49,476 bases of DNA from Flavobacteriales bacterium. Lineage in GTDB: Bacteria > Bacteroidota > Bacteroidia > Flavobacteriales_D > Sanyastnellaceae. Positions 1-49,476 of the stretch are shown here, piece by piece. The first letter of the stretch is position 1. Each line of letters opens with the position of its first letter. Under the pieces are notes generated by a model. That model searched no databases. It had not been told where the DNA came from and was given only the letters and a program-made list of their open reading frames with translations. The stretch lies in contig NYSX01000027.1 in assembly GCA_002683345.1 (NCBI GenBank), forward strand, positions 1-49,476, given 5' to 3'. A program made the position numbers and the translations under genes.

Positions 1-2
1 CA

Positions 3-3000
3 GACGATGGTTCTTGCACGTACCCCGCTGACGCGACCTTGGATTGCGACGGCAACTGTGTGAACGATGCCGACGGCGATGGCATTTGCGACGAAAATGA
101 AATCCTCGGTTGCACCTTGGAAGCAGCGTGCAACTACGACCCAAGTGCGACAGACAACGACGGCTCTTGTGCCCAGGAAGACGCGGCGGGCGTTTGTGGA
201 GGTTCTTGTCAAGCTGACGACGATGCGGATGGCATCTGCGACGACATCGATGATTGCGTCGGCGCGCTTGATGAGTGTGGTGTTTGCAACGGCGATGGCA
301 TCGCTGACGGTGCCTGCGACTGCGACGGGAACGTTCTTGACGAGTGTGGCGTTTGTGGAGGTGACGGGTCTTCTTGCGCTGACTGTGCAGGCATCGCAAA
401 TGGAACTGCTGTTCTCGATGATTGTGGAGTTTGTAATCAAGCCTACATCTACAACTTCATTACCCACGTCCCCACCTATGTGGACAACGCAAATGCTTTG
501 ATTCCTGGTGTTGATTTTGATCCATCACAACAATTTGTTGTTTTGCCGGGTGATCCAGGCGATCCAAACTTTAACGCATCTTGCAGTGGTTGTACAGATA
601 GCACTGCTTGCAACTACGACAGCGATGCAACCATTGATGATGGTTCTTGCGAGCAAGAAGACGCTTTGGGCGTGTGCGGTGGCGACTGTGAGGCTGACGC
701 CGATGCCGATGGCATTTGTGACGACGTTGACGAGTGCGTCGGTCAACTCGACGAGTGCGGTGTTTGCAATGGCGACGGCAGCTCTTGCGCCGATCCTTGT
801 GCAGCTGCTGCAGCTGCCAGCGCGTACAGCTTGACGGTTGAATCTTCTCCAGCCGTGGGTGCGGGAGGTACAGTCTACCGTTTCTATGTGAACGCCCAGG
901 ACGCCACGGACAAAATTTCCGCGGTGTTTGGCAACGATCAGGCGCACCTGCTCATCAACACGCCTGCTGGCATCTTCAACAGCACGTTCAATGCGAGCTG
1001 GAGTGCATCGGGCATCAATGCGGCTTTCATTCCGCTCGTACCCGATTTGGTTGATGACAGCTATGCCACCATCAACTTGGATGGTCCAGCGTCAACTTCT
1101 GGCGTTGCAGCCGCAGCTGATCCTTCCATTGTGGAAGACGCTGCGTTGAGCCCCACCATCTCTGGATACTTCACGGCGGGAGGAACATCTCTTGATGTGA
1201 ACACGTTGACAGGTGGTTCATGGTATGTTCTGAACACTGCTGGCAACGCCTTGCCTGACGCGAACAACCGCTGGTTGATTGCGCAAATCACCACAACAGG
1301 TTCCATCTCTGGCCAAATCAACTACCAGGTCTTCCCACTCGGTGTGGGTGCGGACCAGGTTCAGGTCTCCATGCCGTTTGACGGTGCTGGCACCTTCGGC
1401 GGTGGTTCCGACATCGTTTGTGGCTGCATCGACGACACCGCTTGCAACTACAATGAGGACGCAACCAACGACGACGGCTCTTGCACGTACCAAACAGATC
1501 CTTTGTTGAACTGTGACGGCACTTGCATCAACGACGCCGACGGCGACGGTGTGTGCGACGAAAACGAAGTGTTGGGCTGCACCGCTGAGGCGGCATGCAA
1601 CTACAACCCAGCTGCGACAGACAACGACGGCTCTTGCGCTCAAAATGACCAATGCGGTGTTTGTGGCGGAGATAACTCAACATGTTCTGATTGCGCTGGG
1701 ATTCCAAATGGTACTGCAGTACTTGACGATTGTGGTGTTTGCAACTCTGCTTATATCTACAATTTCATTACCCACATTCCAGTTTACGTCGATAATGCAA
1801 ATGCGCTGATTCCCGGTGTGGACTACGATCCAGCAACCCAAATGGTTGTTTTGCCAGGAGACCCTGGCGACCCCAACTTTAATGCATCGTGCAGTGGTTG
1901 TACGGATGCTTCTGCATGCAACTTCGATGTTGACGCTACAATTGATGACGGTTCATGTCAGCAACTTGATGAGTGCGGTGTGTGTGGTGGAGCTGGCATC
2001 GCTGATGGCGCCTGCGACTGCGATGGCAACGCTCTCGATGCTTGTGGTGTTTGTGGTGGTGACGGCTCTTCTTGTGCGGGCATCGGCGTTGCAATCAGCG
2101 CTTGCTCAAGCTTTACAAGTGGATCTGCTGCAGCGTGGCCATTTGTGTTGACTGCGACTACCATTGCTGATGGCGCCAGTTCTCAGGAAGCGCAAACGAT
2201 GGTCATCAATGTGACCTCATTGCCAGCGGGAGCGCAATACCGCGTTTTCAAGACCACAGCGAATGGTGGTTCTTTCTTCGGAAATCCCCAAAACCTCGTT
2301 TTGGGCCAGAATACGGTAACGGTGTCTGCTGTTGGTTTCGACCGGGCAGTGAAGTTCCAATTCTCTGACGGGGACGTGGAATTTGATTTCTTGTCGATCA
2401 ACGATGAGGAGCGTGACGAATGCTACGCGGTGGATCCAGGAACGCCCATTTCTGAGTGCAATCAATTCGGAGCAGGTCCCAATGGCAACTGGCCACATGC
2501 TTTGACTTTGACCACTCCCGATGATCCAAGCAGCAACGCAGCCCAGACTTTGGTGTTGACTGTTGCTTCACTTCCTGAAGGCGGTGCAAACTACCGCGTG
2601 GCCAAGACAGTGGCCAACGGCAACTGGTTTAACGCCAATGCCCAGGCCCTTGCTTTGGGCGAGAATTCAATCACTGTTTCGGGTGTTTCTTTCGCACGCA
2701 CAGTGAAGATTCAGTTCTCAAGCGGTGCCGTTGGTGTCACTTCAATCGTGGCAAACGGTACAGAATTGGTCTGCGGTGCGGGTTGTACTGATGCAACTGC
2801 TTGCAACTATGATGCTGATGCGACCACTGACGACGGCTCATGTCTCCAAACAGACGAATGCGGAGTTTGTGGTGGTTCAGGTGTAGACGCGGATGCCGAT
2901 GGTATTTGCGACGACGTTGATGATTGCATTGGTGCTGTTGACGGTTGTGGCGTGTGCAACGGCGATGGTTCGACTTGCACAGGTTGTGCCGACCCTGCAG

Positions 3001-6000
3001 CCAGCAACTACGACGAAAACAACATTTTCGCTGACAATGGTCAGTGTGTGTACGCGACCACGTTCAACGTGGACATGAACTGCTTCGACAACGCTGGTGC
3101 CAGCGTGAATGGTGCAACGGAGTTCACTGAGGTGTTCGTGACTGGTCCTCTTTTGGGATGGCCTGCCAACGATGGCTACAATGCCCTCACTGACGACGAT
3201 GGCGATGGCATTTACTCAGTAACCCTCGACTTCCCTGCGGGCACCATCGAGTACAAGTACGCCATCAACGGTTTCGCCGATCAGGAAAACTTGGTTGACG
3301 ACATGCAGAACGGTGGCGATTGCGCTCCCGTGACGGATTACGCTGGTTACGCCAACCGTCAGGTGGCTGCGGGCGCAACGGCCGACGACACGTACGGCTC
3401 TTGCACTTCTTGCGCAGATCAAGTTGAGCCTGTGAACCTCACGTTCCAGGTGGACATGAACCAGTACGCCGAAGGATATGTCTATGGCGGTGTGTTCGTG
3501 AACGGCAGCTTTAACAACTGGTGCGGCGGTTGCAACCCCATGAACGACGACGATGCCGATGGCATTTGGACGTTGACAGTCAGCCTCTTGCCTGGCACCT
3601 ATGAGTACAAATTCACCCTTGACGGTTGGAACTACCAGGAGGAATTCGCGGGTGGTGAGTCTTGTACGACCACCATTGATGGCTACACCAACCGTTCGGT
3701 GACCCTCGAAGCTGAAACAACTTTGCCTGCAGTGTGCTGGGAGTCTTGCGACGTTTGTCCCGCCATCGAAGATGTGCTGGGTTGCATGGACGAAACGGCC
3801 AACAACTACAACCCAGACGCGACTGTCGAGCCTGAAAACGCTTGCTTGTACGATTTGACGTTGTCTGTCGACATCTCTCAGACGTCGTTCACGGGTGTGA
3901 CCCTCGCTGGGACATTCAACGGCTGGAACAACGGTTCCAACCCCATGGCTGACGACGACGGCGACGGCGTGTACAACATCACCGTTTCTGTGACTGCGGG
4001 TGCGCAGGAGTACAAGTTCTTGGGCAACGGCGATTGGGGCCTCGCAGAGAGCTTCGATGGCACAGAATCTTGCACCACTGATCCTGCCGAATTCGTGAAC
4101 CGCGTGGTTCTCGTCGAAGGACCGACTGTGGTGGAGACTGTCTGCTACAACAGCTGTTCAGCATGTGTTCCAAACGCGGTTCTCGGTTGTACTGATGCGA
4201 CTGCGAACAACTACAACGCTGATGCGGACACCGACGACGGTTCTTGCTTGTTCAACACCACGTTCAACGTGGACATGAACTGTGCTGGTGTGGATTTCTA
4301 CGAAGTGTTTGTGACTGGTCCTGTTTGGGGCTGGCCCGCCAACAGCGGATTCAACCAGTTGATCGATGACGATGGTGACGGCATCTACAGCGTGACCATC
4401 GAAACGCCTGCCGGCGACATTGAGTACAAGTATGGCATCAACGGATTCGCGGATCAAGAGAACTTGATCGACGACATGCAGAACGGTGCGTCTTGCGCTC
4501 CTGTGACAGATTACTTTGGGTTTGCCAACCGCCTCGTGGCTTCTGGCAGCACCACGAACGACACGTATGGCAGCTGCGAACCTTGTCCACAAGACGTGGA
4601 AGGTTGCATCGACGAGACGGCGTGCAACTACGACGAGACTGCCACGGTCCAGGCCTTTGGAGACGGTACATTGTCCTTTACCTGGACAACCATCGGTTCC
4701 TACGCTGGTGAAATTTCTTGGGACATCACAGATGCCGACGGCAACGTGGTGGCTTCTGGAGATGCCAACGCAGCTGTGGGTGGATCTGCGACCTTGCCTG
4801 CAGGCGATTACAGCTTCAACGGCTACGACAGCTATGGCGACGGATGGAACGGCTTTGTCCTCGGCATCACCGATGCGGGTTCAGGCAACGAATACAGCTT
4901 GACGCTTGATGACGGTTCAACCAACAGCGTGGCTGTTTCAGTCTCTGGGGCATCTACATGCACATACCCTGCGAACGAGCAGGTCGATTGTGACGGCAAT
5001 TGCGCCGATGGTGGAATTCTTTACCAGTTCGACATCAGTGACCAGTTCGGTGACGGCATGTGCTGCAGCTACGGAGAAGGTTCTTACACCATCTTGGTGG
5101 ACGGAGCGGAAGTCGCAACGGGTTCAGACTTCGGCGGCAGTGCTTCGCATGCCTTCTGCGCCCCAGCTGACGCATGTGTGTTGGTGGTCTTTGTGGCCGA
5201 CAACTACCCCGGTGAGCAGTCGTGGAGCTTGAGCGCCGACGGAACCCAAATCTTGGGTGAAGGCCTCGATGGTTCTACAGCCACTTACGGTGCTGGCGGA
5301 TGCGTGGGAGGTTGCTCCGACGAGACGGCTTGCAACTACGACGCGGATGCGGTGCTCGACTACGACGACGGATCCTGCACCTACATCGGTACCGGTGAGT
5401 GCGATTGCGACGGCAACGTCGAAGATGTGCTCGGTGAGTGCGGTGGTACTTGCACGGCAGACGAAGATGCGGACGGCATTTGTGACGACGTGGACGACTG
5501 CGTGGGCGCATACGACGATTGCGATGTGTGCAACGGTGACAACACTTCATGCGCAGGTTGCGATGGCATCCCAGGCAGCGGCACGGTCCTTGACGACTGT
5601 GGCGTGTGTGGCGGTGACAACAGCTCTTGCACGGGATGCTTGGACGAAACTGCCTGCAACTATGACGCTGACGCGACCATTCAAGGGTTCGTGACGGGAG
5701 ACATGGGGTCACTCCAAATTGACTTGACCGCAGGCTCATGGCCCGGTGAAATCTCTTGGGAACTTGATGGCGCCACATATGGCGCACCTGCGAGCGGCTC
5801 CTTCGATCTCGCACCAGGATTGTACACCATCACAGGTACAGATTCCTACGGTGACGGATGGAACGGTGCAGAGATGACCATTGTGGACGCTGGAAGCGGC
5901 ACTTCGTACAGCTTGATCGTGACTGAATCCACTGCTTCAGTGGAAGTGGAAGTGACTGCCGGCCTCGTGTCGACCTGTGACTTCTCATCTTGCTCTGGTT

Positions 6001-8909
6001 GCACCGACGAAACGGCGTGCAACTACGATCCAACTGCCTTGACCGACGACGGTTCTTGTGTGGCACCTGACGCCCTCACGGGTTGTGGTGACACCTGCCT
6101 CGACGGCGGTGTGTTGTACACGTTTGACATTGCTGACCAATACAGCGACGGCATGTGCTGCACTTACGGCGAAGGATCGTACACCATCTTGGTGGACGGC
6201 GACACGCTTGCCACAGGCGGCGACTTCGGAGCTTCTGCTTCAGAACGCTTCTGTGCACCTGCTGACGCTTGCGTTCAGTTGATCATGGTGGCCGACAACT
6301 ACCCAGGAGAGCAAACCTGGAGCTTCACCGCCGATGGCGTGGAACTCGCGGGCGCTGGATTGGACGGTTCGTCAGCGACGTACAACTTCGGCGGTTGTGT
6401 CGAGGGGTGTACGGATGCCATGGCGTGCAACTACAACATGGATGCGAACATCGAAGATGGAAGCTGCACCTACGCTCCTGAGTACTACGAGTGTGACGGC
6501 GAGACATGCCTCAACGACGCCGATGGCGACGGTGTGTGTGATGAACTCGAAGTTGAGGGCTGTGTGGTCCCAACGGCTTGTAACTACGTTGCAAGCGGCG
6601 TGACTGACCTCGTGCCTTGTGTGTACCCTGAGCCAGGCTACCTCTGCGACGGCACGTGTGACGGTGATGCGGATGGCGATGACATTTGCGACGCCAACGA
6701 AATCGTCGGATGTCAGGACAGCACGGCGTGCAACTACGACGCCACTGCAACCGATGCCGGCACTTGTGACTTCACAAGCTGCCTCGGATGCATGGACGAT
6801 GCGGCGTGCAACTACGACGCGGACGCCACTCAGGACGACGGTTCTTGCGACTACTGCTCATGTGCTGCCGATGCAGCTGGTGGACAGAACGGCTTCAACC
6901 TTTCTGTGGAGACCTACGCTGAAGGTGGCGTGTTTGGCACGACCACATACCGCGTGTACGTGACCACGCCAAACGAAACAGACTTTGTGTCTGCCATCGC
7001 TGGTGATGAGGTGAACCCATCTTACCTCCGCACGAGCACGAGCTTCTACCAGAACGCGCTCGGTGGTTTGACTGCGGACATGATCAACCCCTTGTTCTTC
7101 GGAGCCTTCCCAGAGCTCGAGTACGACAGCTGGTTGACCATCGGCATCGAATCTGCCCCAGTTGTGGGTGATGGCACTGCCGCCGTGACCTTGGCTCAGG
7201 CCGCAGGTGACACATGGGGCGCCGACTTCGAAGCAGGTCAAAACCTCGAGATGAACAGCTTCTTCGGCGGATCTTGGTTCACCACGAACCTCGTGAGCAA
7301 CGGTGTGGCTGGTGCTGACAAAAAGGTCTTGGTCGCTCAGTTGACGACCGACGGTACGTTGACCGGCCAGTTGTACGTCCAAGTCTTCCCTGAAGGCGTG
7401 GGTGCCAATGCAGAGTACTTGACGCTCAGCTTCGGAAGCAGCTCTTGCGGTTGCACCGACGAGTCGGCGTGCAACTACAACGCAGGCGCACAGTACGACG
7501 ACGGTTCTTGCTTCTACAACGAGCAGTTCTACACTTGCGAAGGCGTGTGTGAGAACGACGCGGACGGCGACGGTGTGTGTGACGAACTCGAAATTGCAGG
7601 CTGTCAGGATGCTGAGGCTTGCAACTACGACGAGACGGCCACCGACGACGACGGCAACTGTGAGTACGTGGAACCAACCTTGTTGCCAGGTGACGCACCT
7701 GCGTGCGGCCTCTTCTTCAGCGGATACGCGGAAGGTTCTAGCAACAACAAGTTCCTCGAGATCTTCAACCCAACCGACGCTCCCATCAGCTTGGACGGAT
7801 ACGCTTACCCGAACGTGAGCAACGCGCCAAACGTTCCTGGTGAGTATGAGTACTGGAACGAATTTGAGGCGGGTGCTTCTGTGGCCCCAGGTGACGTCTA
7901 CGTGATTGCCCATCCTTCAGCTGACCCAGCCATCTTGGCTGAGGCTGACGAGACGTTCAACTTCTTGTCGAATGGTGACGACGGATTCATCCTTGTGATG
8001 GGCACGCAGGATGATTTCATCCAAATCGACGCCATTGGTGACTGGAACGGCGATCCCGGATCTGGTTGGGACGTTGCAGGTGTGTCTGCAGGTACGAAGG
8101 ATCACAGCTTGATCCGCAAGTCTGACATCACCAACGGAAACGGTGGAGATTGGACAGCGTCTGCGGGTACGGACGCTGACAACAGTGAGTGGATTGTCCT
8201 CGACCAGAACGACTGGACGGGTCTCGGCAGCCACGACTTCACCGGCTCATGCGGCGGTGGCAACTTCGCCGTGGTCTACGACTGTGACGGCGTGTGCTTG
8301 AACGACGCGGACGGTGACGGTGTGTGTGACGAGTTGGAGATTGCCGGTTGTACCGACAGCGGTGCCTGCAACTACGACAGCGCGGCCACGGACGACGACA
8401 GCTCTTGTGAGTACCTCACTTGCGCTGGGTGTACGGATGACACTGCTTGCAACTATGACGGTTCTGCGACCATTGAGGACGGCTCTTGCACGTACCCAGA
8501 TGCATTCTACGACTGCGATGGCAACTGCTTGAACCCCTCATGCTACACCTACGCGGATGGGTCGACCATCTGTGAGGAGAACGTGATCCTCGGTTGCACT
8601 TACGAGGCGTCTTGCAACTTCGACATGGACGCGAACGTGGAAGACGGTCAGTGTGACTTCAGCTGCTTGTTGACCGGTTGCACCGATGCGACTGCAGTGA
8701 ACTACGACGCTGCTGCCACCACGGATGACGGTTCTTGCTTGTTCGTGGGTTGCACAGACCCAGAAGGACTCGACTACGATCCAACAGCCAACTACCCAGG
8801 TGGCTGTGACTACCCAGAAGCCTGCCCAGGTGACTTCACCGGCGACGGCGAGGTGGACGTCAACGACTTGCTTGACTTCTTCCAGCTCTGGGGCAACGTG
8901 TGCGAATAA
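3..8909 (+). CDS. Giant Cys/Asp-rich multidomain secreted protein, 5'-truncated by window edge (>=2968 aa)
   Basis: Frame stays open from base 3; the ORF-track start at 39 is a TTG in mid-repeat. Dozens of GCTDxxACNYDxxATxDDGSC and DxDxDGICDxxDxC (TSP3-like) repeats interspersed with several globular domains; ends [28 protein letters not shown]. Confidence 0.93.
3058..4580 (+). other. Four starch-binding/CBM20-48-like beta-sandwich domains inside the giant protein
   Basis: Four copies of FxVDMN...[45 protein letters not shown]; copies 1 and 4 are close relatives, 2 and 3 are more divergent. Confidence 0.6.
7705..8260 (+). other. Lamin-tail-like (LTD) domain within the giant protein
   Basis: [30 protein letters not shown]...[11 protein letters not shown]...[10 protein letters not shown] resembles bacterial LTD domains. 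Confidence 0.6.
8823..8906 (+). other. C-terminal C-x25-C EF-hand/DLL module (dockerin-like)
   Basis: [28 protein letters not shown] at the protein C-terminus; same spacing in two other proteins in the window. Confidence 0.7.
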
Positions 8910-8933
8910 GACTTCGCCTGATTGAAAAGGGAG

Positions 8934-8966
8934 CGGGCCACCTTCGGGTGGCCCGTTCTTGCTTTT
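8934..8966 (+). terminator. Rho-independent terminator, probably bidirectional
   Basis: CGGGCCACC-TTCG-GGTGGCCCG 9-bp stem with TTCG loop then TTCTTGCTTTT; minus-strand exit is CTCCCTTTTC; lies between convergent genes. Confidence 0.85.
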
Positions 8967-8992
8967 CAGACATTAGATTTATAGCGGTTTAC

Positions 8993-10810
8993 TCAGCAGG
9001 CGATTGAAAAAAGAGAGAGGAGGATGAGCAAGTCCATGACCGACAAAGACCCATCGTTGTCGAGATCACCAAAGCATGCATCATTGATTGGCAAACACAT
9101 GGCTTCGGATGAATTCCAATGGCTGTTGGTCCCGCAAAGGGAAGATTGCAATGCTCCGATGGATGGAAGAAGGGAGTTGGAAACGGGCTGGCCAAAGAAA
9201 TCACGGCCTCCGTTGTTTTCGAGAAAATCGAGGGTGTCTGCACTCCCCGAAATAAGCGTTCCACTTTCCACTGCAGGACTGTTGGGTTGCAATTGAAAAT
9301 TCAGTGCCGACTGTAGGGGGATCATCGCAGAGTTTGAAACGAAAACCGGGTCCACCATCAATGCTCCTTCCAAGAGATCCTCGTCCAATTCAATCCGAGA
9401 GGCTGGGTAGAACAGATTGGTTCCGACGGAATACTGATTGTCTTGATCTTCGAGAAAACTCTGGAGCGTTTCACCGTCTGAAGCCATGCAGATGAGGTTG
9501 TTCAATATGTGCACATCTCCCGCCTCAGGCCACACATAGATTTCTGGGTTGAGCGTGGAATCAACATAGACCGTGTTGTTGTAGAAAAAAGTACCTACAC
9601 TTGGGCATCGAACAGGACCGCCACAGAAAGTGGAGACCCAAAAGATTTTGCCTTTCTTGTTCCACGGGAGCCCATCAGGATCCTCTCTGTAGCCATCGTT
9701 GATGCTGATGTTGTAGCGGTAGCCACAATTGATGTTGTCACCCAAAACCTCTGCGAAGCCTCCTTCGTTGTTGAAACTCAAGTTGTATTGGATGACCACA
9801 TCCTTGTTTCCGTAGTCGATGTGAGCACTGTAGGAATCCTGCGGGCCGTGTGCATTCATCAACCGGTTGTTTTGAATGAAAACGCGCTCACACTTGAAGG
9901 TCCATGTGCCGCTCCCGCGTTTCCACATTCGTTCGTCTACACTTGAACCTGTGTGATTATAAACGCAATGTTCTACCACAACGTCCCGACATCTGTTGGG
10001 GACAAAACCTGATCCCCCGGTGTGTGAAAAGGTGCATCCTTTTACGTGAATATTGGTGTTTTTGATGTTGTTGTTCCCAGCCAGCCCAAGTGCTTTAATC
10101 CAAAAGCCATAATGACCAGTCCGTGTGATTTCCGTGTCCTCGACGACAACATGATCGATGGTGTTGACATTGCCCAGAAGTGTATCTGATCGGTTTTCCA
10201 GCTTGATGCCATAGCCCAAGTGCTTGTTTTCTAGGTTAGTGGGGGTAGGGAAAATGTCGTGAATGACAACGCCCCTGACAACGATGCCCTCGATTGATGT
10301 AGCATCTGCTACCACCTTGATGCCGAATCGGACATTTTTTCCTGAGCCCCAATCGTTCGATTCGCCCAAGAAAGTGGGCAACTTCTTCACCACGCCATTG
10401 GAATCTAGGTGTGAGGCCTGGTTGGTGAACACGAGATTTTCAACAGTGATGAAACTGTCGTTGTAGATGAGCAGCGCAGATTGAAAGCCATCTCCATCAA
10501 GACTGGGCGCAGGCTGATCCTGAGATCCGAAATCACTGAGAACAATCGGTTGAGTTGGCGAACCTGAGCCCTTGACATGAAACATCCCGAGCCAATGCCC
10601 ACCGCGCTCAAAAAGGACCTGATCTCCTGGGGAAAAAGTCTGTTCGTTGAGCTTGGCAAGGGTCTGCCATGCTGAATTGGGAGCCGTGCCCAAAGCTTCG
10701 TCATTCCCGGTGGGAGAGATGTAATACGTGGATTGCGCCCATCCTGAAATGGATGTCATGGCGCACAGAAGAATCGGCAAGGATAACCGATACGACGAGA
10801 GGTAGAACAT
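8993..10810 (-). CDS. Secreted right-handed parallel beta-helix protein (polysaccharide lyase/hydrolase-like) with C-terminal C-x25-C module
   Basis: Start trimmed to MFYLSSYRLSLPILLCAMTSISGWAQ signal peptide; STYYISPTGNDEALGTAPNSAWQTLAKLN and repeated IxNxxIxxxxxG-type segments; ends CFGDLDNDGSLSVMDLLILLSLFSIAC*. Confidence 0.8.
   Translation of the reverse strand: MFYLSSYRLSLPILLCAMTSISGWAQSTYYISPTGNDEALGTAPNSAWQTLAKLNEQTFSPGDQVLFERGGHWLGMFHVKGSGSPTQPIVLSDFGSQDQPAPSLDGDGFQSALLIYNDSFITVENLVFTNQASHLDSNGVVKKLPTFLGESNDWGSGKNVRFGIKVVADATSIEGIVVRGVVIHDIFPTPTNLENKHLGYGIKLENRSDTLLGNVNTIDHVVVEDTEITRTGHYGFWIKALGLAGNNNIKNTNIHVKGCTFSHTGGSGFVPNRCRDVVVEHCVYNHTGSSVDERMWKRGSGTWTFKCERVFIQNNRLMNAHGPQDSYSAHIDYGNKDVVIQYNLSFNNEGGFAEVLGDNINCGYRYNISINDGYREDPDGLPWNKKGKIFWVSTFCGGPVRCPSVGTFFYNNTVYVDSTLNPEIYVWPEAGDVHILNNLICMASDGETLQSFLEDQDNQYSVGTNLFYPASRIELDEDLLEGALMVDPVFVSNSAMIPLQSALNFQLQPNSPAVESGTLISGSADTLDFLENNGGRDFFGQPVSNSLLPSIGALQSSLCGTNSHWNSSEAMCLPINDACFGDLDNDGSLSVMDLLILLSLFSIAC
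8996..9136 (-). other. Extended C-terminal module: CGx4Wx6C-x6-C-x25-C
   Basis: CGTNSHWNSSEAMCLPINDACFGDLDNDGSLSVMDLLILLSLFSIAC; same layout as the end of the 24740-25798 protein. Confidence 0.65.
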
Positions 10811-10889
10811 GAGGGTTCGGGTTTGGCCGGAAGTAGACTTCCTAAAGTACCTTGTCATGCAATTGTGTGAAACCGAGCAAACAATAGTT

Positions 10890-11861
10890 ATGACCATGAC
10901 AATGCGAATTTCAGGAGCGGTCGTTGCCAAAGCGGTGATGTCCATGGTGCCTCTCATGATGATGGCCTTCGTGGCGGTCAGCCAAGATCAAATTTCCTAC
11001 AATTGGGAAGGTTCGAAAGAGGGGTGGGTGCCCGCCAGTGAGAACAATTTGGGCTGCAACCTCATCGAACAGCCAGAAGCCATGGCCATGCGTGCATTCA
11101 ACACCACGCCTGTGATGAGAAGCGGTACGCTGAGTGAAAGTTTGGGCATTGATGCGAGCGAATACGACCGCATCCAAATCACGTTGAAGAACCCAACCAG
11201 TTCTGGCAATCCAAATGCGAGATTGTTCGCCTACGGACCCGAATCAAATGCGTTCATGTGTCATTGGAACGTCCCCGTGGATACGAGCATGACCGAATTC
11301 CAGACGTACACGCTGGACTTGACAACGCCTCCCAATGATGGAAGTGGGACGTTCGAGGGAGAAGTTGCTCGATTTGGTTGGAGAGGTCCTTGGGGTGTGG
11401 CGAATGGGGACACCATTTACTGGAAAAGTATGGTGATTTACAACTCTTTGGGGTGCACAAACGCCGATGCCTGCAACTATGAACCTTTGGCAGAAATTGA
11501 CAATGGCGCATGTGTGTTGGTGGGTGATTCCTGTGATGATGGAAACCCAGCGACCTTGGACGACATGATCAATGCAGATTGCCTGTGTTCTGGTCAGGTC
11601 GATGAAATCCGGGAACCAAATGCGCCATTCAATCTGGATTTGGGACCCAATCCAACCTCCAACGCCTTGGAGGCCCATTCTGCCATCCCGTTGGGGGCCA
11701 TTCGAATTTTGGATTCTCAAGGAAAGGTGTGCTTGGAACAACAAACCAGCGAGACGCGCATGGTTTTGGATGTTTCGAACTTTGTGCCGGGGCTGTATTT
11801 TTTTGAAGCCAACTCCAATCAAGCACGTGTGATTTCAAGGTTTATCGTGCAACGGCCTTGA
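10890..11861 (+). CDS. T9SS type A sorting-domain protein with jelly-roll (CBM-like) domain and one GCTNADACNYEP repeat
   Basis: Start trimmed to a signal-peptide-like N-terminus; C-terminus NLDLGPNPTSN...GLYFFEANSNQARVISRFIVQRP is T9SS-like. Confidence 0.75.
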   Translation: MTMTMRISGAVVAKAVMSMVPLMMMAFVAVSQDQISYNWEGSKEGWVPASENNLGCNLIEQPEAMAMRAFNTTPVMRSGTLSESLGIDASEYDRIQITLKNPTSSGNPNARLFAYGPESNAFMCHWNVPVDTSMTEFQTYTLDLTTPPNDGSGTFEGEVARFGWRGPWGVANGDTIYWKSMVIYNSLGCTNADACNYEPLAEIDNGACVLVGDSCDDGNPATLDDMINADCLCSGQVDEIREPNAPFNLDLGPNPTSNALEAHSAIPLGAIRILDSQGKVCLEQQTSETRMVLDVSNFVPGLYFFEANSNQARVISRFIVQRP

Positions 11862-11874
11862 GGATTTCTACGAT

Positions 11875-13386
11875 GTGATGGACTTCAGCCGCAAAAGAAA
11901 TTTCGTGTGGCTTGCGGTGTTGCTTTTTTGTGTTGGATGCACGGCCGCCAAAGACCGCCATTCCTTGAAAGGCAAAAACGTATTGTTCATCGTCGCAGAT
12001 GATTTGAATTGTTCGCTGGGGTGCTATGGGGATCCAAATGCCGTGACACCACATCTGGACAATCTTGCAGAGTCAGGGGTTCGATTCGAACAAGCCCATT
12101 GTCAATACCCCCTGTGTGGCCCATCTCGGACAAGTTTCTTGACAGGGCTGTATCCGGGGCAATCCGGAGTGAGAGACAATCGAGTCTTGCTGCGAGATGC
12201 TCTGCCCGAGGTAACCACACTGCCCCAATTGTTTCGCCAACATGGATACGATGTGGTTCGAGTGGGGAAATTGTTCCACTATGACAATCCGGGAGAGATA
12301 GGCACCTCAGGTCAGGACGACAATCCTTCTTGGGATGAGACATACAACCCTGTAGGTCGTGACAAAAGGGAGGAGCATAGGATTCACTCTCTGGTTGAAG
12401 GAAAATTTGGGGGAACTTTGAGTTGGCTTGAGTCCTTCGGCGACGATGAAGAGTATACAGATGGCAAAGTGGCGCAAATCGCATCAAGAAAACTGGAGGA
12501 ATTTGCACAAGAGGCCAGACCATTTTTCTTGGCCGTAGGCTTTTTTCGACCTCACACACCCTTTGTCGCGCCGAGCAAGTATTTCGACTTGCATCCTTTG
12601 AGTGAGATTCAGGTCCCGAACAAAGAAGAGGAGGCATTGGAACGCCTGCCTTTGCCGACTCAAAAGTCGGTGCGATCGCGTCCAAGTCAGTTGAATGTGC
12701 CTTTGGACACGGCGAAGGCATTGATTCAGGCGTACCGAGCTTCGGTGTCATTTGTGGATGCCCAGGTGGGACGTGTCCTCGAGACGTTGGAAAAGACGGG
12801 ACTAGGTGACAATACCATGGTCATTTTCTTAAGTGATCATGGGTACCATCTTGGGGAGCATGGACATTGGCAGAAGCAAACGTTGTTTGAAGATGCCACT
12901 CGGGTGCCTTTGATTTTTCGCAGTGGCGACGAGCATCCTTTCGTGTGGAACTCAGATCGCCCTGTGGAGTTGGTTGACATTTACCCCACCGTGGCGGCTT
13001 GGGCTGGCATTTCGCACGACCCGAGCCTTCCTGGAATCGCGCTCTTTGAGCAGCCAGATTCAGTCGTGAATCGGCGTGCAGGTGCATACACAACCTGGAG
13101 GAAAGGGGTGTCACTTCGCACAGAGAACCACAGAATTACCCGATGGGGTCAATCAGGCTCACTGGGATGGGAGTTGTACGATCACAGAACAGATTCGTTG
13201 GAATTGTTCAGCGCTGCGACCAATCGTGAGATGGCGTCTTTGTTTGATTCGCTGTCTCAATTGTTGAATCATGTAGATTCCGTGAATCAAGTTGTGCCGA
13301 TGGCTGCAGGTCATGTGAATTACAATGCCGAGCCACTCCCTCGAACGAAGCCGTTGGTCAAGGCGACGAATGCTCATTGGCCATGA
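11875..13386 (+). CDS. Sulfatase lipoprotein (iduronate-2-sulfatase-like, FGly type)
   Basis: VLFIVADDLNCSLGCYGD...PLCGPSRTSFLTGLYPG (CxPSR) ...VIFLSDHGYHLGEHGHWQKQTLFEDATRVPL; lipobox LLFCVGC. Confidence 0.93.
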   Translation: MMDFSRKRNFVWLAVLLFCVGCTAAKDRHSLKGKNVLFIVADDLNCSLGCYGDPNAVTPHLDNLAESGVRFEQAHCQYPLCGPSRTSFLTGLYPGQSGVRDNRVLLRDALPEVTTLPQLFRQHGYDVVRVGKLFHYDNPGEIGTSGQDDNPSWDETYNPVGRDKREEHRIHSLVEGKFGGTLSWLESFGDDEEYTDGKVAQIASRKLEEFAQEARPFFLAVGFFRPHTPFVAPSKYFDLHPLSEIQVPNKEEEALERLPLPTQKSVRSRPSQLNVPLDTAKALIQAYRASVSFVDAQVGRVLETLEKTGLGDNTMVIFLSDHGYHLGEHGHWQKQTLFEDATRVPLIFRSGDEHPFVWNSDRPVELVDIYPTVAAWAGISHDPSLPGIALFEQPDSVVNRRAGAYTTWRKGVSLRTENHRITRWGQSGSLGWELYDHRTDSLELFSAATNREMASLFDSLSQLLNHVDSVNQVVPMAAGHVNYNAEPLPRTKPLVKATNAHWP

Positions 13387-14795
13387 TGGAAAGGTGGTTG
13401 ATGTTGTTGTGTTTTGGCATGTGGTCGTGCGCGTCTGTTGTAGACAGCCGAAACGGCCAGCCTCCGAATTTTATTCTGATCCTCGCCGATGACCAAGCTT
13501 GGAACGGAACGTCGGTGGAAATGCAGCCTGGCATGAAGGAATCGGCGAGTGATTTTCACCGCACCCCTTTTCTCGAGGAGTTGGCTTCCAAAGGCATCCG
13601 GTTTTCAAATGCCCGTGCTGCCGCACCAGTTTGTGCGCCGTCCAGATACAGCATTCAATTTGGGAAATCTCCTGCCCGCCTTCGCTTGATTCGGGTCGGG
13701 ATGGATGCAAGTCACATTCCTCATGCTGAATGGCAAAGCATTGCCAAAGTCCTGCAAAGTGTGGACCCCAATTATGTGTCCGGGCATTTCGGGAAATGGG
13801 GGATGGGTGCGAGTCCCAAGGTTTTGGGCTATGATGTCGGCGATGGTGCCACACGGAACGTGGATGGGGGGTTTGTCAATGACAAGTCACAGTGGGAAAC
13901 CACATTGACGCGAGATCCCAAAAAAGTGTTCGAGTTGACAGATCGTGCAACCGCCTTTCTGGACTCATGTGCATCAAGCCAGCGTCCTTTTTTCTTGCAG
14001 GTTTCACATTACGCGGTGCACAGCAACATCCAAACGACCGATTCCTCCTTCGCCAGCATGAATTCACGTCCTTTGGGGGATCGACATCGCCATGTAGGGT
14101 TTGCAGGCATGACGCTGGATTTGGATGAGAGTCTCGGCAAAATCCTAGAAACGGTTGAAGAGCTCGGGTTGAGTGAGCGCACGTATGTGATTTACATGTC
14201 AGACAACGGAGGTGTCCCCAACATTCCTGGAGCCAAGAAATACGATCAAAGTTTGAATCATCCCTTGCAAAGGGGGAAGTGGGATGCCATGGAAGGGGGC
14301 TTGCGGATTCCGATGGTTGTCGCGGGCCCGGGAATTTCGCCAGGAACTCATTCCTACGCTCACGTTTGGGGGGCTGACTTGCTTCCGACCATTGCTGACT
14401 TGGCAGGTGGACTGGCGTTTTTGCCGGACAGCTTGGACGGGGGTAGTTTTAAGCCAGCACTGTTAGGTTGGAAAGGCGTTGAAGTCACTCGGTCAGTCGA
14501 TGGCATGGCTTTTCATGTGCCCTACCGAAATAAAATCGCCCTGAATCGCCCACATTCGGCTTGGATTTCCGGCAATCACAAGCTGCTCTATTTCCATGAT
14601 GATGGCGAAGTAAGGTTGTTCAATTTGGAGGATGATTTCGGGGAAACCCGAAATCTTGCAACAGCGTTGCCTCTCAAGGCAGAAGCCATGAAGGAAAGTT
14701 TGTTCAGTTATCTGAATGAGGTGAGTGCACCGAGGTGGCAAGAGGGCATCACTTGGAAAGGCGAGCCTTTTTCGACTTACGAATCCACCCATTGA
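13383..14795 (+). CDS. Sulfatase lipoprotein (FGly type)
   Basis: NFILILADDQAWNGTS...APVCAPSRYSIQFGKSPARLR; ...YMSDNGGVPN; ATGA overlap with the upstream gene. Confidence 0.92.
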   Translation: MMERWLMLLCFGMWSCASVVDSRNGQPPNFILILADDQAWNGTSVEMQPGMKESASDFHRTPFLEELASKGIRFSNARAAAPVCAPSRYSIQFGKSPARLRLIRVGMDASHIPHAEWQSIAKVLQSVDPNYVSGHFGKWGMGASPKVLGYDVGDGATRNVDGGFVNDKSQWETTLTRDPKKVFELTDRATAFLDSCASSQRPFFLQVSHYAVHSNIQTTDSSFASMNSRPLGDRHRHVGFAGMTLDLDESLGKILETVEELGLSERTYVIYMSDNGGVPNIPGAKKYDQSLNHPLQRGKWDAMEGGLRIPMVVAGPGISPGTHSYAHVWGADLLPTIADLAGGLAFLPDSLDGGSFKPALLGWKGVEVTRSVDGMAFHVPYRNKIALNRPHSAWISGNHKLLYFHDDGEVRLFNLEDDFGETRNLATALPLKAEAMKESLFSYLNEVSAPRWQEGITWKGEPFSTYESTH

Positions 14796-15832
14796 TGACC
14801 GTACGACTTCTGATTTTGACAGTGGCATGTGTTTCCATGATTGCATGTGGTGACATGGCTGAGGAACAGATGTTCAAGGGAGATTCCAAGTTGCCACAAG
14901 CTCAACCTGCGACCATGGTTTGGATCGAAGGAGGGGAGTTTGTCATGGGCGCAGTGGCTGAGGACCCCGAGGCGTTGCCTCGTGAAAAGCCGCGTCATCT
15001 TGTGGAGATCAGTGGGTTTTTCATGGATGTCCATGAAGTGACGAACGGACAGTTTGCTGAGTTTGTACAAAGCACCGGTTATGTAACTGTCGCAGAGCGG
15101 CAAATTGAGACTGAGCAGGGAGTGCTTGAACCAGGCTCCATGGTGTTTGAGATGCCCAAGGAGATTTTTGGTTTGCGTGATCATGGGCAATGGTGGAGAT
15201 GGAAAATTGGTGCGAATTGGCGGCATCCAGAGGGCCCTCAATCTTCTCTGGAAGATCGCAGAAATCATCCTGTTGTGCATGTGGCTTATGAGGATGCGGT
15301 GGCTTATGCCACTTGGCGCAATTGCAGATTGCCGACTGAGGCAGAGTGGGAATATGCAGCACGATCAAAAGGCCAGGAAGTGCGGTATCCCTGGGGCAAT
15401 GAGTCTCCTCTCAATGGAGATGTCAAATGCAACATCTGGGACGGGGTTTTCCCCACAGTCAATCACGCCATGGATGGGCATGTGGGAGTTGCCCCAGTCA
15501 TGACCTATCCGCCAAACGACATCGGGATTTGGGATTTGGGAGGCAATGTTTGGGAGCTATGTGAAGACTGGTATGCCCCCAATTCATACCAAAGGTTTGA
15601 TACGACAGAGAGGCGTGATCCGAAAGGTGTGTCCGAGTCTTTTGATCCGATGGAGCCCATGGTGCCCAAGAAAGTGATGCGTGGAGGCTCTTTTCTCTGC
15701 AATGAAGGGTATTGCTCCAGCTACCGAGTGACCGCGCGCATGCCGGTGGCTTTCGACACAGGCACCAGTCACATTGGATTCAGGTGCGTTCGGGATTCCA
15801 TAGGTGCTGGGGCGAAGGCAGTTTCGAAATGA
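14795..15832 (+). CDS. Formylglycine-generating enzyme-like (FGE-sulfatase/SUMF1 family) lipoprotein
   Basis: MVWIEGGEFVMGA...HEVTNGQFAEFV...NHPVVHVAYEDAVAYATWRNCRLPTEAEWEYAAR...YPWGNE...RGGSFLCNEGYCSSYRVTAR...SHIGFRC; lipobox SMIAC; TGATG overlap upstream. Confidence 0.9.
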   Translation: MTVRLLILTVACVSMIACGDMAEEQMFKGDSKLPQAQPATMVWIEGGEFVMGAVAEDPEALPREKPRHLVEISGFFMDVHEVTNGQFAEFVQSTGYVTVAERQIETEQGVLEPGSMVFEMPKEIFGLRDHGQWWRWKIGANWRHPEGPQSSLEDRRNHPVVHVAYEDAVAYATWRNCRLPTEAEWEYAARSKGQEVRYPWGNESPLNGDVKCNIWDGVFPTVNHAMDGHVGVAPVMTYPPNDIGIWDLGGNVWELCEDWYAPNSYQRFDTTERRDPKGVSESFDPMEPMVPKKVMRGGSFLCNEGYCSSYRVTARMPVAFDTGTSHIGFRCVRDSIGAGAKAVSK

Positions 15833-17817
15833 CATTTTGTCGACTTCTGATTTGTCCGTGTGTATTAAGTTGCGGTGTGGAGAAGTTGTGTGATTGTCTC
15901 TATTCTGTTGGCTGTCATGCTGGCCGCTTTTGCCTCCCCGTTGGACTGCTTCTCATGTTGGGTTTTTCCACTTTTGCGCAAGAAGGAGGGATGTCAAACT
16001 GGGAAAGCAGTGCGCCTTCACTTGAGCGTGCCCCGGTCCATGGGATTTCAGCTTCTGGGTTCTGTCGCGTGCTTGGGTATGTTCGATCCCAGCAGGAAGT
16101 TTTCCCAAACAATTCAGGGAAGACCATGGCCGTGCTGGTGGGAGACCTTTACCGTGAGCCCATGTTTTTAACCAGATTGAAGCTCGTTACCCAAGATGGT
16201 GTGCAGTTTGGTGTTGATTTGATGGGCAATTCGTTGTTCAAAGGGCCTGAATTGGAGGCTTCTGCACTCACCTTGGATTTGGGTTTAAATACCTCCCTCA
16301 AAATCAAGAAGCCTTGGGGCAAGGTGACCCTTCGGACAGGAGGAGTGACATGGTACAGGCAGAGTCGATTGACAGTTTGGGGCAATCAGGCGTTCAACCG
16401 TTTGAGTCTGTTCGACAGAAGACCCCAAGCAGCCGTAGATGCCAGACCTTGGAACCGATACCGCAACTATGTCGATGAAGGACTTGTCGACATGGGACTT
16501 CGCTACGGGTCCCGAGCGTTTCAAGGCATGTTCATTGGGCTCAGTGATTTGCCGGGAGGAATGAAGTTGAAGGGAGTTGTTGGGAAAAGCAATTTCAATC
16601 GCCCTGCTTTTGAAGGGGCAATGAGTTTCACCTCAAGCTGGAGAGTGGCGAAGGACGTTGGTGAGAAGGGCAATTTGGCCATCAACACGCTCATGTCCCG
16701 TTCAGCATTGGACTCCACATTTGCAAACGAACGAGCGTACCATCTTCACACCATGGAGTCGCGCTTTGGGGTGCGCGAGCACGTCGTGATTGTAGAGGGG
16801 GGGTGGGGATTTTATGCAGAGAACTCTTCTGACGCTGTGCAGCAAGGTGGCGCTTTGTTCATGGATGTCAGGGCGAGTCCTGGTGCACGCATTCCACTTT
16901 CCCTGAGGGCTTATCGAATTGCGCCGGAGTTTGTCAACGTGACAGGAAATTTCCTCAATTCGTCTGTGCTTGAAGTCTTTCCCAACGTAGCAGGAATCGG
17001 GGCAACGGTAAGGGCTCCTTTTGAATCGCCTCTTGTTGGATTGGGCATCCCTGTGAACAACAGGCAAGGACTGGAACTTCAGGCGCAGGGGCAAATCTTG
17101 GGGTGTGCGGTCAATGTCGGAATGGGGGTGTCCTCCGAAATTTCACCCACTCAAGGTGGGGTGTCCTATTTCCACCTCGTCAATGGAGAAACCATTTCGA
17201 GGTTGAACCTTTTCTCGCGAGCATGGGGCCCTTACAACGCATTGAACAGCGTTTACCGTAGAACGTTTGAGGTGGCTGCGTTGTCGGATTCGCTCGTGAA
17301 CGCTGGAGCGTCTTTTCAAAAGAGGTTCAACACCCTTGAAGCCCAACTCAAAAAGCGTGGTCAGTGTTTAGACCACGCATGGACGCTCTTGTCCACGTTG
17401 AAGTTGCGTTCCGCACAACGCGAGTGGTTCGGGTTGCATCAATCCGCTGGAACGGCCTTGTTAAAGCAGCAATGCATGCAGCTTGATTTGGGCATTGAAT
17501 TGAATCCTCGCGTTGTCGCTTTGGGTCATTTGGGCGTGGAACGCGTGGTAGGAAATGACGAAACGTCACAAGGAGATGCAGATGTTCCTTCCGTGGCCAA
17601 TAGATTTCAAGACTGGCTGTCCAAAGGACAGCGTCAGGTTTCGACCATGGCACGAAATCAAACCCATCAAAGGGTGGGATTGGGGTTGGATGTTTCCCTC
17701 TTCACCGGCGTCAACTTGTATGTCCGACAGCAATGGTATTCCTACCGAGACCCCAATTTCACAATGAACCAACTTTCAGGAACAGAAACGATGGTAGAAT
17801 TGAAAATGACCTTTTGA
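15829..17817 (+). CDS. Predicted outer-membrane beta-barrel protein, unknown function
   Basis: Start trimmed to ATGA-coupled ATG at 15829; signal peptide ...LLLMLGFSTFAQ; alternating amphipathic strands, C-terminus TMVELKMTF* with terminal Phe. Confidence 0.65.
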   Translation: MTFCRLLICPCVLSCGVEKLCDCLYSVGCHAGRFCLPVGLLLMLGFSTFAQEGGMSNWESSAPSLERAPVHGISASGFCRVLGYVRSQQEVFPNNSGKTMAVLVGDLYREPMFLTRLKLVTQDGVQFGVDLMGNSLFKGPELEASALTLDLGLNTSLKIKKPWGKVTLRTGGVTWYRQSRLTVWGNQAFNRLSLFDRRPQAAVDARPWNRYRNYVDEGLVDMGLRYGSRAFQGMFIGLSDLPGGMKLKGVVGKSNFNRPAFEGAMSFTSSWRVAKDVGEKGNLAINTLMSRSALDSTFANERAYHLHTMESRFGVREHVVIVEGGWGFYAENSSDAVQQGGALFMDVRASPGARIPLSLRAYRIAPEFVNVTGNFLNSSVLEVFPNVAGIGATVRAPFESPLVGLGIPVNNRQGLELQAQGQILGCAVNVGMGVSSEISPTQGGVSYFHLVNGETISRLNLFSRAWGPYNALNSVYRRTFEVAALSDSLVNAGASFQKRFNTLEAQLKKRGQCLDHAWTLLSTLKLRSAQREWFGLHQSAGTALLKQQCMQLDLGIELNPRVVALGHLGVERVVGNDETSQGDADVPSVANRFQDWLSKGQRQVSTMARNQTHQRVGLGLDVSLFTGVNLYVRQQWYSYRDPNFTMNQLSGTETMVELKMTF

Positions 17818-17818
17818 A

Positions 17819-19555
17819 ATGAAATTCCCTTTCCTTGCGTTTTCATGTCTTTGTCTAGGTCATTTGGGGTGGTCACAAACCACGACTTCTGGACCTCCGA
17901 AGCAATATTGGCTTGACGGATTTTCACGGACTTGGTTTACGTCTGACGCGTTGCTGGGGAATGAGGTGAACCCGGCCAGCATATCCAGCGGTTGGAACTT
18001 GCTCGATTTGAACCCACACGTCAACCCTGTGCAAGGAGTAGAGGTGTTTGCACAAATCCGTGTGCTGAATGAATTTGGGGGGTTCTTCGGGCAGGGTACC
18101 CAAGTTGATGTTCGTCAGCTGCGGGTGTCGGGAGTGCTCAAGAACAAAGTGAAATTCAACCTCGGAGATGTTTACCTCAATCAGTCTGCATTCACGTTGC
18201 ACGCAGACGAAGGAGAAGCCTCTGATCCGTGGGGCCATGCTTTTGCCGCGCAGCGTAACCTGGTCGCTTACGAGAATTTTTTTCAAGGAAATCGTTGGCG
18301 ATTGCAAGGGGCCCAAGCCAATGCCTCGTTCAAAGGAGACCGTTGGATTGAACATGTGGTCTTGGATGGCTATGTCACGCGTCCACGCGGATCGCGTCAA
18401 CTTTCGGAATCAACTTACTCGCCGGACCGAGTGCTGGCAGGATTGACCACTGCGCTCGTGGGTCAAAAGGGGTGGTCAGGGGAGTTGCATCACGCCGTTT
18501 TGGCAGACTTGCCCTACTCTGGAACAGTGGAGCACAACGTCCTGAATCCCGTGACGCACGGCCTGTTGCACAAACAGCCGCAAATGAATGGGGCGCGCAT
18601 GCGTTTCACTGCTGAAGGCGGGTGGTCGAACCACTCATGGCGCATTCGCGACATGATGAGCGGAGAGGTCACCGGTTTGTCGGATTCAAGGAAAGGTGGT
18701 TTTGCGGGTTTGAGGTTTCTCGTGGCGGCGCAAGACTCGTCATGGCAAGGAGAAGTGGCCTATCGAGAGGTCGACCCGTTTTTTAGAAGTGCGGGTGCGC
18801 AGAGCAAGCGCTACGATTTCTCAGACCTTTCGATTCCGTCGGTCTTTCCTGTTGTTGGAGAGGAGGAACTCTCCCGTTCTGTTTCCTTGTTTGACCTCAT
18901 CTCTGATGTGACCGTCGCAAACCAAGGGGTTTCGGCAACCCTGATGCCAATCGCACCGCTGTTTGACAATGTCTTGCCTTATGGTCAAGCCACCCCCAAT
19001 CGCAGGGGGGCGATGGCGCACATCCGCAGAAACTTTGAGAATGCCAAGGTGGCGCTTCGAATGAGCCGTTTTGCGGAGTTGACGGGACAAGGCACCTCGG
19101 AATTGAGAACGTTTTCTGCTGCGGGATTGGGCGTGGAGTGGAACTCTGCGCCATCAGCTTCGAGGAGCTTCCGTGTGTCGGCTTATGAGCAGATTCAGCA
19201 CACCTTACGCGGTGGCAGCGACCTTGAAAAAGTCGAACTGCTCACATCCAACCTCACGCTTTCTGCTGCTCTTGAGTTGTTGCCGCAGTTTTGGATCGAG
19301 TGTTCGGGAAGGCATGCCATAGGTGCAGGACACGAATATTTGAACGTGCGTTCTGAACTTGGAGAGTTGTTCAATTTTCAAAAGACAGAATTGGATGTCC
19401 AGGCATGGATGACCTCCTTGGGCATCATGCACAGTTTGTCAAAGGATGTTTCTGCCAGGGCCCAATGGAACGTGTGGGGTCAAAACGATGCCAATCGGAG
19501 TTCTTCGAAAATCTTGGCCAGTCAAGTGTTTATTGTGATATCCGCCGACCTATGA
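17819..19555 (+). CDS. Predicted outer-membrane beta-barrel protein, unknown function
   Basis: Signal peptide MKFPFLAFSCLCLGHLGWSQ; strand-rich sequence; starts 1 nt after the upstream stop. Confidence 0.65.
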   Translation: MKFPFLAFSCLCLGHLGWSQTTTSGPPKQYWLDGFSRTWFTSDALLGNEVNPASISSGWNLLDLNPHVNPVQGVEVFAQIRVLNEFGGFFGQGTQVDVRQLRVSGVLKNKVKFNLGDVYLNQSAFTLHADEGEASDPWGHAFAAQRNLVAYENFFQGNRWRLQGAQANASFKGDRWIEHVVLDGYVTRPRGSRQLSESTYSPDRVLAGLTTALVGQKGWSGELHHAVLADLPYSGTVEHNVLNPVTHGLLHKQPQMNGARMRFTAEGGWSNHSWRIRDMMSGEVTGLSDSRKGGFAGLRFLVAAQDSSWQGEVAYREVDPFFRSAGAQSKRYDFSDLSIPSVFPVVGEEELSRSVSLFDLISDVTVANQGVSATLMPIAPLFDNVLPYGQATPNRRGAMAHIRRNFENAKVALRMSRFAELTGQGTSELRTFSAAGLGVEWNSAPSASRSFRVSAYEQIQHTLRGGSDLEKVELLTSNLTLSAALELLPQFWIECSGRHAIGAGHEYLNVRSELGELFNFQKTELDVQAWMTSLGIMHSLSKDVSARAQWNVWGQNDANRSSSKILASQVFIVISADL

Positions 19556-20592
19556 TGAAGACCACGACACATATCGCCCTTGTTCTTTTGTTGACCTTGA
19601 TTTGGAGTGCCGGATGCAATCGTCCTGCCTCGGAGGGTCCATCAATCAATGATTTGTTCGGAGTTTTCGAAGTGATTGATTCCCTCCAATTGACCAATGT
19701 GTCGCCTGATTTTTCCTCGGGGGAATCGGTGGGATTTTCCTGCAAATTCTCCAAACCGGTGGAGTGGAATCTGCTCATCACGGGTTTGGAATCCGGGAGC
19801 AGAAAGACCTTCGAGGCTTTTTCTTCAGAGTTGTTTGCTGAACAGATTGTCTGGTATGGGAATTGCGACGATGTTCCGTTTTTCTTAGAAGAGACCTGCG
19901 AGGTCAGATTGAGCGTGGAGGGCGAGGAAGAGGAGTATGTTGCCGCGTTGCAAGTGGCGGGGGTCAAAACGTACTCGGGAATTGAGGTGGCCACTTTTGA
20001 CGTTGGGCTTCCCGATGGTGCTCTCGTTTGGCACCAAGACGGAGGCAACATGACTTTTGAACTGGCTCAAGAAAATGCACTCCAGGGAAATCAGTGTTTC
20101 AAAATGGGGGGGAGGGTGAATTGGGACTGGAGTCTTGGCTACATAGACATTCCAATTGACTTGAATGATGTCAATGCATCAGCCGAGGACTTCTTCCTGA
20201 ATGTGGGCGTTTTCGGTGGGATGGATGATCAGTTTGCCACGGATCAATACGTCAACATTTTGCTTTCGGAGTCAAACGCTCCGTTCAATGACAACGTCAA
20301 CAACAACGCAGCGGACATCTTTGGCACAGGATCGGAGGTCTACAAGCACCAAATTCGTCCGGTGGACTGGGAGGGATGGAGATATTTTGCCATTCCGTAT
20401 TCGGAGTTCGAAGTAAAAAGTGAAGGAGGAAACAACGTCAGGGAGCCTTCCGAAATTCGGGGGATTCGTCTTGGATTGCAAGCATGTCCCTTCAACAGTG
20501 GGAATTGCCCAGACAATGGAAACATTGAAGCGCAGGCAGATGTGGATTACATCATGTTTACAGTGGGATTGCCATTGCTTGAGCAGGAATGA
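19552..20592 (+). CDS. Lipoprotein with CBM-like jelly-roll domain
   Basis: Start trimmed to MMKTTTHIALVLLLTLIWSAGC (lipobox); IRPVDWEGWRYFAIPYSEF...DVDYIMFTV jelly-roll signature; ATGA overlap. Confidence 0.7.
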   Translation: MMKTTTHIALVLLLTLIWSAGCNRPASEGPSINDLFGVFEVIDSLQLTNVSPDFSSGESVGFSCKFSKPVEWNLLITGLESGSRKTFEAFSSELFAEQIVWYGNCDDVPFFLEETCEVRLSVEGEEEEYVAALQVAGVKTYSGIEVATFDVGLPDGALVWHQDGGNMTFELAQENALQGNQCFKMGGRVNWDWSLGYIDIPIDLNDVNASAEDFFLNVGVFGGMDDQFATDQYVNILLSESNAPFNDNVNNNAADIFGTGSEVYKHQIRPVDWEGWRYFAIPYSEFEVKSEGGNNVREPSEIRGIRLGLQACPFNSGNCPDNGNIEAQADVDYIMFTVGLPLLEQE

Positions 20593-21770
20593 TGAGAAGA
20601 GAGATTCTCATATTCGGAATCTGTGTGTTCTGCTATCTCGGATGTGACAGCATGCAAGAGGTGTCCCTTTACGAGGTGGACTTGACGCCCACTCCTGAAC
20701 AGTTGGTTTCGTCATATCCTTACCGGCACGTCTATCTTGACTCATGCAACTCGAATCTATTTGGCCACCGCAGCCATCCTTGCAAGCGGGTTGAATTTGT
20801 CAAAGACAACTCAGTGGAGGGTGAAGATCACCTTTCGATTGCATGGCAACAAGGGGACAGCTGCCGCTATCTCGGAGTGGGATTTCCGTGGGCGAACTAC
20901 GTGGGGAAGAACTTGAAAAACTTGGAGCAAATCGCAGCGTTGCAATTCCATGTTCGACTTGACTCAGGTTCGGTGAGCAAAATCCCCATGTTTTTTTCTT
21001 TGGTGGACTACGGTGGGCGTCAGGCCACCTCCAAAATCAACCTGTTGAATGTGGAGGGACAGAGATTGGATGAGGAATGGCGCACAGTACGTATTCCGTT
21101 GGCGACCTTTCGGGCATCAGAGAAAGGGCTCAATCTTGAGAATGTGAAGGAACTTCGCATCGAGTTTCAAAGAGAGGGTCATGTGCATTTGGATGCCATT
21201 CAGATTGTTCCTTTTCACCATGAAGGCAAATTCTTGGAGCCCATAGGTGAGGACGTTTGCGAAAATTTGCCATTGGTGATGAATGCCAGGAATCTGTGGT
21301 GGGGGTTGAACGGCTCAGAGACGATGGGTTGGGCTGAGGGAGAGGGATTTTTGGCGCTGCATTACGACAAGACCGGTCCTCAGAGAGATTGGAATTCATG
21401 TGGAGTGGCGCTGAACCAGTGGGAAGCCCTTGACATGTCCGAGGTGTATTCTGCTTCGGCGCTGACGTTTCAGCTGCACGGACAATTCAGTCCACTCAAC
21501 TTCTCCATTTTGTCTTCAACGGGTGCCCCAAGGCAGATCCGTCAACGACTGTCACTGGATCACTGCATTCAATTTGAAGAGGGCATTTGGTCGTGTGCCA
21601 TCCCCATCAAGCAGTTCGACCAGCATGAACAATTCAATTGGTCTGCCACAAGGGAAGTGCGCTTGACTGTCACTGAAGACATCGACGCGGCAATGCATGA
21701 ATTGCAGTGGTCGGAGTATCGTGGAAACCCCAACAAAGTCCATCGTTGGCTTGAACATCACAAGCAGTGA
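20589..21770 (+). CDS. Lipoprotein with two CBM11-like jelly-roll domains
   Basis: MMRREILIFGICVFCYLGCDS lipobox; EEWRTVRIPLATF...LNLENVKELRIEFQREGHVHLDAIQIVPF; ATGA overlap. Confidence 0.7.
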   Translation: MMRREILIFGICVFCYLGCDSMQEVSLYEVDLTPTPEQLVSSYPYRHVYLDSCNSNLFGHRSHPCKRVEFVKDNSVEGEDHLSIAWQQGDSCRYLGVGFPWANYVGKNLKNLEQIAALQFHVRLDSGSVSKIPMFFSLVDYGGRQATSKINLLNVEGQRLDEEWRTVRIPLATFRASEKGLNLENVKELRIEFQREGHVHLDAIQIVPFHHEGKFLEPIGEDVCENLPLVMNARNLWWGLNGSETMGWAEGEGFLALHYDKTGPQRDWNSCGVALNQWEALDMSEVYSASALTFQLHGQFSPLNFSILSSTGAPRQIRQRLSLDHCIQFEEGIWSCAIPIKQFDQHEQFNWSATREVRLTVTEDIDAAMHELQWSEYRGNPNKVHRWLEHHKQ

Positions 21771-23038
21771 GAGCAACGCTACGACATATGATGTGGTTGG
21801 GGTTGTGGATGTTTTCGCAATGGGCACATGGTCAAACGACTGCCGTGACTCTCGTGGCTGATTCTGCGGGGTGGTCTTTGATGCGTCACGGAGCGCAGCA
21901 TGAGATCCTAGGGGCAGGGGCAAAGGCCCATTTTGGGCTGCTGGAGGAGTGTGGGGCCAATTCCATTCGGTTGTGGAGCACAAACAAATCGGCATTGTTG
22001 GATTCCGCACACCAACGAGGGATGTCAGTCATGCTTGGATTGTATCTGAGGCCCGAACGTACAGGGATGAATTACAATGATGTTCATGCCGTCGAGGGGC
22101 AACTCGCCGAGTTGAAGCAAGAGGTGTTGAAATACAAGGACCATCCGGCTTTGTTGTTGTGGGGCATTGGCAACGAGTTGGATCTCAAGTACACCAACAC
22201 CAGGGTTTGGGATGCCGTGGAGGAGTTGGCCAAGTTCATTCATGACGTCGACCCCAATCACCCTACCTCCACGGTGCTTGCCGGAATCGACCCGGCAAAG
22301 GTGCACATGGTGAAAACCCGGTGTCCCGACATCGATGTTTTGGGGGTGAATGCCTACGGGAGCATCGAAAAACTCCCACTGAACATCCGTCGCTTTGGTT
22401 GGAGCAAGCCTTACATCGTCACGGAGTGGGGTGTGAACGGTCCATTCGAAGCTCCTACAACATCTTGGGGAGCGAAGAAAGAACCACCAGGAGGGGTCAA
22501 GGCCTCTACACGATTGAGGCGCTACGACGACATCATCGCGGCAGATTCGAGCATGTGCCTTGGGAGTTATTGCTTTCTATGGGGCCAAAAACAAGAGTCC
22601 ACAGCCACATGGCACGGCCTGTTTTTGAGCGATGGTTCGGCCACTGATGGTGTGGACGCCATGCACAAGGCCTGGTCAGGGGAGTGGCCAACTTGGCGTG
22701 CTCCAAGCATTCGAAACATCCGTATGAACGATCGAGGCTGGAAAATCGACCACATTGTGGAGCCCGATTCAGAAGTGCAAGTGGATGTCGACTTGAATGC
22801 ATTCGAGGGTGAAGTCCAATGGCAATGCACCTTATTTCCTGAATCACGATCCAAAAAAATGGGAGGTGATCGTCAGAAAAGTCTCGAAGAAATTCCCACC
22901 GACTTTACGTTTGTCAACCCGGGATCGGTTGTCTTTAAAACGCCGAAGAATCCAGGTGCCTATCGTGTTTTTGTCAAGGCATGTCGGGATGGGAACAATT
23001 GTTCGTCAGCCAATGTCCCTTTTTTGGTGCGAAAATGA
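21767..23038 (+). CDS. Clan GH-A-like glycoside hydrolase (GH2 TIM-barrel-like), secreted
   Basis: LLLWGIGNELDLKY (acid/base NE) and KPYIVTEWGVNGPFE (nucleophile); GTG start at 21767 overlapping the upstream stop, or ATG at 21788. Confidence 0.8.
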   Translation: MRATLRHMMWLGLWMFSQWAHGQTTAVTLVADSAGWSLMRHGAQHEILGAGAKAHFGLLEECGANSIRLWSTNKSALLDSAHQRGMSVMLGLYLRPERTGMNYNDVHAVEGQLAELKQEVLKYKDHPALLLWGIGNELDLKYTNTRVWDAVEELAKFIHDVDPNHPTSTVLAGIDPAKVHMVKTRCPDIDVLGVNAYGSIEKLPLNIRRFGWSKPYIVTEWGVNGPFEAPTTSWGAKKEPPGGVKASTRLRRYDDIIAADSSMCLGSYCFLWGQKQESTATWHGLFLSDGSATDGVDAMHKAWSGEWPTWRAPSIRNIRMNDRGWKIDHIVEPDSEVQVDVDLNAFEGEVQWQCTLFPESRSKKMGGDRQKSLEEIPTDFTFVNPGSVVFKTPKNPGAYRVFVKACRDGNNCSSANVPFLVRK

Positions 23039-24675
23039 AACCCTCAGAAAATTTCATGTTCATGATTCAGTCTTCCTCATTTACCCGTGTGCTCACAGCG
23101 TGCATGATGGCCTTCGTTCTCGGGTCATGTCAGACAGGTTCGGTCAGCGTTCGAGAGTCCAAACCTTTGAATGTCATCTACATCATGGCTGACGACCACG
23201 CTTACCAGGCCATCAGTGCCTACGGTTCAGACCTTGCCACCCTCGCCCCAACGCCCAACATCGACCGCATCGCCAAGAATGGGGCACGCATGGACCAAGT
23301 GTACTGCACAAACAGCATCTGTGGCCCGAGTCGTTCTTCCATCTTGACGGGGCAATTCAGCCATGTCAATGGCTTTTACAAGAATGTGGATGGAGGAGAC
23401 TTCAATGGAGACCTCGTCACCTTTCCTAAGGTGTTTCAACAAAACGGATACGAGACTGCAGTCATTGGCAAATGGCACCTGGGGACAACGCCAACGGGAT
23501 TTGACTATTCGAAGGTGCTGATCAATTGGGGAGGGCAAGGGACCTATTTCAATCCGCAATTTTGCGTCAATGGGGTGGATACGTTGGTGGAGCAGACAAG
23601 GCATTCGACCCAAGTGATTGAAGACGACTGCATTGATTGGCTCTCCCAAAAGCGCGATCCCGAAAAGCCCTTCATGCTGCTGTATCAATTCAAGGCACCA
23701 CATCGGGATTGGCGCCCGGACTCCATGTACCACGATTTGTTCAGTGACTTCGATTTTCCAACGCCACCCAATTTTGACGACGACTATGCAGGACGAAAGG
23801 CGGCATCTGAGAACATGATGGAAATTGGGAATCATCTCAATCGAAGAGACATGAAGCAAGTGCCGCCGTCAGGTTTGACGCGCCGTGATTCTATGCGATG
23901 GCTTGCATACGGGGATAAGGGACAATTCTGGACCCCCCATGACTCTCTACAGGGGTCAGAACTCAAGCATTGGAAGTTCCAAACGTACATTAAGGATTAC
24001 TTGAGGTGTGTTGCAGGAGTCGACCGTGCTGTCGGCCGTGTTCTCGATTATCTCGAAGAAACGGGACTTGATGAAAACACCTTGGTGGTGTACACCTCAG
24101 ACCAGGGGTTCTATCTCGGTGAGCATGGTTGGTTCGACAAACGTTGGATGTACGAAGAGTCGTTCAAAATGCCATTTGTGATTCAATGTCCTGGAGTCAT
24201 TGAACCCGGAATGACCTCAAGTCATATGGCCATGAACATTGACTTCGGTCCCACGCTGCTCGACATGGCAGGCCTCGACATTCCGAGTTCAATGCAGGGC
24301 AAAAGTTTTCGGTCGGCCTTTACCGAAGAAAAACAGACGGGTCGCAATTCCGTATACTACCATTATTACGAGTACCCCATCTGGCACCAAGTGCAACCAC
24401 ACTACGGCATCAAGTCCGGACCCTACAAGCTGATGCACTTTTACTACTCGATGGACGAATGGGAACTCTACAATTTGGAATCAGATCCCAGGGAAATGAA
24501 CAACCTTTACGCGGAAGCCTCTGACACACTCATTGCTCGTTTGAAAAGCGAATTGCACAAATTGCAAATTGAATTTGGGGACAATCAATCTTTGGAACGA
24601 ATGAGGTCCATGACGGACACAGTGATTACGAGGGTGTACAATGAGCCACGAAAAGCACTTGAAAAGAAGAAATAA
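23035..24675 (+). CDS. Sulfatase lipoprotein (FGly type)
   Basis: NVIYIMADDHAYQAISAYGS...NSICGPSRSSILTGQFSHVNG...VVYTSDQGFYLGEHGWFDKRWMYEESFKMPF; lipobox VLGSC; ATGA overlap. Confidence 0.95.
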   Translation: MKPSENFMFMIQSSSFTRVLTACMMAFVLGSCQTGSVSVRESKPLNVIYIMADDHAYQAISAYGSDLATLAPTPNIDRIAKNGARMDQVYCTNSICGPSRSSILTGQFSHVNGFYKNVDGGDFNGDLVTFPKVFQQNGYETAVIGKWHLGTTPTGFDYSKVLINWGGQGTYFNPQFCVNGVDTLVEQTRHSTQVIEDDCIDWLSQKRDPEKPFMLLYQFKAPHRDWRPDSMYHDLFSDFDFPTPPNFDDDYAGRKAASENMMEIGNHLNRRDMKQVPPSGLTRRDSMRWLAYGDKGQFWTPHDSLQGSELKHWKFQTYIKDYLRCVAGVDRAVGRVLDYLEETGLDENTLVVYTSDQGFYLGEHGWFDKRWMYEESFKMPFVIQCPGVIEPGMTSSHMAMNIDFGPTLLDMAGLDIPSSMQGKSFRSAFTEEKQTGRNSVYYHYYEYPIWHQVQPHYGIKSGPYKLMHFYYSMDEWELYNLESDPREMNNLYAEASDTLIARLKSELHKLQIEFGDNQSLERMRSMTDTVITRVYNEPRKALEKKK

Positions 24676-24739
24676 TGAGTGCGTGGTTGCATATGAAGCT
24701 GATTTCCACTACCTTATTTAGGCAACTGATATTGACGAA

Positions 24740-25798
24740 ATGAAACCCCTTCCCTACCTCCTTGCCGCATGTTTTGCGTGCTTTTCTTTCGCCCTTGCTG
24801 CTCAAAATTTGACCGGTACATGTGATTTGTTCGAAGAGGGAACCAACGCCAGCTGGCCATACGTGTTGACGGCGACCTCTCCTGCAGATCCAGGGTCATC
24901 CGCAGAGCAAACCATGGAAATCAACGTTCTTTCCATGCCTGTCGGTGCCTCTTATCGCGTGGCAAAAACAGTCGCCAATGGAAATTGGTTTTTTGGTAAC
25001 GCCACAGCATTGTCTTTGGGATTGAATACGGTCTCAGTTGCAGCGGTGTCATTTGATCGCTCGGTCAAGTTCCAGTTTTCTTCGGGTGATGTTGAATTTG
25101 ATTTGTTGACCGTGAACGCTGAGGAATTGAGCTGCGCAAGCGACCTCGAAGGTGTGCCCATGGCCAATTGCGCCGCTTTTGATGTGGGACCAAATGCGAC
25201 TTGGCCTCATGTGATTACCGCAACAACCCCTGATGATCCTGGCAGTTCGTCAGCCCAAACCATGAACATTTTGGTGAGTGCCCTTCCAGCAGACGGAGCC
25301 AATTACCGGGTTGTCAAGACGGTGGCCAATGGGAATTGGAACAACGGAAATGCAGTGGCACTCAACATTGGCATGAATGAAGTCACGGTAAGCGAAGTCA
25401 GTTTTGCACGTTCGGTGAAGTTTCAATTCTCCAGCGGGGCGATTGAAGTGGCAGGCATCTCCATCAATGGAGCCTCCATTGCTTGTGAAGTTGAGCCTTG
25501 TGACGACCTTGATGCAGATGGCATTTGCGACGATGTGGACGATTGTGTGGGCGCTCTTGATGCCCTAGGCATTTGCAACGGCACTTGCTTGGAAGACTCA
25601 AATGCGAATGGGATTTGTGATGCTGATGAGGATTTTGTGGATCCGTCATCTTATTGTGGCCCCGGCACGACCTGGGATGCCGCCTCCGGTCAGTGCGTAG
25701 GGGCAGATACGTGCATGGGGGATTTTGATGGCGATGGGACAATCGCCACGTCAGATTTGCTCGGATTCCTTGCAATTTTCGGAACCACCTGCATTTGA
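24740..25798 (+). CDS. Secreted protein with two tandem WPxxLTATTP domains, TSP3-like Cys-rich linker and C-x25-C module
   Basis: Signal peptide MKPLPYLLAACFACFSFALAAQ; two ~115-aa repeats matching the domain pair in the giant protein; ends CMGDFDGDGTIATSDLLGFLAIFGTTCI*. Confidence 0.9.
   Translation: MKPLPYLLAACFACFSFALAAQNLTGTCDLFEEGTNASWPYVLTATSPADPGSSAEQTMEINVLSMPVGASYRVAKTVANGNWFFGNATALSLGLNTVSVAAVSFDRSVKFQFSSGDVEFDLLTVNAEELSCASDLEGVPMANCAAFDVGPNATWPHVITATTPDDPGSSSAQTMNILVSALPADGANYRVVKTVANGNWNNGNAVALNIGMNEVTVSEVSFARSVKFQFSSGAIEVAGISINGASIACEVEPCDDLDADGICDDVDDCVGALDALGICNGTCLEDSNANGICDADEDFVDPSSYCGPGTTWDAASGQCVGADTCMGDFDGDGTIATSDLLGFLAIFGTTCI
25655..25795 (+). other. Extended C-terminal module CGx4Wx6C-x5-C-x25-C
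   Basis: CGPGTTWDAASGQCVGADTCMGDFDGDGTIATSDLLGFLAIFGTTCI. Confidence 0.65.
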
Positions 25799-25824
25799 CC
25801 TTGATGTCTTCTTGAGAATCGATG

Positions 25825-25856
25825 CGGGCCACCTTCGGGTGGCCCGTTCTTATTTT
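25825..25856 (+). terminator. Rho-independent terminator
   Basis: CGGGCCACC-TTCG-GGTGGCCCG then TTCTTATTTTT; 28-nt core identical to the hairpin at 8933-8960. Confidence 0.85.
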
Positions 25857-25881
25857 TGGCCTTTCACAAGCGCAACCCAGC

Positions 25882-26163
25882 ATGACCCCACAAGACGACG
25901 CCAAACGCGAACAGCTTCGCGCCCAATTGAACGACACGCACACGTGGCCGTGCGTCTTCAAGTTCAAGTTCATCATGCCTTCGAAGCCGGAGAATGAAGC
26001 GACGCTGCGTGCGATTTTTGGGCAGCAGGCCACGTTCCAAATTCGAGATTCGAAAAAGGGGAGCTACCGCGCGGTCACGGTGGATGAAAAGGTGGAGGGG
26101 CCGGATGACATTTTTGCCCGGTATGAAGCCGCGGCGACCATTCCTGGCATTCTTTCGCTATAA
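25882..26163 (+). CDS. DUF493 family protein
   Basis: MTPQDDAKREQLRAQLNDTHTWPCVFKFKFIMPSKPENEATLRAIFG...S.KGSYRAVTV; internal ATG start after the terminator. Confidence 0.8.
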   Translation: MTPQDDAKREQLRAQLNDTHTWPCVFKFKFIMPSKPENEATLRAIFGQQATFQIRDSKKGSYRAVTVDEKVEGPDDIFARYEAAATIPGILSL

Positions 26164-26166
26164 GCC

Positions 26167-26523
26167 ATGGAGACGCTGCAGTGGACATTGTTGGTGGGGC
26201 TGTTGGGCATGGTGGTCTTTGTCCTGTGGTCACGATTGAAGGCTTCCTACGCCCGCGGCGGGGCGCCGCGTGTGGACGTCGATTGGGAAGGAGAGGCGGT
26301 GGAGCCCGGGGACGGGACTGTGCAGGTCTCCGTTCGGGTCAAAACCGCAGGGGAGGTGCACATCGAATTGCGCGGACCTGGGGAGGTCCGTGTGGTCGTT
26401 CATGAGGGGGCACTGGCGGAAGGCGTTCACGCCTGGAGTTTGGAGCGCCCCACAGCGCAAGGGGATTGGACCGCCCACTTGACATGTGAGGGTCACCGCT
26501 CAGAGCGAAGATTCAGCCTTTGA
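26167..26523 (+). CDS. Small single-pass membrane protein, unknown function
   Basis: N-terminal TM helix METLQWTLLVGLLGMVVFVLWSRL, then a beta-rich domain. Confidence 0.65.
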   Translation: METLQWTLLVGLLGMVVFVLWSRLKASYARGGAPRVDVDWEGEAVEPGDGTVQVSVRVKTAGEVHIELRGPGEVRVVVHEGALAEGVHAWSLERPTAQGDWTAHLTCEGHRSERRFSL

Positions 26524-28308
26524 TCACATGCGCTCGGGCATGTCAATGCCGAGCAGGCTCATGCCGTTGGAGACGGTGGTGCTGACGGCAGCACACAGGG
26601 CCAACCTCAACTGACGGACATTGTCGTCTTCTTCCTTGGCGATTGGATGATCTTGGTAGAAACTTGAGAACGCCTTGATGAGGTCGTAGCAGTGGTTGGC
26701 AATCAGGGAGGGGTCGTACGTCGCTGCCGCCTCTTGGACGATGGAAGGGAAGGACAACACGCCTGCCGCAAGAGTGCGCTCGGCGGAATCCATCGGGGTG
26801 TCTGACGACCACGCAAGGTCTTGCACCATCACGCTCCGGAGGATGCTTTTGCAGCGCACCACATTGAATTGAATGAAGGGCGCGGTGTTGCCAAAGAAGT
26901 CGATGCTCGACTTGGGGTCAAACATCATCGACTTGGCTGGCGCCACTTTCAGCAGGAAGTATTTGAGTGCGCCGTGGCCGACTTTTCGGGCCAAGGCCGC
27001 TTTGTCTTCTTCTGAGAATTCGTCCACCTTTCCAAGTTCGTCGGAGATGTCGCGGGCGGTGGAGCGCATCTCGAGCAGCAGGTCGTCGGCATCGACCACA
27101 GTGCCTTCACGGGACTTCATTTTGCCCTCAGGCAACTCCACCATGCCGTAGCTGAGGTGGTGGTTTTGGTCTGCCTGGGCAAAGCCCAATTTCTTCAGGA
27201 TGAGGAAGAGGACTTTAAAGTGGTACTCCTGCTCGTTGCCCACGGTGTAGACTTGGCGGTCCAACGCGGGGAAGTCTTCGAACCGCAGGATGGCCGTGCC
27301 GATGTCTTGGGTCATGTAAACGGCGGTGCCATCCCCACGAAGGAGGAGTTTCTCGTCCAGGCCGTCCTCGGTGAGGTCCACCCAAATCGAGCCGTCCTCT
27401 TTTTGGAAGAACAACCCCTTGGCGAGTCCGTCTTCGACGTGCTTTTTGCCCAAGAGGTAGGTGTCGGACTCGTAGTAGAGTTTGTCGAAGGTCACGCCCA
27501 TGTCTTCGTAGGTCGCGTTGAAACCTTCGTACACCCAGCTGTTCATCGTTTTCCAGAGTTCGACCACTTCGGCATCGCCATCCTCCCACCGTTGCAGCAT
27601 GGCACGGGCTTCTTGCATGATGGGGCTTGCGGCTTCTGCGTCTTTGGGGTCCAGGCCTCGCGCCACGCCCTCGGCCACCTCGGCTTTGAAGGCCTTGTCA
27701 AAGGCCACGTAGTAGCGGCCCACAAGCTTGTCGCCTTTCTCGCCGGTGGAGGCTGGGGTTTCGCCGTTGCCCATCTTCTGCCAAGCCACCATGGACTTGC
27801 AGATGTGGATGCCTCGGTCGTTGATGATTTGGACTTTCACCACGTCGTGGCCCGCAGCTTCGAGGATGCGAGAGACGCTGTAACCCAGGAAGTTGTTCCG
27901 GAGGTGGCCCAAATGCAGGGGCTTGTTGGTGTTGGGGGAGCTGTACTCCACCATGACCTGAGACTTGGACCCCTTTGGGGCAAAGCCCCACGTATCGGTC
28001 AGGGCATCTTTCAACGTGTTGGACCAACTCTTGTTGCTGAGCGTCAGATTGAGGAATCCCTTGACCACGCCGTAAGCCACAATCCAAGGGTGAGCTGCGG
28101 CCAAAGCTTCTCCGAGCTTCTCCGCAACGACGTGGGGAGGTCCGCCCGCCATGCCGGCGAGGGGGAAGACCACCACGGTCCGGTCGCCCTCGAATTCTGC
28201 GCGGGTGGTTTGGATTTGAATTTGCTTGTCTGCAGGGCGCTTGCCAAACGTGGCTTCAAACGTGTCGAGAACCGCGTCGTGCAGTCGGGAGTCGAGAAGA
28301 TGAATCAT
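26524..28308 (-). CDS. argS: Arginyl-tRNA synthetase
   Basis: VEYSSPNTNKPLHLGHLRNNFLGYSVSRIL (HIGH motif), VVDADDLL, anticodon-binding C-terminus ending SLLGIDMPERM. Confidence 0.97.
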   Translation of the reverse strand: MIHLLDSRLHDAVLDTFEATFGKRPADKQIQIQTTRAEFEGDRTVVVFPLAGMAGGPPHVVAEKLGEALAAAHPWIVAYGVVKGFLNLTLSNKSWSNTLKDALTDTWGFAPKGSKSQVMVEYSSPNTNKPLHLGHLRNNFLGYSVSRILEAAGHDVVKVQIINDRGIHICKSMVAWQKMGNGETPASTGEKGDKLVGRYYVAFDKAFKAEVAEGVARGLDPKDAEAASPIMQEARAMLQRWEDGDAEVVELWKTMNSWVYEGFNATYEDMGVTFDKLYYESDTYLLGKKHVEDGLAKGLFFQKEDGSIWVDLTEDGLDEKLLLRGDGTAVYMTQDIGTAILRFEDFPALDRQVYTVGNEQEYHFKVLFLILKKLGFAQADQNHHLSYGMVELPEGKMKSREGTVVDADDLLLEMRSTARDISDELGKVDEFSEEDKAALARKVGHGALKYFLLKVAPAKSMMFDPKSSIDFFGNTAPFIQFNVVRCKSILRSVMVQDLAWSSDTPMDSAERTLAAGVLSFPSIVQEAAATYDPSLIANHCYDLIKAFSSFYQDHPIAKEEDDNVRQLRLALCAAVSTTVSNGMSLLGIDMPERM

Positions 28309-28317
28309 GGATGCAGG

Positions 28318-29268
28318 TCAGGACGGGGATTCAAGCGGGAGGTGGACTTCGGCCATCATGCAGCGCGCCGAACCTCCTCCGCAGGTTTCAATGGTGTTCA
28401 AATCGTTGTGAACGAGGGTTCCAAACTGCCCCAGCGTCTCGCGTTGGGCAGGAGTGAGCACGTCAAACGCCGCTTGGCTCATCACAATCAAGGTCTCGCC
28501 TTGGGTGGTTCGAACCTCGAGCATGTTGCCGGCGAAGTGGTTGATTTGGTCTTCGGTCAGGGGCACCACGGCCAACCCGTCTTCCGACAAGGACTCTTCG
28601 AGAAGTTTTCTGTCCTCGGGGTGGTCGACGCAGTCCAAACACACCGCCGCCCAGCCCGTGCCAATGGCCATCATCACGTTGGTGTGGTAAATGGCCTTGC
28701 GCGCGTCTCCCACGGATTGGAAGGCTTCGAACACCACGCCTTCCAGGTCCATGGCTTCGCACCACTGTTCAAAGGCATCACGGTCGGTTCGGGGGCTCAA
28801 TGCCGCATAGGCTTTGCCGTGGATGCGGTCCAGCACCATGCTGCCCGTGCCTTCCAAGAAGGCGTCGTGCGATTCGAATTCGGTGAAGTCCACAATCTCC
28901 TCCATGGCAAAGCCGTGGGCGTGCACCAAGTCGTGAAGGATGTCTTCGCGTCGTTCTTGACGACGGTTGGGCGCGAACATGGGGTAGAGGCCCACCCGTC
29001 CGTCGCTGTGAAAGCTCACCCAGTTGTTGGGGAACAGGGCGTCCGGGGTGTCGGTGGAAGGATCATCGTCCACGACAATGACGTGGACGCCGCGCGCCCG
29101 AAGGTCGTCGACCATGCCGTCAAATTCGGACAATGCGACCTCGTGAACGTCGTCCACTTCGGCGTCCTTTTGGTAATGGTTGTTGCCTGCCGTCTCTTCG
29201 TTTTTTCGAAATGTGGCCGGGCGAACCATCAAGATGTTCGCGGTGCTTTGGGAACGGGTTGGGTTCAT
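28318..29268 (-). CDS. ctlX: Citrulline utilization hydrolase CtlX-type amidinotransferase-fold enzyme
   Basis: QSTANILMVRPATFRKNEETAGNNHYQK...DALFPNNWVSFH...FLEGTGSMVLDR...YHTNVMMAIG; start trimmed to MNPTRSQST. Confidence 0.85.
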   Translation of the reverse strand: MNPTRSQSTANILMVRPATFRKNEETAGNNHYQKDAEVDDVHEVALSEFDGMVDDLRARGVHVIVVDDDPSTDTPDALFPNNWVSFHSDGRVGLYPMFAPNRRQERREDILHDLVHAHGFAMEEIVDFTEFESHDAFLEGTGSMVLDRIHGKAYAALSPRTDRDAFEQWCEAMDLEGVVFEAFQSVGDARKAIYHTNVMMAIGTGWAAVCLDCVDHPEDRKLLEESLSEDGLAVVPLTEDQINHFAGNMLEVRTTQGETLIVMSQAAFDVLTPAQRETLGQFGTLVHNDLNTIETCGGGSARCMMAEVHLPLESPS

Positions 29269-29278
29269 GCTGAACAGG

Positions 29279-30190
29279 TTAGGCTTGGCGGAAGAGGGGC
29301 AAGGTGACACAGCGGAGAAGGCCTTCCATTTTCGCGGTCTCTTGCAGAGGGGTGGTGTGCACGCGATATCCCCAATCGAGAAGCTGCGCATTCACGTGTT
29401 CAAAGGTCGGGCAGGAGACCACATCCTCTGGCGTGATGGAGATGATGTTGCACTGCATGTCGTACATCTGATCGGCATTGACTTCAAGCAGCTTGCCTTC
29501 AAATCGAGACCGAATGAACGCCCGGTCTTCTTCGTGCTTGAGTCCGTTGGCGTGAAAAAGGACGTGCCCGCCTGCCAGCACACTCAGACAACAGTCCAAA
29601 TGAAGGGCATTGGCCCGTGGGTCGTCGTCCGATTTGGTCAACTCAAACCCCCGGACGCGCCAGTCGGTGTACTGGTCGGAAAGCCAATCCAGCGCAGCTT
29701 CGTTGGTGCGCGCGGTGGTGTAGGCGCCAAAATCATCTGCGGCGCTGTGTCCCACCCAGATTTCTCCATTCATGGGCATCACATCTCCACCTTCCACGCG
29801 CACGCCATCGGGCGGCGTCAGCACATGTGAATCACGGACGTCCGTCAACAGCGGCGCGATGCCTTGCCACTCTGCAGCGCGGTCGGAGATCATGCGCGTG
29901 GCGACGAAACGGTCATCGATGACTACCCCGACGTCGCGCGCGAAGATTTGGTTGAGGTCATCCAACACTTGAGGCCGCAGCACGCGGATGTCATGGGCTT
30001 CCAGCAGGGCTGCAAGACCATCTAATTCCGCCATGCAGTCCTTCTCGACGGGAAAGGTGCCCGCGCGGATGTGCTCCTTCGACTTGGGATCGTACGCATC
30101 TTGGAGAAGGGGTGTGCCTCCCATCGATTTTGCCGTGCCCACCACGACCGTGTGCAGGGCATCCCATTCGTTGACCGCGCGAAGGTTCAT
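29279..30190 (-). CDS. Arginine deiminase/dimethylarginine dimethylaminohydrolase family protein
   Basis: MNLRAVNEWDALHTVVVGTA...NQIFARDVGVVIDDRFVATRM...VEGGDVMPMNGEIWVGHS...LHLDCCLSVLAGGHVLFH. Confidence 0.85.
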   Translation of the reverse strand: MNLRAVNEWDALHTVVVGTAKSMGGTPLLQDAYDPKSKEHIRAGTFPVEKDCMAELDGLAALLEAHDIRVLRPQVLDDLNQIFARDVGVVIDDRFVATRMISDRAAEWQGIAPLLTDVRDSHVLTPPDGVRVEGGDVMPMNGEIWVGHSAADDFGAYTTARTNEAALDWLSDQYTDWRVRGFELTKSDDDPRANALHLDCCLSVLAGGHVLFHANGLKHEEDRAFIRSRFEGKLLEVNADQMYDMQCNIISITPEDVVSCPTFEHVNAQLLDWGYRVHTTPLQETAKMEGLLRCVTLPLFRQA

Positions 30191-30194
30191 GGTC

Positions 30195-30998
30195 TCAGCG
30201 CTTGTCGAAGTGCTCACGCTTGTGACGCAACAACTCCAGCATGGTTTCCTGCTTCATCATTTCCGCAGCCAGCTGCGGGGATTTGCTGATTTGGGGTGGC
30301 AGGAACATGCAGTGCAAACTGTCTTTGCTGCTGAGCACGTACATGGAGGACTCCGCGTTCACCTCAAACTGGCGGATGCGCGCGGTGTCTCCATCTTCCA
30401 CTTGGTTGAAGTCGAAGTACTCGATGGCTTCCTTGCCGTATTGGTCTTGGAGGGTCAAACGCATGCCTTCCGGATTGCCTTCGAAATTCTCGAAGAAGTC
30501 CAAAAAGTAATTCAGGTCCAAGCCGAGCAGGGCCACTTGTTGATCGCCCTCGTCCACCCAGGGGCTGGCGTAGCGAATGTGGCATCCACCGGCACGGTTT
30601 CTCAAGCCGTTGTGAAACCACTTGTCCATCATTTCCTTTTGGACCGTCAGCATGGCGGTGTCGGCTGTGCGGTGTCCGGGGAAATGCTCAAACATCGCGT
30701 CCCATTCACCGACGTTGGACAAGTGGAAGTACGTGTAGAGGTCGTCCAGCACCACGGCGAGGGAATCGTCTCCCATGAAGTTGACGAGGCCGACCTTGTC
30801 GACCGTGATGCTCAGGGGGTCCAACTCGGGGTGCACTTCCAAGTCGGGGACGGCCACCACGTTGTCTGGGGCGTCTTCGGAGACCATCAATTTGGACGAG
30901 CCTTCGGAAGAGGAAGGGGGCGTTTCACAGCTTTGGAGTGCCAAACCAGCACAAATCGTTGCCCACAATGCAGGCGCAAACACACGTTTCCAAGTCAT
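30195..30998 (-). CDS. Lipoprotein, unknown function
   Basis: MTWKRVFAPALWATICAGLALQSCE lipobox; no family recognised. Confidence 0.7.
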   Translation of the reverse strand: MTWKRVFAPALWATICAGLALQSCETPPSSSEGSSKLMVSEDAPDNVVAVPDLEVHPELDPLSITVDKVGLVNFMGDDSLAVVLDDLYTYFHLSNVGEWDAMFEHFPGHRTADTAMLTVQKEMMDKWFHNGLRNRAGGCHIRYASPWVDEGDQQVALLGLDLNYFLDFFENFEGNPEGMRLTLQDQYGKEAIEYFDFNQVEDGDTARIRQFEVNAESSMYVLSSKDSLHCMFLPPQISKSPQLAAEMMKQETMLELLRHKREHFDKR

Positions 30999-31038
30999 GT
31001 TCCAAAGATACGCGGAGCCACCTCGTCGGGGCCCTTCG

Positions 31039-31632
31039 TCAGTTGACGAAAAACGAGCTTCCGTCCTGAGGCGATTGTTGAATCAGACGTCGCGTCATTT
31101 CGATGCGCTCCAAAAGCGCTTGTTGCATCTCCTGCACCGTCGGTTGGCTGAGGATTTCGGCGCGTTGCATGGCGTCGACGCCCAGGTGTTGGATGAGGCG
31201 GACGAGGCCCTGATTTTCGAGGTTGCCCACGTACATGTCGTGCGCCCTCATGTCCTGAATCAGGGCGTCTCTTGCATCGGCACAGGCCTTGCCCAAAGGC
31301 CAGTTGGACCACTCCTGAATGTCTTCGACTTCTCCTAGTGGGTAGGGAACGACGCCTGGGGTTTCGTCCATGTTCTTCAATCGGAACAGCCCTGTGGCCG
31401 TGACGGCCACGTCGCGTTTGCCTCCCGAGTGGCGCTTTTGCACCGTGACCAATCGCATTTTGGCACCCACACGCCAAATTTTGGAATCGTGGAAAAAGGG
31501 AATGCCAAACTCGTCCAGATGCATGGCTTCCAGATCGTTGAACAACACCTGATAGCGTTGTTCGAAGATGTGGAGTCCCACGGTTTCACCCGGCATGGGC
31601 AACAAACGCAGAGGGAACAGAGGCAAAGGCAT
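31039..31632 (-). CDS. LON peptidase substrate-binding domain protein
   Basis: MPLPLFPLRLLPMPGETVGLHIFEQRYQVLFNDLE. Confidence 0.85.
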   Translation of the reverse strand: MPLPLFPLRLLPMPGETVGLHIFEQRYQVLFNDLEAMHLDEFGIPFFHDSKIWRVGAKMRLVTVQKRHSGGKRDVAVTATGLFRLKNMDETPGVVPYPLGEVEDIQEWSNWPLGKACADARDALIQDMRAHDMYVGNLENQGLVRLIQHLGVDAMQRAEILSQPTVQEMQQALLERIEMTRRLIQQSPQDGSSFFVN

Positions 31633-31698
31633 GCTGCGAGGTTACGACTTCCATTCCTCGCATCTTCGGCTTTCGTCACCAAGCCCTCACTTGGAGGG

Positions 31699-33186
31699 TT
31701 AAGGCCTCACATCAGGGACGGCAACGCCCGCGAACCCTCGACTGCCATCGGGATACATGCCCTCGAGCAGGAGTCCTTCCTCGTTGTTTTGGGCGGCACG
31801 GGCCACGACGCGCTCCACGTCTTGCAGGCCAGTCACTGGCGAGCCATCGATGCGCAAGACGATGAAGCCTTTGCGGATGCCTTGTTGCGCCCATGGGCCG
31901 TTTCGAAGGTCGGTGACCATGACGCCGCCGCGCAATTGGAGCTTCTCGCGAATCCGCTCGGGGACGGGACCGAGTGCGACACCCCAAGCCGCTTCGAGTT
32001 GGTTCATTCGTGGCGCAGCTTTGGGGAGCTCCGCGTTGCTGCTCGGCGGGTTGATCGTCGCCGCGCCTTGGCGGTTGGTCAAGGTCACGACCACATCGCG
32101 CCTCGTTTGCCCGCGCTGCACCGTGACGCGAACCACGTCGCCAGGTCGGTGTTTGGACAGTTGCTCTTGAAGGGAGGGAAAGGAGCCGACGTCGATGCCG
32201 TTGATGGCCAGGATGCGGTCTCCATCTTCCATGCCCGCTTCTCGTGCGCCGCCGTCAGGACTTGTGGAGGCCACCACCACACCGGGTTCGCGCGCGCTGA
32301 CTTGAATGCCCATGTACGCACGCTGCACCCGACCAAATTCCCGAATGTCCTTGACGACCTTGGCGACGATGGAGGAGGGGATGGCGAAGGAATAGCCCGC
32401 GTAGGAGCCTGTCTGGGAAGCGATGGCCGTGTTGATTCCAATGAGTTGCCCCTCCAGATTCACGAGCGCGCCTCCGCTGTTGCCCGGGTTCACGGCCGCA
32501 TCGGTTTGCAGGAAGCTCTCCACCGGGAAGACCTCTCTGGAAGCATCGGCCTCGAGCAGGCGAATGTTTCGGCCTTTGGCACTCACAATGCCCGCCGTCA
32601 CGGTGGAGGTCAAATTCAAGGGGTTGCCCACGGCCAGCACCCATTCGCCCACCTGCACTTCGTCGGAGTTGCCCATGGTCATCGCAGGAAGGGGACGGTC
32701 CGCTTCAATGGCCAGGACGGCCAAATCCGTGCTCGGGTCACTCCCCACCACTCGGGCCACATGCGATTCGCCGTCGGAGGTGTTCACGCGCACCTCCCGC
32801 GCGCCTTGAATGACGTGGTGGTTGGTGACAATGATGCCCGATTCGTCCACCAAGACGCCGCTTCCCGAGCCTTGTGCGATGCGGCCGGCGGCCATGCCCA
32901 ACATGCTGAGCCAAGGGTTGCTTTGGTCCGCCACTAGAGAGGCAGTCTGCACGTGGACCACAGCATCCACAGACGCCGCGGCGGCATGGACAAACGCATC
33001 TCCGCCCGCCGTTGCTGCGACGGGTGCAGGCCAATTGGGTGCGGCCGAGGAGGGGGTGGAGGTGAGCTGGACAGGTGTTGACTCATGTGCGGAGGACCCC
33101 CGTGAGACCAGCGTCAAGGTGGTCACGACGCCCAATGAGAACAAGGTTATGCTGCCCACCAGTCGGAAGAACAACGGAGATTTCAT
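31699..33186 (-). CDS. HtrA/DegP-family trypsin-like serine protease with PDZ domains
   Basis: GSGVLVDESGIIVTNHHVI...DLAVLAIE...NPGNSGGALVNLEGQLIGINTAI...PDZ DGDRILAINGIDV. Confidence 0.93.
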   Translation of the reverse strand: MKSPLFFRLVGSITLFSLGVVTTLTLVSRGSSAHESTPVQLTSTPSSAAPNWPAPVAATAGGDAFVHAAAASVDAVVHVQTASLVADQSNPWLSMLGMAAGRIAQGSGSGVLVDESGIIVTNHHVIQGAREVRVNTSDGESHVARVVGSDPSTDLAVLAIEADRPLPAMTMGNSDEVQVGEWVLAVGNPLNLTSTVTAGIVSAKGRNIRLLEADASREVFPVESFLQTDAAVNPGNSGGALVNLEGQLIGINTAIASQTGSYAGYSFAIPSSIVAKVVKDIREFGRVQRAYMGIQVSAREPGVVVASTSPDGGAREAGMEDGDRILAINGIDVGSFPSLQEQLSKHRPGDVVRVTVQRGQTRRDVVVTLTNRQGAATINPPSSNAELPKAAPRMNQLEAAWGVALGPVPERIREKLQLRGGVMVTDLRNGPWAQQGIRKGFIVLRIDGSPVTGLQDVERVVARAAQNNEEGLLLEGMYPDGSRGFAGVAVPDVRP

Positions 33187-33273
33187 GGTCTTGTGCATGT
33201 GTCACAAAACAACGCAAGCGCCCCGCCAGGCGTGCCCCGCAAAATGTCAAGAAATCTGAACGCCCTTGAACGT

Positions 33274-34266
33274 TTACTTTTCTTGGCTGAGTCCGATTTC
33301 GCGCAAGCGCTCGCTCAGGTACTCGCCGGCCGTCGTCGCAGGATCTTTGGGGGCGCTGCCGTCGGCCACGCATTGAGGCAGTGCGGCCAAACTCATGCTG
33401 GGGACCGGGTGGCAGAAGAAGGGCATGCTGAAGCGCGGCTGTCCCCACAATTCTTTGGGTGGGTTGACCACGCGGTGGGTGGTGGACTTCAACTCGTGGT
33501 TGGTCAACCGCTGGAGCATGTCGCCCACGTTGACGACGAGGTGTTCGGGCAGGGCCTTGACCGAGGTCCAAGCGCCTTCCTTGTCCATGACTTCCAATCC
33601 GTCTGCAGATGCGCCCACGAGCAGCGTGATGAGGTTGATGTCTTCGTGCTGGCCGGCGCGAACGCTTGAATCAGGTTCTGACGTGATGGGCGGGTAGTGA
33701 ATCAGGCGCAAAATGCTGTTGCCGCCGGGGACGTATTGCTCGAAGTACGCCTCGTCCAGTTCGAGGTGGAGGGCAATGGCGCGAAGCATTTGGCGTCCCA
33801 CGTCTTCGAGGCTCTTGTACAAAGCATCTGCTTGAGGAGCCAAGGCCGGGCGCTCAGCGACATCCGCATTGGGAGGGTAGTTGTCCATGTCGGCCCCCTC
33901 TGGAATGTGGGTTTGTCCCACTTGCCAAAACTCCTTCAAATCGGCTGCATTGGAGTCTTTGGCGTGCTCTGTCCCAAAACTCACATACCCGCGCTGGCGG
34001 TTGTGTTCAGGATGCTCGTGCAGGAGTTTGGTCTCCGTGGGCAACGCGAAAAATGCTTCCGCCTCAGAGTACATGCCTTCGATGACACGCGGGTCTACAC
34101 CGTGGCCTGAGATGGCCGCGAAACCGACCGAGCGGTAGGCGGCACCCAAGTCTTGGACAAAGGCCGTTCGCTGCTTAGGGGTGCCATGGGTGAAATGGCT
34201 GAGGTCCAACGTGGGAATGCCGGCCACAAAATCGAGGTGGGCCACGGAATCAGGTGGGTTCTTCAT
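33274..34266 (-). CDS. Isopenicillin N synthase-like 2OG-Fe(II) oxygenase
   Basis: IPTLDLSHF...VGFAAISGHGVD...GQHEDINLITLLVGASADGLEVMDKEGAW...HRVVNP; start trimmed to MKNPPDS. Confidence 0.85.
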   Translation of the reverse strand: MKNPPDSVAHLDFVAGIPTLDLSHFTHGTPKQRTAFVQDLGAAYRSVGFAAISGHGVDPRVIEGMYSEAEAFFALPTETKLLHEHPEHNRQRGYVSFGTEHAKDSNAADLKEFWQVGQTHIPEGADMDNYPPNADVAERPALAPQADALYKSLEDVGRQMLRAIALHLELDEAYFEQYVPGGNSILRLIHYPPITSEPDSSVRAGQHEDINLITLLVGASADGLEVMDKEGAWTSVKALPEHLVVNVGDMLQRLTNHELKSTTHRVVNPPKELWGQPRFSMPFFCHPVPSMSLAALPQCVADGSAPKDPATTAGEYLSERLREIGLSQEK

Positions 34267-34297
34267 GACGAGGAGGTTGGGGCAAAGTTCGCAATTC

Positions 34298-35494
34298 TCA
34301 GACAGATGCGTGCCCTGCAATGCGAATCAGGAGTTCGGACAGCGTTTGGCTGTGGGTGCGCCACGCGAATTGTCCTTCGATGCTGCGTTTGGCGCGTCGG
34401 GCCATGTCCCGGGCCTCCACGCTGGCGCCAAGGAGGTCATCCACGGCTTCGGCGAAGGCGGCCGCATCTTGACAGACCACGGCGTGTCCAGTGCTCGGCA
34501 AATTCAGCGGCGCGAAGGCATGGGGAGAAAGGACGCAGGGGACCTCGGCAGCCATGGCCTCCAGAACCTTGTTTTGGAGTCCAGTGCCAATGCGCAAGGG
34601 CGCCACAAACAGGGTGGCTGCGCGGTACTCGGCGGCGATGTCATCCACCCAACCCGTGACGGTCACCCTCTCGGAGGCCAGGGCTTGCACGCTGGCTTTG
34701 GGCTGGGCACCCGCCAACACCACACGGACGCCGGGATGCTTCACGAGAGGAAGGATGTGTTCCACCAAGTGGTGGGCGGCATCCACGTTGGGGGCGTACG
34801 ACATGTTTCCCGTGAACAGGAGCACAGGATCGCCTTCGGGGGCGGATTCAGCCGGTGAAAAGGCACTCAAATCCACGCCGTTGGGCACGAGCTCAATCCG
34901 GTCGCGGTCGCCGTGCGGAATGAGCAGACGGTCGTTGCGTGAAATGATGGTGGCCCCGTCGAAGTAGTCGAACACGCGGGATTCGTAACGGGCGAGACGA
35001 GTGCCTTCGGTGCGTAGCAGCCATTGGTACGGCTTCATGACCAAGCGCGTTTCGTTGTTGGCGCGACGATGCATGCCCGCACTGAGTGCATCCATGTAGT
35101 CCAACACCTTGGGGACTTCGTGGAGGTCCTTGACGTATTCGGCGCAGCGCACCAATTGTCCGTAAATGACGTCGGGCGCGCTTCGTGCCGCGAGGTCGCG
35201 GATTTGACGTTGGATGCGAGGCTCCGTAAACCAAACCACCTGAAAGGGCTTGTCCGAGGCCCACGCCCAGGCCATGCGCCAAAGCCGTCGCATCCAAGAA
35301 AGGCGGTACACATGCAATTCATGGACCCAAGGAGAAAGCGCCTCTCGTTGCGCGGGGGTGGCGTCTTTGGAGCTCAAGCAACACAAAATCACTTCGTGTT
35401 CCTCGCTCAGGTGCTTCAATTGGTGAAACAGGCGCAGTTTGTCTCCCTTTTCGAGGGGGAAGGGGATGCGCGAGGACATGACCAAGATCCTCAT
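34298..35494 (-). CDS. Glycosyltransferase (GT4-like)
   Basis: MRILVMSSRIPFPLEKGDKLRLFHQLKHLS...FTGNMSYAPNVDAAHHLVEHILP...VAPLRIGTGLQNKVLEAMAAEVP. Confidence 0.9.
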   Translation of the reverse strand: MRILVMSSRIPFPLEKGDKLRLFHQLKHLSEEHEVILCCLSSKDATPAQREALSPWVHELHVYRLSWMRRLWRMAWAWASDKPFQVVWFTEPRIQRQIRDLAARSAPDVIYGQLVRCAEYVKDLHEVPKVLDYMDALSAGMHRRANNETRLVMKPYQWLLRTEGTRLARYESRVFDYFDGATIISRNDRLLIPHGDRDRIELVPNGVDLSAFSPAESAPEGDPVLLFTGNMSYAPNVDAAHHLVEHILPLVKHPGVRVVLAGAQPKASVQALASERVTVTGWVDDIAAEYRAATLFVAPLRIGTGLQNKVLEAMAAEVPCVLSPHAFAPLNLPSTGHAVVCQDAAAFAEAVDDLLGASVEARDMARRAKRSIEGQFAWRTHSQTLSELLIRIAGHASV

Positions 35495-36717
35495 GCGTCC
35501 ACCCACGATTGAAGGTGATCGGTCAAAATCCGGGCACGTGCGCGGTGACCGAGATGGTCCAAGGCCCATTGCCGTCCGGCTTTCCCAAGTTCGATGGCGG
35601 TTTCCGGCGATTCAATCAAACGCACCAAGGCCTCGCTCATGGCGGGCGCATCGTCCGCCACCCAGACATGTTTGCCAGGCGTCAAATCCATGCCCTCCAT
35701 GCCCTTGGTGGTGGTGACCACAGGGCGGCCTGCGGCGAGGGCTTCCGCCAGTTTGATGCGCATGCCTGAACCCGCGTGAAGGGGGACCACGACGATGCAT
35801 GGGGAGTTGTATGTGGCTTGGGCATCTTCCACCTCGCCCAGGACATCGATGCCAAGGGATTCGTCGGAGGTCCAATCTTCGGGCATATGTCGGCCCGCAA
35901 GCAACAGCCGGAGTTCCGGCGAGGCTTGGTGAGCCAGCGGCCAAACCTCGTCTTTCAACCACTGCACACCTTGGACGTTGGGCGTCCAGTCCATGGCACC
36001 GAGGTGCAGCACCGCGTTGGGTGGGGTGTTCATCTCAGAGTGAAGGCGGTTCTCCACGTCGAGCCCAAAAGGCAGGGCAATCACCCGTGACGTGTCTGTC
36101 GAATCGGGAAGGTGGTCCCGAAACCACTGCGCGTCATTCGCGGTGATGGCCGCGACGGCATCGACCGCATGCAGAAGCTTGCTCTCTTCTGCGGCGAGCT
36201 TGGATTGAAACAGGTTGAGCAACCATTTCTTGGGGCCAGGCCCCATGCCTTGAGACACGTCTTCCCACAACTTGTGTTCGACGTTGTGCGCCCGCAACAC
36301 GATCTCGGCGTCGCTCAGCCGACGGATGGCAGGGATGTAAGACGTAGTGAACAAGGACTCCAAGAGGATGACATCGTACATGTCCACCCGCAGCGCCTCC
36401 TCGATGGCGCGGTCCATTTCAGGCACGTGAAACCGGCTCAAATGGTAACTCTCTCCCGTGATCACGTGGCTCAAGGCGTCCCGGAGGTTGAGTTCCGTGT
36501 CTGCAAAAATGGCCTCGATGGCGGTGGCTTCGAGGTAGGTGTGGTCGATTTGGTCTTGAAGAAACGGGTGCTTGTGTGTGTGAAGCGTCAGCACCTTCAC
36601 GCGGTGCCCCTCCGCCAGCAACCCGGTGGTCAGGCTGTCCATGGCGATGCAACCTCCATCCACGGCGGGACGGGGCGGCTTGTGACAAATCTGAAGGATG
36701 CGAAGGGGAGCACTCAT
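35491..36717 (-). CDS. Glycosyltransferase (GT4-like)
   Basis: MSAPLRILQICHKPPRPAVDGGCIAM...LGAMDWTPNVQGVQWLKDEVWP...VVPLHAGSGMRIKLAEALAAGRPVV; 4-nt overlap with downstream GT. Confidence 0.9.
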   Translation of the reverse strand: MSAPLRILQICHKPPRPAVDGGCIAMDSLTTGLLAEGHRVKVLTLHTHKHPFLQDQIDHTYLEATAIEAIFADTELNLRDALSHVITGESYHLSRFHVPEMDRAIEEALRVDMYDVILLESLFTTSYIPAIRRLSDAEIVLRAHNVEHKLWEDVSQGMGPGPKKWLLNLFQSKLAAEESKLLHAVDAVAAITANDAQWFRDHLPDSTDTSRVIALPFGLDVENRLHSEMNTPPNAVLHLGAMDWTPNVQGVQWLKDEVWPLAHQASPELRLLLAGRHMPEDWTSDESLGIDVLGEVEDAQATYNSPCIVVVPLHAGSGMRIKLAEALAAGRPVVTTTKGMEGMDLTPGKHVWVADDAPAMSEALVRLIESPETAIELGKAGRQWALDHLGHRARARILTDHLQSWVDA

Positions 36718-36730
36718 CTCGGCCGCGAAA

Positions 36731-38116
36731 TTAGGACGAACCCCATCTTGGAATCCACCGACGTTCTTTCGTTGTACTCCACATCAGAAATGCCGCCAAA
36801 GGAAGCAGGGTCATGGTGCTCAGCCACATGCCGGACCAAGGGGAGAGGCTTCCCACTTTGACCAACTGTTCGCCGAGCATGGACAGGGAGTAATAGAGCA
36901 AAAACAAGCACAGGGCCAGCAGGGTGGGAACACCCAAGCCGCCGCGTCCGACCAGCGCGCCGAGGGAACTTCCGACCAGAAACAGGACCATGCACCCCAG
37001 CGCGAGGATGTACTTGCGGTGCCACTCGATGTCATGACGGTGCTGGCGAAGCCGCTTGCCCTCCATGTTCGAGATGGCGTTTTCCAGGCTGCGAATGTGG
37101 TTTCGGGTGGTCTCTTTGGCCTTGTCGAATGCACGGCCGCGGGTCACGGGATTCAGCGAAGCGTGCCAAGGCGTCAACGGCGCCGCTTGAGGAGTCGATC
37201 CCGCATTGGCGAACCATCCTGTGGAGTCGGCCAAGCGTTCCAAGTTGCGCCGGCCATATTGCACCAAATCCGCACGCTCACGGACAATGTTGCCCCTCAA
37301 AGAGTCGCTGTAATGGCTGAGCTCCGCGAGATTCATCCGCTCGTAGGACCGGCGAAACAGGTCTTCGTTGGCCATGGAGAAATCGAGGCTGTGGAGGGGG
37401 ATGCGCAGGGTTTGGGTCCCAAACCGGCTGTGGATGTGTGGATGCACGCGTTCCTTGTTGCGCGACATGGTCTCTTGGTGCTCTTCGTAGCTGACGCCCT
37501 GTTCCAATTCCACCACCAACGCGCCGTCGTCCTGGGTCATTCGTCCATGCGCTGCGTGGACCACGAGGACGCTTCGGCCCTTGGGGTCCCGGTGATCGTG
37601 AATGAGCACGTCGTCGAGGGTGCCGTCCGGATGCTTGGTGCCCACGCGAATGGAAAATCCGTCAATGCCGTTGTAGAAAACACCTTCGCGGATGTTGAGG
37701 GCGGGTTTTTGTTTGGTGACGGAATAGAGCAAGGCACGGAAGCGCATGTTGGCAGCCGGCCAGCCGGTGTTGCTGAACCACAACGCGCCGCTGCAGATGA
37801 GCGTCATGCACAGCACCAAAGGGCGGAGGATGCGGAGGAACGACATGCCTGAGGCCTTCATGGCCGTCAATTCGCTGCGCTCGGCGAGGTTGCCCATGGC
37901 CATGATGGAGGCGACGAGGACGGCGAGCGGGAGCGCGAGATTGACCAAACGCGCGGACGCAAAGACCATCAATTTGAAGACCACCCACAGGTCGAGTCCC
38001 TTTCCGATCAGGTCGTCGGCGTACACCCACAGGAATTGCATGTCCAAGATGAACAGCGCCACGGGCAGGGTGACGGCGAAGGGGCCGAGAAAGGCACGAA
38101 GCATGAGCCGGGACAT
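36731..38116 (-). CDS. LptF/LptG family permease
   Basis: MSRLMLRAFLGPFAVTLPVALFILDMQFLWVYADDLIGKG...ASIMAMGNLAERSELTAMKASGMSFLRILRP; start chosen by homology pattern (ORF extends to 38188). Confidence 0.88.
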   Translation of the reverse strand: MSRLMLRAFLGPFAVTLPVALFILDMQFLWVYADDLIGKGLDLWVVFKLMVFASARLVNLALPLAVLVASIMAMGNLAERSELTAMKASGMSFLRILRPLVLCMTLICSGALWFSNTGWPAANMRFRALLYSVTKQKPALNIREGVFYNGIDGFSIRVGTKHPDGTLDDVLIHDHRDPKGRSVLVVHAAHGRMTQDDGALVVELEQGVSYEEHQETMSRNKERVHPHIHSRFGTQTLRIPLHSLDFSMANEDLFRRSYERMNLAELSHYSDSLRGNIVRERADLVQYGRRNLERLADSTGWFANAGSTPQAAPLTPWHASLNPVTRGRAFDKAKETTRNHIRSLENAISNMEGKRLRQHRHDIEWHRKYILALGCMVLFLVGSSLGALVGRGGLGVPTLLALCLFLLYYSLSMLGEQLVKVGSLSPWSGMWLSTMTLLPLAAFLMWSTTKERRWIPRWGSS

Positions 38117-38177
38117 CCGCACGTCGCGAAGATACTCGTCGGAAGTCGTGTACCTTGGCCGGAAAATCACCGAATCC

Positions 38178-40259
38178 ATGCGTTTCATACGAATTCAATG
38201 TTGGAGCCTGGCCGCCACCATGGCCACAGGAATGCTCCTTTCAAGTTGTTCCATGCCCACGCCAGAGGGAGGCGACTTTGCGCCGGCACCCGAGATGGAG
38301 TCCAAGGCGAGTGCCCCTGATGACAACGGGTTTGTGTGGAAGACGGAGCAATTCGCGGACCTGAAGATTGTCCGCTACCAAATCCCTGGCTGGGAAAAAT
38401 TGAGCGCCAAGCAGCAAGCGTTGGTGTACTGTTTGAACATGGCGGGCCTCAGCGGTCGCGACATCATGTACGACCAAAACAACCGCTACAACCTCCGCAT
38501 CCGTCGCCTCCTCGAGGACATTTACGTGAACTACGAAGGCGACCGCAACACGGTGGGGTGGCAGGCGTTTGAGGTGTACCTCAAGCGCATTTGGTTCTCC
38601 AATGGCATCCACCACCACTACGCCAACACCAAGCACCAGCCTGGATTCAGCGAAGCCTACATGGACCACTTGTTGGCCGAGACCGGCAACAGCTTGGATG
38701 CTGAATTGCGCGGCGTCATGTTTGACCCTGCTTTGGAATCCAAGAAGGTGGAGCAGGATGGATCCAAAGGGCTCGTGGAGAGTTCAGCGGTGAACTTCTA
38801 CGCGCCCGACGTCTCGACCGAGGAGGCCAAGGCCTACTTCGAATCCATTGTGGACCGGGGTGACCGGAGTCCTGTGGAATACGGCTTGAACAGCCGTTTG
38901 GAAAAGGACGCGGAAGGCAAGGTGTTCGAGAACGTCTACAAGCTTGACGGCTTGTACGGCGAGAGCATCGCAGAGATCATCAAGTGGTTGAACGAGGCGA
39001 TTGAATACGCAGAGAACGCCAAGCAAGCGGCAGCGCTTCGCAACCTCGTGGCCTACTACGAGACAGGCGACCTCGCAAAGTGGAGCCTCTACAACATCAA
39101 CTGGGTGCAGGACACCGAAGGCGATGTGGACTACATCAACGGGTTTGTGGAGGTTTACAACGACCCGCTCGGTTACACCGGCAGCTATGAGACGATCGTG
39201 GAGATCAAGGACTTTGACGCCAGCGCGCGCATGTCCACGCTCATGAACAGCGCGCAGTGGTTTGAGGACCACATGCCGTTCATGGACGCGCACAAGAAGT
39301 CCGAAGTGGTGGGCATCACCTACAACGTTGTCAACGTGGCCGGTGAAGCGGGCGATGCGTCGCCAAGTACGCCCATTGGGGTGAACCTGCCCAACAGCAA
39401 CTGGATCCGTCAGGTGCACGGCTCCAAGTCCGTGTCGCTCGGCAACATTGTGAACGCATACGACAAGGCAGCAGGGGGCGGCATGCTTGAGGAGTTTGTG
39501 CACGACGATGCGGAATTGATGCGTGTCAAGGCGCACAGCGAACTCGCAGGCAAACTGCACACCGCCATGCACGAAGTCATTGGTCACGCCTCCGGACAGC
39601 TCGAACCCGGGGTTGGGACGCCCAAGGAGACCATCGCTGAGTACAGCTCGACCCTCGAGGAAGGGCGCGCCGACTTGGTGGCGTTGTACTTCTTGCTCGA
39701 CGAGAAGATGGTCGAACTTGGCTTGATGAAGACCCTCGATGTGGGTCGCGCCGAATACGACAGCTACTTGCGCAACGGCATGCTGACGCAGCTCCAGCGT
39801 TTGGAGTTGGGCGCGGACATCGAAGAAGCGCACATGCGCAACCGCGCGTGGGTCAGCAACTGGTGCTTCGAAAAGGGCCAGCCTGAAGGCGTGGTCGAAA
39901 AGGTGGTGCGCGACGGCAAAACCTACATCGACATCAAGGACTACGAGCGCTTGCGCGAGTTGTTTGGAGAGTTGCTTCGCGAGGTGCAGCGCATCAAGTC
40001 CCAAGGCGACTACGATGCCGCCAAGGCACTCGTGGAAGGCTACGGTGTGAAGGTGAACCAAGAGGAGCACAAGGAAATCCTCGACCGCGTGGCGGTCTTG
40101 GGTGTCGCTCCTTACGGCGGCTTCATCAACCCCGAGATGAATGCCACGCGCGATGCGGACGGCAACATCACTTCTGTGGAGGTGACCTACCCCGACAACT
40201 TCACGGGCCAAATGCTTCGCTACAGCGAGCAATTCAGCTTTTTGCCCGATGTGAACTGA
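38178..40259 (+). CDS. Dipeptidyl-peptidase III-like M49 family metallopeptidase, lipoprotein
   Basis: HEVIGHASGQLEPGVGTPKETIAEYSSTLEEGRADLVALYFL (HExxGH + EEGRAD); N-terminus MRFIRIQCWSLAATMATGMLLSSCS. Confidence 0.92.
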   Translation: MRFIRIQCWSLAATMATGMLLSSCSMPTPEGGDFAPAPEMESKASAPDDNGFVWKTEQFADLKIVRYQIPGWEKLSAKQQALVYCLNMAGLSGRDIMYDQNNRYNLRIRRLLEDIYVNYEGDRNTVGWQAFEVYLKRIWFSNGIHHHYANTKHQPGFSEAYMDHLLAETGNSLDAELRGVMFDPALESKKVEQDGSKGLVESSAVNFYAPDVSTEEAKAYFESIVDRGDRSPVEYGLNSRLEKDAEGKVFENVYKLDGLYGESIAEIIKWLNEAIEYAENAKQAAALRNLVAYYETGDLAKWSLYNINWVQDTEGDVDYINGFVEVYNDPLGYTGSYETIVEIKDFDASARMSTLMNSAQWFEDHMPFMDAHKKSEVVGITYNVVNVAGEAGDASPSTPIGVNLPNSNWIRQVHGSKSVSLGNIVNAYDKAAGGGMLEEFVHDDAELMRVKAHSELAGKLHTAMHEVIGHASGQLEPGVGTPKETIAEYSSTLEEGRADLVALYFLLDEKMVELGLMKTLDVGRAEYDSYLRNGMLTQLQRLELGADIEEAHMRNRAWVSNWCFEKGQPEGVVEKVVRDGKTYIDIKDYERLRELFGELLREVQRIKSQGDYDAAKALVEGYGVKVNQEEHKEILDRVAVLGVAPYGGFINPEMNATRDADGNITSVEVTYPDNFTGQMLRYSEQFSFLPDVN

Positions 40260-40300
40260 GGAAAGGCTGCCGCGAGTCATTCGCACCCACCATGAAGTCA

Positions 40301-40347
40301 AGGGCCCCGTCGTGCAACATCACGACGGGGCCCTTTGTTGTTCCTTT
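40301..40347 (+). terminator. Rho-independent terminator
   Basis: AGGGCCCCGTCGTG-CAACAT-CACGACGGGGCCCT 14-bp stem then TTGTTGTTCCTTT. Confidence 0.85.
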
Positions 40348-40369
40348 GCACTCCTGAAAATTCACCTCC

Positions 40370-41809
40370 ATGATTCGAATGTCTCTCCTCGCATGTGCCT
40401 TGGTTGCAGCCACGTCCATGCACGCCCAAACCCCTTGTGTCGATGGTTTTGCCGGCGATTACCCATGTGAGGGTTTGGATTTGTTGTCGGTACGTTCGCT
40501 TGAAGAATTGGGGGGAGGCGCCAACGGCAACGATTGCTGGGGATGGGTCGACCCGGAGTCGGACCGAGAGTTTGTGCTCTACGGACGATCCAACGGCTTG
40601 TCTGTGGTGGAGGTCACGGACCCTGTGAATCCGGTGTTTGTGGCACGCGTCCCGACAGCGACGGTACAAAGCTTGTGGCGGGATGTCAAGGTGCACGACA
40701 ACCACGCATTCATCGTGAGTGAGGCGGCAGGTCACGGCATGCAGGTGGTGGACTTGACAGAGGTGCTCGACGTGGAATTGGCTCCCGCGACCTTGACGCC
40801 CGTGGCGGTGTACTTGGGCTTTGGGAATGCCCACAACATTGTCATGAATGAAGCTTCAGGTCATGCCTATGGGGTGGGGACCAACACCGCCGGTGGGGGG
40901 CTGCACGCTGTGGACGTGAATGATCCCACGTCACCCATGGTGGCAGGCACCTATGACGGTGCGTACACCCACGACGCGCAGGTTGTCATGTACGAAGGTC
41001 CAGACGCGGATCACGCGGGACAAGAAATCGCGTTTTGTTTCAACGGCAGCGCCGGCGTGGCCATTGTCGATGTGACGGACAAAACGGACATGCAACTCGT
41101 CTCATCTTTCAACTACACGCAATCGGCGTACACCCACCAGGGGTGGCTGAACGAGGACCAAACCATGGTCTACTTCAACGATGAATTGGACGAGCAGGGA
41201 TTTGGCAACGGCACCAGGACGTACATCGCGGACGTCAGCGACCTGGACAACCCTGTGGTGTTGGGCTTTTATGAAGCGGACAACACGTCCGTCGACCACA
41301 ACCTCTACCTCCGAGGAAACAAGGTGTATGCGTCCAATTACATGAGTGGGCTGCGGGTCTCCACGATTTTGCCCAACGGCAACCTCGAACCGTATGCGCA
41401 CTTCGATGTGCGTCCCGACTCGGACACCACGTCGTTCTATGGCACGTGGAGCAACTATCCCTACTTCCCCAGTGGCAACATCGCCATCTCTTGCCGAGGG
41501 GTGGGGTTGTTCATGGTGTCGGACCCCAACTTTGTGCCGACCGCGGTGTCGGAGTCGCTTCCTGCGGGGGAGACCTTGGATGTGTATCCCAACCCTGCAC
41601 GTGGCGCGGTAACCTTGTCAGGCATGGGTTCGGCGGAGCGCATGCGGCTGTTGAATTTGGTCGGCAAGGAAGTGCGCCCTTGGCAACGCGTCCCTGGTTT
41701 GCAAGGACTGAATGTCGATGTGTCCGACCTCGGCGAAGGCATCTACTTCATTCAAGCGGAGACCGGGACAGGGGTGCTGCGCACCACGCGCTTGGTCGTC
41801 CAGAAGTAA
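40370..41809 (+). CDS. Choice-of-anchor B family protein with T9SS type A sorting domain
   Basis: NDCWGWVDPESDREFVLYGRSNGLSVVEVTDPVNPVFVARVP...; DVYPNPARGAVTL...GIYFIQAETGTGVLRTTRLVVQK. Confidence 0.9.
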   Translation: MIRMSLLACALVAATSMHAQTPCVDGFAGDYPCEGLDLLSVRSLEELGGGANGNDCWGWVDPESDREFVLYGRSNGLSVVEVTDPVNPVFVARVPTATVQSLWRDVKVHDNHAFIVSEAAGHGMQVVDLTEVLDVELAPATLTPVAVYLGFGNAHNIVMNEASGHAYGVGTNTAGGGLHAVDVNDPTSPMVAGTYDGAYTHDAQVVMYEGPDADHAGQEIAFCFNGSAGVAIVDVTDKTDMQLVSSFNYTQSAYTHQGWLNEDQTMVYFNDELDEQGFGNGTRTYIADVSDLDNPVVLGFYEADNTSVDHNLYLRGNKVYASNYMSGLRVSTILPNGNLEPYAHFDVRPDSDTTSFYGTWSNYPYFPSGNIAISCRGVGLFMVSDPNFVPTAVSESLPAGETLDVYPNPARGAVTLSGMGSAERMRLLNLVGKEVRPWQRVPGLQGLNVDVSDLGEGIYFIQAETGTGVLRTTRLVVQK

Positions 41810-41839
41810 GGTTTCAAGCCTTAAGGGAGTGGAACGCGC

Positions 41840-42667
41840 TCAGCCCCGGGCGTTCATCAACTCGTGCATGATTTCCCGGCAGTCGTTGGGGTGCAAAGCG
41901 CGACGCAATTCGCCTTCGTGGGCGAGGCTGATGGTGCCGGTTTCCTCACTCACAATCCAAATCAACGCGTCGGTGACCTCAGACAATCCGAGCGCAGCCC
42001 GGTGACGCATGCCCAATTCGACGGGGAGGTGGTTGCTTTGGCTCACAGGGAGCACACAGCGAACGCCGCGAATGCGGCCCACGGCGATGTAAAGGCCGCC
42101 GTCGTGCATGCTGCATTCCTTGTGGAAAATGGCCTCGATGAGCGGTGCATAAATGTCCGCAACAAGCTTGGTCGAGCTCTGGATGTGGTGGGTGAGGTCA
42201 GATTGACGCTGCACAATGATCAAAGCGCCTTCTTTCCGCGAAGCGAGTCGCTCCAAAGCCCGCACGATCTCCTCGACGGGAAACGCGGAACGGGCTTCTT
42301 GCGTCTTTTGGGGCAAGAAGCGAATCAGCCACTCGGGCGGTTCCTTGAACGAGGCCCGATCCCCGATGGAAAACAGGAATTGCCTCAGTTCTTGCTGGAA
42401 CACGATGATGATGGCCAAAATCCCCACGGCAATGAATTGACCGAGGATTTCGCTCATGAAGTTCATGCCCACCAGGGTCACCACCTGCCAGATGATGTAG
42501 ATGGCAAGCAGGCCCAAGAAAACAGGGATGGCTGAGGTGCCCTTGGTCAGGCGGTAAAGCCAATAGACAATCAGCGCGACCAACACGAGGTCCAGCGCCT
42601 GCACGCCCATCTTCACAAAGGGGGCGATGGCTTCCCACAGCTCGAATGCCAGCAATCCAAAGGTCAT
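41840..42667 (-). CDS. cdaA: Diadenylate cyclase CdaA/DacA family (membrane DisA_N protein)
   Basis: N-terminal TM helices, ELRQFLFSIG, KECSMHDGGLYIAVGRIRG, GMRHRAALGLSEVTDALIWIVSEETGTISLA. The ORF-track extension to 43462 reads folP in another frame. Confidence 0.9.
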   Translation of the reverse strand: MTFGLLAFELWEAIAPFVKMGVQALDLVLVALIVYWLYRLTKGTSAIPVFLGLLAIYIIWQVVTLVGMNFMSEILGQFIAVGILAIIIVFQQELRQFLFSIGDRASFKEPPEWLIRFLPQKTQEARSAFPVEEIVRALERLASRKEGALIIVQRQSDLTHHIQSSTKLVADIYAPLIEAIFHKECSMHDGGLYIAVGRIRGVRCVLPVSQSNHLPVELGMRHRAALGLSEVTDALIWIVSEETGTISLAHEGELRRALHPNDCREIMHELMNARG

Positions 42668-43521
42668 GGGTGCGAAGTTCGGGATTCTCTCAATGCTTTG
42701 TGAAGCTTGACCACTTCCGCGGCTTCCGCCACGTCGTGGACGCGCAGGATGTGGGCGCCTCGGTCGACCGCCCAGGCGTGAAGGGTGGTGCTGCCGTTGA
42801 GCGCGTCTGCGCTCTGGACATCGAGAACTTTTTGAATCATGGACTTTCGACTGACGCCCACCAGCACGGGGCATTGCAGCGCATGGAATTCCGGGAGGGC
42901 GTCCAGCAGGGCGTAGTTGTGCGCGACCGTCTTGCCAAACCCAAAGCCCACATCGGCAATCACATCTGTGACGCCTGCGTCGTAGGCGCGGAAGAGCTTG
43001 GTTTGAAGATTCTGGTACACGTCGCTGACCACGTCGGTGTAGGTCGGGTTGGCCTGCATGGTGGCGGGGGAGCCCTGCATGTGCATCATGACGTAAGGCG
43101 CGCGGGCGTCCGCCACAACCTTCCACATCTCGGGGTCGGCGTCGCCGCCCGAGACGTCGTTGATCAGGTCGGCGCCGGCATCCAGCGCCCGGCGGGCCAC
43201 CGAAGCGTGAAAGGTGTCGATGCTCAGCAAGGCATCGGGGTGGGCATTTCGGAGGGCGATGAGGACGGGGGAGAGGCGCGTCCATTCCTCGTCCGCGCCG
43301 ACCTGTTCGGCGCCGGGCCGGGTCGACTGGGCCCCGAGGTCCAGCACATCGGCCCCTTCGCGCAGCATCCGTTCGGCCTGGGCGACGGCGCGCCCTGTGT
43401 CGTTCCACGCCCCGCCGTCGTGAAACGAATCGGGGGTGAGGTTTAGGATGCCCATCACCCAAGTTTGGTGAAAACTCCTCAAGGAACCGCGGACAGAAAT
43501 CGAAGGGGACAAGACCTGCAT
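42664..43521 (-). CDS. folP: Dihydropteroate synthase
   Basis: WVMGILNLTPDSFHDGG...GADVLDLGAQSTRPGAE...SIDTFHASVARRALDAGADLINDVSGG...VLVGVSRKSMI; 4-nt overlap with cdaA. Confidence 0.95.
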   Translation of the reverse strand: MQVLSPSISVRGSLRSFHQTWVMGILNLTPDSFHDGGAWNDTGRAVAQAERMLREGADVLDLGAQSTRPGAEQVGADEEWTRLSPVLIALRNAHPDALLSIDTFHASVARRALDAGADLINDVSGGDADPEMWKVVADARAPYVMMHMQGSPATMQANPTYTDVVSDVYQNLQTKLFRAYDAGVTDVIADVGFGFGKTVAHNYALLDALPEFHALQCPVLVGVSRKSMIQKVLDVQSADALNGSTTLHAWAVDRGAHILRVHDVAEAAEVVKLHKALRESRTSHP

Positions 43522-43542
43522 TGTAACTTGCCGCAAGTTAGC

Positions 43543-44088
43543 ATGGACACCCTCGCCCAATACGACGCTTGCCTCGCAACTTGTGAGGATTTGTTCAAGC
43601 GAAAGACCCAGGATTACGGGACGGCGTGGCGCATTTTGCGTCCTTCGTCGCTCACAGACCAAATCTTCATCAAGGCCAACAGGATCCGCACCATCCAGCA
43701 GGTGGGAGAGTCGAAGGTGGACGAAGGGGTGGAGTCGGAATTCATCGGCATTGTGAACTACTGCTTCATGGCCATGGTGCAGTGCCGCTTGCCGGAAGAC
43801 GCCCCCACGGAGCTGGCCGTGGCTGAGGCCAACCGGTTGTACGATGCGTCCAAAGACGAGACCCGGGCGCTCATGCAAAAGAAGAACCACGACTACGGCG
43901 AGGCGTGGCGCGACATGCGCATTTCGTCCCTCACGGACCTCATCTTGATGAAGGTGCTGCGGGTCAAGCAAATCGAAAACAACGACGGGAAGACCGTCGC
44001 GAGTGAGGGGGTGGAGGCCAACTACATGGACATGGCAAATTACGCACTCTTCGCATTGATTTTGAGTTCAGAACAAGGTTCGAATTAA
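43543..44088 (+). CDS. DUF1599 (nucleotide modification associated domain 1) family protein
   Basis: Two tandem copies of KxxDYGxAWRxxRxSSLTDxIxxKxxRxxxI...EGVExxxxxxxNY. Confidence 0.8.
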   Translation: MDTLAQYDACLATCEDLFKRKTQDYGTAWRILRPSSLTDQIFIKANRIRTIQQVGESKVDEGVESEFIGIVNYCFMAMVQCRLPEDAPTELAVAEANRLYDASKDETRALMQKKNHDYGEAWRDMRISSLTDLILMKVLRVKQIENNDGKTVASEGVEANYMDMANYALFALILSSEQGSN

Positions 44089-44104
44089 ACCAAAGATTGA
44101 GAAT

Positions 44105-45511
44105 ATGTTGAAGGCGCTTGACGGATTGACTTGGCTCTCTCGGATGCTCGTGGGGGCGCTGTTTGTGGTCTCGGGATTGATCAAATCGAACGATGCCCTG
44201 GGCTTCATGTACAAGCTTGAAGAGTACTTTGAACCGGGCGCCATGAACCTCGAATTCCTTGCGCCATGGGGATTGGAGCTGGCCGTGTTTGTGTGCATCG
44301 CAGAGATCCTGCTGGGCATCGCCATTCTCGTGGGGGCGTTGCCTCGCCTGACCGCCGTGTTGACGACCGTCATGATGGTCTTCTTCACGTGGCTCACGTG
44401 GTACACGGCGACCTGCGACCCTTATGGCACCAAGCAAATCGTGGACGCCTCAGGCGCGGTGGTGGAAATTGCCAACCAATGCGTGCTCGAGTGCGGGTGC
44501 TTTGGCAATGCCATCCCGTTGACGGCGTACCAGAGTTTCCTCAAGGATGTGGTGCTCCTGATTTTTGTGGCGCCCATTTTGCTCAGTGCCTTCTTGGGCC
44601 GCATCCAACTCAACACGCCTCGACAGTCTACGTTCCTTTACGCAGGCGCCTTGTTGGTGACCTACTTGTTTGCCGAGGGGATGTTGCAGTGGGGATTCCC
44701 GGTGTTGTATTTGGCCCTCAACCTGATTGCGGCAGAGGCGGTGAAGCGTCGCAGCAACCACGCCCAAAAGGAATGGTTCATGGCCCTTGCCGTGGTGGTC
44801 GTCAGTGGCTTCGTGCAGTACTGGACGTTGGCCCACTTGCCGCTCAAGGACTACCGTCCGTACGCCGACGGGGAGAGCATCATTGAGAACCGGATGACCG
44901 CGGAGGAATTGGGGCTCGAAGGGCCAGAGTTTGACAAAGAAATCCGATTCTACCATCCTGAAACAGGTGCGGAGACCCTTGTCATGCAATCGCGCTACAT
45001 GGATGAAAAGTTGTGGGACAAAAACAACGAACCTGGCAAGTCCTTCAACGAGACGTACCCGGAGGGAGATTGGGAGAACGCCAAGGAAGTGAAGATCAAG
45101 GACGGCTATGAGCAGCGCATCATGGATTTCCAGATGGTCGATGCCAGTGGATTTGATTTGACCGACGACATCCTCGCCTCTGACAAGCCAGTGTTGCTCC
45201 AAGTGTCGAAGGATTTGGCCGCCATGTCCACAGCGTGGCAGGACGACTTCAACGCCCTTGGCCAAGCGGCAGGCGCACGTGGCTGGTCCATGTACGGCCT
45301 CACCAATGCCACGGCGGAAGAGCATGCCGCGTTCGCAGCCGAGAATGCCGCCACGTACCCGTTCTTGACGTGTGACCAAACGGAGCTCAAGATTGTGGTT
45401 CGCGCCAACCCGGGGCTCGTGTTGATCCAAAAGGGGGTGGTGCTGGAGAAGTGGGCGGGACGCGATGTTCCGTCGCCCGAAGACCTCGCTGAATTGCTGA
45501 ACGGCCGCTGA
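44105..45511 (+). CDS. DoxX-like membrane protein, BT_3928 family
   Basis: WLSRMLVGALFVVSGLIKSNDALGFMYKLEEYF...four TM DoxX region plus C-terminal soluble region; sits downstream of DUF1599. Confidence 0.8.
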   Translation: MLKALDGLTWLSRMLVGALFVVSGLIKSNDALGFMYKLEEYFEPGAMNLEFLAPWGLELAVFVCIAEILLGIAILVGALPRLTAVLTTVMMVFFTWLTWYTATCDPYGTKQIVDASGAVVEIANQCVLECGCFGNAIPLTAYQSFLKDVVLLIFVAPILLSAFLGRIQLNTPRQSTFLYAGALLVTYLFAEGMLQWGFPVLYLALNLIAAEAVKRRSNHAQKEWFMALAVVVVSGFVQYWTLAHLPLKDYRPYADGESIIENRMTAEELGLEGPEFDKEIRFYHPETGAETLVMQSRYMDEKLWDKNNEPGKSFNETYPEGDWENAKEVKIKDGYEQRIMDFQMVDASGFDLTDDILASDKPVLLQVSKDLAAMSTAWQDDFNALGQAAGARGWSMYGLTNATAEEHAAFAAENAATYPFLTCDQTELKIVVRANPGLVLIQKGVVLEKWAGRDVPSPEDLAELLNGR

Positions 45512-45513
45512 TC

Positions 45514-46509
45514 ATGCAGCGCGTGCTTCGCCAACTGGCCCAGGGCTTGGGCGTGCTTTGGGGAAGCGTGACGTTGGTGTTTTTGATTTTCTCGCAAGTG
45601 CCGGATCCGGCGCGCGCCATCGCAGGCCAAAACGAACGCGCCGAAGCCATCGAGGCCTTTCGCGCCGCCCACGGCTTGGACTTGCCCCTCGGCGCCCGGT
45701 ACCTGCGCTTTCTCGGGGAGCTCTCTCCGCTGGGTCCCACCGACGGTGGCTCTTGGGGGCTCAAGTGGCCCGGACTGGGCACGAGCTACTTCGGGGGGCG
45801 TCCGGTGGTGGATGCCCTTGTCGAGGCCTTGCCCGCCACCATGTTGCTTGCCTTTGCGGCCATGGGACTCGCCCTCACCTTGGGCATTGCCCTCGGCTTG
45901 ATGCTCGCATGGCGCGGGGACGGTCCGTTGGCGCGTGGCATCATCGGCGTCGCGACCTTGGGCATGAGTGCCCCGTCGTTCTTTGTGGCCATTTTGGTGG
46001 CATGGGGATTGGGGGTTGTTTGGCACGACTACACGGGCCTGCCCGCAACTGGGGGGTGGCGCGTGCTCGACCCGTTCGAAGGTCCCCAGGTGGCGTGGAA
46101 GCACCTCATCCTGCCTGCCTTGACGTTGGGCATCCGCCCGCTCTCTGTGGTCATCCAATTGACCCGAAACGCCGCCGCCGACGTGCTGGAAGAATCTTAC
46201 GTCCGAACGGCCCGGGCCAAAGGTCTCGGGGGGTGGCCACTCATGCGTCGCCATGTGTTTCGCAACGCCATGAATCCGGTGCTGACGGCCGCGAGCGGTT
46301 GGTTTGCAAGCATGTTGGCGGGGGCGGTGTTTGTGGAGTACGTGTTTGGGTGGAACGGCATGGGGCTGCTGATGTTCCGCGCGCTGGAGCAAGGCGATTT
46401 GCCGGTGGTAATGGGAGGGGTGCTGGTGGTGGCCACGACGTTTGTGGCGGTCAACATCCTCGTCGACGTGATGTACGGTTGGCTCGACCCAAGGGTCAGG
46501 CTGGATTGA
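45514..46509 (+). CDS. Peptide/nickel-type ABC transporter permease (DppB-like)
   Basis: MQRVLRQLAQGLGVLWGSVTLVFLIF...EESYVRTARAKGLGGWPLMRRHVFRNAMNPVLTAASGWFASMLAGAVFVEYVFGWNGMG. Confidence 0.92.
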   Translation: MQRVLRQLAQGLGVLWGSVTLVFLIFSQVPDPARAIAGQNERAEAIEAFRAAHGLDLPLGARYLRFLGELSPLGPTDGGSWGLKWPGLGTSYFGGRPVVDALVEALPATMLLAFAAMGLALTLGIALGLMLAWRGDGPLARGIIGVATLGMSAPSFFVAILVAWGLGVVWHDYTGLPATGGWRVLDPFEGPQVAWKHLILPALTLGIRPLSVVIQLTRNAAADVLEESYVRTARAKGLGGWPLMRRHVFRNAMNPVLTAASGWFASMLAGAVFVEYVFGWNGMGLLMFRALEQGDLPVVMGGVLVVATTFVAVNILVDVMYGWLDPRVRLD

Positions 46510-47377
46510 CGGTGTCCGCGGCAGCCTCAGCTTCGACACTCTCTTGAATCCAATCTGCCAGCTTTTCGGCCATGGCGTGGAAGTAACGCTTGGTCTTGTA
46601 GCTGGACACCCATTCGATGCCGCGCACCGCGTTGGTCAGGAAGAGCTCGTCGGCTTGGAGGAGGGTTTGGGGAGTCAAGGCGGCCTCATAAACTTTCACC
46701 CCATGGTCCATGGCTGTGCGAATGAGCACCGACCGCATGATGCCCCCGACACATCCGTCATCCAAGCTTGGCGTGTAGAGCACCCCGTTGGACACGACAA
46801 ACAGATTGGACCGTGAGGACTCGATGATGCGCTGGTCCGGATTGAGAATCAAGGCGTCGCCCCATCCGCGTTGGGCCGCATGACGCGCCGCCTGGATGTA
46901 CACCGTGCTTGCCAGGTTCTTGAATTTGCTGAGGGGCCCGAGGTGCTTGACCAAATCCTGATAGATGTCCACATCCAAGCCCTTGGCGGGAAGGCCAAAC
47001 CCTTCCTCGGTCATCGTCGTGGCGGTGGCCACCCAACTCACCTCGTCCGTCTCTGGCGCATACGCACCTTCGCCTGCTCGGAAGGCCGTCAGGCGAATGC
47101 GCACGTCGCTGCGCACACCCCATTTCCCTTGCCATTGTTGGATGGCAGTTTGCAGGGCATCGTGTTGCAGGGAATCGGGGACGGTCATGCCATGGGCATC
47201 CAAGGCTGCATGGAGACGCTGCACATGGAGCGCCAAAAACGGCACTTTTCTGGAGGTGAAGCGCATGGACTCAAACACACCGTCGGCAAGCAGAAAAGCC
47301 CTGTTGGCAAACGCCAGTGGCAATTCGTTGGCAGAGGTGAGGTGTCCATTGACCAGAAGCGTGTCCAGTTTCGCCAT
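46496..47377 (-). CDS. Aminotransferase class IV (BCAT/ADC-lyase-like)
   Basis: NGHLTSANELPLAFANRAFLLADGVFESMR...DALILNPDQRIIESSRSNLFVV...GGIMRSVLI; start trimmed to MAKLDTLLV. Confidence 0.9.
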   Translation of the reverse strand: MAKLDTLLVNGHLTSANELPLAFANRAFLLADGVFESMRFTSRKVPFLALHVQRLHAALDAHGMTVPDSLQHDALQTAIQQWQGKWGVRSDVRIRLTAFRAGEGAYAPETDEVSWVATATTMTEEGFGLPAKGLDVDIYQDLVKHLGPLSKFKNLASTVYIQAARHAAQRGWGDALILNPDQRIIESSRSNLFVVSNGVLYTPSLDDGCVGGIMRSVLIRTAMDHGVKVYEAALTPQTLLQADELFLTNAVRGIEWVSSYKTKRYFHAMAEKLADWIQESVEAEAAADTVNPA

Positions 47378-47400
47378 GGGTTGAAGATACAGAGGCGACC

Positions 47401-47901
47401 TCAGGAATGTTGGGACAAGATGTGTCGTACTGCGTCGAGCAGCGGCGCATTCACCCCAATCAAAACGCCACGCACACCCACCGGCGAAGCCGCATCGAGG
47501 TCGCGCTGCTTGTCGCCGACCATCCACGACCGCGCAGGGTCGAGGCCGTGCTTTGCGCATGCCCGTTCCACCATCAAGCTTCCGGGCTTGCGGCTCAGCG
47601 ACCGCCCCGTTGAAGGGTGGTGTGGGCTGTAGAAGATGTCGAGCAAGGGTGTGCCGTTCTTCTCGCATTCTGCGCCCAATAACGCGTGAATCTCTGTCAC
47701 GTCTTCGTGGGTGTACAACCCCTTGGCGAGCCCGCCTTGGTTGGTGATGAGTACCACCTCGAAGCCCGCGTCACGCGCCACGCGCAGCGCCTCCATCACG
47801 GTGGGTAGAATCGTGAATTCAGACAGGTTCTTCGTGTAATCTCCGGGGTCGTGGTTGATCACACCGTCGCGGTCGAGGAAGAGGCAGGGGCGCAGGCTCA
47901 T
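47401..47901 (-). CDS. gmhB: HAD-IIIA phosphatase, D-glycero-manno-heptose-1,7-bisphosphate 7-phosphatase-like
   Basis: MSLRPCLFLDRDGVINHDPGDYTKNLSEF...VLITNQGGLAKG...DIFYSPHHPSTG...CRKPGSLMVERA-type HAD motifs, SWMVGDKQRDLDAA. Confidence 0.85.
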   Translation of the reverse strand: MSLRPCLFLDRDGVINHDPGDYTKNLSEFTILPTVMEALRVARDAGFEVVLITNQGGLAKGLYTHEDVTEIHALLGAECEKNGTPLLDIFYSPHHPSTGRSLSRKPGSLMVERACAKHGLDPARSWMVGDKQRDLDAASPVGVRGVLIGVNAPLLDAVRHILSQHS

Positions 47902-48138
47902 GGTGCAAACCTAACATGTCATGACGAGCCTGACACAGGAGGAAGGCACAACCTCCGACAATCCGTTCGAATGCTCGTAAATGAGCAAGAAGATGCCAAG
48001 CACAGGCATGGTCGGCGATGGTTGTCAAGTAAGTTTGAGGTTTGGATTTTTGCTTTGGGAGAACAAAAATGAAGTTTCGTCGGGTATTTCAGGGAATTGG
48101 GTTATTTTTATGTATTCAACAGCTCATCCCACACTTTC

Positions 48139-49476
48139 ATGTTGCGGTTTGTCTTCATTTCTCTGTTTTCAGTGTTCTGCTGCCTTTCTGTTCAATCCCA
48201 AACGGATTGTACGAATCTATTTGACGGCGACGGTGACGGGACTGTGACAATCATGGACCTTTTGGGGTTCCTTACGGTTTTTGGAGATGCCGATTTGGAT
48301 GGGGATGGGGTGTGGGACAGCACGGACGCATGCATCCAAGACGCGGATGCCGATGGCATTTGTGACAACGTGGACGACTGTGTGCCCTACGACGTCAACG
48401 GCGACGTGGCTGTTACAGTCGTGGATCTTTTGGGGCTTCTTTTGGTTTTTGGAGATTCCGATTCGGATGGGGATGGGGTGTGGGACAGCGTGGACGAATG
48501 CTCGGATCTGGAAGCATGTAATTTTGCCCAGATACCGGCCGCACCTTGCTTTTATGACGGCGCTGATGTCAACGGCAATGGTTTGTGTGACGATGACGAA
48601 GTGACCGGCTGCACCATTTCTGCAGCGTGCAACTACGATCCAGACGCCACCATCAACGACGGCTCATGTGCCGAACTTGATGCGTGCGGAATCTGCGGCG
48701 GTGACAACAGCTCATGCACAGGTTGCTCCGATGCTTCGGCATGCAACTACAACGAAGACACCATATTCGACGACGGCTCATGTGCCGAATTTGATGGGTG
48801 CGGCATCTGCGGTGGCCCTGGTGCCATTTACGAGTGTGGATGTGCGGACATCCCCGAAGGAGACTGCGACTGCGACGGAAACCAGCTTGATGCGCTTGGT
48901 GATTGTGGCGGGGACTGCGCAGCGGACGCCGATGCCGATGGCATCTGTGACGACGTAGATGACTGCGTTGGCGAACTCGACGAGTGCAGCATTTGCAACG
49001 GTCCTGGTGCCATTTACGAGTGTGGCTGTTCTGACATCCCAGAAGGAGACTGCGACTGCGACGGCAACCAGCTCGACGCCTTGGGCGTGTGTGGCGGGGA
49101 CTGCGCGGCAGACGCCGATGCCGATGGCATCTGTGACGACGTGGACGAGTGCGTTGGTGAACTCGACGAGTGCGGTGTCTGCAACGGACCCGGCGCCATC
49201 TATGAGTGTGGCTGTTCTGACATCCCTGAAGGAGACTGCGACTGCGACGGCAACCAGCTCGACGCCTTGGGCGTGTGTGGCGGGGACTGCACGGCGGACG
49301 TCGATGCAGATGGCATCTGTGACGACGCGGACGGCTGCGTTGGCGAACTCGACGAGTGCGGTGACTGCAACGGACCGGGCGCTATTTACGAGTGTGGCTG
49401 TTCTGACATCCCTGAAGGAGACTGCGACTGCGACGGCAACCAGCTCGACGCCTTGGGCGTGTGTGGCGGGGACTGC
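48139..49476 (+). CDS. Second Cys/Asp-rich secreted repeat protein, 3'-truncated by window edge (446 aa visible)
   Basis: ATG at 48139 opens MLRFVFISLFSVFCCLSVQSQTDCTNLFDGDGDGTVTIMDLLGFLTVFGDADLDGDGVWD...; frame is open to the last codon; not in the supplied ORF track (no stop within window). Confidence 0.92.
   Translation, partial: MLRFVFISLFSVFCCLSVQSQTDCTNLFDGDGDGTVTIMDLLGFLTVFGDADLDGDGVWDSTDACIQDADADGICDNVDDCVPYDVNGDVAVTVVDLLGLLLVFGDSDSDGDGVWDSVDECSDLEACNFAQIPAAPCFYDGADVNGNGLCDDDEVTGCTISAACNYDPDATINDGSCAELDACGICGGDNSSCTGCSDASACNYNEDTIFDDGSCAEFDGCGICGGPGAIYECGCADIPEGDCDCDGNQLDALGDCGGDCAADADADGICDDVDDCVGELDECSICNGPGAIYECGCSDIPEGDCDCDGNQLDALGVCGGDCAADADADGICDDVDECVGELDECGVCNGPGAIYECGCSDIPEGDCDCDGNQLDALGVCGGDCTADVDADGICDDADGCVGELDECGDCNGPGAIYECGCSDIPEGDCDCDGNQLDALGVCGGDC
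48817..49476 (+). repeat. 186-bp (62-aa) tandem repeat, 3+ full copies then truncated
   Basis: GCC-ATT/ATC/TAT of GPGAIYECGC recur at 48821, 49007, 49193, 49379: exactly 186 bp apart each time. Confidence 0.95.

Follow-up and report, generated by a model that had tools for sequence, protein, structure and literature searches.

The window analyzed here, a 49,476-bp stretch of DNA, is one contig (C28) of the draft genome of an uncultured marine Flavobacteriales bacterium (1.85 Mb, 100 contigs, 73% complete). Three of its genes encode proteins that end in a short module in which two cysteines bracket 25 residues (Table 1). Translation places these tails exactly where the initial annotation had put them and bears out the geometry it described: the cysteines of each pair lie 26 positions apart in all three proteins, and the second cysteine is either the C-terminal residue or one residue before it. 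A stop codon directly follows each tail. The likeness of the three tails is not a chance resemblance, since they match the module profile with E values of 1e-11 to 1e-13 and dozens more copies are present in the same genome. This 28-column profile was built from 16 tails, the three window tails being among these 16 rows, and a plain search with one window tail alone also returned dozens of genome matches.

The frame of the giant protein is open on its 5′ side, where the contig end cuts it, and contains long arrays of GCTDxxACNYDPxAxxDDGSC and thrombospondin type 3 (TSP3)-like Cys/Asp repeats without a Pfam match; such repeats are common to module-tailed and type A-tailed proteins. The beta-helix protein probably starts downstream of its frame start, at the signal peptide. 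These two genes are convergent, with only 83 bp between their ends at 8909 and 8993, and their modules face each other. Module-tailed genes are also arranged tail to tail at two other places in the same genome (contigs C5:1908-2141 and C56:10810-11259).

Two further proteins of the window carry the alternative tail, a type IX secretion system (T9SS) type A sorting domain. Both type A tails, previously called at 11861 and 41809, are real according to their TIGR04183/PF18962 family matches, and neither profile matched the window module proteins. The 48097 protein, which bears two N-terminal copies of the half-module, has lost its C terminus at the contig end. The minus strand of the window also encodes a dimethylarginine dimethylaminohydrolase of the eukaryotic-type Pfam family PF19420 (28321-29391; E = 1e-98), adjoining arginyl-tRNA synthetase.

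Table 1. Module tails, type A tails, and their parent proteins in the window
Feature	Coordinates	Strand	Evidence
Giant protein, at least 2968 aa, parent of the 8823-8906 tail	3-8909	+	CBM48/AMPK1_CBM and lamin-tail-like domains, repeats
Single dockerin-like half-module (C-x25-C) at the C terminus of the giant protein (Cys-rich repeats, CBM48)	8823-8906	+	Translation; profile match, E 1.1e-13
Beta-helix protein, 654-aa open frame, parent of the 8996-9076 tail	8993-10957	-	Open frame and translation
C-terminal single half-module CFGDLDNDGSLSVMDLLILLSLFSIAC (C-x25-C, last residue Cys) of the beta-helix protein	8996-9076	-	Translation; profile, E 2.2e-11
Lead-in CGTNSHWNSSEAMC, Cys-bracketed, hairpin-like, before the 8996-9076 half-module, where the first dockerin half would be	9095-9136	-	Translation
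Alternative tail of the 10809-11861 protein, a T9SS type A sorting domain	11646-11852	+	TIGR04183, 5.3e-8; PF18962, 2.6e-8
24740 protein, secreted, signal peptide, 352 aa, parent of the 25712-25795 tail	24740-25798	+	Open frame and translation
Lead-in CGPGTTWDAASGQC before the 25712-25795 half-module	25655-25696	+	Translation; model: beta hairpin, then module helix (pLDDT 76, pTM 0.41)
C-terminal single half-module CMGDFDGDGTIATSDLLGFLAIFGTTCI (C-x25-C) of the 24740 protein	25712-25795	+	Translation; profile, E 1.1e-12
T9SS type A sorting domain of the choice-of-anchor B protein (TIGR04312) 40370-41809	41582-41803	+	Family profile match
N-terminal-class half-module of the 48097 protein, directly behind its signal peptide	48223-48288	+	Profile, E 3.2e-6
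Second N-terminal half-module of the 48097 protein	48385-48453	+	Profile, E 4.5e-5

Extent of the module and its relation to dockerins

Across the genome, a profile search combined with reading of the surrounding frames yielded 51 proteins that end in the module, 0 to 5 residues before the stop codon, a number about equal to that of T9SS type A tails in the same genome (51 matches). A tandem pair is present in 25 of these 51 C-terminal modules, with the consensus CPxDLNGDGxVxVxDVLxxLxxFGCxxxCxxDxDGDGxVxVxDxLxxLxxFGxxC, and a single half in the other 26, including the three window tails. Several single modules are preceded by a CGxGTxWDxxTxxC lead-in, which that of the beta-helix protein resembles, and others by GCTxxxAxNYxPxAxxDDGSC repeats. 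The C-x25-C spacing within 6 residues of the end occurs in 41 of the 51 module tails; it is absent from all 50 type A tails compared and present in 5 of 319 other open frames. The C-terminal bias that the initial annotation had proposed to test stands, with 51 copies at the extreme end, but the position of the module is not exclusively terminal, since Cys-poor relatives are found directly behind signal peptides as well. Approximately eight more proteins (among them proteins on contigs C85, C55, C77, C50, and C58 and the window 48097 protein) carry a weaker, mostly Cys-poor module at or near the N terminus, mostly just after the signal peptide, and a type A tail is absent from those whose end is known.

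The conserved positions of the module are mostly structural (cysteines, aspartate loop ligands, leucines, and the FG pair), and the remaining positions vary. Judging from the sequence, in which loop ligands D1, N/D3, D5, and D12 are conserved, we infer that the module binds calcium through EF-hand-type loops, and the cysteine pair of each loop probably forms a disulfide bond.

The initial annotation had likened the tails to one half of a dockerin, and this comparison proved right, as about half of the modules in the genome are full two-half dockerins in both sequence and predicted fold. In sequence searches of the PDB, the best match was the type II dockerin from Bacteroides cellulosolvens Cel48 (2y3n_B); the tandem profile matched over its whole length with an E value of 2.3e-6, and the single profile gave 3.6e-9. 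A tandem tail from a related genome was modeled with AlphaFold2 (pLDDT 88, pTM 0.73) and used in a Foldseek search of the PDB, in which dockerins accounted for 31 of 32 matches, the best again being 2y3n_B (TM score, 0.84; root mean square deviation, 1.0). Based on these sequence and predicted-fold matches, the tandem form is a dockerin fold to which two pairs of cysteines have been added, and the window tails correspond, by sequence, to half of it. The model of the 24740 tail shows a beta hairpin followed by a helix at low confidence (pTM 0.41), and the fold search with it was uninformative.

Existing dockerin families capture the module in part. A few tandem copies pass the gathering score of Pfam PF00404 (one at 35.6 versus 22.9), most remain below it, and the window tails fall below it as well. 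The NCBIfam family NF041540, named "GC-type dockerin domain-anchored protein," was matched by 19 of 19 tandem tails (full length among the matches listed). Among the scores listed, one isolated tandem tail passed its cut-off of 29, at 30.4; the 21 full-length tandem proteins scanned scored 28.7 at most. This family also matched 15 of 21 single tails, weakly, and the one such match listed covers just its second half; the window module proteins gave no NF041540 match at an E value of 1 or better. The initial annotation had named a hit to an already characterized sorting or dockerin family as evidence against its reading, and that is partly what was found, since NF041540 is a curated dockerin family and is matched by the tandem form; most copies nevertheless lie under the cut-off, and the half-module falls short of it. 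In the literature that we searched, we found neither the family name nor a paper describing these tails.

Like the module, dockerins of the PF00404/2y3n_B kind consist of two repeats of an EF-type calcium loop and a helix, and are carried by secreted proteins. The module differs in that cysteine pairs bracket its halves, half of its copies are single-half, no cohesin is recognizable, its carriers are not a cellulolytic set, and its host has a T9SS. NF041540 shares the C-terminal position, and its name already implies anchoring, whereas module copies are mostly under its cut-off. Similar Cys-containing dockerin-like tails occur in Planctomycetes, which are not known to have a T9SS.

A search for the classical partner with the cohesin profile PF00963 gave no match in the same genome (a 73% complete draft) or in five congeners with 45 to 55 modules each. 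Within the window's family, cohesin-like matches were found in 2 of 30 module-rich genomes versus 9 of 21 module-poor genomes and do not track module number across the family. A classical cohesin partner is therefore not recognizable where modules are most abundant; module-bearing genomes may hold a very divergent cohesin.

Exchange between the module and type A tails

Known T9SS tails are of types A, B, and C (PMC10202324, PMC9936825, PMC12618676), and T9SS-dependent proteins without a recognized C-terminal domain (CTD) have also been reported (PMC9936825). The type A CTD is an Ig-like beta-sandwich of about 75 to 100 residues that is read by PorV (PMC12618676). It resembles the module in being the extreme C-terminal domain of Sec-exported proteins and in being borne by the same protein bodies. 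Unlike this beta-sandwich, the module is 28 to 57 residues long and helical, with calcium loops and cysteine pairs, and is unrelated to it in sequence. Types B (TIGR04131; 150 to 235 aa) and C (cl41395, ChiA; about 100 aa) show that the T9SS takes more than one tail family, and neither type B nor the type C/ChiA-type gave an NCBIfam match in the module tails scanned.

The same genome contains paralogs whose bodies are 50 to 62% identical over 345 to 829 residues, one with the module and the other with a type A tail; in pairs that are up to 62% identical, the main difference is the tail. With the Cys-rich repeats masked, a relative with a type A tail was found at an E value of 1e-10 or lower for 26 of the 51 module proteins, in some cases through a single shared domain. 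The best in-genome pair belongs to an FG-GAP/ASPIC family, for which we collected 80 homologs from Flavobacteriales draft genomes with the protein body as the query. After leaving out 9 truncated homologs and 1 interrupted by a run of N, 62 homologs with readable ends had type A tails and 8 had dockerin-like tails (7 tandem, 1 single); no readable end lacked both. Strongly supported branches of the maximum-likelihood tree force at least four tail changes in this family, and its single-tailed member (L155) is nested among type A proteins. In four of the drafts consulted (L144, L188, L201, and L204), labeled Euryarchaeota or Chryseobacterium gleum, the encoded relatives of this family are typical of Flavobacteriales, and it looks as if these labels are wrong or the bins are contaminated.

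A second family, with 23 type A tails, 7 tandem tails, 2 single tails, and none without a tail, adds two more changes, bringing the trees of both families together to at least six independent tail switches. It includes two adjacent paralogs (G480:C3:52577-55249, L241), one with a type A tail and the other with a single dockerin-like tail, which are a snapshot of tail exchange after duplication. Over both families, approximately 102 members with readable ends, a count that includes a few type A tails truncated where a contig ends, comprise 85 type A tails, 17 dockerin-like tails, and none with neither; type A tails were called here with a profile derived from those of the window's genome. The choice-of-anchor B proteins (TIGR04312) offer a further case, as the window member ends in a type A tail and two paralogs (contigs C98 and C19; L048 and L076) end in tandem modules. 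The same protein body is thus found with the module and with the other sorting tail in two families and in this additional one.

None of the 78 tailed proteins in related loci bears both tails, and none of the 51 modules coincides with a type A place in the genome. The mutual exclusivity with TIGR04183 that the initial annotation had proposed to test holds (0 of 78), but is weak evidence by itself because both tails require the C terminus. We therefore downgraded it as the main evidence in favor of the tail-exchange trees. Tail exchange indicates the same evolutionary niche rather than the same destination, and a swap could change where a protein is delivered.

Distribution and possible role of the module

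A survey of 395 genomes of the class, in which a per-genome count of 16 is a lower bound, revealed strong multiple module matches only in the taxonomic family of the window; elsewhere, matches were few and mostly weak. Among 61 genomes of this family, the number of module matches ranged from 0 to 74 per genome, with 45 to 56 in the same genus, 30 to 74 in many genera, and 0 to 2 in the genera g219 and g233; g1, g3, g220, and g225 are among the module-rich genera. Type A tails were present in all 61 genomes. A trade-off between the numbers of modules and type A tails was considered and set aside, as the correlation was not significant (Spearman, -0.22; P = 0.09; 61 genomes). First-look candidates stood in for type A tails in this comparison, as a type A count of 78 per genome is a lower bound, which limits the comparison.

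Because the exchange is recurrent, the terminal position is fixed, and relatives without a tail are lacking, the module is probably a C-terminal sorting or anchoring tag that functionally replaces the type A tail. The sorting, anchoring, or docking role suggested in the initial annotation is strengthened by this repeated exchange. We infer a receptor and an export route for module-tailed proteins along the following lines. A compact dockerin-fold domain or half-domain, with one or two EF-hand-type calcium loops that are each bracketed by cysteines, would form its disulfide when the Sec-exported protein reaches the periplasm. The folded tag would then be read by an outer membrane or surface receptor, fixing the destination of the secreted protein. 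It would do the same kind of job as the type A CTD and be interchangeable with it over evolution. The leading guess for the receptor would be a component of the T9SS exit route (PorV or a PorP/SprF-type shuttle, both families being present) rather than a cohesin. Such a T9SS-linked reader is favored by the fact that a secretion signal is replaced one for one on proteins with paralogs that use the T9SS, and export of module-tailed proteins by the T9SS itself can tentatively be entertained. The dockerin or half-dockerin might then be a fourth kind of T9SS signal, a calcium-loaded helical tag read instead of a beta-sandwich CTD, a proposal that we put forward with reserve. With similar caution, this signal could be used for a large part of the secretome in one marine Flavobacteriales family.

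Dockerins elsewhere are docking domains and not secretion domains. Docking is favored by the N-terminal copies of the module, since use at both the C and N termini points to position independence, and the approximately eight proteins that carry them, none with a type A tail among those of known end, fit poorly with a strictly C-terminal export signal. The module could be a genuine dockerin that binds a very divergent cohesin-like domain on a surface scaffold or outer membrane protein, in a noncellulosomal complex whose members cross the outer membrane by another route. The sequence and predicted fold are indeed those of dockerins, cohesin-like matches exist in some genomes of the window's family, and a non-cellulose cohesin-dockerin complex has been proposed in freshwater Planctomycetes (PMC6461901). 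Counting against such docking are the absence of PF00963 from the genome and its five module-rich congeners, the scarcity of cohesin-like matches in module-rich compared to module-poor genomes, and the single-half state of about half of the tails, including those of the window. We lean slightly toward the T9SS-linked reader, itself a tentative choice, over docking to a cohesin-like receptor, which we hold to be somewhat unlikely.

Alternatively, a module in place of the type A tail might retain the protein in the periplasm or envelope, inside the outer membrane, and the exchange would amount to a change of location. The module comes without any known T9SS signal family, and loss of the CTD is expected to block export. 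Among its carriers, however, are giant proteins with Cys-rich repeats and CBM domains as well as choice-of-anchor B proteins with T9SS-tailed paralogs, and relatives without either tail were not found, which argues that the module is not simply a remnant of CTD loss. Moreover, T9SS-dependent proteins may lack a recognizable CTD (PMC9936825), and retention appears unlikely overall. It is more improbable still that the module is a stability cap, i.e., a calcium- and disulfide-locked C-terminal plug against proteolysis that is read by nothing. Such a cap would agree with conservation that falls mostly on structural positions while others vary, but would leave unexplained the replacement of a sorting domain, the presence of one tail or the other in every family member checked, and the restriction of strong multiple matches to one family of the class.

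If the module is a sorting tag of the T9SS-linked kind, a dockerin-fold tail would explain one class of the T9SS-dependent proteins without a recognized tail (PMC9936825) and would provide a case of a dockerin working without a recognizable cohesin. Secretome prediction would also change for this marine Flavobacteriales family, in which module proteins are now read as signal-less.

With respect to the receptor, each of 40 genomes surveyed from the order encodes PorV and PorP/SprF family proteins. An expansion of PorV or PorP/SprF was rejected as a clue to the receptor, given that no excess was visible in the window's family among these 40 genomes. The genera g219 and g233, which are almost devoid of the module next to many relatives with dozens of copies, represent a natural contrast for finding the receptor gene.
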